Positions 1 through 44,309 of a DNA stretch of 44,309 nt are shown piece after piece. The notes under the pieces are model-generated. The model had not been told where the DNA came from. It searched no databases and saw only the letters and a program-made list of their open reading frames with translations. The translations under genes and the position numbers were made by a program. How positions within the stretch are numbered: the stretch's first letter is position 1; each line of letters opens with the position of its first letter. This DNA comes from a virus, in IMG/VR virus record IMGVR_UViG_3300047320_000350, positions 1 through 44,309 of that record; one strand, given 5' to 3'.

Positions 1-174
1 TTACGCACACGCCACGGCTATGAACGCTGCAAGCAGGAGCGCCATGCTGAGGGCTGCTACAGCCGTCCATCGATTGACGGGGATGTTGGAGCCGTAGTCC
101 GGCACGGGGGTCTTGGCTTCCGAGATGATCAGCAGCACAAGGCCGATGCCTGCGAGCGCGATGGCGAGGGTCAC
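1..174 (-). CDS. Small two-helix membrane protein
   Basis: This 57-residue protein starts at a GTG that overlaps the stop codon of the upstream gene in a GTGA arrangement, suggesting translational coupling. It has two hydrophobic segments, about residues 1 to 17 and 37 to 55, separated by a short polar loop containing KTPVPDYGSN. The TAA stop is formed by the first three bases of the window, so the gene is complete. A longer reading frame exists upstream but lies inside the neighbouring gene. Its function is not recognised; the position after a putative peptidoglycan-active protein fits a lysis or envelope accessory role, but this is a guess. Confidence 0.5.
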   Translation of the reverse strand: MTLAIALAGIGLVLLIISEAKTPVPDYGSNIPVNRWTAVAALSMALLLAAFIAVACA

Positions 175-713
175 GATTGCACTCGATACGCGATGACGCC
201 GGCAGTCGTCCGCCAACGGTCTCTCACCGCTCGCCCATCGTTGCCCGACAGGACTTTGATGCGATGACCGTCGACCGCGGTAATCTTGCCGACGTGATGC
301 GTCCACACGACGATGGCACCGACACGCGGGCCCCCTGCATCAGCCCCAATGCTCGCCCATCGACGGGCTAGCCATAGCGACCGATCGGACAGCCCGAGGT
401 GCTTCATCAGCCAGCAGCCGCACCAGGCGCGCGCCGGACAGCCCGACGGCCGTGAAGCGTTGATGACGCTGTTCGCCGTCTCGCCCGGCTCCAGTGGTCC
501 GCCGAACTCGACGTTGCGGAAGCGGTCGCGGGGAGATTGATACTTAAGTTTTCGAGCCGATTTGTGCGTCACACTTGAATCGATAGTCGATTGAAGTGTG
601 GTCGCTCCCACACACGGCCAGTCGATATTGCAGCGGGGATGCAGGTTCTGGGCAGATGCAGGGACAATGAGCAGGCACAGCAAAGCGCCCGCGAAAGCGG
701 TGATGCGGAACAT
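171..713 (-). CDS. Secreted CHAP/NlpC-like protein (TIGR02594-like)
   Basis: The 180-residue product has an N-terminal signal peptide (hydrophobic residues 5 to 18, then PASAQ). Its C-terminal half carries the pattern of papain-fold peptidoglycan hydrolases of the CHAP/NlpC type: a cysteine in WCGCW (about 98 to 100), a histidine in THHVGKI (about 140) and SGND (about 158). The same C-H-N pattern occurs in the prophage endolysin at 3251 to 4000, so the two are probably distant relatives. It is exported, so it would act in the periplasm. It may be a prophage accessory gene or a host gene just outside the prophage; the window does not settle this. Confidence 0.6.
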   Translation of the reverse strand: MFRITAFAGALLCLLIVPASAQNLHPRCNIDWPCVGATTLQSTIDSSVTHKSARKLKYQSPRDRFRNVEFGGPLEPGETANSVINASRPSGCPARAWCGCWLMKHLGLSDRSLWLARRWASIGADAGGPRVGAIVVWTHHVGKITAVDGHRIKVLSGNDGRAVRDRWRTTAGVIAYRVQS

Positions 714-779
714 GTAAATCTCTCTGTTGTTGGTGCTGTGGACGAGAACCGACCCGCTCCGATGGAGTCGGTCTACTAG

Positions 780-816
780 CCCGGTCAGTTGGGCAGAACT
801 GGCCGGGAATTTTTTT
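780..816 (+). terminator. Rho-independent terminator (plus strand)
   Basis: An 11-bp stem, CCCGGTCAGTT paired with AACTGGCCGGG (one G-U pair), with a six-base loop is followed by AA and seven T. No plus-strand gene is seen upstream, so it may end a small RNA. A second hairpin (748-772) lies just before it. Confidence 0.6.
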
Positions 817-965
817 GGAACGGTCGTAGAAGCTTTCCGTTTAGCGGCTGCCCGTTGCGGCTGGTGATGCGGTTTGCAACGGTTTGGGGCATCGCGCCCG
901 CCGATCGGGCTCCTTCAGTTTCTCGGATCCGCCGCTCTTGTCATTTAGTGCGGCGGGAAACTCCG

Positions 966-1001
966 CCCGGTTGGTCTGACATGAGCCAGCCGGGATTTTT
1001 T
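966..1001 (+). terminator. Rho-independent terminator (plus strand)
   Basis: A stem of about ten pairs, CCCGGTTGGT with GCCAGCCGGG (two G-U pairs), is followed by A and six T. It closely resembles the terminator at 780-816 in its CCGG core. A further hairpin, CCGCCGC with GTGCGGCGG, precedes it at 929-957. Confidence 0.5.
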
Positions 1002-1087
1002 GTGCGAGCTAGGAACAGGTGTATAGGATCGAGCTTCTACGGTCGTACCACCTGATCAACCGAAGCAATCAAGGTGTTACCTCCTGT

Positions 1088-1121
1088 ACCGGCTGGCGGT
1101 CGTCACCTCACGCCAGCCGGT
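1088..1121. repeat. Perfect 11-bp inverted repeat at end of lysis operon
   Basis: ACCGGCTGGCG and its exact complement CGCCAGCCGGT flank a 12-base loop. The right arm touches the stop codon of the minus-strand gene ending at 1121. There is no T run on the minus strand, so it is either a weak terminator or a stabilising 3' hairpin for the lysis mRNA. Confidence 0.5.
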
Positions 1122-1621
1122 CAGGATGTTTTAGCGTCGATCTTGGCGTGAAGCTCTTTGAAGTCCGTCTTGATATCGGACGCCAGTGACGCAATGGCCT
1201 TGCGCAGATCGCTGATGGATTCCTTGACGTCTTCCTTCAGCGCGTACTTGTCTCGAACGAACAGTTCGAATTTATAGACCTTGTCGTTCAGCTCAGTGAT
1301 GGCGCCGCGGAGCGATATTCCCATGGTGCCGTGCGTGTGATCCTGGGCCTTCTGTTCTTCGGTGAACCGCTCGGTGATCTCTTTGAGGCACCGTTGAAAC
1401 TCCTCTGTTTGATCTTTCATCGATCGCTGGAAGTTCTCGCGCTCCGCGTCCACAAGCTCACCGGTTCGCGTCCTCTCTTCGGCGATCTTGGCAGTAACAT
1501 CCTCCTTGATCTTCGCTACTGCCCAAACGCAGCCACCAATAATAACTCCGGCGGTCAGTAAGAAGCCGCCGATCCCGAGCACCACCATCCACAGCTGATA
1601 TGTGGTCATTCCCCCGCCCAT
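1121..1621 (-). CDS. Membrane-anchored coiled-coil protein, lysis region
   Basis: The protein (about 166 residues from the ATG at 1621, or 162 from 1609) has one N-terminal transmembrane helix (LWMVVLGIGGFLLTAGVII) and a long charged helical tail rich in Glu, Lys and Arg with heptad-like spacing. That is the shape of an inner-membrane protein with a periplasmic coiled coil. The ATG at 1621 lies 4 bases after the stop of the Rz1-like gene. The longer frame from 1681 would overlap that gene and is unlikely. It could be an extra spanin-like subunit or an unrelated membrane protein; no family was recognised with certainty. Confidence 0.6.
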   Translation of the reverse strand: MGGGMTTYQLWMVVLGIGGFLLTAGVIIGGCVWAVAKIKEDVTAKIAEERTRTGELVDAERENFQRSMKDQTEEFQRCLKEITERFTEEQKAQDHTHGTMGISLRGAITELNDKVYKFELFVRDKYALKEDVKESISDLRKAIASLASDIKTDFKELHAKIDAKTS

Positions 1622-1625
1622 TGGT

Positions 1626-1871
1626 TCAAGGTTTTTTCTTGCGCTTGGCAGCGGCACACGCGCGCGCAACATCGCGGTCACCGATCGACTGAACGGCCAC
1701 TTGAGCTAGGGCACTGTTGGGAGCGGCTTCGATTTCCGCCGCTACCTGATTTTGAAATGTCTGCGTCCAGGTTCGGACTGGAGGACAAACCGCCGGCCGG
1801 ACCGTCGGCGGTATTTCGCAAGTCAGCATGGCAAACCCGAGCGCGAAGCCGGTGCAAGTGATCGCTGTCAT
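1626..1871 (-). CDS. Rz1-like spanin partner / lysis accessory protein
   Basis: The 81-residue protein starts at an ATG overlapping the stop of the preceding Rz-like gene (ATGA). It has a short hydrophobic N-terminus followed by CEIPP and a Pro/Cys-rich stretch, then a helical part and a basic tail (AKRKKKP). A small protein coupled behind an Rz-like protein, with an N-terminal cysteine near a hydrophobic segment, is what is expected of an outer-membrane spanin subunit. No strict lipobox (L-x-A/G-C) is visible, so lipoprotein processing is uncertain. It would act with the Rz-like product in the last step of lysis. Confidence 0.45.
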   Translation of the reverse strand: MTAITCTGFALGFAMLTCEIPPTVRPAVCPPVRTWTQTFQNQVAAEIEAAPNSALAQVAVQSIGDRDVARACAAAKRKKKP

Positions 1872-2122
1872 GCTGAGCCTTCCTTGAGACGCTTGATGGC
1901 GTCCGCAGCAGTCTGCGGAGCATCGGCCTGCGCCTGCAGCTCGGCCTGCTGGGCGTCAATGGTTGCCTGCTGGCTGTCGATCGTGGCGGTTGCTGTCGCA
2001 AGATCGGAGGTGTTTTTGTTGGCCGTGTACTTATCCCACGCGCTCAACAAGAACTGTGCGAGCCACCCGAGCAGTAAGCTGGCCCCTTGCGAGGCCAGCC
2101 ATGCCGATATCGTCGCGGCCAC
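1868..2122 (-). CDS. Rz-like i-spanin / membrane coiled-coil protein
   Basis: This 84-residue protein begins at GTG (2122), one base after the holin stop codon. A membrane helix (SLLLGWLAQFLLSAW) is followed by a periplasmic helix with repeated TIDSQQATIDAQQAEL heptads and a charged end (AIKRLKEG). The size, topology and order holin, Rz-like, Rz1-like match phage i-spanins, which link inner and outer membranes at lysis. The longer frame from 2203 lies inside the holin gene and is rejected. The assignment rests on topology and position, not on a sequence signature. Confidence 0.55.
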   Translation of the reverse strand: MAATISAWLASQGASLLLGWLAQFLLSAWDKYTANKNTSDLATATATIDSQQATIDAQQAELQAQADAPQTAADAIKRLKEGSA

Positions 2123-2123
2123 G

Positions 2124-2762
2124 TTACGCGCTCGGAGCGGTTGCCGTGGTGGTCGTGTTTGCGACCTGCGGCAGAAGCGCGAGGATCTTCTGGGCAATCG
2201 CATCCGGCGTCAGGCCGAAGTGCGCGACTGCATCCGGAGCCGCCTTCAGGACGTAATTCACGGCGTCAGCAACGAACTGATTGCCGACATCGATCTTTGT
2301 GCCGGAAAGCTGGTTGCCGAGTTGGTTGAGCACGAGGCCGGCCGCGTTGGTCGCTGCAGTCTGCAGGCTCGCGCGCATGCTGTCGTCGATCGACACGCCG
2401 AGCTTGGTCTTGAGCAGGTTCAGCACCCAGCCGACGAGGAAGGTGATGACGGCGCCGATCGCCGCGACGATGTACGGCAGAACGCCGGACCAGATATCAC
2501 CCACGGCGATGGTTGTGTCGGCATAAGCTGCATTGCAGGCCAACGATGCAGCGACGACACCGATCAGGGCGAGGTTTAAGACCCGAAAAACGTGCGGCAA
2601 CAGTCGATATGCAAGAAGCAAAAGGACCATGGTGCCCAGAAGCAAAGCAGACGGATCGAACGCCATCGTCGGCGCGAAGGCCGAGGTAGTTGCGGCTGCG
2701 AAAGCGAAGGACGAAGCAAGCAGAATTGGCGCGGCAAATGCCACGCTGAGGAAGCGGTTCAT
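2124..2762 (-). CDS. Holin, LLH (superfamily 6)-like
   Basis: The 212-residue protein has a signal-like N-terminus and further hydrophobic segments at about 40 to 52, 62 to 80 and 92 to 117. A soluble C-terminal part follows with alternating helices ending in FGLTPDAIAQKILALL. That C-terminal pattern and the membrane helix before it resemble LLH-family holins (Pfam Phage_holin_6_1), though the protein is longer than usual. A good ribosome binding site (AAGGTG) lies 4 bases before the ATG. It sits with endolysin and spanin-like genes in the lysis cassette and would permeabilise the inner membrane at the end of the lytic cycle. Confidence 0.6.
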   Translation of the reverse strand: MNRFLSVAFAAPILLASSFAFAAATTSAFAPTMAFDPSALLLGTMVLLLLAYRLLPHVFRVLNLALIGVVAASLACNAAYADTTIAVGDIWSGVLPYIVAAIGAVITFLVGWVLNLLKTKLGVSIDDSMRASLQTAATNAAGLVLNQLGNQLSGTKIDVGNQFVADAVNYVLKAAPDAVAHFGLTPDAIAQKILALLPQVANTTTTATAPSA

Positions 2763-2840
2763 AGTTCACCTTTGATGGAGAGATTTGCCCAGTCCCGCTG
2801 GGCGCGGTAGCTTGCCCTATCTTTCCGAGGGGCAATTCAG

Positions 2841-3254
2841 ATGAAGAGAGCACTCTTCGCGTTCGCGTTGCTGTTCGCATACCCAGCTATCGCGGACGAA
2901 CATTACGCAGGGACAGCCACAAGCGTCAGTGATGGCGACACATTCCATCTCTCCGCTGAAGGCCAGGACATCAAGGTCAGATTGTGTGGTGTCGATAGTC
3001 CGGAGCGCGGTCAGCCCGGTTACGGCTATTCGGCTGGCGAATTGGCCAAGTTCATAGAAGGAAAGCAAGTGGCCTGCATTCAGGTCGGAGGCGGCACGCC
3101 ATGCGATGGGCGGTCTAAGACCACGAACAGAGATCGCATTGTCGCGCAATGCTTCGTGGGAGACAAAGACGTCGGGATGGAAATGGTTTGCTCCAAAGCA
3201 GCCGTCGATTTACCGCGCTTCTCCGGCGGGTATTATGCCGCCTGCAAGCATTAG
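2841..3254 (+). CDS. Secreted staphylococcal-type (thermo)nuclease
   Basis: The 137-residue product has a signal peptide (MKRALFAFALLFAYPAIAD) and an SNase-like fold: VSDGDTFHL (metal-binding Asp), VRLCGVDSPE (catalytic Arg and Glu) and a later RDRIVAQCF (second catalytic Arg). These match the calcium-dependent SNase active site. It is about the usual length for a minimal SNase domain. It stands on the plus strand between holin and endolysin, which are both on the minus strand, so it has its own promoter and is probably a cargo gene. The predicted role is cleavage of extracytoplasmic nucleic acid. A GAGGGG ribosome binding site lies 8 bases before the ATG. Confidence 0.85.
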   Translation: MKRALFAFALLFAYPAIADEHYAGTATSVSDGDTFHLSAEGQDIKVRLCGVDSPERGQPGYGYSAGELAKFIEGKQVACIQVGGGTPCDGRSKTTNRDRIVAQCFVGDKDVGMEMVCSKAAVDLPRFSGGYYAACKH

Positions 3255-4000
3255 CTTTCGCTCGACACCGGCTTTCCGGTGTTGGTCACGAAAGGGAGAG
3301 TTTTGAAGCCGGTCACACGCGGCAACGCCGAACCCTTCGGCCAGAAGAAGCCGACGAAGGCATCCTCGCGATAAGGCGAGACGTTCACCTCGTCGTTCTG
3401 GTTGCCGCCGCAGCAAGCCAGCGTGCCACCACGCGTGCGGCCGGCGACGAAGGTCACATGACCACCACCGTTGCGCGTCTTGACTGCAATGGCGCCGACG
3501 GCCGGCCCGGCAAGCTTGACCACCGGTTCGTTCTTGGTGTCGCTATAGGACAGCGCCCAGAGCGGCAGGCTGGATGGCTTCTCGCCTGCCTTGGACAAAC
3601 AGAGCGACACCCAACCCGCGCACCACGGCGTGGAATCGTGCTGATAGTCCGGCGCGACCGTCTGGATGTCCGCAACGAGCTCCTTATTGTCCTTGACGCC
3701 CGCTCCTTCCTTCAGCCCGATGTGAGCCAGCGAATAAGTCAGCCACAGCGGTGCAGCGTTCGATTGCGAATCCTGCAGCTTGTCGATCGCGATCGCCGTG
3801 GCGTTGTCGACCTCTCCCGTCACCGGAAGCCCGGCCTTGCGCTGGACATCTTCCACCGCCGTGTCCGTCGCCTGGCCGAAGAAGCCTGTTCCGGTCAAAG
3901 GATATCCTGCGGCTTTGAGCGCAAGCTGAGTTTTGCGGACGGCGGCGCCGGATACGCCCATGCGCAAGGGCGTGCCGGCCACGAGGGCAGCAAGTGTCAT
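3251..4000 (-). CDS. Endolysin: peptidoglycan-binding domain plus CHAP/NlpC-like peptidase
   Basis: From the ATG at 4000 (GGAG six bases upstream) the protein has 249 residues; an in-frame ATG at 4012 is the alternative. Residues about 8 to 75 form a PG_binding_1 domain (RMGVSGAAVRKTQLALKAAGY, then FGQATDTAVEDVQRKAGL). Residues about 85 to 230 form a cysteine-peptidase domain of the TIGR02594 type, with Cys127 in TPWCAGW, His181 in GGGHVTF and Asn200 in GGNQ. It lacks a signal peptide and so depends on the holin for export. It would cut peptidoglycan peptides at lysis. The stop overlaps the stop region of the convergent nuclease gene. Confidence 0.85.
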   Translation of the reverse strand: MTLAALVAGTPLRMGVSGAAVRKTQLALKAAGYPLTGTGFFGQATDTAVEDVQRKAGLPVTGEVDNATAIAIDKLQDSQSNAAPLWLTYSLAHIGLKEGAGVKDNKELVADIQTVAPDYQHDSTPWCAGWVSLCLSKAGEKPSSLPLWALSYSDTKNEPVVKLAGPAVGAIAVKTRNGGGHVTFVAGRTRGGTLACCGGNQNDEVNVSPYREDAFVGFFWPKGSALPRVTGFKTLPFVTNTGKPVSSES

Positions 4001-4069
4001 GTCTTTCTCCATGTGGAATTGTCCCGCGAATGCAGGACTTCAGAATTCGAGTTGGGGTTTTGGGTTTAG

Positions 4070-4549
4070 TTAGAGCGCAGCAGCCGCGCGGAAGAACTCG
4101 TCGACCTGCTCGGACGACATGCCCTGAGCCTGCCCGATCGCAATCGTCAGAGGATGATTGCGCTGAAATACGGTTGCTCCCGAGAGCAGCATCTGAGCAT
4201 TGAACTTGTCGGCAGGCGAAAGGCTGTCGACAAACGATTGAAGGGCAGAAGGAATAGCGCCGGTCTTGACTGCGTCGAGCGCCTCTTGATTGGTGATACG
4301 ACCTTCAATCGCGAGTTGCTGAAAAAACTGACGATCCGAGATCGATTGCGGCACCATTTCTGGTAGCGGAGGAGGCCCAGGAGGCGGCGCATAAACACCG
4401 TCGATCAAAGTCCCGCCGATCGTCATCGGCTGCCCTTCCGTCTCAGCAACGACGGCGCTGCCATCGGGCGGCGAACAGTCGGCGATATCATCCGCGACCA
4501 CGCGATTTAGAATCAGACCTGATGCCGCGACAAAAACAAAGTTCGCCAT
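4070..4549 (-). CDS. Hypothetical protein after the tail fibre, possible fibre chaperone
   Basis: The 159-residue protein starts at ATG 4549, with GGAG eight bases upstream; the start lies just after the fibre stop at 4555. It has a beta-rich N-terminal part, a proline linker (APPPGPPPLPE at about residue 55) and a helical C-terminal part beginning SDRQFFQQLAIEGRITNQEALDAV. Small proteins placed directly behind tail fibres are often fibre assembly chaperones or attached tail components. No specific family was recognised, so the role is inferred from position. Confidence 0.6.
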   Translation of the reverse strand: MANFVFVAASGLILNRVVADDIADCSPPDGSAVVAETEGQPMTIGGTLIDGVYAPPPGPPPLPEMVPQSISDRQFFQQLAIEGRITNQEALDAVKTGAIPSALQSFVDSLSPADKFNAQMLLSGATVFQRNHPLTIAIGQAQGMSSEQVDEFFRAAAAL

Positions 4550-4554
4550 GTTTC

Positions 4555-5961
4555 TCACTCCGAGCAAAATTCAGTAATGACAACGACGCCAGCAGACCCC
4601 GCCCCGCCGGTTGCCGTTGCGACGACGCCGTGAACAATTGCACCACCGCCGCCGCTGCCGTAGTTCGTGGCAGGAAAGCCATTCGCCGCAGATGAATTGG
4701 AAAGTTGCCCGCTGCCTGCTCCGCCAAATGGAGAGTTAGCTCCCGAGCCACTTGCTACCGTCAGCGTGTTGACTTGCTGATAAGCACCGGAGATTCCGCG
4801 GGCTCCCGCTGGCGTGAAATCTCCAGTTCCGGCCACACCACCGGGGCCCCCGGTCGGGAATTGAGTGATTGCTCCGTACAGACCACCCGACGCTCCCTTT
4901 CCGGTACAAAGGGATCCAACAGATGTATCTCCGCCGGCCCCGCCATTTGTGGACCCTGGACCGCCACCGCCGCCGCTGCCGATTGTGACTGACTGTGAAG
5001 AAGTGACCGTCGCTGCCGCTACGTATTTCCTCGCATATGAGCCAGCACCGCCGCCGGAACCCCCGTAACAGTGTGCGGCGTTAGCGCAGTTAGCGCCGCC
5101 GCCACCACCGCCACCGCCAAGACACTCGATGACCGCATACAAGAGATGAGGGTCCGGGGTGTAAGTACCGGACGACGTGAAGACCTGCGAGCGGACTGCA
5201 CCGACTGCACCCGCAGAGGTGCGCGCGGCCGCCGCCGTCGCGGCCTTGAAAAGGCTTTTACCAAGCGTTGTGCCGCCTAGATTGCCGAGCGCCGTATCAG
5301 CGTTTGCTAAGTCGGAAAGATTGTTAGCCGCAAGCAACGGGCGACCGATCGGCAGCATCAGCGCGTGGTAGTTTGTCCCGTCCGACCAGATGAATGCGCC
5401 TATGTTTGTCGGGAGAACAAGCGTCGCCGCGCCATTGATGGTCGACGTTGCCGGCGTGATCGTCACAGCGCCAGCGCCGGTGTTCTTGATCCACGTCGCC
5501 CAGCCATCGAAAAAGCCAGCGGTGCCGGCCTGGGCAAGTGAAACCGCAATGGCGCTTGCATTTGAGTAAGCGATTGCCCTGCCCCGATCGGTGCTCGCGA
5601 TCGCGTCCGTCGTGAGTGTGACACTGCGCGTGCCGCCCAGTCCCCCAATGTCTTCGGCGGCTTGCACGAAACGAACCTGAGCCGTTCCAGACAGGCTGAT
5701 TCGGCTCGTCCCGAGCGTGCCGGCATTACGCGACGCGAGGATCGTTGTGCGCGCGAGGGTGTTGCCGGAAGAGGTGTAAACACCCTTTCCAAGCTCCCAG
5801 TTGTTGGCGTCGACAATCAGGTACGTGTAGGTGCGCCCGTTCACGGCTCCAGCTTCTGCCGGCGTCATGAACAGCTGAGAATAAGCCGTTCCCAGCGTGA
5901 TCGGCGTGCTGTTTCCCGTCGCGCTCGTAAGAACGCGAACGAGATTGACCATGTCTGACAT
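4555..5961 (-). CDS. Tail fibre / receptor-binding protein with glycine-rich tip
   Basis: The 468-residue protein has an N-terminal region common to phage fibre proteins (about residues 1 to 230), a short helical neck (LLAANNLSDLANADTALGNLGG, a typical fibre repeat) and a C-terminal domain of about 190 residues dominated by Gly-rich runs (for example CLGGGGGGGGA and IGSGGGGGPGS). Glycine-rich distal domains are known from adhesins of T-even-like phages, where they form receptor-contacting loops. It most likely determines host range. AAAGGA precedes the ATG by eight bases. Confidence 0.8.
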   Translation of the reverse strand: MSDMVNLVRVLTSATGNSTPITLGTAYSQLFMTPAEAGAVNGRTYTYLIVDANNWELGKGVYTSSGNTLARTTILASRNAGTLGTSRISLSGTAQVRFVQAAEDIGGLGGTRSVTLTTDAIASTDRGRAIAYSNASAIAVSLAQAGTAGFFDGWATWIKNTGAGAVTITPATSTINGAATLVLPTNIGAFIWSDGTNYHALMLPIGRPLLAANNLSDLANADTALGNLGGTTLGKSLFKAATAAAARTSAGAVGAVRSQVFTSSGTYTPDPHLLYAVIECLGGGGGGGGANCANAAHCYGGSGGGAGSYARKYVAAATVTSSQSVTIGSGGGGGPGSTNGGAGGDTSVGSLCTGKGASGGLYGAITQFPTGGPGGVAGTGDFTPAGARGISGAYQQVNTLTVASGSGANSPFGGAGSGQLSNSSAANGFPATNYGSGGGGAIVHGVVATATGGAGSAGVVVITEFCSE

Positions 5962-5973
5962 GTGAAAAGTCCT

Positions 5974-6768
5974 TTATGCAGCGATTGCGAGAATGCGGAG
6001 CTTGCGGCTGCGGCTATCAACCTCAGGCCGATTTGAGGCCACGGTGACTACAGCCGTTGGTGGGAAAGCAGACTTTCCGGCCGTTACAAGCGGAGGTTGG
6101 AGCGAAACGATTACCAGCGGACTTCGTTTGACGACGCGGCTCGACTCTTCACCTTCACCGATCGAGAACTGAGCAACCGACGACGATGCGATTTCGCCGT
6201 ATGGCGTCACCATCGTGATGGTGTTGTTGGCCTCGATGTAATTGCCACCGAGGATCTGAACGCCCATCGGCACCACAGTGACATTCACCGTCCCGGGATG
6301 CAGCGTCGCACTGATCGAAATTCCCGGAGCCGCAGCGTCAACATCAACGACGGATGTTGGTGGGAATTGCGCCTTGCCCGCAGCGACGAAGGGCTCTTTG
6401 GTCGATACTGCAACAGAAGCGCCCGGAACGGTGATAACGGCGCCACCGCCGATACGGGGTGGCAGTGCCTCAACGGTAACAGCTAGAGGTCCCGCGGAGA
6501 CTGTCGCGCTGATCTCGACACTTGCCGCGCCGGACGTCACGGAAACGGCAACAGACGGTGGCGCGATACGAACGCCGGTGCGGACCGCAGGCGCAGCCGT
6601 CGTCGTGGTTATCCCGGTCGTCCCCGCGAGGACAGATGCGCCACAATGAATGACCGGCGCTGAGACGGTGAGCGACACCGCGACGGCCGGGGGAGCGAAA
6701 ATGACTGTATCCGCTTCCCCGGACAGTTCGCCGAGCGCGACCTGGCCTATGGAGTCATAGCCGAGCAT
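5974..6768 (-). CDS. Repetitive beta-rich tail-associated protein
   Basis: The 264-residue product is built of Val/Ala/Pro/Thr-rich beta segments with near-repeats: VAAGKAQFPPTSVVDV and VTAGKSAFPPTAVVTV, and PPAVAVSLT with PPSVAVSVT. It begins MLGYDSIGQVALGEL. Its composition fits an extended surface or fibre-like structural protein. It lies between the glycine-rich fibre and a small structural gene, in the same minus-strand late operon. There is no recognised enzymatic motif. The repeats may come from internal duplication. Confidence 0.6.
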   Translation of the reverse strand: MLGYDSIGQVALGELSGEADTVIFAPPAVAVSLTVSAPVIHCGASVLAGTTGITTTTAAPAVRTGVRIAPPSVAVSVTSGAASVEISATVSAGPLAVTVEALPPRIGGGAVITVPGASVAVSTKEPFVAAGKAQFPPTSVVDVDAAAPGISISATLHPGTVNVTVVPMGVQILGGNYIEANNTITMVTPYGEIASSSVAQFSIGEGEESSRVVKRSPLVIVSLQPPLVTAGKSAFPPTAVVTVASNRPEVDSRSRKLRILAIAA

Positions 6769-6777
6769 GATGGGCTA

Positions 6778-7209
6778 TCAGTAGGAAAATTTGGTCAGAC
6801 CGGTGACGTCCCACACGATCTTGAAATCCGTGGTTGCGCCGGCAGACTGCGATTGCCCAAAATCGATATAAATGAGCGGCTTGTCGCTCGTGTCGTCATA
6901 GACAAGCGCCGCATAGGCCGGACCGATTGAGCCGCCCGCTGCCGTGACTGAGACGTCGTCAGCGTCGATCATCGTGTCGTTCGTTGTTACCTGGGTGACC
7001 GTGACGTTCGCGAGGGTGATGCCGCCAGCGGTCCAGCCGTTGCCTGAAACTTCCTTCGCTCCGGATCCGTCGACTGCGTTAACCGTGGTATCTCCCGCGG
7101 CGAACACAGCGGTGTTATCGAGCAGCTTCACCTTCAACGTATTGTAGGTCACCTCTTTATTGACGATCAGCTTCGTCGTGTGATCGTAGAGCGACATAGA
7201 AACGGCCAT
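6778..7209 (-). CDS. Small phage structural protein (tail/fibre region)
   Basis: The 143-residue, beta-rich, acidic protein starts behind a strong ribosome binding site (GGAGGG, seven bases before ATG). It contains PAYAALVYDDTSDKPLIYIDFG, a pattern I associate with small phage structural proteins, but I cannot name the family. It lies in the late operon between tail genes. A role in tail or capsid decoration is inferred from context only. Confidence 0.55.
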   Translation of the reverse strand: MAVSMSLYDHTTKLIVNKEVTYNTLKVKLLDNTAVFAAGDTTVNAVDGSGAKEVSGNGWTAGGITLANVTVTQVTTNDTMIDADDVSVTAAGGSIGPAYAALVYDDTSDKPLIYIDFGQSQSAGATTDFKIVWDVTGLTKFSY

Positions 7210-7266
7210 AGATAAACCCTCCGTGTGAGCCGGTAAAGATTGGTGATGCGTGGTTGTGGTCAGGCC

Positions 7267-8226
7267 TTAGCGATAAGCCGTCAGTGTGATACCAACAGTT
7301 GAGAGCGTCGGATCTCTGGGCGAAGGCGCGACGATCGTCAGGATGTCGCCAGCCGCGAAAGTGATGTCAGCGGGTGCTGCGAACGTTCCGGCCTGCGGCC
7401 CAGCCCCGCCGCCGGCAGCGAATGAAACGGTGCCAAACTGGACACCGTTCTTTTCGATCGAATAGACCGCCGCGTTCGTTGCGCCTATTCCCGCATTTGC
7501 GAAGCTGTCCACCAGCCCCGCATAGAATGTCATCGGCTTGGGCGATACGAACTTCAGGACAATTTCACCCGTCGCCGGCCGATCGGAATCGTCGACAGCG
7601 AGATAAACCACATCGCCATTGCTGACGAGTTGCATCCAGTAGGTGCCGTCAGTCAGATCCGGCCGGTTGCCCTTGTTATCCCCAAGCAGTGACACCCAGG
7701 TCTTGCCCTGAAACGGAAGCGCGTCGCCGCTATTGTACGTTTCGTCAGCAGACCATGGGATCGGGCTGAACTTGAAGTTACCGTACATGCCCTTGTAGAC
7801 CCAGAGCCCGCCTTCCTTGACCCATAGCTTGCCTGTGGAGCGCTGCAGCGCCGACTGGTCGTCCTTCCCGAGTGATGGATCCGGCGCCGCAGCGCCAGCT
7901 TTCACGGCGACGAAGTAGTCGTCAGCATCGAGCGAGGCGACTTGCTTCTGAAGGTTTTGCGCGATCTGGGCGTTCGTGAACCGAGCGGCCGGCATCTGAA
8001 AGATCACGTATGGAACGTTGGTCTTTGTCTCTCCCGTCCATTCCGGGATCTCGATGCGCTGGTTGTCATCGTGGTTGTCCAAGATGACGGTGACGGCCTC
8101 GCCATCAATTGAAATCAGGTCACCGGGACTAGCGTTCGCCGGGCTCAGCCAGGCGTTCAATGAGTCGACAGTCGTCGCGCCATTGGCGATCGAGACTGTC
8201 CCGCTGTTGTAAGTGCCAAGGGCCAT
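7267..8226 (-). CDS. Tail fibre-like protein with carbohydrate-binding-type segment
   Basis: The 319-residue product has an N-terminal beta domain, and in the middle (about residues 155 to 205) an aromatic-rich segment, WSADETYNSGDALPFQGKTW followed by YWMQLV. This resembles the small chitin-binding-like modules (carbohydrate-binding type 5/12) found on phage fibres, with Trp and Tyr at the positions that usually stack on sugar. The C-terminal part is a beta-rich domain of about 100 residues. It probably binds cell-surface polysaccharide. The family assignment is by eye. Confidence 0.6.
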   Translation of the reverse strand: MALGTYNSGTVSIANGATTVDSLNAWLSPANASPGDLISIDGEAVTVILDNHDDNQRIEIPEWTGETKTNVPYVIFQMPAARFTNAQIAQNLQKQVASLDADDYFVAVKAGAAAPDPSLGKDDQSALQRSTGKLWVKEGGLWVYKGMYGNFKFSPIPWSADETYNSGDALPFQGKTWVSLLGDNKGNRPDLTDGTYWMQLVSNGDVVYLAVDDSDRPATGEIVLKFVSPKPMTFYAGLVDSFANAGIGATNAAVYSIEKNGVQFGTVSFAAGGGAGPQAGTFAAPADITFAAGDILTIVAPSPRDPTLSTVGITLTAYR

Positions 8227-8240
8227 TCTCGAACTCTCGG

Positions 8241-8588
8241 TTAAAGGGTGATGCCTGGAGCGGCCGGACGTCGGGTCGGCAGGCCTGCAGATGTCAGGAT
8301 CTTGTCGATCTCGGTCACGCTGTTGGCTTTGCGGATCGCGACAATGAGCCGACGTCGCGCGTTGTCCTTCCCGACAATGTCATCCGGCTTCGACAGGATC
8401 GTCTGTTGCAACTCCTCCGGAGTGACACCTTCAATTTCCGCCGCCGCCAAAAACTCCTCAGTTCTGACGGACCGTAGAGCGAGCGCCTTCTTGGCCGCAT
8501 GAACAAGGTCGAGCGTCGTCGGGTAGAACGAACTATTGACGATCGCCTCCGCGCCCTCACGGTGCGCCTTCAGCCCGCCGATCTTCAT
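8241..8588 (-). CDS. Hypothetical helical protein in tail-fibre cluster
   Basis: This 115-residue protein starts at an ATG overlapping the previous stop (ATGA). It is mostly helical and charged, with phrases such as EGVTPEELQQTILSKPDDI. The longer frame from 8681 lies in the upstream gene and is not used. It could be an assembly chaperone for the neighbouring tail proteins; nothing in the sequence shows this directly. Confidence 0.55.
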   Translation of the reverse strand: MKIGGLKAHREGAEAIVNSSFYPTTLDLVHAAKKALALRSVRTEEFLAAAEIEGVTPEELQQTILSKPDDIVGKDNARRRLIVAIRKANSVTEIDKILTSAGLPTRRPAAPGITL

Positions 8589-8980
8589 GCTGCGACCTTC
8601 GTGACTAAAGCGTCGGCATACGGGAATGCGGCTCTGAAGAGGAATGTGTAGGTGCCTGGCGTGTCCACTTCGACGGACCATTTCCCGCCCGAGATGGTTT
8701 CACTTCCTGCGGGATGGCCTTCGAAGAATACATCGACCGATGTGGCCCCGACCGTGGCGCTCACTTCTTCACCGACCTTGAGATCGAAGTCACTGATCTC
8801 GATTTGCGGACAGACAGCCGGGACATCGCCATCAGCAAGGTAGAACTGCCCTGCCGGAATCTGCTCGACGAACGCGGCCCGCTTGCCCTGATCGCGATAG
8901 ATCTGCGCGAGGGCTTCCGAGCCGCCAAGCGTAACAACCTGTTCAACGCGGCCGGCGTCATCTGCGACGATGAGGATCAT
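8585..8980 (-). CDS. Small tail-region protein with beta-sandwich-like C-terminus
   Basis: The 131-residue protein begins right after the stop of the upstream gene. Its second half (GEEVSATVGATSVDVFFEG to TPGTYTFLFRA) looks like an immunoglobulin-like beta sandwich, a fold common as an add-on domain in tail proteins. It is coupled to the downstream gene by an ATGA overlap. Its function is unknown beyond probable membership in the tail tip. Confidence 0.55.
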   Translation of the reverse strand: MILIVADDAGRVEQVVTLGGSEALAQIYRDQGKRAAFVEQIPAGQFYLADGDVPAVCPQIEISDFDLKVGEEVSATVGATSVDVFFEGHPAGSETISGGKWSVEVDTPGTYTFLFRAAFPYADALVTKVAA

Positions 8981-9406
8981 TCAATTCTCCGGTTTGAAGA
9001 CGATGTATCGAAAGAAATACTGACCAAAGCTCGTATAGGACCGGAACGTCATGCTGTTCGTCCCAACTCTCAAATCCCAGTAGGAACCACCTCCACTGGG
9101 ATTGTACGTGATGGAGAAGCTGCTGCCTGAGTGATCAGAAGCCGGACTAAATCCGCCGTAGCTGGCAATCACCAGCGGCGCCGTCGTGAATGCTCTTCCG
9201 AAGCTTACGGTGACCGTTCCGGGCTGGCTTTCGTCATTAAGTAGCGGCGTGGTGGCGTAGCCCTGCATAAACCGCTCCATATTGGCGAAGCGGGCATCGA
9301 ATGCCATCTGATCGAGCGTGGCCGTGTCGACATCGAACGGATAGAGGCTTACGCGCAGCGAAGGATCGACGCCGCCTTTGATGCTCGCGCGTTTAACGCG
9401 CGTCAT
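8981..9406 (-). CDS. Tail-tip small protein, paralogue 3 of a tandem set
   Basis: The 141-residue protein begins MTRVKRASIKGGVDP and ends GQYFFRYIVFKPEN. The same start (T-R-I/V), the FDVDT / GVDVRT motif and the FFQYIV-type ending occur in the next two upstream genes, so the three look like tandem duplicates with diverged middles. The start overlaps the upstream stop (ATGA). The duplicated set directly follows the tip protein J, so these are likely tail-tip or side-fibre components. Confidence 0.6.
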   Translation of the reverse strand: MTRVKRASIKGGVDPSLRVSLYPFDVDTATLDQMAFDARFANMERFMQGYATTPLLNDESQPGTVTVSFGRAFTTAPLVIASYGGFSPASDHSGSSFSITYNPSGGGSYWDLRVGTNSMTFRSYTSFGQYFFRYIVFKPEN

Positions 9407-9810
9407 GGGATTCCCCGGCTCGCGACAATGTACTGAAAGAACCGCGAACCAAGCGTGTTCGAGAAGACCGCGCGGTCATTGTAGACCGTCACCGACGCGA
9501 CCTCTCCGTAGGCCCACGACTCTTGGAGGAACGGCAGCGCCATCAACGTCGACGAGCCGCCTGACCAAAAAAACACGAATGGCGGAGACGGCAAAACCGA
9601 CGGGAAGAAAACCGTTGCAGTCGACCCTGCGCCCACCGGGGTTGTCACATGTCCGTTCATTAGAACTTGGTCGTTCTTTTTTGTCGGACATAACAGAAGG
9701 TTGTTGGGATCAGTTGTCGTCCTGACATCGATCCCGGGTTTTGAAAGCCACGCGCCCACCTCTCCACTCAGGGGATGCGGACCATAATGGAATTGTTGGA
9801 TCCTCGTCAC
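9403..9810 (-). CDS. Tail-tip small protein, paralogue 2 of a tandem set
   Basis: From GTG 9810, which overlaps the previous stop (GTGA), the product has 135 residues and begins VTRIQQF. It matches its upstream neighbour (MTRIQRV) at the start, shares PGIDVRTTT with PGVDVRTAP, and ends SRFFQYIVASRG, close to the ending of the downstream neighbour. The longer frame from 9840 is less likely because it breaks the shared N-terminus. The role is inferred from position after protein J. Confidence 0.6.
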   Translation of the reverse strand: MTRIQQFHYGPHPLSGEVGAWLSKPGIDVRTTTDPNNLLLCPTKKNDQVLMNGHVTTPVGAGSTATVFFPSVLPSPPFVFFWSGGSSTLMALPFLQESWAYGEVASVTVYNDRAVFSNTLGSRFFQYIVASRGIP

Positions 9811-10265
9811 GGTATTGGCCGAAGCAAAAACCAGATCCAATCGCGCGGGATCGAGTTGAACGACGTAATCGCCGCGCCATTGTAGGGATCTGTCACTTGA
9901 AAATATTGCCCGATCCCGGTCGCGTTCTGCACGCGAACATTGAACGACTGGAACCGTGTTGTTACGCCGCTCTCGGCGTTCTCAATCGGCGTCTTAGCCA
10001 AGACGGCCGGATAACCTCTCTGCACCCAAGCAACCTCGACGAACGGCGGGTGACCGTCTATCGGCACCAAGCCCGCAAACGAAACTCTCGGGAATGATAG
10101 GGTCGTCTGACTAAGCACATAGCCGGAAGCCAAGAACCTCTCGACGGGTATCGCGCTGTCCAGCGCCATCCAATCGGAGGTGCGAGGCGCTGTTCGAACG
10201 TCGACCCCCGGTCGCGAGATCGAAAAGCGATCCGCCGTAGCAATGACGCGCTGGATCCTCGTCAT
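9807..10265 (-). CDS. Tail-tip small protein, paralogue 1 of a tandem set
   Basis: The 152-residue protein starts at an ATG overlapping the stop of protein J (TGATG). It opens the set of three related genes with MTRIQRVIATADRF and PGVDVRTA, and ends QYFQVTDPYNG followed by SIPRDWIWFLLRPIP. Its middle differs from the other two copies, as in fibre proteins under selection for receptor change. It probably attaches to the tail tip. Confidence 0.6.
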   Translation of the reverse strand: MTRIQRVIATADRFSISRPGVDVRTAPRTSDWMALDSAIPVERFLASGYVLSQTTLSFPRVSFAGLVPIDGHPPFVEVAWVQRGYPAVLAKTPIENAESGVTTRFQSFNVRVQNATGIGQYFQVTDPYNGAAITSFNSIPRDWIWFLLRPIP

Positions 10266-13200
10266 CAGATGTCCTGAAAGATCGCGATCTCGACGTTATC
10301 GAGGTCTATCAGCAGAAGCCCATTGTGGCCGGTCATGTCCCCGGCAACGATGTGGCCCAAATTGCCAGAGAGAGCCTCCAAGCTTGGCGTTATGACTTTG
10401 TCCGCGGTCAACGTTTTGTCTATGATGACGTCGCCAGAGATTGCGATTTGGAACTCGACAGATCCGTCCAGTTGTTTAGCGCCGGTTAGAACAAGACCTC
10501 CGGTCTCGCCATCGATTGTGCCGACGACTCCGAACTGAACCTTGATCCCGTCAACACTTTGAGCGACGACATCGAGGCTTGCCGTATTGTCGCCGACCGT
10601 GGTCGAAAGCGTCTGCAGGCTCGCAGCTAACGCAGAGTCCTCGTCCGCCATCGTGACCAGAACCTCCTGAATGCTGGCCTGATTGTTTTCGTAGAGAGAT
10701 GACTGTTCGGAGCGGAGCACACGCTTGTCGAGCGCGGCGGAGCCGGTGACCTCCTGCACCATCTGGCTGATTTGGTCGATGGCGCCGCGCACATCCTCGA
10801 AGTCCTTGCCGACCTCGTCCCGGATTGCCTGCTGCAACGAGCTCGGTGCAACCGTGCCCGGCGCGATGACAATGGTCCGCGCATCAATATCAACAAACGA
10901 ACGAGTGCCAGCACGGTCCGCCGTCGCCTGGACGCGCAATCGCAAGTCGGCATTATCGACGACCGTGGAGAACTTGTTGTCGGTGCTCTCGTAGACCTTG
11001 ATCCACGACGCCGCATCATTGCCAACGAGGCGCGCATCATAGGATATCTCGGCCGTATAGAACCGAGCGCCGGGAGCCGGCCACCAAGACGCATCTAGGA
11101 TCGGCTCCGCGATACCTTGACGAAAACTCGCCTGAAGGAAAGCAATTTCAGGCGCCTTGGTGTCTGTCGGATATTGCGGCGACGGAAGCGCAGGCGGGGT
11201 TCCGATGTCCGTGTCGTCATGGACGCGAGGATCATCGACAACAAAATTCAGCGTACAGGTCGGACCGTTGGGCTGACCGGTAAGCAAGAGGCAGACCCGG
11301 GATTGATCCTCGCCGATCTCCAGCTCGAACGACGGATATTCGCCACCATCTTCGCGAGCTAGAGCTTGATCAAGCGTAACGCCTTGCTCTGCCTCGATGG
11401 TCGCCAGATCGGCCGTGTTGATGACTGCGACAGCATCGAGGTTGCCCTTTGCGACCTTGAACGGGCCGATGAATTTACCATTCGCGCGGCGGACGCGCAT
11501 GAAATGCTGCCCATCGTCATTCCAGACCGGCGCAGGATCGAGGGTGAGCTCGGCGCCATCGCGCGACAGGATCGCTCCTGCCTGCCCGTAATCCTGCGGC
11601 AGTTCGGACTGCAGACGAACCGTTGAGCCGAATGTGAGGGCGCGGCCCTCATACTCTGACCCGACCTGCACGTTCTCCCGGCGATACAGCGCGGACCGAT
11701 AATAGAAAGCCGCTTCCCGAAACGCGTGATCGCGGTTGACGATGCCATCGATCTGGATCGGCGTTGCATTCGCGGACGTGAAGTCGTCGCTGTTCGGCGG
11801 ATATTGAACCTGCGCCGGCCGCCAAGTTTCCTCGTCGATATATTCGAGCACTACCGCGTCGGGGTCGTCCTCACCCAGCATGGTGACGGATACCTGTGTC
11901 GTGCCGCGGACGATCTCTCGGTCCGTGAGAAGCATCGTTGGCACGTCGCGCCATTCATCGCGCACGGCGGACAACACGTCACCCAGCCAGCAATGCTTGC
12001 ACCGTGCTACCGTCAGCGCTTTGTCAAAAGCATCCGCCGGTGCCATCCGCGAACTGAACGTATAGTCGAAATGGTCGCCCCGCGCCTCGGCCTGCGCCGC
12101 CAGGCTGAGGATGGTGTTGAAATCGACCTTCTGCAGCGCAACGCCCGCCCCGTATTGCGGATTGGTCGCCATGTCGTAGAACGCCCAGATCGGGCTGCGG
12201 GACGGCTGCTCGACGAACTGAGCTGCCTGGTTGTCCCAGACGCGCAGGATGCGCGTGCGGAGCACACCGAAGCGGAACGATCCTTGTGTCGATTCCGTCG
12301 CCTTGATCCGGATTGCGATCGTGCTGACATCCGGGAAAGAGTTGTTTCCCTTCAGGAAGGCGCGGAGGCCTGCCCAGATCACCTCATTCGTTCCGGTCGT
12401 GCCGGCCAGTGGTGCGTCACTGCGGCGAAAGCGGACTTCGAACCGCCCCTCAGGAACGCTGGTCTTGACGCTATCGCGGATAGGCGAACGGCTGTTGTAG
12501 GTCCTCGGAACAGCGAACAGCGTTGTGAAGTCGCCGATCGGCGCGCCCGCGTCGTTGACGGGCCTTATCTCGGCGAAAAGCTCGACGGTGCTCGGACCCA
12601 GGTCGCCATTGTCTTGATTGACCGTGAAGCAGCCGCCCGGAAATACAAAGTCAATCGCAATCGCCTGCGCCTTGGTGCCGGCGGGATTGGCAATAAAAGG
12701 ACCGATCCACGGTGTGACGTTTGGATCTGGAAGGCTTTGGCCGGTTACCTCTGCAGCCTGGGCGACGTTGGTCGGGAATAGGTCAACCTCCTCGCCCGGC
12801 GCATAGAACTCGACTTGCATGCTGGCGAATGAGGGAAGGACGCCGTCCGTCGGATTCCAACACGGTGTATCATCGACGAACATCTGCTCATACGAATACT
12901 TGTCCATGCCGACGCTGAGCAGGATGTTCTGATATTGGTCGTTGCCAACGAACTCAGACCAAGGCGCAGCGGCGAAGTCAGGGAACACCTTTTCCCGTCC
13001 ATACGGCGCAGGAAGCGGCTGTCCGAGGCGCGCGGCGTTGCCCTGCGCCTGCGCTGTATAGATTTGGCTGACGGTTGAGTCCGGCGCGTTGGTGGCGCCC
13101 AGCTTTGGCGCCGTCAACGAATTGACCAGCAAGGACCCGCCGATCGCGATCCCGGCTGTGGCGACACCACCAACGACGGTCGCCGCGGCGCCGGTGAAGC

Positions 13201-13633
13201 CAAGAGCGCCAGCCAGAGCAGGTCCGGCCCACATCGCAAAAGCTGACACCGCGACCAGCGCAACCAGGCCAAGGATCTGCTTCCCGCCTTGCCCGCCGCC
13301 CAACGGCTTAGAGATAAAACGGACGTTGTCGTTCGCTGCGATGCGCGTCTTGCGCCAATCCCGGCGCAACACCGGCTCGCCATTGATTTCGAGGATGGTC
13401 GGCAACCCATTGCGAAATTGCCAGCCGAACTCAGCATCGCGCACGGCCCAGCCCTGCCGGCGCAGGAACGCCGTGATCGTCTCGCGTGGCTTCGGCACCG
13501 CGCGCGCGATCTCATAGCCAGGCAGCGCGACATGCGTGACTGGACGACGCATCGGCCGCCGAGTTTCGCGCGAATACGATCTCTGACCTTGGGAAGGGTT
13601 TTGTTTAACTTTCGCGTGCATCGTGATCGTCAT
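10265..13633 (-). CDS. Tail tip / host specificity protein J-like
   Basis: At 1122 residues this is the longest protein in the window. It has a basic N-terminus, a hydrophobic segment (about 118 to 170, KQILGLVALVAVSAFAMWAGPALAG and onward), beta-rich domains typical of phage tip proteins, and a C-terminal region with helices then a DUF1983-like part (SVDGIKVQFGVVGT, then SGDVIIDKTLTADKV). Lambda gpJ and its relatives form the baseplate hub and contact the receptor. It follows M-, L- and K-like genes, as in lambda. No separate I-like gene is seen. The start at 13633 has only a weak ribosome binding site; ATG 13621 is possible. Confidence 0.88.
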   Translation of the reverse strand: MTITMHAKVKQNPSQGQRSYSRETRRPMRRPVTHVALPGYEIARAVPKPRETITAFLRRQGWAVRDAEFGWQFRNGLPTILEINGEPVLRRDWRKTRIAANDNVRFISKPLGGGQGGKQILGLVALVAVSAFAMWAGPALAGALGFTGAAATVVGGVATAGIAIGGSLLVNSLTAPKLGATNAPDSTVSQIYTAQAQGNAARLGQPLPAPYGREKVFPDFAAAPWSEFVGNDQYQNILLSVGMDKYSYEQMFVDDTPCWNPTDGVLPSFASMQVEFYAPGEEVDLFPTNVAQAAEVTGQSLPDPNVTPWIGPFIANPAGTKAQAIAIDFVFPGGCFTVNQDNGDLGPSTVELFAEIRPVNDAGAPIGDFTTLFAVPRTYNSRSPIRDSVKTSVPEGRFEVRFRRSDAPLAGTTGTNEVIWAGLRAFLKGNNSFPDVSTIAIRIKATESTQGSFRFGVLRTRILRVWDNQAAQFVEQPSRSPIWAFYDMATNPQYGAGVALQKVDFNTILSLAAQAEARGDHFDYTFSSRMAPADAFDKALTVARCKHCWLGDVLSAVRDEWRDVPTMLLTDREIVRGTTQVSVTMLGEDDPDAVVLEYIDEETWRPAQVQYPPNSDDFTSANATPIQIDGIVNRDHAFREAAFYYRSALYRRENVQVGSEYEGRALTFGSTVRLQSELPQDYGQAGAILSRDGAELTLDPAPVWNDDGQHFMRVRRANGKFIGPFKVAKGNLDAVAVINTADLATIEAEQGVTLDQALAREDGGEYPSFELEIGEDQSRVCLLLTGQPNGPTCTLNFVVDDPRVHDDTDIGTPPALPSPQYPTDTKAPEIAFLQASFRQGIAEPILDASWWPAPGARFYTAEISYDARLVGNDAASWIKVYESTDNKFSTVVDNADLRLRVQATADRAGTRSFVDIDARTIVIAPGTVAPSSLQQAIRDEVGKDFEDVRGAIDQISQMVQEVTGSAALDKRVLRSEQSSLYENNQASIQEVLVTMADEDSALAASLQTLSTTVGDNTASLDVVAQSVDGIKVQFGVVGTIDGETGGLVLTGAKQLDGSVEFQIAISGDVIIDKTLTADKVITPSLEALSGNLGHIVAGDMTGHNGLLLIDLDNVEIAIFQDI

Positions 13634-13655
13634 TCCATTGACAAGGGAAAATGCC

Positions 13656-13964
13656 GTGTCCGAAAAGAAGAAGAAGCTCGCATTCGTGGTGAAGGCGCCC
13701 GAAAATCTTCAAGAAGCGGGGTTTGTGATCATGGCATTGGCGGGGGCGGTTTCGACCCTCGTTAAGGAGCTCGCCAAGCACCACGATGGCAAGCCCGGTC
13801 CTTGGCTAGATGAGATCGAAGAGGTCCTTATTCGCGACGCGAAAGGCACTGTCGCCGCGGACATTCACATCGCCACCGAGGCTTCTGGAATGAAGAAGGG
13901 CATTGATTTGCTTGACGCGCTTATAAAAAACGAGCGCAGCATCTTGATCAAGAAAGCCGAATAG
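13656..13964 (+). CDS. Unknown cargo protein between tail genes (moron)
   Basis: The 102-residue product starts at GTG 13656 with AAGGG eight bases upstream. It is the only plus-strand gene inside the tail operon, sitting between J and the K-like peptidase. It is lysine-rich, with a hydrophobic segment (AGFVIMALAGAVSTLV) flanked by charged residues and an Ala/Ile-rich middle (GTVAADIHIATEA). No family was recognised. Independent orientation is the hallmark of a moron expressed from the prophage. A hairpin (AGCCGA with TCGGCT, 13957-13981) overlaps its 3' end but has no T run. Confidence 0.65.
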   Translation: MSEKKKKLAFVVKAPENLQEAGFVIMALAGAVSTLVKELAKHHDGKPGPWLDEIEEVLIRDAKGTVAADIHIATEASGMKKGIDLLDALIKNERSILIKKAE

Positions 13965-14027
13965 CTTGCAGCCTCGGCTACCGCTGACAGTCACGAGTGA
14001 TCCACACTTGATTGCTTGCAACATAAG

Positions 14028-14438
14028 TCACCTTCGTTCGTAGAAGAGAATCTGTCGCCATCCGATTTGCTTCAGGGCGAGAGGAGTTTCAAAGCAGACG
14101 CCGCGTTTCTGATCGCAGTGAAGGACGCGCCCTTCAGGCTTCAGCCAGACACCAACATGACCAGGGCCCTGAAACCGCCCCATCAGGCAGAGCGCGCCGT
14201 CAACAGCGGTGACAAGACCGTGAGGCCCTTCCGCCATCAATTGCCAGTTGGCGTGCTCTGGATGGTTTGTGACCGTGCGGACCATCCATTTCCACGAACG
14301 CTCGTCCGGCACGGCAACGTGCGGGAGCGCGATATTAAATAGCTCGCGCTGAACGTGGCCGGCGAAGTCCCAGCAGTTGCCACCCTTCCACGACCAAGGC
14401 TGACCGATCAGCGGTGAGAGAAACTCCGAGCGCGTCAT
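14028..14438 (-). CDS. NlpC/P60-family tail peptidase (lambda K-like)
   Basis: The 136-residue protein starts at an ATG overlapping the stop of the L-like gene (ATGA). It has the NlpC/P60 catalytic pattern: Cys22 in GGNCWDF, His94 in GPGHVGVWL and a third polar site in LHCDQ (about 107). In lambda the K protein of this family is a tail-tip component, thought to act on peptidoglycan during DNA entry. The position between L-like and J genes agrees. The longer frame to 14942 lies within the upstream gene. Confidence 0.8.
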   Translation of the reverse strand: MTRSEFLSPLIGQPWSWKGGNCWDFAGHVQRELFNIALPHVAVPDERSWKWMVRTVTNHPEHANWQLMAEGPHGLVTAVDGALCLMGRFQGPGHVGVWLKPEGRVLHCDQKRGVCFETPLALKQIGWRQILFYERR

Positions 14439-14962
14439 CCGGGCAGCAAGCTCGAGAACTGGGTTGTGGTGTAGTTCTTGTCCTGCTTTGGGAACCCCTT
14501 TGCCGTCAGCATGGACACCACCACGTTGCCTGTGATCGTCGCCGCTACTGCCTGCACTTCCTTCAGAAGAAACCCGACCGGACCATAGGCCGGCGACGTC
14601 AAATCGCTCGACAGGTACTGCCGATAAATGATCGTGATATAGGCGCGGATTTTCAGCGCTTCGCGGATCTTCGGCATCAGCAACCGATTGACGTTGTCGA
14701 TCGAGACCTTCGATTGAGGCACCTGTCCCTGCCGCACTTCCGGCCAGCCGACAGACAATGGACAGGCGACGAACGAAACTGACTGACCTGCATCGAACGG
14801 CGCCCCGGTCTCGAGCGTGAAGTTCATATCGTCGCCGACGTTGGCGACGATCCGAACAGGAACATCGAACGACGGATGCCAGATTTCGAGCGTGTCGTAA
14901 TGCGTGACGCTCGGCGGACAGGATGCTGCAGCCTCTTCCCATGCTTCGGTGAATGTTGGCAT
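14435..14962 (-). CDS. Tail protein, DUF1833 / lambda L-like
   Basis: The 175-residue protein begins MPTFTEAWEEAAASCPPSV and has the segment THYDTLEIWHP at about residues 20 to 30, as in DUF1833 tail proteins, which occupy the lambda L position. It starts one base after the previous stop and is coupled to the K-like gene. L-type proteins join the tape measure complex to the tail tip. The assignment rests on motif and gene order. Confidence 0.7.
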   Translation of the reverse strand: MPTFTEAWEEAAASCPPSVTHYDTLEIWHPSFDVPVRIVANVGDDMNFTLETGAPFDAGQSVSFVACPLSVGWPEVRQGQVPQSKVSIDNVNRLLMPKIREALKIRAYITIIYRQYLSSDLTSPAYGPVGFLLKEVQAVAATITGNVVVSMLTAKGFPKQDKNYTTTQFSSLLPG

Positions 14963-14963
14963 G

Positions 14964-15338
14964 TCAGACGTCGTACACGCGTAGTTTCATGGCCACCTTC
15001 ACAGCGCCTGGCACGTAGAAGGAATCTGTCGGCTTTCCATCCTTGGTGAACTGACAGACCTTTGTTTCATAGTCCGTCCCCAGCCACACCTGAGCGGTGA
15101 ACCGAGCCGTTCCATTGCTCAGCGTGCCCTTCCACCAAGGCGTGAAGATCTCGAACTGCGCCGCGTACATGATAATGGTCTGGCCAAGCATGCCGACATT
15201 ATCTCCAGGGCGCGAGCGCTGACGTTGATTGCCGCCTTCCATATCCGTGACGATCGGCGCCAAGACGCGGGAGATCGGCTCGAATCCGTCAACCATCGGC
15301 GCGAAAGGGACGCCATCAGGCCATGCTGGAAGCGGCAT
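14964..15338 (-). CDS. Tail tip protein, lambda M-like position
   Basis: The 124-residue protein follows the tape measure gene with a TAATG overlap. It has the layout of M-type distal tail proteins: a proline-rich start (MPLPAWPDGVPFAPMVDGF), a beta-rich centre (FTAQVWLGTDYETKVCQF) and the ending VKVAMKLRVYDV. It presumably forms part of the distal tail. Similarity was judged by eye, so the exact family is open. Confidence 0.6.
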   Translation of the reverse strand: MPLPAWPDGVPFAPMVDGFEPISRVLAPIVTDMEGGNQRQRSRPGDNVGMLGQTIIMYAAQFEIFTPWWKGTLSNGTARFTAQVWLGTDYETKVCQFTKDGKPTDSFYVPGAVKVAMKLRVYDV

Positions 15339-17491
15339 TACCGGGCTCCAAAAGCTTGCGACTTGCTGGCGATCGCGTCGGCGAGCTTTCCGCCCTTCAT
15401 CACGTTCGATGCCGCAGCGTCGACCACGGCATTCGCGAAGTCGATCGTGATGTCTCGCCCCCCGCTGCCGTTGTCTTTCTGCGTAACCGACGGCTGAGAG
15501 GACGCGCCCTGAATATAGACGTTCGTGACCGGTGCCTGACCACCGCCCCGCGCCATCGCCATTGAGACATCATGAGGAATGATGCGCGTCCCTGCCGGCA
15601 GATCCATGATCTCTCCGCCCTGCTCGTTGACGCGCGTCAGACCGCCGCGCCAGTTATCCGTACCGGCTGCATTGGCGCCGATGGTCGGCCCGATCGGAGC
15701 GCTGTAGCCACCGCCTGCAAGGGCGGTCGACGGCAGCGCACTGCCGGGATTAAGACCAAACATCGACAGGATGCTGCCGCCGATCCCGCCGCCAAAGCCT
15801 AGCGCGCTCATGCTTGCCTGCAGCGCCTGCATGGCCGGTTGGACGATCGCAATCCTAATCAGCATCTCTTCAAGGGAACGGATGACAACATTTTTTGTGT
15901 TGTTCATCGCGTCTCCCCAGGATTTCGTGCCGTCGGTCGCGTCTGCGAGTCCGGTAACGAGATTTCCCTCAACCGAGGTGGATATGCCCTTCATCGCGTT
16001 GTTGAAACGGATTGCTGCTGCTTCACTGCTGTCCAGAGCAGCTGGGACATCATTCCCGTAAAGCCCCTTCAACTGCGAAGCGATCTGGACGTCCTGCGAA
16101 GACAAAAGAGAGGTTTGCCGATTGAAATCAATTTGCGATGCCACCTTCGCCTTCTCAAGGGCCACCGCGGCGTCGCCGGCATCTTGAGCGAGATCCTGAA
16201 TTTTGTTTGCGACCTTTGTCGAGGCGGGATCAAGGCCCGCTTGTAGCGCGGCCGTCGTCAGCTGCGCCTCTGCTCGGAACTCTGCAAGAGCACCAGCACC
16301 AAGACCGACAGCCTTGGTGTCAGCTTCAGTGCGTGCAGTATGTCTATCAAGTTGTTGAGTCGCGCGATCGAAGGCGTCATCCGACTGATCAGCGCCCGGA
16401 ATCTTGGTCTTTGCCTCTGGCGTTGTGGTCGGCTTCCATCCCGCAGGCGTGAACGGACCGAACGGCTGAAACGGACCCTCTCCGCCTTCAGTCGGAGGCC
16501 GGTCATTCGTCTCCACAACGTTGTAGCCGCGAGATGAGAAGACCAACCCGAGCGCCGTCACTGCTTTGTTGAATGAAAACCCGCCTTCCGCGTAATCGGA
16601 CATCGCCTTTTTGGCATCGTCCGAGATCGAGATGTCATACGATTTGTCCGGGGCCAGTCCTCCGAAAACCCCCTGAGAAATCGCGTCTTGTCCAGGCTTC
16701 GCGAAGGCCTTGATGTTCTCCTTTGTGAAGATCTTACCCGCCCGCTCGATCAGATCGTCAATGAAGGGCAGAACCGACAGCGCCGCCGACTTCAGAGCCG
16801 CGGACCATTCCGTCGATGACCTCCGCCATGCTTTGTCAAACTCATCGGCTTTTTTGATCGTCTCATCATCGATCACAGCGCCGGCGGCCTGCGCTTCCGT
16901 TGCCATCTGGCCGATGGCATTGGCGCCCTGCTCCAGATATGGCACCCACTGCCGGGTGAAGCCAAGCATATCGGCAATCTTGATTTTGTCCTGCTCGCTG
17001 CCGGCCCGGCGCACAAGCTCCGCGGCCGTGTTCAAAAGCTGGTTCTGCGTGATTAGCTGGCCGTTGGCGCCGCGGATCGACAGGCTGTTCTCATCAAACA
17101 GCTTCGTCAGGGAATTGACGTTGCGCTGCGCGTCATTCAGCAGTGATGCCGAGCGTTCAAGGCCCTTGTTAAACGAACTGTCGTCGAGGCCACTAACAGC
17201 CGCCCCGAACTTAAACCCCTGCAGGTCATTGAGCGACAGGCCGGTCTGGCGCGCCATCGAGTTGAGGTCAGCGAGGTCCTTGTTCGCATCGGCGATCTTG
17301 TCGAGAAACTTGCCGATACCCGCCACTGCGGCGACGGCCGCGGCTCCGCCGACCGTAGCCCAGAGCGCGGAAATGGAATCGACGCCACCGCGAGCGGCTT
17401 TCTCAGCGCTGTCCATAGCCTGAGAAAACACGTTCGCGCCGGCGGTTGCCCCGCTGCTGTCAATAACGAGCTCTGTGACGGTCTGAGCCAT
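15338..17491 (-). CDS. Tail tape measure protein
   Basis: The 717-residue protein is largely helical, Ala/Asp/Lys-rich, with a hydrophobic stretch near the N-terminus (about 43 to 62, ALWATVGGAAAVAAVAGIGKF). The C-terminal quarter is Gly/Ser-rich and includes GGGIGGSILSMFGLNPGS and the VNEQGGEIMDLPAGTRIIPHD motif commonly seen near the end of tape measure proteins. Its length predicts a tail of moderate length. It follows the G/T chaperones and precedes M-, L- and K-like genes, as in lambda. Confidence 0.9.
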   Translation of the reverse strand: MAQTVTELVIDSSGATAGANVFSQAMDSAEKAARGGVDSISALWATVGGAAAVAAVAGIGKFLDKIADANKDLADLNSMARQTGLSLNDLQGFKFGAAVSGLDDSSFNKGLERSASLLNDAQRNVNSLTKLFDENSLSIRGANGQLITQNQLLNTAAELVRRAGSEQDKIKIADMLGFTRQWVPYLEQGANAIGQMATEAQAAGAVIDDETIKKADEFDKAWRRSSTEWSAALKSAALSVLPFIDDLIERAGKIFTKENIKAFAKPGQDAISQGVFGGLAPDKSYDISISDDAKKAMSDYAEGGFSFNKAVTALGLVFSSRGYNVVETNDRPPTEGGEGPFQPFGPFTPAGWKPTTTPEAKTKIPGADQSDDAFDRATQQLDRHTARTEADTKAVGLGAGALAEFRAEAQLTTAALQAGLDPASTKVANKIQDLAQDAGDAAVALEKAKVASQIDFNRQTSLLSSQDVQIASQLKGLYGNDVPAALDSSEAAAIRFNNAMKGISTSVEGNLVTGLADATDGTKSWGDAMNNTKNVVIRSLEEMLIRIAIVQPAMQALQASMSALGFGGGIGGSILSMFGLNPGSALPSTALAGGGYSAPIGPTIGANAAGTDNWRGGLTRVNEQGGEIMDLPAGTRIIPHDVSMAMARGGGQAPVTNVYIQGASSQPSVTQKDNGSGGRDITIDFANAVVDAAASNVMKGGKLADAIASKSQAFGAR

Positions 17492-17833
17492 TTACTGCAA
17501 GGTTTCCTTGGAGTGATCCATCAGGAAGAGGTCGTCGAGATCTTCGATCAACTCAATTTCCCACGGCGTCAGGCTGACGCGGGTGATGCGCAGGAAGGCG
17601 TCGATGTCAGGCCATTCGAGAGGAGATCGGCCAGAAAAACCGGACGACCCCTTTCGCTTGCGCAGCCGCTGGTAAGACCGCCAGACGTGAAGTACGGCAC
17701 CGGGTAGCCGCGGCATCGAAAGTTCGGCCTCGTATTCAGCGCGCTTCTCTGGCCGCCTTGCTCGATCGCGCAAGCCTTCCAGCATTTCCCGGTACGTTTT
17801 CCCGTCTTCCTCGACCGTGTTGAGGACGAACAC
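17492..17833 (-). CDS. Tail assembly chaperone, T part (likely made by frameshift)
   Basis: This frame gives 113 residues from a GTG at 17833 and ends at the tape measure gene. It is open further upstream (coding YAALRNDLRAFARKVF) as far as a TTTT run at 17875-17878 in the preceding gene. A -1 shift there would make a G-T fusion, as in lambda, where about one chaperone in twenty carries the T domain that binds the tape measure. The T frame encodes a charged helical domain (DGKTYREMLEGLRDRARR). Whether the GTG start is used independently is unknown. Confidence 0.7.
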   Translation of the reverse strand: MFVLNTVEEDGKTYREMLEGLRDRARRPEKRAEYEAELSMPRLPGAVLHVWRSYQRLRKRKGSSGFSGRSPLEWPDIDAFLRITRVSLTPWEIELIEDLDDLFLMDHSKETLQ

Positions 17834-17850
17834 CTTGCGCGCGAATGCCC

Positions 17851-18303
17851 TCAGGTCGTTCCTGAGGGCTGCATAAAAGCCTGTTCACTGTTCAGATATT
17901 CGGTGATCTGCAGGAACCATGGCGCCATTTCTGGGCGGAGGAACAAGTCGGTCGCCGCGCTAAGAGAGAAAGCCAGCGGGTTGGGTGAAATGTTTTTGAA
18001 AACGGGGTTCGGCGACCAGCCGACGATGCGCCGACAGACGCGATTGACGTTCTTGCGGCGGCGCTCGTCAAGCGACACCTCTTCCGGAATGAAGGTCTTG
18101 CCGTTGACCTGCGCCGACTCGATGAGCCGGGACCGTTCGATTCCTTCACGACCGACCTCCGCCACGAGGGCCAGCGTCAACGGGTGTTGTGGCCCAGCGA
18201 GTTCGACAACCCATCCCGATTTCTGTTTTGTCCTTGGATTAAGCAGGTTGAGCGAAACCGTCTCGCTCGGCAGCGTATCGGAAAGATCGAGCACATCCGT
18301 CAT
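17851..18303 (-). CDS. Tail assembly chaperone, G part
   Basis: The 150-residue protein lies between the tail tube and tape measure genes, the place of lambda gpG. It begins with an acidic stretch (MTDVLDLSDTLPSETVSL) and has a helical centre. Near its end GCT TTT ATG provides a T-run suited to -1 slippage into the downstream T frame; the zero-frame stop follows at 17851-17853. AGGA lies 8 bases before the ATG. It would bind tail tube protein and, as G-T, the tape measure during assembly. Confidence 0.75.
   Translation of the reverse strand: MTDVLDLSDTLPSETVSLNLLNPRTKQKSGWVVELAGPQHPLTLALVAEVGREGIERSRLIESAQVNGKTFIPEEVSLDERRRKNVNRVCRRIVGWSPNPVFKNISPNPLAFSLSAATDLFLRPEMAPWFLQITEYLNSEQAFMQPSGTT
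17875..17878 (-). promoter_or_regulatory. Candidate -1 frameshift site in G/G-T
   Basis: The zero frame reads GCT TTT ATG. Slippage by one base lets tRNA-Phe re-pair on TTT and continue TAT GCA GCC into the T frame. In the -1 frame a stop lies about 12 bases upstream and the zero-frame stop about 22 bases downstream, so the shift must happen in this short interval. No downstream pseudoknot was worked out. Confidence 0.5.
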
Positions 18304-18327
18304 AGGGTCTTCCTGTTTTCTCGCCGC

Positions 18328-19551
18328 TTAGGCGGCTGTGGTCTGGAACTTGATCATGGAATTGTCGCCCGATCCCGACGTGTCGACGCCGACCAACGCG
18401 GCCGGCACGGCGATCGTCTGAGTGCGACCACCGCCTTGCTTGGACAGCGCGGAGGTGTTGACGCCGCCGAGCGTGAAATTCGGGACGGTGATCGAGATGA
18501 AGTCGCGCGGCTCGGCCGTGTTGTCGACGGCAAGGACATGCAGCGAATATTGGGTCTCCTCCGCGAAGTCCTCGAAGATGTTGAGGTCCTTGCGCAGCAT
18601 CGTCAGGTTCATGCTGACCTGCAGCGAACCCGTGAACACATCAGGCGCGTATTTGATCGCCCCAGAGCCGAACACGTCCGGCGCTTCTGGCTGGATATCG
18701 AGGGTCAGATCCCAGGACGTCAGTTCAACCAAGTCCTGACCACCGAAGCGGATCGTCGCGTCGACAACCGACATCGGGGCGCTGGTGGTGGCAGTCGGGT
18801 CGAGGAAGAACGGCGCATCCGCGCCTTTTTTGATATCGATGCGCCCGGTCCCGACACCGCCCGGATCGAACATGATGATCCCGTTCGGGCCCATCGAAAA
18901 CTTGCCGTTGCCCCAGACGAAATCGCGGAGAATGATCGAGCCATCGATATCCCGCTCGTGCTCTTCGATCGTGTCGTAGTAAGGCGTGAGGACGGGCGGA
19001 TTAATCAGACGCTTCCCGGGCCGAACAATGGTGAATGCCGTGTCCGGCGTGGCGTTCACCGTCAGCGTCTCTGCCGTGGTGAGAGTGTCGTCGGTCACGC
19101 CTGTGATACGAATATTCCGGCCATTGTTGTCTGCGTCAGCCAGGTTCGAGGCCCGGATAACGTCGCCAGCGCGAAAACCTTCCTCGAGCCAAGAGCCGGC
19201 GGCGGCCACAATCGAATTGGCGCCGATGGTGACGGACGTCATCTCGGTGTTCGAGACCGAGAGCATGGTCGACTGCCACGGCCCGCGGATCAGCGCCTGC
19301 AAGACGTCGTCATGGGAGCCTAGCGAGAGCTCGGTGCTGTAGTCGCTGGCCGTCTTCTGGGTTCCGTGCCGGCCACGCGTGCTCAGACCGTCCTTCCGAA
19401 TTTCGGCGGACGACGTCGATGCCTTGGTCAGCTGCGCGCCGTTGCCGCCGGTCGTGCGGATGATCTTCGCATCGGTATTGGTGACCGTTTCGCCCAGTAC
19501 CGTCTGGCGTTTGCGTGCGACATAGGCATTGAAATTTGTCTGATAACCCAT
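18328..19551 (-). CDS. Major tail tube protein
   Basis: The 407-residue protein begins MGYQTNFNAYVARKRQT and is beta-rich throughout, with typical tail-tube phrases such as STELSLGSHDDVLQALIRGPW, GSIILRDF and FTLGGVNTSALSKQGGG. It lies between the tail terminator and the chaperone pair. It is longer than minimal tube proteins (about 200 residues), so it probably carries an extra surface domain, perhaps about residues 80 to 190. It would form the hexameric rings of the long non-contractile tail. Confidence 0.82.
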   Translation of the reverse strand: MGYQTNFNAYVARKRQTVLGETVTNTDAKIIRTTGGNGAQLTKASTSSAEIRKDGLSTRGRHGTQKTASDYSTELSLGSHDDVLQALIRGPWQSTMLSVSNTEMTSVTIGANSIVAAAGSWLEEGFRAGDVIRASNLADADNNGRNIRITGVTDDTLTTAETLTVNATPDTAFTIVRPGKRLINPPVLTPYYDTIEEHERDIDGSIILRDFVWGNGKFSMGPNGIIMFDPGGVGTGRIDIKKGADAPFFLDPTATTSAPMSVVDATIRFGGQDLVELTSWDLTLDIQPEAPDVFGSGAIKYAPDVFTGSLQVSMNLTMLRKDLNIFEDFAEETQYSLHVLAVDNTAEPRDFISITVPNFTLGGVNTSALSKQGGGRTQTIAVPAALVGVDTSGSGDNSMIKFQTTAA

Positions 19552-19572
19552 CTGCGTTGCTCCTATGCGGGC

Positions 19573-20058
19573 TCAGCCGCGGTGGAAATATTCGAATGGA
19601 ACGAAACAAGTGACGCGGAACAGGTTGCCGTTGTCCGCGTCAGACCCACCCCCGTCGATCTGAGGTGACATTGAAACGACCTTCGCGCCCTGCCCGTTTT
19701 CATAGAACGTGGCTGCGCGGAAGATTTCGCCGGCTGCTATGGCAAGCTGGTAGGCATCGCTGACGCCCGCCCCTTCGGGGACGAACACATGAACGAAAAT
19801 GCCGCCGCGATAGAGCCAGACGTTGTCGCCGGGCGTTCCCGCGCCGCGAAGCTCGCTGCCGTTGCCGATGACCTCGAAATAGACAAAGGGAAGCGGTGAT
19901 CCCTTTTCATTTTTCGGCGGCGGCTTGATCGCCTTGCCATCGGAATCGCGCAGAGGTTCGTTTTGGAACGCGATCAGCGTTCGTGGTGAACCACCATCGA
20001 CCCATTGAGCGACGAACCGATCGCGGATCGCCGCGACGGCACCGGCATAATCTGCCAT
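19573..20058 (-). CDS. Tail terminator / tail completion protein (DUF4128-like)
   Basis: The 161-residue protein begins with a helical segment (AVAAIRDRFVAQW) followed by beta strands with PFVYFEVIGNGSELRGAGTPGDN and GGIFVHVFVP, the order seen in tail terminators of siphophages. The gene lies directly before the tail tube. It would cap the finished tail tube and join it to the head. The start lies three bases after the previous stop. Confidence 0.7.
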   Translation of the reverse strand: MADYAGAVAAIRDRFVAQWVDGGSPRTLIAFQNEPLRDSDGKAIKPPPKNEKGSPLPFVYFEVIGNGSELRGAGTPGDNVWLYRGGIFVHVFVPEGAGVSDAYQLAIAAGEIFRAATFYENGQGAKVVSMSPQIDGGGSDADNGNLFRVTCFVPFEYFHRG

Positions 20059-20061
20059 CGA

Positions 20062-20535
20062 TTATCTCGCGCTGATCTGGAGAGACGGCTGTCGCGATAG
20101 CCATTCGGAATGAAGTTCGGCGCGACCGCCCCGCTTTTTTGAAGCGAAAGCTTTTCCAGCTGATGAATTGGCGAAATCTGCTACCGATCCGAACCGTACC
20201 GGCATGTAGACGAAGCGAACGTCAAAGCTGTTCCCGTAACGGGCCTGAACGAGTGTCGAGGTCATCTCATAGACATGCGGCGGAACGCTCAGCTTCATTT
20301 CCCCGGCCTCGATCTTGCGGGCATAGGGAACGGGATTGCTGATATTGATTTGATCCCCGGGACGCCACGAACTCACGTCGGTGACGATGTGACCATTCAA
20401 GAACACCGTGTGATTGTCTCGATAAAGACCCGGATGTTTGTCGCTACCACTGCCAACCGGTGACTTGGACCGCAAAGTCTCGAGTGCGAAGTCAACCAAG
20501 TCCTGCATGTAGTAGTAACTGAAGACAATCCTCAC
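20062..20535 (-). CDS. HK97 gp10-like neck/tail protein
   Basis: The 157-residue protein starts at a GTG overlapping the previous stop (GTGA). It has an N-terminal helix (YYYMQDLVDFALETLRSKSPV), then SGDKHPGLYRD-like and ISNPVPYARKIEAGE segments typical of gp10-like and minor tail proteins of siphophages. Position between head connectors and tail terminator supports a neck role. Confidence 0.6.
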   Translation of the reverse strand: MRIVFSYYYMQDLVDFALETLRSKSPVGSGSDKHPGLYRDNHTVFLNGHIVTDVSSWRPGDQINISNPVPYARKIEAGEMKLSVPPHVYEMTSTLVQARYGNSFDVRFVYMPVRFGSVADFANSSAGKAFASKKRGGRAELHSEWLSRQPSLQISAR

Positions 20536-20801
20536 GTTTTGAGCCCGAAGATCGTGTCCGGTGCGCCTGACAGACCTTCAATCGTTCGGGACCATCCTGA
20601 TGGGCGCTGGCTTTCCAACATGCGCTTGTTTGCGGCGTGGATCGCGCTCAGCGCTCGATAGCGCGCCTCTTCAAGCGCCCTGAGCTTTGCATTGTCCCAC
20701 GACAAAATGGTGTGAGTGTCTGCTTCGAAAGCAGCCTCATTGATGTATCGATAGCCGTCATTATCGAGCATGTACTCGCTCGGCGGGGTAATCTTGACCA
20801 T
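20532..20801 (-). CDS. Hypothetical protein in the neck gene cluster
   Basis: The 89-residue, mostly helical product (LSWDNAKLRALEEARYRALSAIHAANKRML) lies between the head-closure-like and gp10-like genes. It starts with MVKITPPSEYM, two bases after the previous stop. No family was recognised. Its place in the neck cluster suggests a structural or assembly role. Confidence 0.55.
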   Translation of the reverse strand: MVKITPPSEYMLDNDGYRYINEAAFEADTHTILSWDNAKLRALEEARYRALSAIHAANKRMLESQRPSGWSRTIEGLSGAPDTIFGLKT

Positions 20802-20803
20802 GG

Positions 20804-21139
20804 CTATCCCTCCACATGGATCTCCAGGGCGACGAGCGTGCCGCCGATCCGGCGGGTACTGTCGTCGACCCCCTTGATGGCAACTTCATCGCCACGGATC
20901 ACAAGCTTGTCGGCGTTTGTCAGAGGCAACAAACCCGTGAGTGGCTCGGCCAGCATGATCACTCTGCGGTCGCCCTGCACAATGGCCCCGACGAGCTCGC
21001 CCGGCTGATATCCAACGACCCGAGCCTTAACAGGAATATCTGTATTGCTTCGGTCTGCGGCATACCGTCGGACGATCACATCTTCGCCGATCTCGGCGAG
21101 GAACGACCGATGCTGTTCGATTGCTTCGGCCGCGTTCAT
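20804..21139 (-). CDS. Head-closure-like protein
   Basis: The 111-residue protein begins with a helix (MNAAEAIEQHRSFLAEIGED), then beta segments with VIVRRY, VKARVVGYQPGELVGAIVQGDRRVIML and VIRGDEVAIKGVDD. That pattern is common in the head-closure/adaptor proteins that follow the gp6-like connector. It is coupled to the connector gene by an ATGA overlap. The family call is by pattern and position. Confidence 0.55.
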   Translation of the reverse strand: MNAAEAIEQHRSFLAEIGEDVIVRRYAADRSNTDIPVKARVVGYQPGELVGAIVQGDRRVIMLAEPLTGLLPLTNADKLVIRGDEVAIKGVDDSTRRIGGTLVALEIHVEG

Positions 21140-21768
21140 GCGTACACTCGATATGGTCCGAGCAGCGCGTCGACGGTGGCGTCAATCGCTGCCGCGGCGT
21201 TGCCACCGACGACGTAGTATTTCGACCCGACACCGTCGACGGTGTCCTGGCTGAGGAATAGGTTTCGCGCCGACAAGGAGCGCAGATTGCTCACCATGAG
21301 GGTGATAGCCTGCCGGATCGGTTCGGGAACGTCTGCCGGGTCGGTGCCGTAACCCGCAGTAAACTCAATCTCGACGGCCCCAAGCTGGCAGCGCGTCGAT
21401 GGCCATGAAACGCCATGCACCGGGACGACCTCAGCTCGATAGCCCTCGACCGTTCGATAATTTTCTTCTGCTACCGTTTGCCATGCCCCGTTTGGATCAA
21501 CGTATCGAACAGAGTCGATGCTGATCAGCGGCGGCAGCGGTATCTTGATCGGCTCGCACGGAAACCGGCTGTCGATCGTCAACTTCCATGACTGCTGCAT
21601 AAGACAGCGCTGAAGCCGACCGTCGCGCCCGTCCAAGGTCTGGCGCGCGGCCGTGATGAAGGCCTCTATGACATCATCAGACACCTCTGAACCGATACTA
21701 AGGCGAGATTTCACCTCAGTCGCGTTCAAGGGCTCTTCGGCCGGCGCCGTGACCTGAACAAGCGGCAT
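21136..21768 (-). CDS. Head-tail connector, gp6-like
   Basis: The 210-residue protein has the features of the phage connector family: a start of the type VTAPAEEPLNATEVKSRL, then SDDVIEAFITAARQTLDGRDGRL, a central beta-rich region and YGTDPADVPEPIRQAITLMVSNL near residues 139 to 160. It forms the ring below the portal in HK97-like phages. It is coupled both upstream (TGATG) and downstream (ATGA). Confidence 0.78.
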   Translation of the reverse strand: MPLVQVTAPAEEPLNATEVKSRLSIGSEVSDDVIEAFITAARQTLDGRDGRLQRCLMQQSWKLTIDSRFPCEPIKIPLPPLISIDSVRYVDPNGAWQTVAEENYRTVEGYRAEVVPVHGVSWPSTRCQLGAVEIEFTAGYGTDPADVPEPIRQAITLMVSNLRSLSARNLFLSQDTVDGVGSKYYVVGGNAAAAIDATVDALLGPYRVYA

Positions 21769-22145
21769 CAGTCAACCAAGACGTGGATTGCGCCGTTCTT
21801 CGACGCGCCGCCCTGCGCAACCACGACCTTCACACGATCGCTTGCAAGCGCGATTTTATCGCTGACGGCAGTTCCGCTCGCTGCGTACAGGAGCGCGGCG
21901 CCGGCCTGCGAATGCGTCGGTGCTCGGGGATAACGCACAGCGGAAGCGTTGACATTTGATTCCTGCCAGATGCTTTCGCCTGTGGCCTCGGCCGTAAGGG
22001 TGAAATCGACGCCATCCGTGAAGGCGTTGGTCCCGTCCTTCACATACTGAACGCTATGGATCTTGCCGGCGATGCGTGGCGAAAAAGCAGTCGCGTTTCC
22101 GCTCCCGTCCGTGGTCAAAGACACTTTGAAACGACGCATTGTCAT
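21768..22145 (-). CDS. Small beta-rich structural protein near capsid
   Basis: The 125-residue protein is rich in Thr, Ser, Ala and Val with beta character (FKVSLTTDGSGNATAFSPRIAGKIHSVQYVKDG). It could be a head decoration or fibre protein. The gene lies between the capsid and connector genes and overlaps the connector start by TGATG. No family was recognised. Confidence 0.5.
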   Translation of the reverse strand: MTMRRFKVSLTTDGSGNATAFSPRIAGKIHSVQYVKDGTNAFTDGVDFTLTAEATGESIWQESNVNASAVRYPRAPTHSQAGAALLYAASGTAVSDKIALASDRVKVVVAQGGASKNGAIHVLVD

Positions 22146-22190
22146 TCTCCTGATTGGCGCGGCGCGCCTGTAAGTGTTGAGGCTAGCGAC

Positions 22191-22463
22191 TTACTTGTCG
22201 CCCTTGCCTTTCTTTCCGTTGTCTGCCTTGTTCGCTGGCGCGTCCTCGGCCTTGTTTTGCGGAGCAGGCTCCGATTTCTGCTTCTCGTCTTCCGTCACTG
22301 TTGCCTCCTCGGCCTCTGGAACGTCGAGACATTCGAACTTGCCTGCATGCTTCTTCAGAAGCTCTTGGCCGAACGAGTCGCTAACGTGAAATTCCTGCCC
22401 TGGCTTCAGCGTGTCGGCGCTGACGGAGCTGATGTGAAATTGATCGAGTGCCTTGAGCTTCAT
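22191..22463 (-). CDS. Small protein downstream of capsid with charged low-complexity tail
   Basis: The 90-residue protein starts at ATG 22463 with GGAG six bases upstream. The first half (MKLKALDQFHISSVSADTLKPGQEFHVSDSFGQELLKKH) is a compact beta-like domain found in small proteins behind phage capsid genes. The second half is a Glu/Lys/Ala-rich tail ending GKKGKGDK, likely disordered. A strong terminator lies between the capsid gene and this gene, so its expression may depend on read-through or an own promoter. Confidence 0.6.
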   Translation of the reverse strand: MKLKALDQFHISSVSADTLKPGQEFHVSDSFGQELLKKHAGKFECLDVPEAEEATVTEDEKQKSEPAPQNKAEDAPANKADNGKKGKGDK

Positions 22464-22504
22464 TGTTTGCTCCGATGATTTAACTGCCCTTACTCTATGA
22501 AACG

Positions 22505-22531
22505 AAAAAGCCCGCCGGCTTCCCGACGGGC
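22505..22531 (-). terminator. Rho-independent terminator after capsid gene
   Basis: On the minus strand GCCCGTCGG and CCGGCGGGC form a nine-pair stem (one G-U) around a four-base loop and are followed by five T. It lies about 25 bases after the capsid stop. A terminator inside a late operon suggests that the capsid is made in excess and that downstream genes need antitermination. Confidence 0.75.
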
Positions 22532-22556
22532 TTCGCTTTCGCAATCTGCTCGCAGC

Positions 22557-23915
22557 TTAGGCGCCGAGTGCCGCGGTGAAGGTTCCCTTCACGAAGGCTT
22601 CCGGACGGTACACTGAAAGAGCCAATCGCTCTTCGGCTCGAATCGTCACCAAGTTCTTTTTGAAGTTATCGCCGTCCTCAGTGCTAATCTCGACGTTTGC
22701 ATCTTCGCGGTCGAAAATTTGAGCGCCGAGACGAAAGGCACCGACCAGAAAGCGATCAAGCGACATTGCCTGCGTTTCAACAACGGGCAAGCGCCAAAGA
22801 CGGGGCTCTGCGCCATTCTGTGGGTTGGTGAAGATGTACGCGCCCTTGTCATCCTTTGTCAGTTCAACGTCCGCCCAATCGGACGGATGCATGACGATCC
22901 CAGTGACGGGGTATTCAGCCAGCGCCGCCTGCAATATGGCGAGACGCACGACATCAATCTTGGTAAGATTACCAGCGGCTGTTGGCGCTATCGGCTGATT
23001 GTACACTGTGGCTTGCGTGTAGATGCCGTTGAGATCCGTACCGGCACCGCTTCCGTTGAGCAGTTGGTTTTCTTCAACGTACATGAGCCCGTATCGCAGA
23101 CGACCATCGATGTATGACTGGAGCTGTGGCGCATCGTCCAGGATTTGCTTCGTCGCCAAAACAAAGTGGGCAATTGTCGTGACTGATGCGTTGACCAAGT
23201 CGAATTTGATATCCGACTGAGGTTTCATTGCTCCGCTCGTTTCACTTACCGTGGCTGCGTTGTTCGTGAAGCCCGTCTCCTTGACATACTGGATGGCGCT
23301 GCTTCCCGTTCGCCCGGGGGTGATTAAGTCACGGATGGTCATTCGCCGTGCGGGCGGGGTCACAATGCCGTCCACGCGTTGAGGAACGATCAGATCGCCG
23401 GCCGATCCATCCGCGTCGGTCGTCAAACCGGAGATAATTGCTTTTACATTCACAACCGCCCTACCTCGCTTTGTAGGACTCGCCATGAGCGACTTAACTT
23501 CTTCACTATCGGTGACACTTTCGCCCAGGGATTTGCGGCGCTCGTTCGGTTGAGAACCGCCCAAACGGACCTGGGACATCTTCTGCTCAAGATCCTTCAC
23601 CTGTTCGCTGAGCTCATTATGCTTGATGAGCGCATCGTCCGCAGACTTCTTGGTCTCCTCGGTGATTTTACCGAGGTTTTTCAGTTCCGTCTGGGTTGTC
23701 TCTGCGGACTTTTTCACCTCGTCGGCGGCATTTTTGAGTTGCCCAGCTAGGTCGGTGATCTGCTTCTCCAGCACAACCATACCGGCCGCGCCTTCAGCGG
23801 CGTACATGCTCAGACTGTGAGCCTGCGCAGCCATCGAGAAGTCAAAGGCGAGCACCGCCACTACGGCGATTGCAACGATGGCGGCAAAACCCGCCCAGGG
23901 AGAGAAACGTTTCAT
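22557..23915 (-). CDS. HK97-type major capsid protein with N-terminal hydrophobic helix
   Basis: The 452-residue protein has a coiled-coil delta domain (about residues 49 to 110) and an HK97-fold part from about 160 (GDLIVPQRVDGIVTPP, GSSAIQYVKETGF, then VMHPSDWADVELTKDDKGAYIF and the C-terminal IRAEERLALSVYRPEAFVKG). Unusually it begins with a signal- or membrane-like segment (WAGFAAIVAIAVVAVLAFDFSMAAQA). AGGACATTCCA before the ATG supports this start. The delta region is normally removed by the prohead protease encoded next door. Confidence 0.9.
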   Translation of the reverse strand: MKRFSPWAGFAAIVAIAVVAVLAFDFSMAAQAHSLSMYAAEGAAGMVVLEKQITDLAGQLKNAADEVKKSAETTQTELKNLGKITEETKKSADDALIKHNELSEQVKDLEQKMSQVRLGGSQPNERRKSLGESVTDSEEVKSLMASPTKRGRAVVNVKAIISGLTTDADGSAGDLIVPQRVDGIVTPPARRMTIRDLITPGRTGSSAIQYVKETGFTNNAATVSETSGAMKPQSDIKFDLVNASVTTIAHFVLATKQILDDAPQLQSYIDGRLRYGLMYVEENQLLNGSGAGTDLNGIYTQATVYNQPIAPTAAGNLTKIDVVRLAILQAALAEYPVTGIVMHPSDWADVELTKDDKGAYIFTNPQNGAEPRLWRLPVVETQAMSLDRFLVGAFRLGAQIFDREDANVEISTEDGDNFKKNLVTIRAEERLALSVYRPEAFVKGTFTAALGA

Positions 23916-23932
23916 TGGAATGTCCTTGTCCT

Positions 23933-24625
23933 TTAGGTTTTGGACGTGATGGCTTTGAGCGATGCTATGGCATCACCCATGGATTTGACGATCGCCTCTG
24001 AACCTTCGGAATCACTCCGAACGGCTTTCGCATAACCGACAGAGGCGATCTGTACGGCCATGGCTTTAGGGACGCCTGCCTCTCGCAGGATGTCCTCAAA
24101 TTCTTTGATTGATGGTGGATCGCCATCGCGCAGGCGCTGCGCGAAATTCGCGAACCGGCCTTCAGACTTCACACTGTCGACGCGAGCGCGGCGATTGGCG
24201 GGGAACGAGACGATTGAAGCTTCGAGCAAATCCAGCTTCAGGAGTTTGCGCGGGTTGGTCGCGTCCGCCGGCGTTACGTCTACTTCACGATACCCGATCG
24301 ACATACCCTGAATCGCGCCGGCCTTGAGCATGATCAAAGCTTCATCCGCTCGCTTCACACCCTTCAAAAGCTGACCTTTTCCATTCAGACCCGTGCCGTC
24401 GTCGCTGAGCTCATTCCATACACCGATTGGCTCGTCCGGGTTGTGCTGCCACAGCATGAGTGGATTCGTGCCTTCGCGTTTGTGTTTCGCGAGGCTGTCC
24501 GCAAATGCACCGGGCATCACCACTTCGTTGTAACTATCCCGCACGCCGAAAACCGAGACATACCCTTCGATCTGACCTTCGTCGTCAGCAGCCTTGACCT
24601 TGAAAGCGAATGATTTCGTCTTCAT
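23933..24625 (-). CDS. HK97-family prohead protease
   Basis: The 230-residue protein matches the U35 family: IEGYVSVFGVRDSYNEVVMPGAF near the start, His61 in LWQHNP, Ser109 in QGMSIGY and Glu135 in LDLLEASIVSFPAN, the expected catalytic residues. It matures the procapsid by cutting the capsid delta domain. The start overlaps the portal stop by ATGA, and the capsid gene follows. Confidence 0.9.
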   Translation of the reverse strand: MKTKSFAFKVKAADDEGQIEGYVSVFGVRDSYNEVVMPGAFADSLAKHKREGTNPLMLWQHNPDEPIGVWNELSDDGTGLNGKGQLLKGVKRADEALIMLKAGAIQGMSIGYREVDVTPADATNPRKLLKLDLLEASIVSFPANRRARVDSVKSEGRFANFAQRLRDGDPPSIKEFEDILREAGVPKAMAVQIASVGYAKAVRSDSEGSEAIVKSMGDAIASLKAITSKT

Positions 24626-25983
24626 GCTACTTCGTCCTCATCGAAACGAGGGCCACGGTTGTGACCGATCACTGATTTCATCTTTGCCTCGATGGCCGAC
24701 TCAAGGTCCCCGCCGAAGAGCGAGTTCATCAGCGCGGATCGAAGCTGTTGCTCTGAAGAGCCCCCGGGCGCTTTTCCGAGTTGATCGAGCGGAACGAGAT
24801 TCGACTGAACGGTCAGCACGTCGCCGCCAGGCATCGGCGGCTTATTGTCCATGGCGCGGCCTTCGTTTCGCGTGATGTAGCCATTCTGACCTAGTGAGGC
24901 GAGCAATGCGGCTCGGCCGACGCTGTCAGCACGGAATAGACCCTCGAACAGAAATTCCGCGTAGATCTTTCCGCGCAATGACGGAGGCAACAGCCGCTTC
25001 TTGATTGCCTGTTCGATGCGCGTCAGATACGGCCGAAGGCCGAGGACATACCAGCCGAGCATGATCTGCTCGATGCCGGATCCCCACATCGTTTGACCCT
25101 GCGCGGCATGACCGACAAGTACGGGCGGGATGCGAAGCCAGCGGCAAAGGTCCTCAATGCTGAAACGCCAAGTCAGGAGCATTTCAGCGTCCTTTGGCGG
25201 CAGGCTTACTGACTTAACGTCAAACCCATGTTCGAGAAGTCCGGCGTTTAGGCCCTCACCACCGAGATACGGCTCGATGAACGCCGCGCGAAAATCTTTC
25301 CGCTGATCTGGCGACATCGCCTTCCCGCCCGGCGGCTGGGTAAAGAAGATCGAATTTTTCATTCCATTGCGGAAGTACGTTCCCGCCGATGCAGCTATAG
25401 CCTCTCCGAATGCGAGACTTTGTCTTGCATAAGAGAGCGTTGACAGACCTCCTCCTTCGCCATCGTCTCCAAAGCCACGAATGTGGAAGACATCATCTTC
25501 CGTAAGATCCACGTATTGTTTGCCGCGAAGCGTGAACGAGTAGCGGATCGTACCAAACTGATCGCGGCGCCGATTCATCGTTCGCGGATCGGCCGGTATG
25601 GGCGTCAGGGATATGATCGATCCATCGCTACGCTTATCTTTGAGGGAATACGCATTTCCGTGAACGCAGAGGTCGACGACCTGCCCCTCCCAGAACTCGG
25701 GAGCGGTTTGATCAGCATTCGGGCTCTCGTGAACGATGGTATAGAGCCAGTGATCAGCATTCGGCTGCTTGCTGCCGTCCTTCTGCCTCTCATATACCGC
25801 ACAAGGCAACGCGCCGATCGTTTCGCCGTAGAGTCGAATGCCGGACCACCAAGTCGACATGCGCATGGCCGAATCCGGGCCTACGTCATAGCCCGTCCAG
25901 GTGTCGCTTTTTCCTCGACGAGAATTTTCCGGGTCCTGCACTTTCAAGGCAGGTTTAGACCACCAACGAGAAAGAACACTCAT
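24622..25983 (-). CDS. Portal protein, HK97 family
   Basis: The 453-residue protein shows typical portal features: VDLCVHGNAY and TPIPADPRTM in the first half, EDVFHIRGFGDDGEGGGLSTLSYARQSL, then FSIEDLCRWLRIPPVLVGH. The C-terminal part is Gly/Ser-rich. It lies between large terminase and protease in the conserved packaging order. It would form the dodecameric ring at one capsid vertex through which DNA enters. Confidence 0.93.
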   Translation of the reverse strand: MSVLSRWWSKPALKVQDPENSRRGKSDTWTGYDVGPDSAMRMSTWWSGIRLYGETIGALPCAVYERQKDGSKQPNADHWLYTIVHESPNADQTAPEFWEGQVVDLCVHGNAYSLKDKRSDGSIISLTPIPADPRTMNRRRDQFGTIRYSFTLRGKQYVDLTEDDVFHIRGFGDDGEGGGLSTLSYARQSLAFGEAIAASAGTYFRNGMKNSIFFTQPPGGKAMSPDQRKDFRAAFIEPYLGGEGLNAGLLEHGFDVKSVSLPPKDAEMLLTWRFSIEDLCRWLRIPPVLVGHAAQGQTMWGSGIEQIMLGWYVLGLRPYLTRIEQAIKKRLLPPSLRGKIYAEFLFEGLFRADSVGRAALLASLGQNGYITRNEGRAMDNKPPMPGGDVLTVQSNLVPLDQLGKAPGGSSEQQLRSALMNSLFGGDLESAIEAKMKSVIGHNRGPRFDEDEVA

Positions 25984-27861
25984 TTATCGGCTCGCCAAGG
26001 CATCCTGAAGCCACTCATCATAGTCAGGCCCCTTGTCTTCCGTCATGAATGCAGCACCGACAACCATCGCGATGGTGACAATTCCGTCGATACGTCCGCG
26101 CGATCGCTTCTTGTCGAAGCAGCGATTATCCTGACCATCAGAGTCGACCTTTGCGTTTCCGGCGCACATGGTGGTGACCGGCGAATTGTCGATGACGATC
26201 TTATTTTCGAGAATGACGTCCTCGAGCTTTTCGATGGACGTCGGCATCGTTAATTGACGGTGTTCAAACATGCGCTTTTTGCCCTGCGCATGCGAGACGA
26301 GCTTAAGGCCCTCGCCTTCCGGCTTGTCGTTACCTTCGAATTTCCAGACTGCCAGCCCGATCTCTTCGCAGGCCGTCATAAAGTCGGCCATTCCGGCAGG
26401 ATCGAAGGCGAGAAACTGGACCTCGTGCTCTGCAGTCAACGCGTCGACTTGTTTTGCGGCGAATGTCTTGTCGATCGTCGATCCGTTGAGGGCGGTGAAA
26501 TCGATGTCCGGGCTGTCAGCCCATTCGACATATTGAGCGAGATCGCGGCGAGCTCGATCAACGAGACCATTCTTTGTCGTCCAGTACCAAGTTTTCACCT
26601 GTATCGGCCGAAGCGCCGGTTCGTCATTCTCTGGATCGGCTTCCCATGCCGCTGACAAAGACGTCAGGTCGTTCTTCTTCGAGAGATCCAGCGAAAGCCA
26701 GCACTTTCGCCCTTTGAGCTTCGATGGATCGACCGTGCCCTGAACGCTCATCCAGGCCTGTTCGTCATCCATCCAGAAGGCTTCGACGCCCGTCGGGATG
26801 CCGAAGTAAAGCCGCTTGACCGATAGAGCCGTCGACGCCAGCTGCTTCGCAGTGTTGACCTCTCCGCGAATGTTCTCGACGGGAAAAGTGATGCCTAGCG
26901 CGGGAAGTGCTTTCTTCCAGCAGGCTTCATCCTCGAAAACCTTGTCGTGATCCTTTTTGTCTACCCGCGCAATGAACGCGAAAGCCTCGTCGTCGGTGAC
27001 CTTCCCGCGGAGTACCGCCTGATAGAAGTCCGAGAGCTCGGTTCCGACAAGCTGTGTCGATGCCGGCGTATTTGTTCCGAGAAGCATCAACGCGTCACCG
27101 GCCATCTTGGCGATGGCGCGCTTCCATGTCTCGATCGAGTAAATGGTCTTGAACTCGTGGATCTCGTCCGCGAGCACGGCGACAGGGCGAGGTCCGGAGA
27201 TTGCCTCCCCGTTCGCCAGCGCCTGAAACTTTGATTGCGTCTCCGGATGCTCGATCTTCCAGGCGTTGTCGCCCTCGCCGCGAATAACCACCTCGCCGCG
27301 GCTTTCAAGAGTGTCTGTCTCGTCCTCTTCGGCGCCCGGGATGTTTGCCCGGCACATCGCAACGGCATCCTTGAACAGAACGTTCGCCGTCGCCTTGTCC
27401 TGGCCGATGGAATACACCTCGGCGCGCGGCACGCCGTAGTAACCCATCATGTAAATTCCGATTCCGCCCATCACGGGCGACTTCGCCTGGCCTTTTCCTG
27501 TTTCGAACCAACCGTTTCGAAACCGCAGCCTGCCTGAAGATGTGAGCCATCCGAACAACGAACCAACGCTGAAGAGATGCCACGGCAGGAGATCGAATGG
27601 CTGACCAGCCTTCGGTCCGGCCGTGATGGCTAGAACCGAGGGAAAGAACTGGACAGCTCGGGCGGCTTTCTCTTCGTACCGCCAGAATATCCCGCGGCTC
27701 TCGCCGTCGACGATGTCGCGAAGGTGCCGCTCGCCAGCGAACCGCTGCAGGTCTCCCGCTACGATTCTGCCGTCGACCAGATCCCGCGCGAACGCGGTGA
27801 CCGGATCACTTGGGTACTGCCTTGAGGAAATTATCCGCGGCGCGCGGGGCTTTTTTACCAC
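25984..27861 (-). CDS. Terminase large subunit
   Basis: The 625-residue protein belongs to the HK97-type terminase family. It has a deviant Walker A (TGKGQAKSP, residues 121 to 129), Walker B VAVLADEIHEF (Asp232, Glu233), the coupling motif LLGTNTP, and the nuclease acidic residues in WLSLDLSKKNDLT and LAFDPAGMAD with a final SRGRIDGIVTIAM. It starts at a GTG overlapping the small-subunit gene by 56 bases. It cuts and pumps phage DNA into the procapsid through the portal. Confidence 0.93.
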   Translation of the reverse strand: MVKKPRAPRIISSRQYPSDPVTAFARDLVDGRIVAGDLQRFAGERHLRDIVDGESRGIFWRYEEKAARAVQFFPSVLAITAGPKAGQPFDLLPWHLFSVGSLFGWLTSSGRLRFRNGWFETGKGQAKSPVMGGIGIYMMGYYGVPRAEVYSIGQDKATANVLFKDAVAMCRANIPGAEEDETDTLESRGEVVIRGEGDNAWKIEHPETQSKFQALANGEAISGPRPVAVLADEIHEFKTIYSIETWKRAIAKMAGDALMLLGTNTPASTQLVGTELSDFYQAVLRGKVTDDEAFAFIARVDKKDHDKVFEDEACWKKALPALGITFPVENIRGEVNTAKQLASTALSVKRLYFGIPTGVEAFWMDDEQAWMSVQGTVDPSKLKGRKCWLSLDLSKKNDLTSLSAAWEADPENDEPALRPIQVKTWYWTTKNGLVDRARRDLAQYVEWADSPDIDFTALNGSTIDKTFAAKQVDALTAEHEVQFLAFDPAGMADFMTACEEIGLAVWKFEGNDKPEGEGLKLVSHAQGKKRMFEHRQLTMPTSIEKLEDVILENKIVIDNSPVTTMCAGNAKVDSDGQDNRCFDKKRSRGRIDGIVTIAMVVGAAFMTEDKGPDYDEWLQDALASR

Positions 27862-28246
27862 GTACCACCTTTGTCGCCTTGCCGCGGCGGACCGGCGATA
27901 TGCCTAGCTCTGCCTCTGCGACCCGAATGTTCTCGTCGGCCTGGCGCATCACGATCCAGTGGGGATTGTATTGGGGGACCTTGCTACGTTTCGCCTTGAT
28001 CACCGGGCCATGCTCGGCGACGTGTCGGGCCATCCGCTCGTATTGAACACGAAACTCGATCAGCCGGCGGATCGAATGGCCGTTCGAGGCCGTCAACGTT
28101 CCCGCCTCGCGCATTTCCCGGATCACCTCGCCCCACTGTTGCTGGGCAAGCGCGATGTCATCTTCGACCGCGTAAAGTGAGCGCCAATCTGGCTCGGGTG
28201 GAGTGCCGTCGCCGCCTTCAATTGTAGGGAATGGTGAATTTGTCAT
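27806..28246 (-). CDS. Terminase small subunit, P27 family
   Basis: The 146-residue protein is helical with LTASNGHSIRRLIEFRVQYERMARHV and PQYNPHWIVMRQADENIRVAEAELGISPVRR, the pattern of P27-type small terminases; the ending is basic (RRGKATKVVRGKKAPRA). It recognises the packaging site and loads the large subunit. The start codon has no clear ribosome binding site, and an eight-base inverted repeat (28250-28276) lies directly upstream. Confidence 0.85.
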   Translation of the reverse strand: MTNSPFPTIEGGDGTPPEPDWRSLYAVEDDIALAQQQWGEVIREMREAGTLTASNGHSIRRLIEFRVQYERMARHVAEHGPVIKAKRSKVPQYNPHWIVMRQADENIRVAEAELGISPVRRGKATKVVRGKKAPRAADNFLKAVPK

Positions 28247-28249
28247 GTA

Positions 28250-28276
28250 TCAGAGGGCCGATACCCTCCCCTCTGA
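28250..28276. repeat. 8-bp inverted repeat directly upstream of small terminase
   Basis: TCAGAGGG and its exact complement CCCTCTGA flank 11 bases, ending 3 bases before the small-terminase start codon. A second inverted repeat (AAGGGAG with CTCCCTT, about 28301-28327) follows toward the HNH gene. HK97-like phages often carry cos near this junction, so the pair may be the packaging site or a translational control hairpin. Confidence 0.45.
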
Positions 28277-28347
28277 AATTTCGTTTCGGTGCGAAGGGAG
28301 CTTCCCATGCGGTAGGTACTCCCTTAGGTCCAGACTTTTGACCCACC

Positions 28348-28716
28348 CTACCCCCCAGGGACGCGCCTCGCATTCCATGGATGGTTAGGATCAATCGGTC
28401 GACCGTTGATGTCCGTGCCAATGGTGTAGCCTCGGTTCTCTTCGGCCTTGATCGTGCTGTCATGGTGGTCCTTGCATGTGCTCTCATGATTGAGAGGATC
28501 AATGAACAAAGACCAATCGCCTTTATGTGGCTTGCGATGGTTGACCGTGGTCGCTGGTGTCGTCTTGCCTTGAGTTAGGCAACGCTCACACAATGGCTGA
28601 CGAGCGAGTTGCTGTCGCCTGAGCCCCGCAGGGCCGCGCCATATGCGCAGGTCGTACCACTTGCGATAAGGGTTCTCTTCTCTGCGCTTGGCGTCACGGT
28701 CGCGGGCGTCTGCCAG
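28348..28716 (-). CDS. Phage HNH endonuclease, probable CTG start
   Basis: The 122-residue frame has a basic N-terminal part (RREENPYRKWYDLRIWRGPAG), a zinc knuckle (CERC), VNHRKPHKGD, LNHESTC and CKDHHD, which make a standard HNH active site. It also has a typical C-terminal tail (GRPIDPNHPWN). HNH proteins next to terminase genes assist cos cleavage in HK97-like phages. No ATG or GTG exists in frame; the only TTG would remove the first 41 residues. A CTG at 28716 lies six bases after GAAGGGG, so it is the likely start. The stop of the upstream membrane protein is in the same frame two codons before. Confidence 0.78.
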   Translation of the reverse strand: MADARDRDAKRREENPYRKWYDLRIWRGPAGLRRQQLARQPLCERCLTQGKTTPATTVNHRKPHKGDWSLFIDPLNHESTCKDHHDSTIKAEENRGYTIGTDINGRPIDPNHPWNARRVPGG

Positions 28717-28719
28717 GGA

Positions 28720-29130
28720 TTACCCCTTCGATCGGCGAGAACTATCCGCACACAAATAAGCAATGTAGCGCAGTGAAACAAACGCTCCATAGATCGCTAA
28801 ACAGACGAGCGAGAACACGAAGAAAATTCCCAGGTACCCCAGAGGATCTTTTGCGCCGCGGTCCTTATAGAGGCCCGAGTACAAGCTCCACGCTTGGAAA
28901 CACATCTGAATGGCTAGGGCGACGTAGAGGGACAGGAAAGCGATGGAAAACACTTTGTTCCTGACCAAAAACATGGTGATCGCTGGGGCAAAGGCAAACA
29001 GCCAAACGGATGGACGAACCCATCCGAAAACACGATAGTCGATGAAGGTCCCTTCCACGCTCACAGCGAAGGCCGCTATCAACGCGCAAACATTCAGAAT
29101 GAGAGTTGTACGCCCACCTGTGAGGTTCAT
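28720..29130 (-). CDS. Four-helix membrane protein upstream of HNH gene
   Basis: The 136-residue protein has four hydrophobic segments (about residues 8 to 26, 38 to 54, 60 to 78 and 98 to 120) and a short basic tail (SSRRSKG). It has no recognisable enzymatic motif. It lies between the DprA/phosphoribosyltransferase cassette and the HNH gene and may be a superinfection-exclusion or other moron membrane protein. The ribosome binding site is weak. Confidence 0.5.
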   Translation of the reverse strand: MNLTGGRTTLILNVCALIAAFAVSVEGTFIDYRVFGWVRPSVWLFAFAPAITMFLVRNKVFSIAFLSLYVALAIQMCFQAWSLYSGLYKDRGAKDPLGYLGIFFVFSLVCLAIYGAFVSLRYIAYLCADSSRRSKG

Positions 29131-29514
29131 TGCGTATCACCGTGGGTCATCACTATTAATCGCCCAAGCAACGTTTTCACCCCCCCCTTTTTAAGCCGGT
29201 CCACCTTACTGGCCCGCATTTGGGTGATCAACTGATGGTGCGACAAAGTCGTTGAGCGCGTGGTTAGGCGCAGAGTGCGCTAACAGACGTATCAAAGACG
29301 CTCCGCGCGTCCCATTCCCACGGTGGGGAAATTGCGTCCTCGAAAGTTCGATGTCAGATGCATCGTCGCTGTCCACTTATCTGCATCTGATAGCGACTGC
29401 TCGAAGCAGCCGTTGACGTGCAGAGAAGATAACTCAGCCCGCCAGCGAAGTGATTCACTTCAGCGAATTTTGCTGTGAAAGCCACGAGGCGGAAGCCGTG
29501 TGACGAGTGGGACT
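29131..29514. other. Non-coding stretch downstream of the DprA/PRTase cassette
   Basis: These 384 bases hold no convincing gene on either strand. They contain an inverted repeat GTTAGGCGCA with TGCGCTAAC (29263-29284) and another, TCAGATGCA with TGCATCTGA (about 29352-29390), overlapped by GTCGCT / AGCGAC. A GNRA-looped hairpin (about 29486-29503) lies just past the phosphoribosyltransferase stop. The stretch may contain the cassette's 3' end, the promoter of the membrane protein and a recombination junction. Confidence 0.45.
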
Positions 29515-30159
29515 TTACTTGAGCAGATCTTCGATACTGACCGCTCCAAACGGATTTGGAATTGCTCGACGAGCAACGAAAAATCCGACGACCCGGCATT
29601 TCGGCGACTTTTCAAGGATCATATCCTTGACAGCTCTGTAATGGGAGCCTGTCGTCAGCAGGTCGTCCACCACACCAACACTACCTGGCAAGTCCACAAG
29701 ACAGTCCGTATTGAACCTATAGTTTTCCCTCAACTCTTCGGGTTTCTTTCTCTGGCCCTCGTGAAACCCATCCGTTGAATTGATTTGCTCGATCAGTTCT
29801 CGGACGTTGGGTTGGTTGGGCTTTCTGATCCGGCTGCAAATTTGGAGTATCCGATCGTCATGCATTGGATCGGACTTAATTTTTGAGGGAGGAATTGGAA
29901 TGAGAATCGAATTGCCGAGCCATTGCGCGTTGATGGTATGGGAGAAGGCTTTAGCGCAACTATCGATCGCGCCGGCTTTATAATGATAACCTCCGTCGCC
30001 TCTTTTCTTTTTCAGGTTATGAATCAGCTGATTGGTGTCGCCGCCACGCCAGCCAACACCGGCCGTGTACTCGTACAGAAAATAGCATTCGTCTTCTGGC
30101 GTGAGGTAGAAGTGATCGTGCCGATTTGTATCATCAATCGTTTGAAGACGTAGCGTCAC
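29515..30159 (-). CDS. Phosphoribosyltransferase-like protein (partner of DprA-like)
   Basis: From GTG 30159, which has GGAG eight bases upstream and overlaps the DprA-like stop by 26 bases, the protein has 214 residues (an upstream GTG at 30204 is also in frame). It carries the PRPP-binding signature VVDDLLTTG (residues 163 to 171) after a strand-like ILIPIPPSK (85 to 93), as in type I phosphoribosyltransferases and ComF-like proteins. The N-terminal 80 residues (HFYLTPEDECYFLYEY) are specific to this group. The long overlap implies strictly coupled expression. The substrate base is unknown. I recall similar pairs being listed as candidate phage-defence systems. Confidence 0.75.
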   Translation of the reverse strand: MTLRLQTIDDTNRHDHFYLTPEDECYFLYEYTAGVGWRGGDTNQLIHNLKKKRGDGGYHYKAGAIDSCAKAFSHTINAQWLGNSILIPIPPSKIKSDPMHDDRILQICSRIRKPNQPNVRELIEQINSTDGFHEGQRKKPEELRENYRFNTDCLVDLPGSVGVVDDLLTTGSHYRAVKDMILEKSPKCRVVGFFVARRAIPNPFGAVSIEDLLK

Positions 30160-31045
30160 CGAGCGCGCTCCAGATATCTTGCGGCGCGCGAACTCGAATA
30201 GCACCCTTCTTCTCGTAAGCAGCTGGCCATGAAATGTCTTTGCGGTCGAAACACGAATCGAGAATGAAAAGCTTTCTGCCTTGCTGCAGCGCTGCCCGCG
30301 CTTGGGTTAAGGTTCCACTTGTGTCACTCGCTTCAATAATAATGGTGGCTTCAGTGAGAGCGCTCATTGTCACGTTTCGCTCTGGAAAGAAGAGCTTGTT
30401 CTGGGGCACGTGCTGGCTGGCATAGCGCAGGACTGGGACTTGCGAAATGAGCAAAAATTCCTCTGCGATTTGTCTTTGCAAATCCATATTTTCTTTTGGG
30501 TAATAGACCCCAATCGGAGTGCCGATAACCGCAACTGTCCGGCCTCCAGCTTCAATCGCCGCTGTATGAGCCGCCGCGTCTATGCCAGCAGCAAGACCGG
30601 AAACAACAGTGAACCCCTTCTCGACCAAGGCACGCGCAATCCTTCCCGCGCGACGCTTTCCTTCATCGCTAGCATTTCTGCTGCCGACAACAGCGACGCT
30701 GCGAGTTTCGGCCAACTCCCACGTGCCCTGAAAGTAGAGCATTTCAACTGGATATCGGGCGTCGCGAAGCTTAGCCGGGTAATTGCCAGTCAGGTTGAGT
30801 CGAGTGCCGAACCGAGAAACGCCCGCCTTCGAGAGCTTCGTGAGCGTCTCAGCAGCTCGAGCCTCTGCAATCGGTCGCGAGACGAAATCAGATGGCATCG
30901 CCATCGGATCAGCCGCGAATTTTTCGGCGATCGTTTTAAAAGTGGCGCCCTTTTCGAGCCATAAAGCCTCATACGCCCCTAACTCTAAACGGGGCGAGAC
31001 CGCAGAGACCGCGGGACCTGTACTCATTCGGGCAAGTAAACTCAT
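30134..31045 (-). CDS. DprA/Smf-like Rossmann protein
   Basis: Counted from ATG 31045 (AGGG eight bases upstream), the protein has 303 residues; ATG 31099 in the same frame is the alternative. Residues about 90 to 265 carry the DNA-processing protein A core: VAVVGSRNAS (117 to 126), SGLAAGID (149 to 156), GGRTVAVIG, YYPKEN, FPERN (220 to 224) and DTSGTLTQARAAL. The N-terminal 90 residues differ from chromosomal DprA, and the C-terminal winged helix is missing. Chromosomal DprA binds ssDNA and loads RecA; here a role in sensing nucleic acid or nucleotide is more likely. Its promoter carries an SOS box. Confidence 0.82.
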   Translation of the reverse strand: MSLLARMSTGPAVSAVSPRLELGAYEALWLEKGATFKTIAEKFAADPMAMPSDFVSRPIAEARAAETLTKLSKAGVSRFGTRLNLTGNYPAKLRDARYPVEMLYFQGTWELAETRSVAVVGSRNASDEGKRRAGRIARALVEKGFTVVSGLAAGIDAAAHTAAIEAGGRTVAVIGTPIGVYYPKENMDLQRQIAEEFLLISQVPVLRYASQHVPQNKLFFPERNVTMSALTEATIIIEASDTSGTLTQARAALQQGRKLFILDSCFDRKDISWPAAYEKKGAIRVRAPQDIWSALGDATSSND

Positions 31046-31158
31046 GGGAAAAACCCTATCTGCGTGCTTCGAGTCCGTCGAATCGAAGCGTCGAGTCATC
31101 ACCAGCTTTTCTCACCAACTCCTATCCTAGGCTTTTGGCTCGCAGGTGGCGGAAGACG

Positions 31159-31187
31159 ACAATAGAACAAATAGAGAACATTGTAAA
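31159..31187 (-). promoter_or_regulatory. SOS (LexA)-type promoter of the DprA/PRTase cassette
   Basis: On the minus strand TTTACA (31187-31182) and TATTGT (31164-31159) are separated by 17 bases. The spacer contains GTTC-N7-GTTC (31179-31165), an exact match to the alphaproteobacterial LexA box. LexA bound here would block RNA polymerase, so DNA damage should switch on the cassette. A second promoter-like pair, TTGATT-N16-GATAAT, lies about 35 bases upstream. Confidence 0.7.
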
Positions 31188-31238
31188 GTGTCGAATTATC
31201 ATGAACTTAGATGGTAAATCAAAAGTTAATTATTCACG

Positions 31239-31326
31239 CTAACCCGCTCGCAAGGCAGCCAATCTGACCCGCGCCAGGTTCCATCTCAAGCAGCACCTCT
31301 GCGCCCTTTTCATGGATTTGATGTGG
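31239..31326 (-). pseudogene. Decayed duplicate of the NusG-like gene 3' end
   Basis: This stretch resembles the 3' end of the intact NusG-like gene: CATCTCAAGCAGCACCTCTG here against CATTTCAAGCAACACTTCTG there, followed by the shared TTCATGGA and TTGAT. Translated, it gives IKSMK, then in another frame AEVLLEM, then in the first frame again ARVRLAALRAG, the order seen in the intact gene (IKSMKGDRAEVLLEM and AKVTLANLQAA). Two frame changes show it no longer encodes a protein. It lies between a 53-residue gene and the promoter of the DprA-like gene. Confidence 0.7.
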
Positions 31327-31332
31327 CTCGGC

Positions 31333-31494
31333 CTAATTGGTGTTGGTCTTGTGCCACCGCTCGAGGTCGTCTTCCGAAAGCCCTCCCGGTTGCTGTTCCT
31401 TCTCCACGGGCCCCTTCCAAGGCTTATCGGTCTGCTTAAAGGTCTCTTTGTCCGTCCGCTCGCGCGGATCATCGTTCGGCTTTTCTCGCTGCAT
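31333..31494 (-). CDS. Small hydrophilic protein (53 aa)
   Basis: The product begins MQREKPNDDPRERTDKETF and ends LERWHKTNTN. AGGGA lies eight bases before the ATG. Its composition (Lys, Glu, Asp, Pro, Gln) and the KPWKGP element with a DLERW-type ending recall short proteins of unknown function in alphaproteobacterial phages and chromosomes. The longer frame from 31674 overlaps another small gene and lacks a ribosome binding site. Confidence 0.55.
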   Translation of the reverse strand: MQREKPNDDPRERTDKETFKQTDKPWKGPVEKEQQPGGLSEDDLERWHKTNTN

Positions 31495-31505
31495 GCGTGT
31501 ATTCC

Positions 31506-31652
31506 CTACTTTACGATTGCCTGGCCATTTGAACTGGGAATGCTTGCGGTCGCCAGTTTCATCACCCTCAAAGCGTTGATCGACGTGACAGTCTGCAACG
31601 TCACAGCTAGGACGGCGAGAATCGATGCCATTAAAAGGAAGTGGTCTTTCAT
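31506..31652 (-). CDS. Small single-helix membrane protein (48 aa)
   Basis: An ATG at 31652 with GAGGA seven bases upstream opens a frame of 48 residues ending at TAG (31506-31508). It has one membrane helix (LLMASILAVLAVTLQTV) after a short MKDHF start, and a polar tail. It lies 64 bases after the NusG-like gene and 11 bases before the next small gene, in the same direction, so it is probably co-transcribed. Its function is unknown. Confidence 0.55.
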   Translation of the reverse strand: MKDHFLLMASILAVLAVTLQTVTSINALRVMKLATASIPSSNGQAIVK

Positions 31653-31716
31653 AATCGGGTCCTCTGAGACCCAAATAACAAGTCTCGCGTGAGTTCCGTC
31701 TTGTGCGTCCGTGAAG

Positions 31717-32241
31717 CTATGCCGCCTGCAGGTTGGCTAAAGTCACCTTAGCGACCGTTCGCCCCATCATCGCCATTTCAAGCAACACTTCTGCCCGGTC
31801 ACCCTTCATGGACTTGATCCGGCCAATCAGCTCGGAAAATGGGCCCTTTGGGATCACCACCCTCTGACCGATTTCGAAAGCTGGCGGCCGATTGAACTGC
31901 CGGCAGCGCTCCATCTCAATGTCTGCTTCGGTCATCCTGATGAGATCGAATGCCGGATCCGGAAGAGACGCTGGCCGACCTTCGATCTGCAGGAAGTCGC
32001 GAATGCCCGGGATCGCCCGGATCGTCTCCCACGGTTCAGCGCCGATCTGCAGGTTGGCGAAGACGTAGCAGTTGAACATGGGCTTCGGCACGATGCGAAC
32101 AGCGCCGCGGCCTGCCCGCTGAGCCCGAGCGATCTTCGGGACGTACTGCTCGAAGTTGCGAGCCTTCAGACCGTCACCCGCCTTGAGCTCTTGCCCCGGC
32201 TCCGAAATCAGAATGTGCCAACGGTATAGCGCGTCATTCAC
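31717..32241 (-). CDS. NusG-like antitermination factor
   Basis: The 174-residue protein has an NGN-type N-terminal domain (YRWHILISEPGQELKAGDGL, then PMFNCYVFANL and IRAIPGIRDFL) and a C-terminal KOW motif (IGQRVVIPKGPFSELIGRIKSMKGDRAEVLLEM). This is the architecture of NusG and its specialised paralogues such as RfaH. A phage copy in the early operon probably lets RNA polymerase read through terminators into late genes. Its start overlaps the stop of the ribbon-helix-helix gene by four bases. A broken copy of its 3' end lies at 31239-31326. Confidence 0.85.
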   Translation of the reverse strand: MNDALYRWHILISEPGQELKAGDGLKARNFEQYVPKIARAQRAGRGAVRIVPKPMFNCYVFANLQIGAEPWETIRAIPGIRDFLQIEGRPASLPDPAFDLIRMTEADIEMERCRQFNRPPAFEIGQRVVIPKGPFSELIGRIKSMKGDRAEVLLEMAMMGRTVAKVTLANLQAA

Positions 32242-32426
32242 TTCGCGCTCTCCACGGTTTCAAGTCCGAACTCCACGAGCTGACGCGTTTGCTCGGCGAA
32301 GCTCGTCCCGGACTTCTTCGCGAGTTCGCGAACCTGATCGAAGGTCTCGGAATCAAAACCGATGACGATCCGCTTCGGTCCATCCTCAGTTCGGCTAACG
32401 CCCTTTCCCGGCTCTTTCCACTTCAT
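32238..32426 (-). CDS. Ribbon-helix-helix DNA-binding protein
   Basis: From an ATG overlapping the previous stop (ATGA) the product has 62 residues. It contains PKRIVIGFDSETFDQVRELAKKSGTSFAEQTRQLVEFGLET, the strand-helix-helix pattern of CopG/Arc-type regulators. It is coupled to the NusG-like gene. It may regulate early transcription; the target is unknown. Confidence 0.7.
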   Translation of the reverse strand: MKWKEPGKGVSRTEDGPKRIVIGFDSETFDQVRELAKKSGTSFAEQTRQLVEFGLETVESAK

Positions 32427-32899
32427 GGACGCCAGCCCTCCAGCGCCGCCTGGGCCCGCAAGCAAACTGCGGTGAAGGCCAACACGAATGCAGCATCACC
32501 ACCGGGGCGAAGCTCGACCTCGATGCCGTCATTCCAAATTGCATCCGCCGGGGGACATTCTTTCATAAGCCGTTCGCGATGCAGTGGGTCGTTGTGATCT
32601 GGACAGACTGTGACCTCACTGCTGACATGGCATGTACCACCTCGCCAGAAGAACCCGGTCGGCAACAACTGCTGAGTATGCTCCATCACTAAGGTGAAGA
32701 ACGGTGCGTGAATGCGAACCGGCTGCTTAGGATCCGGCGATGTCCATGTCTTCGACTTCTCGTCGTATTTCCATCCAAACTCGAGGGCGATAGCCTCGTC
32801 GATCGACTGACTGGGCGCCCTCGTCTGCTCGCATCGACGCGCGAGCGTGATCAATCGCTCGTACCTGCTTCCGTTCTGCTGAAGAGCGATCTTCCTCAT
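32423..32899 (-). CDS. Early hypothetical protein, ABA-sandwich-like
   Basis: The 158-residue protein has an N-terminal helix with ERLITLARRCEQ, then SIDEAIALEFGWKYDEKSKTW and PFFTLVMEHTQQLLP, a layout I associate with the phage ABA-sandwich domain proteins that are frequent in alphaproteobacterial prophages; these have no known function. It also has HVSSEVTVCPDHNDP. It overlaps its neighbours on both sides by four bases, so it is co-translated with them. Confidence 0.6.
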   Translation of the reverse strand: MRKIALQQNGSRYERLITLARRCEQTRAPSQSIDEAIALEFGWKYDEKSKTWTSPDPKQPVRIHAPFFTLVMEHTQQLLPTGFFWRGGTCHVSSEVTVCPDHNDPLHRERLMKECPPADAIWNDGIEVELRPGGDAAFVLAFTAVCLRAQAALEGWRP

Positions 32900-33627
32900 G
32901 CTGCCCCTTCGATCTCATCTGGATCAGCAACCGTCTTTGCCTTCGGTTTGAAAGCAAGTCCGTGGCTCTGATAGTGTTTGAGCACCTGCTCAGTGGTCAT
33001 CGTCGCGCGCATCGGCGGGGGTTGATTTCGCAGCTTCTCGATCTCGTTGGCTGTCATGCCGCCGATGCCGTAGTTCGGCCCGTATTTTTTCAGCAGGTCG
33101 GCGCGCGTGAGGCGCTCAACCCGATCCGCCATCTGCCGATTTTCCGGCGCAGCAATCCGCGCATCCAGAACCGTCCGGGCAGCGTACCGGTCTGCGAGCA
33201 TCGGCCGCATGACTTCGACGACCACCGTCTTCAGCCGCGCCGCAGAGGGCGGAAAATCGAGGCTCACACCTTCCACTTCGCCGCTCTTCACGCGCCGAAA
33301 ACCTTCCTTGATCGCCCAGACAGGGAGACCTTTCAGGATGGCGCCATATTCGCGAACGGTGGCTTGTGCCTCCCCCGCCGAGATCGTTCGGCTCGAACGG
33401 AAGCTGATCATCAGCCCGGCGATTTCGGATTCGATTTGCGCATCCGTCGCAACCATTGAAGCGAGGCTATTCGCCGATCCGACAAATGACTGCAGGCGCT
33501 GACGAACGTCGTTCTCGAGCGGGCGCGTCAGGACGTCACCTACTAGCGAACTCCTTGCGTCGGTCAGGGCCGTGCGATCCTCCGGACTGATTTGGGGTAA
33601 CATCGATGATACGGTGGTCAGATCCAT
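32896..33627 (-). CDS. Early hypothetical protein behind the replication gene
   Basis: From ATG 33627 (GTG 33633 also possible) the product has 243 residues, mostly helical, with a segment rich in Arg (RYAARTVLDARIAAPENRQMADRVERLTRADLL) and a C-terminal basic part. Its start lies inside the 3' part of the DUF1376-type gene (about 90-base overlap). A role in DNA replication is suggested by position only; no ATPase or helicase motifs are seen. Confidence 0.6.
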   Translation of the reverse strand: MDLTTVSSMLPQISPEDRTALTDARSSLVGDVLTRPLENDVRQRLQSFVGSANSLASMVATDAQIESEIAGLMISFRSSRTISAGEAQATVREYGAILKGLPVWAIKEGFRRVKSGEVEGVSLDFPPSAARLKTVVVEVMRPMLADRYAARTVLDARIAAPENRQMADRVERLTRADLLKKYGPNYGIGGMTANEIEKLRNQPPPMRATMTTEQVLKHYQSHGLAFKPKAKTVADPDEIEGAA

Positions 33628-34369
33628 AGCCGTCACTCGCTTGTTGATTACCGTTTGCGATTTCCGCGAAGCCGTTCGTCTCTCGGGAAGCGAACGCAGG
33701 AGGCCCGGCGCCACCGCGGATAACTGCGCCGATGTACTCAGAGGGGCTTTGCTTCGTTGACGCCTGCTCGATCGCAGCTCGAGCCAGTGCAACGTTGCCG
33801 CCCTTAGCGTGCACGAGTTTGACGATCACGCCACCGGCGCTCTTGCCGAGAACCTGCTTTCCACGATCGAATAATTCCTTTTCGGGATCAGACGACGCCA
33901 CCGGCGTCCGTTCCGTAGGAACGGAATCTTCTTTGGTGGTTGTAGATGTGTTGAATTTTGCTGCACCACTGGTTGAACCTGTGCTTACAGCATCCGTTGA
34001 CGCTTGCCTGCGTTCTGCTTGTAGCTTTGCTTCTTTTGCTTGTTTTCGCGCCAAAGCGGAGGCTCTCCCGCCCTTTTGGCCTGCTTGCGACTTCTTCTCG
34101 ATCTTCTCATCCGTCAACGCTAGTTCAGCGTCGATGCGCGGATGCTTCCACCCTTGCTTGAACAGACGTTGAAGCACTGGTGCAGCACTCGTCCATTCCT
34201 CCGGACTCATCCGGGCGATGCGCATCAGTTGGACTTCGTCGTCGGGCAAGCCGTCTTTCTGCCAATACTGCATGATCAGCAGTAGGTACGCACCGTGCTC
34301 CAGAGTACTGAGATGCTGGGTGTCGCCGAGGTAATCCGCGATGTAGAGGGGCATCCATGGACGGCTCAT
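33536..34369 (-). CDS. DUF1376-type replication protein
   Basis: The 277-residue protein starts MSRPWMPLYIADYLGDTQHL and continues LEHGAYLLLIMQYW, the hallmark of DUF1376, a winged-helix domain at the N-terminus of phage and prophage replication initiators. A basic, low-complexity linker (about 105 to 155) and a C-terminal domain follow. Its start overlaps the stop of the GIY-YIG gene (TAATG). It likely binds the phage origin or recruits the host replisome. Confidence 0.8.
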   Translation of the reverse strand: MSRPWMPLYIADYLGDTQHLSTLEHGAYLLLIMQYWQKDGLPDDEVQLMRIARMSPEEWTSAAPVLQRLFKQGWKHPRIDAELALTDEKIEKKSQAGQKGGRASALARKQAKEAKLQAERRQASTDAVSTGSTSGAAKFNTSTTTKEDSVPTERTPVASSDPEKELFDRGKQVLGKSAGGVIVKLVHAKGGNVALARAAIEQASTKQSPSEYIGAVIRGGAGPPAFASRETNGFAEIANGNQQASDGYGSDHRIIDVTPNQSGGSHGPDRRKEFASR

Positions 34370-34974
34370 TAGCGTCGTCCTCCTGCGCGCATACCGGCGT
34401 GCTTGGCGATCACCTTCTCTGCGGCCAGAGAGTCTGCCCACCAGCGCGGTTTTTTATCCCCCGCCATGAGAGCTTTGAGGTAGTCCCAGCCGTCTTCACT
34501 TTGGATCAATTTCTGAAGCTCTTCGGCCGTATAGCTAGAGTGGTTTGATAGCCGCTTTTTGGCCACGCGTTCGCTGATGCCCGAAATCTCGCTAAGCAAT
34601 TCAAATGGCCTCGTCCCGTAGGGACGCTTCTGCTTTATGACGTTCGTGATTGCTACCTGCGCCGCCGACGCTGCGGCGGTTGGCTTGCGTTCTTTCTCCA
34701 CATGCCCGATAGCGGATGGACCCCGGGCGACAAGGTCATCGATCGCCGTCCGCACAGGGACGCAGTCGTGAAACCACTCACCCTTTACCCTGTGAGGTAG
34801 AAGATGCTTTTGGACCGCGCGTTCAAGCTGATACGTTCCGCTGATGGTGGCGATCAACGTCAGCTTGCTAGGCGCCGAGGTGGCTAATTGGTACATCCGG
34901 TTTTTCACGTCGGTCGAGAAGCCGATCTTGATGCGCCCCGCGCACTCAATGAAATAGACGTTACCGCCCTTCAT
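34369..34974 (-). CDS. GIY-YIG nuclease domain fused to an HTH-like domain
   Basis: Residues 1 to about 85 of this 201-residue protein form a GIY-YIG domain of the T5orf172/MUG113 type: NVYFIECAGRIKIGFSTDVKNRM, then TYQLERAVQKHL and GEWFH. Residues about 120 to 185 form a second domain (PFELLSEISGISERVAKKRLS to YTAEELQKLIQSEDGWDYLKALM). The neighbouring upstream gene encodes the same second domain without the nuclease. The pair overlap by four bases. The HTH-like part may direct the nuclease to particular sequences; this is inference. Confidence 0.78.
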   Translation of the reverse strand: MKGGNVYFIECAGRIKIGFSTDVKNRMYQLATSAPSKLTLIATISGTYQLERAVQKHLLPHRVKGEWFHDCVPVRTAIDDLVARGPSAIGHVEKERKPTAAASAAQVAITNVIKQKRPYGTRPFELLSEISGISERVAKKRLSNHSSYTAEELQKLIQSEDGWDYLKALMAGDKKPRWWADSLAAEKVIAKHAGMRAGGRR

Positions 34975-35564
34975 CGCGGTCGCCCTCCGGTTGCTCGACC
35001 GGCGCTGGCGGCGGCTTTGGCTTTCCTTCCGGCTTCAGCCACGGGGCTATGAATACCGCGAACAGGGTCCGGCCGCGAAAAGCCCAGGGCAGTTTCCGTT
35101 TGAGCAAACGCGGTGTTGAGATTTCGGTTGGCATTGTGAAACTTTCTGACCTTGCGCCGTGTCCGCGGGTCGACAGGCGCGTCTTCCAACGAGAGAACTT
35201 CTTGTTCGGCTTCGGCCTGCTTGCGTCGCGCCTTAGAGAGCCGAATCTCTTTCGAGAGCCACTTCCAACCTTCGGACTCGCATCCCTCCATCAGCATCTC
35301 GTAGAACTCGAGCCCGTCTTCGCTGCGTAAAATGGTCCGCAATTCGTCGACTGTGTATGGCCGCGTTCCCGCCACCCGATACTTCGCGGCGCGCTCAGAA
35401 AGGCCAAGTAAATCGCCTATAACTGACCACGTCTTGAGCGGGTGAAGAGATCTGAAGAGGTCCGATATCTGCTGCGAAATGGTGCACGATGACAAAGGAT
35501 TGGTGCACGATCCGCCACCCCCATTTTTTGCCATCTCGATATTCGCTGAATAGGCTCTGGGCAT
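34971..35564 (-). CDS. HTH-like protein sharing the domain of the GIY-YIG fusion
   Basis: From ATG 35564 (GGTGAG seven bases upstream) the product has 197 residues. Residues about 33 to 110 contain TWSVIGDLLGLSERAAKYRVAG to YTVDELRTILRSEDGLEFYEMLMEG, clearly related to the C-terminal part of the adjacent GIY-YIG protein. After it come a charged helix (RLSKARRKQAEAEQEV) and a basic tail. It probably binds DNA as the first gene of the leftward early operon, where phages keep replication or regulatory functions. Confidence 0.68.
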   Translation of the reverse strand: MPRAYSANIEMAKNGGGGSCTNPLSSCTISQQISDLFRSLHPLKTWSVIGDLLGLSERAAKYRVAGTRPYTVDELRTILRSEDGLEFYEMLMEGCESEGWKWLSKEIRLSKARRKQAEAEQEVLSLEDAPVDPRTRRKVRKFHNANRNLNTAFAQTETALGFSRPDPVRGIHSPVAEAGRKAKAAASAGRATGGRPR

Positions 35565-35912
35565 CGAATTGCTCACCAGCACGGGGTTAGAGATGCGAAC
35601 TACGCAAACAACAGCAGCCCAGCGCGGACGCCGGACAGCGCAGAACGTCAGCCGCCGACAGGCGACGGCATCACGTCACGACCGCCCAGCCCATGAACGC
35701 GCTGAGGCAATCCGCCGATTTCAGAATTGGGATCGAGAGATGACGCAGCTACACGGGCGGCTCTACCACCGAGCGCTCGGGTTCTCGGTGCACTGATGGC
35801 AGCGACGCACTCACAAAGTCCCGAATGTGGTGCGCACGCGCCCGATGGGCCTTGCGACTCACCGGGCGAGCGTTCTTCGTTGAGGTTGTCGAGACCAACA
35901 ACGGAGACTGAA
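35565..35912 (+). other. Short region with one doubtful small gene
   Basis: The only candidate gene is a frame from ATG 35593 to 35796 (67 residues, MRTTQTTAAQRGRRTAQNV, ending FQNWDREMTQLHGRLYHRALGFSVH), preceded by GGGG six bases upstream. Its stop overlaps an ATG of the next frame (TGATG). It is basic and could be real, but nothing confirms it. The region should also hold promoters for the divergent leftward operon and the rightward gene at 35913. Confidence 0.35.
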
Positions 35913-36176
35913 ATGATTGATGATGACCGCTCTTTTGCCGCGTCCCTGAACGCGCATCGATTCATGCTCGAACTGCTTTGGGCAAGGGTGCTGCATTCTG
36001 AGGGAGAAAATGCCAACGACCTCATCGCTGAAATCCTTCGCGTGGCCGGCAAGACAGACCACCTACGAGCGGAGAACGAGGCGCATGCGGAAGTACTGGC
36101 AGACGTCGCAGTGCAAACACAGCAAGATGTTGCCCGTATCCTCGCAGGCGCGATGACCCGGGCAGGAATAAAATGA
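35913..36176 (+). CDS. Small early protein, helical
   Basis: The 87-residue protein starts at ATG 35913, six bases after GGAG. It is helical and acidic-to-neutral (AHRFMLELLWARVLHSEGENAND, then LRAENEAHAEVLADVAVQTQQDVARIL). The longer frame from 35796 or 35727 adds a low-complexity stretch with no ribosome binding site. It runs against the Cro-like gene (convergent). Its function is unknown. Confidence 0.6.
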   Translation: MIDDDRSFAASLNAHRFMLELLWARVLHSEGENANDLIAEILRVAGKTDHLRAENEAHAEVLADVAVQTQQDVARILAGAMTRAGIK

Positions 36177-36206
36177 TCTCAGGAACACGACCGCCGGCGA
36201 TTCCGC

Positions 36207-36509
36207 TCATGCGGCACCTGCTTGTTCTGGTGCGGTGGCGAGGACTTTCGCCTCTGTATCATCCGGCGATGCGGTTAAGGGCGGGAGAAATTCGTCTGAA
36301 GTCAGGGGAATTCCGTTCTCTCTCGCATATTCCAGAATTTTACGATGGTGCCGCTGCGGAATGAGTCCGCCTGTGCCGCCGCGCTCGCGGGAATAACACC
36401 AACGATAGGGAGCAACCCTTTTGGTTCCGGTCACGCGAGACACAACCATCTCCCCGCCAAGCTTCTTTATGATGCTGGCAGCGGGCTCTGCCGGAATGGT
36501 CAACTTCAT
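36207..36509 (-). CDS. Cro-like regulator of the lysis-lysogeny switch
   Basis: The 100-residue protein contains LGGEMVVSRVTGTKRVAPYRWCYSRERGGTGGLIPQRHHRKILEYARENGI, the helix-turn-helix pattern of small prophage regulators that sit opposite a CI-type repressor. GAGG lies eight bases before the ATG. It is divergent from the repressor at 36620, with operators in the 110 bases between. It would act as the early regulator favouring lytic growth. Confidence 0.75.
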   Translation of the reverse strand: MKLTIPAEPAASIIKKLGGEMVVSRVTGTKRVAPYRWCYSRERGGTGGLIPQRHHRKILEYARENGIPLTSDEFLPPLTASPDDTEAKVLATAPEQAGAA

Positions 36510-36539
36510 AGGAACGACCTCGCAAATCAGGCCGCATTA

Positions 36540-36617
36540 TTTTCCGTTTTAGAAATTATCGCAATAGTATTTTCGATTTTGGATGTTGCCATCACTGAAT
36601 TTTTGCGAAGTATGAAA
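36540..36617. promoter_or_regulatory. Operator region O1-O3 between cro-like and repressor genes
   Basis: Three related 16-base sites lie at 36540-36555 (TTTTC-N7-GAAA), 36570-36585 (TTTTC-N7-GATG) and 36602-36617 (TTTGC-N7-GAAA). Their starts are 30 and 32 bases apart, about three helical turns, so bound proteins would lie on the same face. The third site covers the bases before the repressor start codon, which suggests autoregulation. The same motif occurs twice beyond the repressor gene. Confidence 0.75.
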
Positions 36618-36619
36618 AA

Positions 36620-37387
36620 ATGACCGAAAAGAAACGCGCCAATGAACTTGCGCTGGACTACATCCAGTCCGAGTTGACACGAACAGGAGCCGCCAAAGGC
36701 GACTTGGCAAAAGCCATGAATATTAGCGCTTCCGCGCTATCGAAGATCTTGACGAAGCAGCGCCAAATTGACCTTGGCGAATTGTTCCTGGCTCAGAGGT
36801 TCTTCCAGTCGCCTCCGGAAATCGAGATTCAGCTCGTCCAATCATTATTCCCGGATAGAAAGATCAAACTGAATCGAGAAACGGACCGACCGCGATTGAC
36901 CGATCAGCAGGCGCTGGCCGCAGCGCGGCGCCTAAGCACCATGGAACTGGACGAGACGGGACCCGAGGTGAAGGGGATACGAAACCCGAGAGACGTGGAC
37001 ATCTTTCACACGACCCCGGGTAACGATAAATCTTTCATCGTCGGCCCCCAAGTCATGGGCCTTAAACTTCGCCCCCCGACGATCCTGCTCGCTAGGAAAA
37101 TTGCAGCAATTTACATGGTGGGGGCATCAGCTAGCCCAAGATATAACGACGGTGAGCTCATCATATTCGACGTTGAGCGATCACCCGCGATAGCGGAATA
37201 CGTCATCATCGAGGGACACCCGGTTAATGCTAGCGGCATGCGATCAGCTTACGTGGGCCGCTTGGTAGAGCGGAATGGCACAGACGTCTCCATCGACTTG
37301 ATTTCCTCAAGGATGACTTTGCACTTTCCTACCGGCGAATTTTCCGCAATCCGTAGGATAATACCTCTAGACGAACTTTTGCCGTGA
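36620..37387 (+). CDS. CI-like prophage repressor, S24-type C-terminus
   Basis: The 255-residue protein has an N-terminal helix-turn-helix (TGAAKGDLAKAMNISASALSKIL, residues 22 to 44) and a C-terminal LexA/CI-type domain with MVGASASPRYNDGELIIFD (Ser170 at the catalytic position). The lysine normally found in the VKRL element appears replaced: AYVGRLVER has Gly213 there. If so, RecA-stimulated self-cleavage may not occur, and the antirepressor encoded next door could be the inducing factor. Operators of the motif TTTTC-N7-GAAA flank the gene on both sides. Confidence 0.82.
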   Translation: MTEKKRANELALDYIQSELTRTGAAKGDLAKAMNISASALSKILTKQRQIDLGELFLAQRFFQSPPEIEIQLVQSLFPDRKIKLNRETDRPRLTDQQALAAARRLSTMELDETGPEVKGIRNPRDVDIFHTTPGNDKSFIVGPQVMGLKLRPPTILLARKIAAIYMVGASASPRYNDGELIIFDVERSPAIAEYVIIEGHPVNASGMRSAYVGRLVERNGTDVSIDLISSRMTLHFPTGEFSAIRRIIPLDELLP

Positions 37388-37389
37388 TT

Positions 37390-37441
37390 TTTTCTAATAT
37401 CGAAATTTATTTCTTGCGTAATTTTCGAATATGGAAATAAT
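37390..37441 (+). promoter_or_regulatory. Operators O4-O5 and promoter of the antirepressor operon
   Basis: Two perfect TTTTC-N7-GAAA sites lie at 37390-37405 and 37422-37437, 32 bases apart. The second covers the spacer of a promoter-like pair, TTGCGT (37414-37419) and AATAAT (37436-37441), and overlaps the -10 box. Repressor bound here would silence the rightward operon beginning with the antirepressor. Confidence 0.7.
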
Positions 37442-37465
37442 GGACTTCCGAATCTTCGGGAGTCC
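37442..37465 (+). promoter_or_regulatory. Hairpin enclosing the antirepressor ribosome binding site
   Basis: GGACTTCCG pairs with CGGGAGTCC (one G-U) across a six-base loop; the pairing can extend to eleven bases per arm. The ribosome binding site GGGAG lies in the 3' arm, six bases before the ATG at 37469. The hairpin lacks a T run, so it is not a terminator. It should reduce translation unless opened by temperature, RNA or a protein. Confidence 0.6.
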
Positions 37466-37468
37466 ACC

Positions 37469-38209
37469 ATGTCGTCTTCATTTCCAGCAGTCATTGTCCG
37501 CCAGATCGGTGCCAGCACCGCACAGGCGGTTGATGCGCGCGATTTACACGCAGCCCTAGGCAACGGCGATCACTTCGCCACATGGATGCGAGATCGCATC
37601 CGCCAATTCGATTTCACCCAAGGCTCTGATTTCGTTTCTTATTCGGAAAAGACGGAAAAAGGTGCGCCTCGCACCGAGTACGCCGTATCCCTCGACATGG
37701 CGAAAGAACTCGCCATGGTCGAGCGATCCCCGAAGGGCAAAGAAGTCCGTCAATACTTCATCGAATGCGAGCGTCGCGCCAAAGGCACGGTGCCGGCCCT
37801 CCTACCCGACTTCTCGAACCCAGCCATCGCCGCCCGCGCATGGGCTGAGCAGTACGAACGCCGCGATATCGCTGAGCGGCAGGTTGCTGTCCTCGAGCCC
37901 AAGGCCGTCGCGCTGGACCGCCTGACCGCCGCCGATGAAATGATCCTGATCAGCGATGCGGCGAAGCGGTTGGATAAACCGATCAAGGATGTGTTCGCCT
38001 GGCTTCGTGCCAACAAATGGATTTTCCGCCGTGCCGGTTCGAAGCGCGACATCGGATACGCCGACAAGCTTCGTGCCGGTCTGCTCGTCCATAAATATCA
38101 CACGGTGCCGCAGGACGACGGCCCGGAAGTTCTCAAGGAACAGGTCCATCTGACGCCGAAGGGCCTTGCGCATCTTGCCGGCGTGTTCGGCCGCGAGGTC
38201 AGCCGATGA
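37469..38209 (+). CDS. Antirepressor, AntA/AntB plus KilAC domains
   Basis: The 246-residue protein has an N-terminal AntA-type domain (QAVDARDLHAALGNGDHFATWMRDRI, then YAVSLDMAKELAMVERSPKGKEVRQYFIECER) and a C-terminal KilAC/ANT domain from about 140 (MILISDAAKRLDKPIKDVFAWLRANKWIFRR, then HLTPKGLAHLAGVF). Such proteins inactivate prophage repressors. It is the first gene of the rightward operon and is controlled by two repressor operators and a leader hairpin. It is coupled to the next gene by an ATGA overlap. Confidence 0.88.
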   Translation: MSSSFPAVIVRQIGASTAQAVDARDLHAALGNGDHFATWMRDRIRQFDFTQGSDFVSYSEKTEKGAPRTEYAVSLDMAKELAMVERSPKGKEVRQYFIECERRAKGTVPALLPDFSNPAIAARAWAEQYERRDIAERQVAVLEPKAVALDRLTAADEMILISDAAKRLDKPIKDVFAWLRANKWIFRRAGSKRDIGYADKLRAGLLVHKYHTVPQDDGPEVLKEQVHLTPKGLAHLAGVFGREVSR

Positions 38210-38394
38210 ACGCGCAGATCGTCAAACCCCTCGCCCGAGTCCTAGCAGCCTCATCCTGCGACCTTGGTGACGAACGCGAAGTAATGCGTGCTCTCCGCGA
38301 CGCTGGCATTCCAGAAGGCAGCATCATTGTACTGATGGATGACGCAATCGAGCAGGCCCGCGTTGTCCGCGCGGCAGAAGGCGCGCTCACATGA
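38206..38394 (+). CDS. Small acidic protein coupled to antirepressor
   Basis: The 62-residue protein begins at an ATG overlapping the antirepressor stop and ends at a TGA overlapping the start of a 31-residue gene. Its sequence (DLGDEREVMRALRDAGIPEGSIIVLMDDAIEQARV) suggests two helices separated by a turn. No family was recognised. The chain of four-base overlaps implies co-expression with the antirepressor. Confidence 0.55.
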   Translation: MNAQIVKPLARVLAASSCDLGDEREVMRALRDAGIPEGSIIVLMDDAIEQARVVRAAEGALT

Positions 38395-38486
38395 ACGTCG
38401 TTTCAGGGCTCCTGACCGACCTAATCGCCATCAGCCTCTTCATTTCAACCATCGCAATTTGGTCCGCAATCGCCTGCGGAGCGTGA
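38391..38486 (+). CDS. 31-residue single-helix membrane protein
   Basis: The ATG overlaps the previous stop (ATGA), and the frame runs 31 codons to TGA at 38484. Almost the whole protein is one hydrophobic helix (LLTDLIAISLFISTIAIWSAIA). The next gene starts 26 bases later. Its tight coupling argues that it is translated. It may be a small regulator or membrane-active peptide; its function is unknown. Confidence 0.45.
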   Translation: MNVVSGLLTDLIAISLFISTIAIWSAIACGA

Positions 38487-38512
38487 TCGGCGCGCCCGAT
38501 CGAGGATCGAAC

Positions 38513-39271
38513 ATGCTTTCAGTGCAGTCAGAGACCAGCAGACGTATCCGAAATCAGCGTGGCACAGCAGCGGCGAAGGAGCCGACTAATCCGCCCGTGA
38601 TCACACTACCGGTGAAGAAGCCGCCGCATCCGATCTTCGGAAACGTCCCGGAAGACTTTTCCCTCTCGGAGCAACCGCTCATCATGCTGTCACACTGGCA
38701 CCGGAAAGCATTGGCTGCGATCGAGGCGCTTCCTGAAGATATGACGGACGCAGAACTTGACGATGCTTGCGGTCTTGCGCGCGATATCTACAGCGCCGTC
38801 CTCTCTCGATGCGCCACGTGCGCCAGCGATGTTGTTCTGCAGATGGAATGTGTCGTTGCAACTATGGGACACGAGAAGAGCGACATTATCGAGGAATACA
38901 TTGACGGCGCGTACTTCAAACGGTTGACGGCTGCAATCAAAGCAGTGACAGCACCTAAACGCGCGAAGAAGAAGGTCGGCAAGCTTGCACGAGGCCTCAA
39001 GTTAACTCGTGCCGGCCTGCTCTTTAGGTATCAGGCGTTCCTGATCCAAGAACTTCACACTCTAAGCCTGGAACTGTATGGCGACGCTCGATATGCGATC
39101 CAGTACCTGCCCTTCGACGATGCTGTGCAGAATCGTTGCGCGAGTGCGCCGGGACGCTATCCGTTCCTCGATCCAAGGCCCCTCACCTCCCGAGCAAAAT
39201 CGGTACTCAAAAGCTTGAAGATCAACACAGAGCGCGCGGACGATCGCGCTGTCCGAATTTCGCGTGGTTGA
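38513..39271 (+). CDS. Hypothetical early protein, helical (252 aa)
   Basis: The start at ATG 38513 has GAGGA six bases upstream, the best ribosome binding site in this operon. The protein has a proline-rich, basic N-terminal part (about 1 to 55), then a helical region (LSHWHRKALAAIEALPEDMTDAELDDACGLARDIYSAVLS) and a basic segment (APKRAKKKVGKLARGLKL). No motif gives a function. It lies between the antirepressor operon and a frameshifted gene. Confidence 0.6.
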   Translation: MLSVQSETSRRIRNQRGTAAAKEPTNPPVITLPVKKPPHPIFGNVPEDFSLSEQPLIMLSHWHRKALAAIEALPEDMTDAELDDACGLARDIYSAVLSRCATCASDVVLQMECVVATMGHEKSDIIEEYIDGAYFKRLTAAIKAVTAPKRAKKKVGKLARGLKLTRAGLLFRYQAFLIQELHTLSLELYGDARYAIQYLPFDDAVQNRCASAPGRYPFLDPRPLTSRAKSVLKSLKINTERADDRAVRISRG

Positions 39272-39282
39272 GGAGAGCAACG

Positions 39283-40039
39283 ATGCTGCAGCTACCGTCT
39301 TCCGGCTCCCGCCGCCGCTTCACAAAAGCTCAGATCACCGAGATCGCTCGCGGAGCAAAGATCCGCGTCCGCAGGCCGAAAGCTGATCCCGTTATCGCGG
39401 CGGTGACGAAGTACGGCGCTCTTGTTGAGACCTTGACAGAAATTTCAGCGCGAACTGCAGAGGCAAAGGAACGCCTACCCGACGAATATCAGGGCTGGTT
39501 CTTCATGCCGGTGCCGGAAAATCTCAGGGACATCATCGGCGGCAATCAGTTCAAGTTTCATTTCTCATCTTTGTCGCATGTCCGTTCGACGTTCAGCGAC
39601 CGCCGCCGTCGCCATCGTGCTTTGATCAAAGATACGAGAGCGATCATCCGCAGAGCCTCGGAACCGCAGATCGCCCGCGAGTACCAATTACTACTTGTAT
39701 CATACAAGCACGAGCTCGACCTTCTGGTTACACTTCAGCCGGCATTCGAGAAAGCATTCGTTCGAGAGCAATCACATTTCAACCGGCTTCAAAAAAAAGG
39801 CTGGGCTCACCGACGCGCGGACTGCGAGCCGAGCGGCCATTCTCAAGCTCGCCCGACTGTCTAAGAAGATCGGAAAGGCGAAACCGCTGACCACCGATGG
39901 CGCGCTGGCAATGCTTAAGTACGCCGAGATCCGACTTCAGGGCGATCGCCTATACCATGACGAGGATTGCATCGCCGCCATCATAAAACGCGCTCATGCG
40001 TTTCTTCGCTCCCAATTCCGAAACCGGACTGCATCGTGA
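39283..40039 (+). pseudogene. Early hypothetical gene interrupted by a frameshift at an A8 run
   Basis: The frame from ATG 39283 (GGAG seven bases upstream) stays plausible to about residue 170 (FEKAFVREQSHFNRLQ), then ends in an Arg/Pro-rich nonsense tail at 39864. In the other frame past the A8 run (39791-39798) a sensible protein continues: KKAGLTDARTASRAAILKLARL to CIAAIIKRAHAFLRSQF, ending at 40039. Removing one A would join them into about 250 residues. It is thus a one-base insertion, a sequencing error, or a gene using slippage on the A run. The product is unknown. Confidence 0.6.
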
Positions 40040-40215
40040 TCCCGATGTCACTTTCCCCTCAGACATCGGCAAGCAGGGACGCGGCGGCTCTTGCCCCAGG
40101 CCGCCGCGTTCATCCTGCTGGTTCCCGGCAGGACCGACTCTATCGAGCCGCGAATCAGGATGAGCCTTCGAGCGGCGCCGCAGCCGCGACGTCTTCAACC
40201 GAAGGAGCATCTGAA

Positions 40216-41358
40216 ATGCCGAATTCAATGAAGACACATTGCAAAGTCGGACATGAACTCACCCCGGAGAATATCTATATTCGAAAGGGGAAAGGCTGGT
40301 CACCCGAGTGTAGAACCTGTCGCACCCTGGCTAGGACACGCTACACGCTGCCCGATCCGCAGATGATCGCAGCTCGCATGCGTGACCTCCCTTCGCATTG
40401 CTGGAAGGGGCACAAGCTTTCTGATGGCAATGTCAGCATCACCAAGGGTGGTATCGCTACCTGCCTAACTTGTGATCGCGGACGAAGAAAGAGGTCCATT
40501 CACAATAGAAGAATAACGGCGCAAGAAGTACGCATTATTGTCAGGCGATTGAAGGGCGGCGAAACTCTAACGAACATTATGAGGGGAGAAAGAGGCCACC
40601 AGTATGTTCGAGGCCTTAAGATCAAGGGCCTGACACCGTATTCAATACACAGGCTGGAAGTGGAGCGGCCATTGCTCTACGCCATGATGAAGCGATTGGC
40701 CGAAGGAAGCATCGCCGCAGAGCGAAGCGTCTGCCTCCGAGGGCACCCCTTAACAGAGGAAAACATTCTGGTGTGGGGCGGCTCCAGACGGTGCCGTACT
40801 TGCAGCTTGATGCTTCGTCATAGTCCTCAACTGAAGGAAGAAGTTGTTAGGACCGTGTTATTTCGTCTCCACGAAGGCGCCACCTATGAAAATATTGGCG
40901 GGAGAGAAAACGGGCATTACGTGGGCAATCGTTCAGTCACCACGACAAGGCTAAAAGCATTTCGGCAAAAGCATCCTAAGCTTGGAAAGGTCATGGATAG
41001 CTTAGCCGAGAAGAACCGAGTTGCAGCGCGAAGCGAGCGGGCTGCGAAACGTCTGGTCGGCTCTAACAACACAAAACTTGATGAAAAGGCGCTTCCGATC
41101 ATCAATGAAGCAACCCAAAATCTGCCACAGGAAATAAGAGAGAATATCAGGTCGCTAATGGCGATAGCCGTTCGAGAGCGTCGCCTAAAGCTAAAGGATA
41201 TTCCAGCTCGCGTTCGTGAGTTTAGATCGTTGTACCGGAAACAGAACAAGCATTCGTTATTCGACGAATACAGCGCGAATGATTCTCTTGATCGTCAGAA
41301 ATTCGACGACGGCCCAACGACGCTCGGGGACACCATCACTCACGGACTCTGGAATTAA
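40216..41358 (+). CDS. Triple zinc-ribbon protein with sigma-like C-terminal tail
   Basis: From ATG 40216 (AAGGAG eight bases upstream) the protein has 380 residues. Three motifs of the form C-x3-H with a later C-x2-C occur at residues 9 to 35, 62 to 86 and 173 to 196 (CKVGHEL, CWKGHKL, CLRGHPL). After the second and third come related segments of about 70 residues (VRIIVRRLKGGETLTNI with VRTVLFRLHEGATYENI, and RGHQYV with NGHYV). The C-terminus (DSLDRQKFDDGPTTLGDTI) resembles the sigma-70 region 3.2 sequence. It may be a DNA-binding transcription factor. Confidence 0.65.
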   Translation: MPNSMKTHCKVGHELTPENIYIRKGKGWSPECRTCRTLARTRYTLPDPQMIAARMRDLPSHCWKGHKLSDGNVSITKGGIATCLTCDRGRRKRSIHNRRITAQEVRIIVRRLKGGETLTNIMRGERGHQYVRGLKIKGLTPYSIHRLEVERPLLYAMMKRLAEGSIAAERSVCLRGHPLTEENILVWGGSRRCRTCSLMLRHSPQLKEEVVRTVLFRLHEGATYENIGGRENGHYVGNRSVTTTRLKAFRQKHPKLGKVMDSLAEKNRVAARSERAAKRLVGSNNTKLDEKALPIINEATQNLPQEIRENIRSLMAIAVRERRLKLKDIPARVREFRSLYRKQNKHSLFDEYSANDSLDRQKFDDGPTTLGDTITHGLWN

Positions 41359-41379
41359 GGACATAGGCGCACCCTGACG

Positions 41380-41787
41380 ATGGATACAGCACGTTCACCC
41401 ATTTCCCAGGATGCGCCTTTACGTCTTGCCGAGGCGGTCAAGATCGCGTTTCCTATGGGTGGAATGACCTTGGCCGGCCTTCGGCGGGAGATTGCACGGG
41501 GCCGGCTAACGGTCGAAGTTATCGCCGGCAAGCATTTCACAACGCTGGCTCACATTGAGGAGATGCGGGAGTTATGCCGCGTAAAAGCAAAGGCGCCCGA
41601 CTTCACCTCAAGGGCGAACGACGAGACAAATCTGGAAACGTCACCCACCGAGCTACCTGGATCATCCGGGACGGCGCTCGGGATGTCTTCACAGGTTGCA
41701 CTGAGGATGAGATTGCAGAAGCAGAGCAAGCTCTCAGCACCTATATCGCATCGAAGCACAAGCCGAAGCGAAAAGCTCAAGACATAG
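41380..41787 (+). CDS. Probable excisionase / recombination directionality factor
   Basis: The 135-residue protein has a DNA-binding core at about residues 15 to 70 (RLAEAVKIAFPMGGMTLAGLRREIARGRLTVEVIAGKHFTTLAHIEEMRELCR), similar to MerR/AlpA-type excisionases. It is encoded just before the integrase and overlaps it by 214 bases in another frame. The C-terminal half, within the overlap, looks unstructured and Ser-rich. The predicted role is to bend attachment-site DNA and favour excision. Confidence 0.65.
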   Translation: MDTARSPISQDAPLRLAEAVKIAFPMGGMTLAGLRREIARGRLTVEVIAGKHFTTLAHIEEMRELCRVKAKAPDFTSRANDETNLETSPTELPGSSGTALGMSSQVALRMRLQKQSKLSAPISHRSTSRSEKLKT

Positions 41788-42833
41788 AAATCATTCCAGT
41801 CGGGGATGTGCTCGCGATCTATTTAGACGCGACGTTAGAAACTCTGCGCGATCGCTTCAAGGTCACCGAAGAAACTGAAGACGGCATTGCCGCCATTCGG
41901 AAATTCAAAGCTCGCATCGGTCGCCTCAATGACTATTGGGGTGCGAAGATGCTGTCGGACGTCGACGGTGACGAATGCCGATCATACAGGACGAAACGGG
42001 GAAACCGAGGCGGCGCGCGCCGCGACCTCGAAGACCTACGATCGGCTATCGGTCATCACTCCGCCGAGGGCTACCACCGCGGCGTTGTAAAAGTGACGCT
42101 TCCGCCCAAAGGCCAAGCCCGCGACCGATGGTTGACCCGCGACGAGGCTGCCAAACTGATTTGGACGTGCTGGCGGCACCGCGAAGTGCAGACTGTTCAT
42201 CGCGGCCCGATGAAGGGGCAGAAGATCGAAACGGATAAGCGACCACTTCGTCACCTCGCTCGCTTCATTCTGATAGGCGCTTACACGGGCACGCGGGCGG
42301 CTGCGATAGCAGCCTCGTCCCCTATTCCGGCAATTGGTCGATCCTACGTGGACCTTGAACGAGGCCGCTTTTATCGCCGGTCCCAAGGATCTGCTATCAC
42401 CAACAAGCGACAGCCAACCGTACCTCTGCCTCTCCGTCTGTTAGTTCACCTAAGGCGCTGGCATCGTATCGAGCCCGACGCAAAGCACTTCGTCGGATTC
42501 AACGGAAAGCCGGTGTCTTCGGTGAAGACCGCGTTCAAAACTGCGGTCCGTCTTTCGAAGCTTTCGACGGCCGAAGGAAACATTTCACCGCACACGCTGC
42601 GCCACACTGCAGCGACCTGGCTGATGCAGGCCGGCACAGATCCTTGGCAGGCCGCTGGCTATCTCGGAATGTCGTTGGAGGTCCTGCTCAACACTTACGG
42701 CCATCATCACCCAGATCACATGGCGGATGCCGTGGAGAAGATTGGCAAGCGCCCCGGCAAGCGAGAACGTAAGAAGGACGTATCTGGGGCGGTAACTGGT
42801 GCGGTAGTGAAATTTCCGAAGAAGAAAATGTAA
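41574..42833 (+). CDS. Tyrosine-recombinase integrase
   Basis: The 419-residue protein has an N-terminal arm-type and core-binding region (about 1 to 180) and a catalytic domain with Arg241 (TGTRAAAI), Lys278 (ITNKRQP), His340 and Arg343 (HTLRHTA) and nucleophile Tyr375 (NTYGHHHP). That set is complete, so the enzyme should be active. The C-terminus is basic (GKRPGKRERKKD). It ends 17 bases from the 3' end of a tRNA gene, its presumed attachment site. Confidence 0.93.
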   Translation: MPRKSKGARLHLKGERRDKSGNVTHRATWIIRDGARDVFTGCTEDEIAEAEQALSTYIASKHKPKRKAQDIEIIPVGDVLAIYLDATLETLRDRFKVTEETEDGIAAIRKFKARIGRLNDYWGAKMLSDVDGDECRSYRTKRGNRGGARRDLEDLRSAIGHHSAEGYHRGVVKVTLPPKGQARDRWLTRDEAAKLIWTCWRHREVQTVHRGPMKGQKIETDKRPLRHLARFILIGAYTGTRAAAIAASSPIPAIGRSYVDLERGRFYRRSQGSAITNKRQPTVPLPLRLLVHLRRWHRIEPDAKHFVGFNGKPVSSVKTAFKTAVRLSKLSTAEGNISPHTLRHTAATWLMQAGTDPWQAAGYLGMSLEVLLNTYGHHHPDHMADAVEKIGKRPGKRERKKDVSGAVTGAVVKFPKKKM

Positions 42834-42850
42834 GTTGTGCCCGGTTTTGT

Positions 42851-42926
42851 TGGTGGGCCCGGCAGGACTCGAACCTGCAACCAGACCGTTATGAGCGGTC
42901 GGCTCTAACCATTGAGCTACAGGCCC
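42851..42926 (-). tRNA. tRNA-Ile (CAU anticodon, lysidine-modified type)
   Basis: Read on the minus strand, the gene folds into a cloverleaf with a seven-pair acceptor stem (GGGCCTG with CGGGCCC, one G-U), D arm GCTC/GAGC, anticodon stem GACCG/CGGTC around CTCATAA and T arm GCAGG/CCTGC with TTCGAGT. CCA is encoded. The anticodon is CAT; the sequence resembles the minor tRNA-Ile that TilS converts to read AUA, not elongator tRNA-Met. The 3' end faces the integrase, which marks it as the attachment site. Confidence 0.88.
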
Positions 42927-43022
42927 CGCCGGCGCTGCTTTGGCTGGCAGGCAACGGTGCATTCACCCCATACAATGACCATCGCCTTCGGGCAATCGGC
43001 CTGTTTAGAAACCGAGGCCAAT

Positions 43023-44282
43023 TTAAGCGATTTCGTCCGCCAATTGGCGAATAGCGTCGTAAACCTGATCAAGTTCAGCAGCCGTCGAGCAATAGGGCGG
43101 CATGATATAAACGGTATTGCCGAGCGGGCGAACCAGCAAACCGCGATCAAGAAAACCCCGGTAAAGCCGCGGGCCCATATCAGCCATATAGCCGGCATCG
43201 CTGGCCACGATATCCAGCGCGGCAATGGTTCCGATCTGGCGAATATTCGTAAAGCGCGGATTGTCGCGGAATCCGTCAAGTCGCGCAGCATGTGTCGCTG
43301 AGATTTGAGCGATCCGTTCCATGACCGGCTCACGCTCCCAGACTTCAAGGTTTGCGAGAGCCGCCGCGCAAGCGATCGGATTGGCCGTGTAGGAGCTTGA
43401 ATGGAAAAACGTCCGGGTCCGGTCCGTGGAGTAGTGCGCGTCAAAGATATCACCACGGCAGAGCGTGACCGCAAGCGGCACCGATCCACCCGTCAGACCT
43501 TTGGAATAACAGACGATGTCCGGTATCACGCCGGCCTGTTCGCAGGCAAACAAGCTGCCGGTTCGGCCCCATCCCGTCATCACTTCATCGGCAATAAAAA
43601 GAACGCCGTGCGCCTCGCAAATGCGTTTCATCTCGGCCAAAACTGACGGCGGATAGATCAACATCCCGCCCGCGCCCAGGACCAACGGCTCGACGATAAG
43701 CGCCGCGATTCCGCCGCCGCTGCAAGCCGCCTTCAACGCGTCAAACGTCGCGTCCTCTCGTCCCTGCTGCGGAAAGGGGATGCGCTCGACGTCAAACAGC
43801 AGAGGATCATACGGCGCATTGAAAACGCCACGCTCGCCAACGGACATTCCGCCGATAGTGTCGCCGTGATAGGCGCCCTCCAACGCGAGAATGCGGCTGC
43901 GCGTCTCGCCGCTGTGCCGCCAGAAGCCGAGCGCCATCTTCAGTGCGACTTCGACGGATGTCGACCCGCTGTCCGAGAAGAAAACATATTCGAGTTGCGG
44001 CGGCGTGATCGCGACGAGCCTACGGGCAAGCTGTTCCGCCGGCTCGTGGGTGAAACCGGCAAAAATGACCTGATCGAGACGATCCGCCTGATCCTTGATC
44101 GCCTTCATGATATGCGGGTGACGATGACCGTGGGTCACAACCCACCACGATGAAATCGCATCGAAGATGCGACGGCCATCTGCCGTCTCAAGCCAGGCTC
44201 CCTCGCCTCGCGAGATCAGCACGGCCTCCGGCAATACAGCATGCTGCGTGAACGGATGCCAGACGGGTGACTTTGACGTCAT
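43023..44282 (-). CDS. bioA: Adenosylmethionine-8-amino-7-oxononanoate aminotransferase
   Basis: The 419-residue protein is a class III PLP aminotransferase: WHPFTQH near the start, the DAISSWWVVTHGH substrate motif, SDSGSTSVEVALKMA, GAYHGDT, ADEVMTGWGRTG (Asp232) and the PLP lysine Lys261 in YSKGLTGG. These features, with the Trp-Trp pair, are typical of BioA. It makes 7,8-diaminononanoate in biotin synthesis. The upstream gene overlaps its start, and its 3' tip fits bioD. This is host DNA next to the prophage. Confidence 0.95.
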   Translation of the reverse strand: MTSKSPVWHPFTQHAVLPEAVLISRGEGAWLETADGRRIFDAISSWWVVTHGHRHPHIMKAIKDQADRLDQVIFAGFTHEPAEQLARRLVAITPPQLEYVFFSDSGSTSVEVALKMALGFWRHSGETRSRILALEGAYHGDTIGGMSVGERGVFNAPYDPLLFDVERIPFPQQGREDATFDALKAACSGGGIAALIVEPLVLGAGGMLIYPPSVLAEMKRICEAHGVLFIADEVMTGWGRTGSLFACEQAGVIPDIVCYSKGLTGGSVPLAVTLCRGDIFDAHYSTDRTRTFFHSSSYTANPIACAAALANLEVWEREPVMERIAQISATHAARLDGFRDNPRFTNIRQIGTIAALDIVASDAGYMADMGPRLYRGFLDRGLLVRPLGNTVYIMPPYCSTAAELDQVYDAIRQLADEIA

Positions 44283-44309
44283 CTTGCGGCCCCACTCAGA
44301 AAATCTTCG
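44279..44309 (-). CDS. 3' end of upstream biotin gene, probably bioD (partial)
   Basis: The last nine codons (EDFLSGAAR) and a TGA stop lie at the window edge and overlap the bioA start codon (ATGA), so the two are translationally coupled. Only 31 bases are visible. In alphaproteobacterial biotin operons bioD often precedes bioA, hence the suggestion, which cannot be confirmed from these residues. Confidence 0.4.
   Translation of the reverse strand, partial: EDFLSGAAR

What the first reader, a model, noticed from the sequence alone, without database searches (positions are those of the whole stretch)
29515..31187. SOS-controlled DprA-like / phosphoribosyltransferase cassette: candidate prophage defence or conflict system
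A DprA/Smf-like Rossmann protein (GSRNAS, SGLAAGID, FPERN motifs; no winged helix; novel 90-residue N-terminus) is followed, with a 26-base coding overlap, by a protein with the PRPP-loop signature VVDDLLTTG. The pair stands alone between early and packaging genes with its own promoter, as expected of cargo, not of a competence gene. From memory (not checked) DprA-like/PRTase pairs have been noted among prophage-borne anti-phage candidates; no mechanism is known to me. A plausible logic is nucleotide or DNA sensing by the Rossmann protein with PRPP-dependent modification by its partner.
Basis: partly seen in the sequence, partly recalled or inferred. Interest (0 to 1): 0.88.

Follow-up and report, generated by a model that had tools for sequence, protein, structure and literature searches.

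The report
SOS-controlled ShosTA defence cassette in prophage
A prophage carries a small version of the known ShosTA toxin-antitoxin phage-defence pair, and pairs of this kind have repeatedly been placed behind DNA-damage (SOS) switches, which would let the defence turn on when the cell's DNA is hurt.

Summary
The two genes are real and are a known system. They match PADLOC ShosA (1.2e-96) and ShosT (2.8e-40), an experimentally tested toxin-antitoxin anti-phage pair with solved structures from E. coli. The window's ShosT is the short form: it keeps the PRPP loop but lacks the N-terminal HAD-like ~150 residues of the solved 432-aa ShosT.

What appears new is the control. A perfect alphaproteobacterial LexA box (GTTC-N7-GTTC, 31179-31165) lies in the 17-bp spacer of a promoter-like site in front of shosA and is the only such box in the 44-kb record. 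It lies within 250 bp upstream in 26 of 38 alphaproteobacterial shosA-shosT pairs (0.7% per locus in shuffles), in both orientations, while altered-spacing controls give 0. It is absent from 46 dprA-like control loci. In other viral ShosTA loci the E. coli-type box CTGT-N8-ACAG takes its place (9 of 62; 0.18 expected). I found no report of SOS control of ShosTA in the open-access papers I could search.

Best explanation: LexA-gated abortive defence. Binding, induction, toxicity and defence of this copy are inferred, not tested.

The parts
31165..31179 (-). LexA box GTTCTCTATTTGTTC (alphaproteobacterial SOS operator)
   Evidence: Only GTTC-N7-GTTC in the window; fits the Caulobacter SOS box in PMC9578287 and, with its flank, the stricter (T/A)TGTTC(N6)TGTTC of PMC13384398; best-conserved stretch of the upstream region in the Bradyrhizobium clade
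31159..31187 (-). Promoter-like site TTTACA-17-TATTGT whose spacer holds the LexA box
   Evidence: Consensus scan, 9 of 12; same TTTACA-box arrangement in L004, L005, L006 and L010. A second promoter-like site lies at 31222-31195
30134..31045 (-). shosA: DprA-like antitoxin, 303 aa, probable start ATG 31045 (the frame is open to GTG 31102)
   Evidence: PADLOC ShosA 1.2e-96; Pfam DNA_processg_A 2.4e-55; fold matches DprA 3uqz and ShosA 8zva
29515..30204 (-). shosT: short PRTase toxin, 229 aa from GTG 30204 or 214 aa from GTG 30159; overlaps shosA
   Evidence: PADLOC ShosT 2.8e-40; all 26 aligned members match ShosT; fold matches ComF 7p0h and ShosT 8zvb, 8zvc, 8zvd
29647..29673 (-). PRPP-loop motif VVDDLLTTG of ShosT (residues 178-186)
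   Evidence: D180, D181, T184 and G186 invariant in 26 sequences

Best explanation
This is a prophage-borne ShosTA toxin-antitoxin module of the short-ShosT type, an operon (shosA, then overlapping shosT) with its own promoter, whose spacer holds a LexA operator. While the host is undamaged, LexA keeps the operon low (inferred). DNA damage, including damage caused by an invading phage, leads to LexA cleavage and raises both proteins (inferred from the operator). By homology, ShosT is a PRPP-using toxin that upsets purine nucleotides and harms the genome, and ShosA is a DNA-binding antitoxin that offsets it through recombination; infection tips the balance to the toxin and aborts phage growth. 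Because the related ShosT is reported to act through DNA damage, a LexA-controlled copy would feed back on its own induction. Shown here: identity, gene order, fold prediction, operator and its recurrence. Taken from literature on long-form E. coli relatives: toxin, antitoxin and defence activity. Inferred: LexA binding, induction, feedback, and toxicity of the short ShosT.
For: Identity. Pairing and gene order in relatives. Operator and promoter placement. Recurrence in 26 of 38 alphaproteobacterial pairs, and 8 of 16 in evenly drawn genome samples, against 0.7% per locus in shuffles. Altered-spacing controls 0 of 49. None of 46 dprA-like control loci has it. lexA itself carries the box in 26 of 29 alphaproteobacterial genomes. 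E. coli-type box in 9 of 62 viral ShosTA loci (0.18 expected). Defence and mechanism of relatives: PMC9122126, PMC12593503. SOS-controlled TA precedent higBA in Caulobacter: PMC13384398.
Against: No binding, expression or phage data. 12 of 38 alphaproteobacterial pairs lack an exact box (two of these have one mismatch at the same place), and most viral loci (45 of 62) have neither box. The short ShosT lacks the N-terminal part of the tested ShosT, so its toxicity cannot be assumed. A convincing -35/-10 around the box is seen in only about half of the loci that have it. The host of the window is known only from its bioA flank.
Confidence: 0.62

Rival explanations
1. SOS control serves the prophage, not the cell. 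ShosTA is raised when the prophage itself is induced, to keep rival phages or satellites out during its own growth, or as a timed lysogenic-conversion gene.
For: The window is a prophage with integrase, repressor-like and Ant antirepressor genes. LexA boxes recur in other viral ShosTA loci.
Against: Many boxed pairs were found in bacterial genome contigs, where I found no shared phage neighbours with the window except integrase-type genes in L010; prophage status of those loci was not otherwise tested. In the window no other gene has the box.
Confidence: 0.2
2. The pair is mainly an SOS repair unit. ShosA is the working part (DNA-binding, recombination-aiding, raised on damage) and ShosT an accessory nucleotide enzyme; phage defence is secondary.
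For: ShosA comes first in the operon and has a DprA fold; relatives' ShosA is said to bind DNA and promote recombination; SOS genes are often repair genes.
Against: ShosT is kept next to ShosA in nearly all relatives with its PRPP motif intact; two pairs of relatives were shown or named as TA/defence systems. ShosA loci without ShosT (L036, L096, L097, and L008 with a remnant) have no box in the 250 bp upstream, but these are few.
Confidence: 0.12
3. Ordinary competence-type dprA/comF genes captured by a phage, with a chance LexA-like match.
For: The folds are DprA and ComF-like, and one GTTC-N7-GTTC match per 44 kb is expected by chance.
Against: NCBIfam dprA is missed (160.6 against a cut-off of 191.15 bits); ShosA-model scores are far above those of chromosomal DprA in the same genome sets; the box recurs at promoter distance in many lineages while spacing controls do not.
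Confidence: 0.03

Closest known systems
ShosTA of E. coli APEC O1 (PDB 8zva, 8zvb, 8zvc, 8zvd; ShosA also 9vzo)
   Same: DprA-like ShosA plus PRTase ShosT in one operon, antitoxin gene first; folds match
   Different: Its ShosT is 432 aa with an extra N-terminal HAD-like part; the window's is 229 aa. Only 24% (ShosA) and 12% (ShosT) identity in the fold alignments.
DprA/PRTase pair of P2-like coliphages (PMC9122126; L109, L143)
   Same: Prophage-borne cargo, DprA-like gene followed directly by the PRTase gene; protects against T7 and lambda
   Different: Long second protein (424 aa); no LexA box found upstream in L143. That L109/L143 is the same pair as the one tested in the paper was not checked.
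Short ShosTA of Burkholderia phage Mana (NC_055863) and Pseudomonas phage Riah (OR351070)
   Same: Same short two-gene form, annotated DprA plus phosphoribosyltransferase. Mana has TACTGTATGCATAAACAGTA 99 bases upstream
   Different: About 54% ShosA and 32% ShosT identity. Mana's box is the CTGT-N8-ACAG type; Riah has no LexA box near shosA.
higBA of Caulobacter crescentus
   Same: A toxin-antitoxin operon of an alphaproteobacterium whose promoter is held by LexA (PMC13384398)
   Different: Unrelated proteins; HigB is a ribosome-dependent RNase; that promoter is also bound by its own antitoxin HigA
PsyrTA and RqlHI
   Same: DprA-like antitoxin partner; PADLOC PsyrA model hits ShosA at 5.6e-25; named together with shosTA in PMC9122126
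   Different: Much weaker match than ShosA. RqlH is RecQ-like (title of PMC4670107); the window's toxin is PRTase only

Membership tests
ShosTA | ShosA profile match (DprA-like antitoxin) | tested here: met
   PDLC03961 1.2e-96 over residues 38-315; genomes' ordinary DprA score at about 1e-40 to 1e-70
ShosTA | ShosT profile match with PRPP loop | tested here: met
   PDLC03962 2.8e-40; VVDDLLTTG with four invariant residues
ShosTA | The two genes adjacent in one operon | tested here: met
   Overlapping frames in the window; same order in nearly all relatives
ShosTA | Long ShosT with HAD-like N-terminal part, as in the solved E. coli protein | tested here: not met
   229 aa, no HAD match; solved ShosT 432 aa. 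PADLOC has a separate short model, so this marks a subtype, not exclusion
ShosTA | Toxin neutralised by antitoxin; phage defence | not testable with these tools
   Needs expression and plaque assays
LexA (SOS) regulon | LexA box of the host's type in the promoter | tested here: met
   31165-31179 within TTTACA-17-TATTGT; recurrence in relatives
LexA (SOS) regulon | LexA binding and induction by DNA damage | not testable with these tools
   Needs gel shift and mitomycin C expression data
Competence DprA | NCBIfam dprA equivalog score over its cut-off | tested here: not met
   TIGR00732 160.6 bits, cut-off 191.15
PsyrTA | PsyrA profile as best antitoxin match and a PsyrT match next to it | tested here: not met
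   PsyrA 5.6e-25, far below ShosA; no PsyrT match

The most novel reading that the evidence does not exclude
Short ShosTA is a recurrent member of the SOS regulon of prophages and other elements. LexA control was gained several times, with whichever operator the host's LexA reads, because damage by the toxin and release of LexA together make a self-amplifying abortive-infection switch.
Probability: 0.3. Interest if true: 0.72.

Novelty: new variant of a known kind. Interest (0 to 1): 0.55.

Why it matters
It would tie a DNA-damaging anti-phage toxin-antitoxin system directly to the cell's DNA-damage response and give a simple prediction: the operon stays low until LexA is cleaved. Two operator types and two orientations suggest that damage induction was gained more than once, so it is probably part of how many of these systems work and not an accident of one prophage. 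It also raises a clear biochemical question: whether a PRTase-only ShosT, without the HAD-like part of the solved protein, is still a toxin.

Tried and rejected
Competence dprA/comF: rejected. Chance box: rejected by recurrence and altered-spacing controls. LexA box in front of the P2-type long ShosTA of E. coli: looked for, none. Gammaproteobacterial genome pairs L028, L062, L063, L064: no box of either type. Sequence search of the PDB with short ShosT: no meaningful hit, so a fold search was used. Differing LexA motif as the reason for missing boxes: G023, G374, G094 and Pseudomonas G027 lack the exact box at lexA as well as at shosA, while 18 of 26 genomes with it at lexA have it at shosA (p = 0.018); this is a small test, the G094 lexA locus is incomplete, the G027 pair is not alphaproteobacterial, and most missing boxes stay unexplained. 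Promoter hexamers around the box: clear in roughly half of the boxed loci, unconvincing in the rest. Full text of Pu et al. 2025: not held.

Full report
What is there. On the minus strand a DprA/Smf-like frame (30134-31102, 322 aa) is followed by an overlapping PRTase-like frame (29515-30204, 229 aa). Homology to relatives begins at ATG 31045, so the real DprA-like protein is probably 303 aa. The window is a 44,309-base virus record. A tyrosine integrase, a repressor-like protein, an Ant antirepressor and a bioA-like aminotransferase at one end (identified from its sequence; Pfam says aminotransferase class III) mark it as a prophage with host DNA. That end gene is 88% identical to one genome in the family sampled around Bradyrhizobium. 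The cassette lies between early genes (NusG-like 31717-32241) and the terminase genes and is somewhat A+T-richer than most of the neighbourhood.

What it is. PADLOC names the pair ShosA (1.2e-96) and ShosT (2.8e-40). Predicted structures (mean pLDDT 86 and 85) match DprA and ShosA 8zva for the first protein, and ComF and ShosT 8zvb/8zvc/8zvd for the second; the ShosT fold match is modest (TM-score up to 0.48). A DprA/PRTase pair of P2-like phages protects E. coli against T7 and lambda (PMC9122126). A review reports that ShosT is a phosphoribosyltransferase and pyrophosphatase that upsets purine pools and causes DNA duplications, filamentation and death, that ShosA binds DNA and counteracts it, and that T7 Gp0.7 is a trigger (PMC12593503 citing Pu et al. 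2025; the primary text was not held). The solved ShosT is 432 aa, and relatives of that long form have weak HAD matches in their N-terminal part. The window's ShosT has the PRTase part only. All 26 aligned short members match the ShosT model and keep D180, D181, T184 and G186.

The operator. GTTCTCTATTTGTTC at 31179-31165 is the only GTTC-N7-GTTC in the record. It lies in the spacer of TTTACA-17-TATTGT facing shosA, and the next gene upstream runs the same way, so there is no divergent gene for it to serve. The motif is the SOS box of Caulobacter (PMC9578287); with its flank it fits the stricter (T/A)TGTTC(N6)TGTTC (PMC13384398). About two matches per window are expected by chance, so recurrence was the test. 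Of 38 alphaproteobacterial shosA-shosT pairs with enough upstream DNA (window included), 26 have an exact box within 250 bp, and two more (L094, L103) have one mismatch at a like position. Shuffled upstream regions have one in 0.7%. In the evenly drawn genome samples alone it is 8 of 16, counted. The pairs are not all independent: some, such as L004/L005 and L022/L023, are nearly identical.

Two designs. In the Bradyrhizobium type the box reads GTTC-N7-GTTC after TTTACA. In the sphingomonad type it reads GAAC-N7-GAAC after TTGACA or TTGACT, with CATATT-like -10. Other boxes have no convincing hexamers around them. Boxed rows fall on several branches of the ShosA tree. In the Bradyrhizobium clade the box is the best-conserved 15-base stretch of an otherwise drifting upstream region. 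Controls: altered spacings 0 of 49 genome loci; 46 dprA-like loci none; lexA has the box in 26 of 29 alphaproteobacterial genomes.

Across lineages. Of 62 further viral loci with distinct upstream sequence (55 with ShosT next door), 8 carry the alpha box (0.38 expected) and 9 carry CTGT-N8-ACAG (0.18 expected); no altered spacing of the latter occurs. Examples are TACTGTATGCATAAACAGTA in Burkholderia phage Mana, TACTGTATGTATACACAGTA in L145 and TACTGTATATTTTCACAGTA in L156 and L176, close to the E. coli SOS box TACTG(TA)5CAGTA of PMC9578287. The hosts of most viral contigs are unknown to me, so the fit of operator to host is seen only for the named genomes and Mana. L179 and L180 are near-duplicates. 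The loci also overlap in part with each other; identical upstream regions were counted once.

How it probably works. LexA holds the operon down; damage or infection releases it and raises antitoxin and toxin together; infection tips the balance to ShosT, which aborts phage growth. Because ShosT is reported to act through DNA damage, LexA control would make a positive feedback loop. Identity and operator are shown. LexA binding, induction, toxicity of the short form, defence and feedback are inferred.

Novelty. The family is known, and the short form has its own PADLOC model and annotated phage members. Recurrent SOS control of ShosTA was not found in ten searches of a partial open-access library, which is weak evidence of absence. 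A tandem short-plus-long ShosTA arrangement behind one LexA box in sphingomonad-type loci is a further variant.

Noticed in passing
L013:6001-9818; same layout in L012, L015, L016, L018, L019, L020, L021 and the L103/L106 genome: Short shosA-shosT is followed directly by a second DprA-like gene and a long (about 415 aa) ShosT with a weak HAD match: a tandem short-plus-long ShosTA arrangement behind one LexA box. In L013, L015 and L019 the stop and start codons overlap or nearly touch. L103 itself has a one-mismatch box.
   Followed up: partly
window 36620-39864 (+) and 41574-42833 (+): Lysogeny region: HTH repressor-like protein, AntA/KilAC antirepressor and tyrosine integrase. No GTTC-N7-GTTC box lies there, so shosA holds the only one in the record.
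   Followed up: partly
window 31717-32241 (-): NusG-like protein (Pfam NusG 1.3e-13), just upstream of the cassette on the same strand; a possible phage antiterminator.
   Followed up: no
window 34369-34974 (-): T5orf172/MUG113 domain protein in the early region.
   Followed up: no
L008:6001-7019: Bradyrhizobium shosA with only the last 27 residues of ShosT left nearby and no LexA box in the 250 bp upstream: possibly a decaying cassette that lost toxin and operator.
   Followed up: partly
H63-H66 (Leptolyngbya boryana plasmids): ShosA relatives at 47.5% identity to the Mana protein on cyanobacterial plasmids, outside the Proteobacteria.
   Followed up: no

Follow-up and report, generated by a model that had tools for sequence, protein, structure and literature searches.

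A lambda-like prophage switch of new operator specificity, with an antirepressor gene at PL and a probable RNA lock

In phage lambda, the centre of OR2 lies at −42 of PRM and the cI mRNA is leaderless, and the Cro proteins of lambdoid phages share the operators of the repressor. The nut elements of lambda and the put elements of HK022 sit in early leaders. The Ant-type proteins of P22 and P1 are silenced in the lysogen at the levels of both transcription and translation, and the fold-back inhibition of Tn10/IS10 works on the same principle as the leader of T4 gene e. In the latter, the Shine–Dalgarno sequence of long transcripts is covered by a helix, whereas transcripts from the proximal promoter, being without the 5′ strand, are translated (PMC3014915). 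The operator sets of lambda lie about 2.3 kb apart and comprise three sites each (PMC5880393). In the Gifsy and Fels-1 prophages, uncleaved repressors are inactivated by antirepressors; FsoA of Fels-1 is under the control of the phage's own repressor, and the Gifsy antirepressors are small proteins encoded outside the immunity region and controlled by LexA (PMC3121763).

Here, we describe a region of a 44,309-bp virus record from IMG/VR (the window). We take this region, with a probability of roughly 0.85, to control immunity in a temperate prophage of the siphovirus type, resident in a Nitrobacteraceae host, on the OR/OL plan of lambda and through the steps proposed below. As in lambda, divergent cro and repressor genes surround three sites, and a second, distant operator cluster (kilobases away in lambda) is found past the repressor gene and has a promoter that points the same way as that gene; sites are located in promoter spacers, the distance from O2 to the start of the repressor gene is about 42 bp, and the repressor mRNA is probably leaderless. 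The locus differs from lambda in having two sites rather than three at the OL position, a centre spacing of 30–32 bp (24–35 bp in the family) rather than about 20–24 bp, and an antirepressor gene rather than N at PL; additionally, it has a hairpin over the Shine–Dalgarno sequence, a Cro-like protein of an unrelated family and a repressor that is devoid of the catalytic lysine. The host is identified from the right end of the window, which carries a tRNA-Met gene and bioA: the best match to the latter is from Afipia massiliensis (85%), and the host is therefore taken to be a Nitrobacteraceae bacterium.

The operator array and its reader

All five inverted repeats of the original prediction were found on sequence inspection at the positions claimed for them, flanking the repressor gene (Table 1), with the expected start-to-start spacings of 30, 32 and 32 bp, which correspond to 2.86–3.05 helical turns. 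As had also been claimed, O1, O4 and O5 are perfect and the other two are altered, O2 in its right arm and O3 by one change. The symmetric core is a 15-bp palindrome, TTTC-N7-GAAA, and the leading T falls outside the symmetry. Two bases separate the end of O3 from the repressor AUG, and O2 lies 852 bp from O5. Profile searches bore out the description of the three genes. The AntA and ANT (KilAC) domains of the antirepressor score 83.3 and 83.0 bits, respectively, well above the curated cut-offs of 27 and 25.3. The Cro-like protein reaches 31.5 bits against NF046037, below the cut-off of 38, and is not assignable as a member of that family; its name rests on gene position and homologues. Our literature search on carph-isopro found nothing.

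Table 1. Features of the immunity region (window coordinates)
Feature	Coordinates	Centre	Strand	Description
Cro-like gene	36207..36509		− (leftward)	100 aa; carph-isopro domain (NF046037, E=1.5e-7)
PR-like promoter (predicted)	36536..36564		−	For cro; −35 TTGCGA (36559–36564), N17, −10 AATAAT (36536–36541); O1 fills spacer
O1	36541..36555	36548	none	TTTCCGTTTTAGAAA; with leading T, from 36540, TTTTCCGTTTTAGAAA; L094 counterpart at 5059
O2	36571..36585	36578	none	TTTCGATTTTGGATG; with leading base, from 36570, TTTTCGATTTTGGATG; centre 42 bp 5′ of repressor AUG
PRM-like promoter (tentative)	36586..36616		+	−35-like TTGCCA adjoins O2; −10-like within O3; leaderless start at or near 36620
O3	36603..36617	36610	none	TTGCGAAGTATGAAA; with leading base, from 36602, TTTGCGAAGTATGAAA; L094 counterpart at 5122
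Repressor gene	36620..37387		+	255 aa; HTH_3-like N-terminus (weak match); S24/LexA-like C-terminus, shown via relatives
O4	37391..37405	37398	none	TTTCTAATATCGAAA; with leading T, from 37390, TTTTCTAATATCGAAA
PL-like promoter (predicted)	37414..37441		+	For antirepressor; −35 TTGCGT, N16, −10 AATAAT; +1 about 37448; O5 fills spacer, O4 at −50
O5	37423..37437	37430	none	TTTCGAATATGGAAA; with leading T, from 37422, TTTTCGAATATGGAAA
Hairpin over antirepressor Shine–Dalgarno sequence	37441..37466		+	11-bp stem; 5′ arm 37441–37451; GGGAG (37458–37462) in 3′ arm
Antirepressor gene	37469..38209		+	246 aa; AntA (PF08346), E=1.9e-23; KilAC/ANT (PF03374), E=2.4e-23

The record contains 28 matches to the motif with at most one mismatch, a number that none of 100 shuffles reaches, against 11.5 expected. 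In AT-matched Markov sequence, the p value for a cro–repressor triple as good as O1–O3 is 0.0001, and a pair as good as O4–O5 before the antirepressor gene occurs in 0 of 20,000 such sequences. Moreover, neither a triple nor a pair occurs in any of the 17 other AT-rich 110-bp segments of the record; the equal motif density in unrelated AT-rich spacers, against which the original prediction had cautioned, was not seen either in these segments or under the AT-matched null. Single perfect sites at 37635 (− strand), inside the antirepressor gene, and at 42813 (− strand), where the integrase gene ends, stand alone and resemble background. Double TTTTC-N7-GAAA sites are not rare among viral contigs (at least 119 stretches), as would be expected if the array were a chance likeness of A/T tracts in an AT-rich spacer, but none of these stretches, which we took as AT-rich background, lies near a related repressor or Cro. 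Together with the null comparisons, the positional conservation in a close relative and the 13 parallel cases with other motifs described below lead us to reject a chance origin, the probability of which is practically nil.

The close relative, L094, is the only one with this exact operator, and its repressor is 67% identical to that of the window in the DNA-binding part. All five sites recur in the DNA of L094, with 31, 32 and 28 bp between centres, and a motif derived from the five window sites ranks their counterparts 1–5 in the 45.6-kb contig (scores of 19.7–28.0, against 15.8 for the next match). In the reverse scan, using the L094-trained motif, four of the window sites rank 1–4 and O2 ranks 8th. 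Since the cross-trained motif finds the homologous positions, it provides independent support for the repeats as operators, which, on these sequence comparisons, they almost certainly are.

Homologues of the Cro-like protein are present in 15 of 391 genomes of the bacterial family. Via this gene, we located 14 immunity regions, including that of the window, in which the triple between cro and repressor could be resolved; L260 and L267 show no clear triple of inverted repeats. All 14 resolved loci have three similar inverted repeats in this gap, with O1–O2 spacings of 30–34 bp and O2–O3 spacings of either 24–26 or 32–35 bp. When a locus-specific motif was trained on the three cro–repressor sites of each locus, exactly one strong extra pair was found downstream, 767–3,120 bp away and spaced by 28–35 bp, in 13 of the 14 loci, although these do not represent 13 independent events (for example, the HTHs of L268 and L271 are 88% identical). 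None of 60 simulated sequences per locus reaches the scores of these pairs, and the one locus without a pair is L106, which is 71% identical to L270. Conservation in related prophages, proposed as a check in the original prediction, is thus seen as five sites in L094 and as a 3+2 layout in 13 of 14 loci; the predicted control by the repressor of its own gene, the cro operon and the antirepressor gene is supported as well. A literature search on this layout in rhizobial prophages found nothing.

The operators form five groups that match the groups of the repressor HTHs. Operator similarity is correlated with repressor HTH identity (Mantel r = 0.41, 1/5000), also when Cro is allowed for (partial r = 0.36, 8/5000), and is not correlated with Cro given the repressor (−0.06, 3368/5000); because the operator covaries with the repressor HTH and not with Cro, the repressor is likely to be the main reader of the sites. 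That they serve mainly the Cro-like protein or a host regulator, the repressor reading something else, is very improbable. The use of the same operators by lambdoid Cro proteins is established, and the Cro recognition region also varies between the operator groups, but the dependence on the repressor persists after allowing for Cro and not vice versa. Furthermore, the Cro proteins of L104 and L261 (58–63% identical to that of the window) are at least as close as that of L094 (57%), yet only L094 shares the operator, and we saw no convincing second motif.

Promoters and operator geometry

The promoters in Table 1 are consensus predictions, and the match for PRM is weak and ambiguous. The PR-like promoter is the only promoter-like match at threshold in the interval 36200–38300, for which 1.3 are expected in shuffles, and its geometry is the same in the 14 loci. 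The layout of the PL-like promoter matches that of PR: relative to the predicted starts, O1 and O5 lie at −17 to −22 across the loci and O2 and O4 at −48 to −53, O4 alone ranging from −49 to −53. Repressor dimers, as judged from sequence and comparison, would bind O1–O3 in the gap between cro and repressor and O4–O5 before the antirepressor gene. With O1 and O5 in the respective promoter spacers and O2 and O4 about 50 bp upstream of the starts, this matching placement suggests that both lytic promoters would be shut in the same way.

In each of the 14 loci, 42–45 bp separate the centre of O2 from the repressor start codon, with a standard deviation of 0.9 (4.4 for the O3–AUG distance), start codons having been picked from open frames and several loci having other in-frame starts. 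No convincing Shine–Dalgarno sequence precedes the repressor AUG in the 14 loci. From this constant distance, the lack of a convincing Shine–Dalgarno sequence and the parallel with lambda, we infer that the repressor mRNA is probably leaderless and activated from O2; in the window, O2 would thereby activate PRM, whereas O3, which covers the −10 region of PRM, would mediate negative autoregulation. In several loci (L104, L261, L262 and L270), the cro AUG lies 6–8 nt behind the predicted −10 of PR, and cro may be leaderless there too.

Repressor occupying both arrays may also loop the intervening 850 bp. Such looping is plausible on the geometry, and the helix-phased 3+2 arrangement recurs with 767–3,120 bp between the arrays.

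The repressor, the antirepressor and the route of induction

The catalytic serine of the repressor is retained as Ser170, in a GAS motif that aligns with GDSM of the relatives. The catalytic lysine is replaced by glycine (VGRLV where the relatives have (I/V)KRL), and the Ala/Gly-Gly cleavage motif of the hinge is gone, TTPGN being present instead of T(A/V)xGG. L094 has the same glycine in place of the lysine and has also lost the hinge glycine pair; among the repressors aligned, the S24 lysine is absent only from these two. The loss of both the lysine and the glycine pair makes self-cleavage unlikely, and the repressor has probably lost this activity, which would fit induction via an antirepressor, as in the Gifsy phages. 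Induction would then proceed through the antirepressor, with positive feedback once its promoter fires.

The repressor had one full-length relative (46% identical; L081, L094) in the 391 family genomes scanned, and many of the matches in bacterial genomes cover the C-terminal domain only. No relatives were found in viral contigs or in phage and plasmid collections, and a PDB search gave only chance matches to segments of spike proteins. An AlphaFold model, calculated without relatives, had a mean pLDDT of 43 and was not used.

The antirepressor gene appears, like that of FsoA, to be under the control of the phage's own repressor. In contrast to the Gifsy antirepressors, it encodes an AntA/KilAC protein at the PL position under a phage operator, and a box scan found no LexA-type boxes near the immunity region or the antirepressor gene. 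Elsewhere in the window, a GTTC-N7-GTTC LexA-type box (31165–31179) lies 63 bp upstream of the gene for a DprA/SLOG-type protein (30134–31102, − strand; PF02481, E=2.4e-55), where 1.8 such boxes are expected by chance in the record. A T5orf172/MUG113 (GIY-YIG-like) protein is encoded in the early leftward region (34369–34974, − strand).

A Pfam search of ten first genes behind PL recognized only that of L104. Its product, a pRha + KilAC protein encoded directly behind the O4/O5 pair (6454–7211, with the locus in reverse-complement orientation), is a second, different antirepressor-type protein at this position. The gene behind O5 of L094 is not recognizable as an antirepressor; it encodes a 112-aa protein without a Pfam family (5965–6303, + strand) that, next to a repressor there without the lysine, is a candidate for a new antirepressor.

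A probable RNA lock at the PL leader

The repressor and antirepressor genes are co-directional and 81 bp apart, and the hairpin between them has its 3′ arm over the antirepressor Shine–Dalgarno sequence. Its 5′ arm begins upstream of the predicted +1 (37448), behind the −10 box. In the window, RNA that reads through from upstream folds at −27.9 kcal/mol (z = −4.0), against −4.3 kcal/mol for RNA that begins at the predicted +1; the unpaired probability of the Shine–Dalgarno sequence is 0.00 in the former and 0.22 or 0.37 in the latter, depending on the downstream RNA included. The short transcript predicted for the window retains part of the 5′ arm. In most of the 13 PL leaders, there is a stem with a 5′ arm that begins at or just behind the −10 box. 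The Shine–Dalgarno sequence is sealed in read-through RNA and opened by a start at +1 in seven of the 13, against about 5% of 43 control genes, a small set that may include a few PL genes (Fisher p = 2e-4). L262, L265, L266, L268, L269 and L271 show this effect weakly or not at all.

These folding predictions point to a probable RNA lock at the PL-type leader, by which read-through transcripts of the repressor gene could not be translated into antirepressor, whereas transcripts from the derepressed promoter, lacking part of the 5′ arm, would be translatable. The predicted structure, together with the predicted +1, would fit a start-dependent Shine–Dalgarno helix of the kind in T4 gene e and Tn10; it differs in being located at a repressor-controlled prophage promoter, in recurring in relatives and in retaining part of the 5′ arm. 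As for ant of P22 and P1, an Ant-type protein would thus be kept silent at the levels of both transcription and translation, but the proposed block acts in cis and depends on the transcript start, whereas P22 and P1 deploy Arc/Mnt and small antisense-type RNAs. We give even odds to the broader reading that the Nitrobacteraceae family of lambda-like switches guards lysogeny by such a lock, the PL-equivalent promoter being built into the 5′ arm so that read-through blocks the antirepressor or another early gene and a start at the derepressed promoter unlocks it.

The hairpin could instead be a nut- or put-like antitermination element, an mRNA stabilizer or an inverted repeat bound by a protein, rather than a block to translation. 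Elements of the first kind are known in early leaders, long multi-hairpin leaders are found at three loci and the phage encodes its own NusG-like protein; on the other hand, the arm sequences vary by locus, yet the 3′ arm contains the Shine–Dalgarno sequence in most, which fits base-pairing better than a fixed protein site, and we consider this explanation conceivable but rather unlikely. The leaders concerned, those behind O5 in L261, L268 and L271, are about 90 nt long, and two hairpins that look conserved (CATCAGC..GCTGATG and GCCCGGC..GCCGGGC) precede the first gene. The NusG-like protein (31717–32241, − strand; PF02357, E=1.3e-13), encoded in a leftward operon upstream of the structural genes, is a candidate phage antiterminator. 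That the hairpin is an intrinsic terminator of the repressor transcript is very unlikely: such a role would suit a strong stem immediately 3′ of the repressor gene, but no U run follows the hairpin in either the window or L094, and a terminator scan listed no intrinsic terminator between the repressor and antirepressor genes.

Overall, the locus is a lambda-like switch, with three sites at OR and two at OL, that combines a new operator specificity with an antirepressor at PL and a probable RNA lock. The probable lock suggests how repressor and antirepressor genes of the same direction can follow each other at a distance of 81 bp with no obvious terminator. Together with its relatives, the locus makes up a natural collection of lambda-like switches from Alphaproteobacteria that share a constant layout (3+2 operators, a fixed distance from O2 to the AUG, and PR and PL of equal geometry), whereas the operator and the DNA-binding domain of the repressor co-vary in five groups; such a set is useful for reading repressor–operator specificity and for predicting immunity groups.
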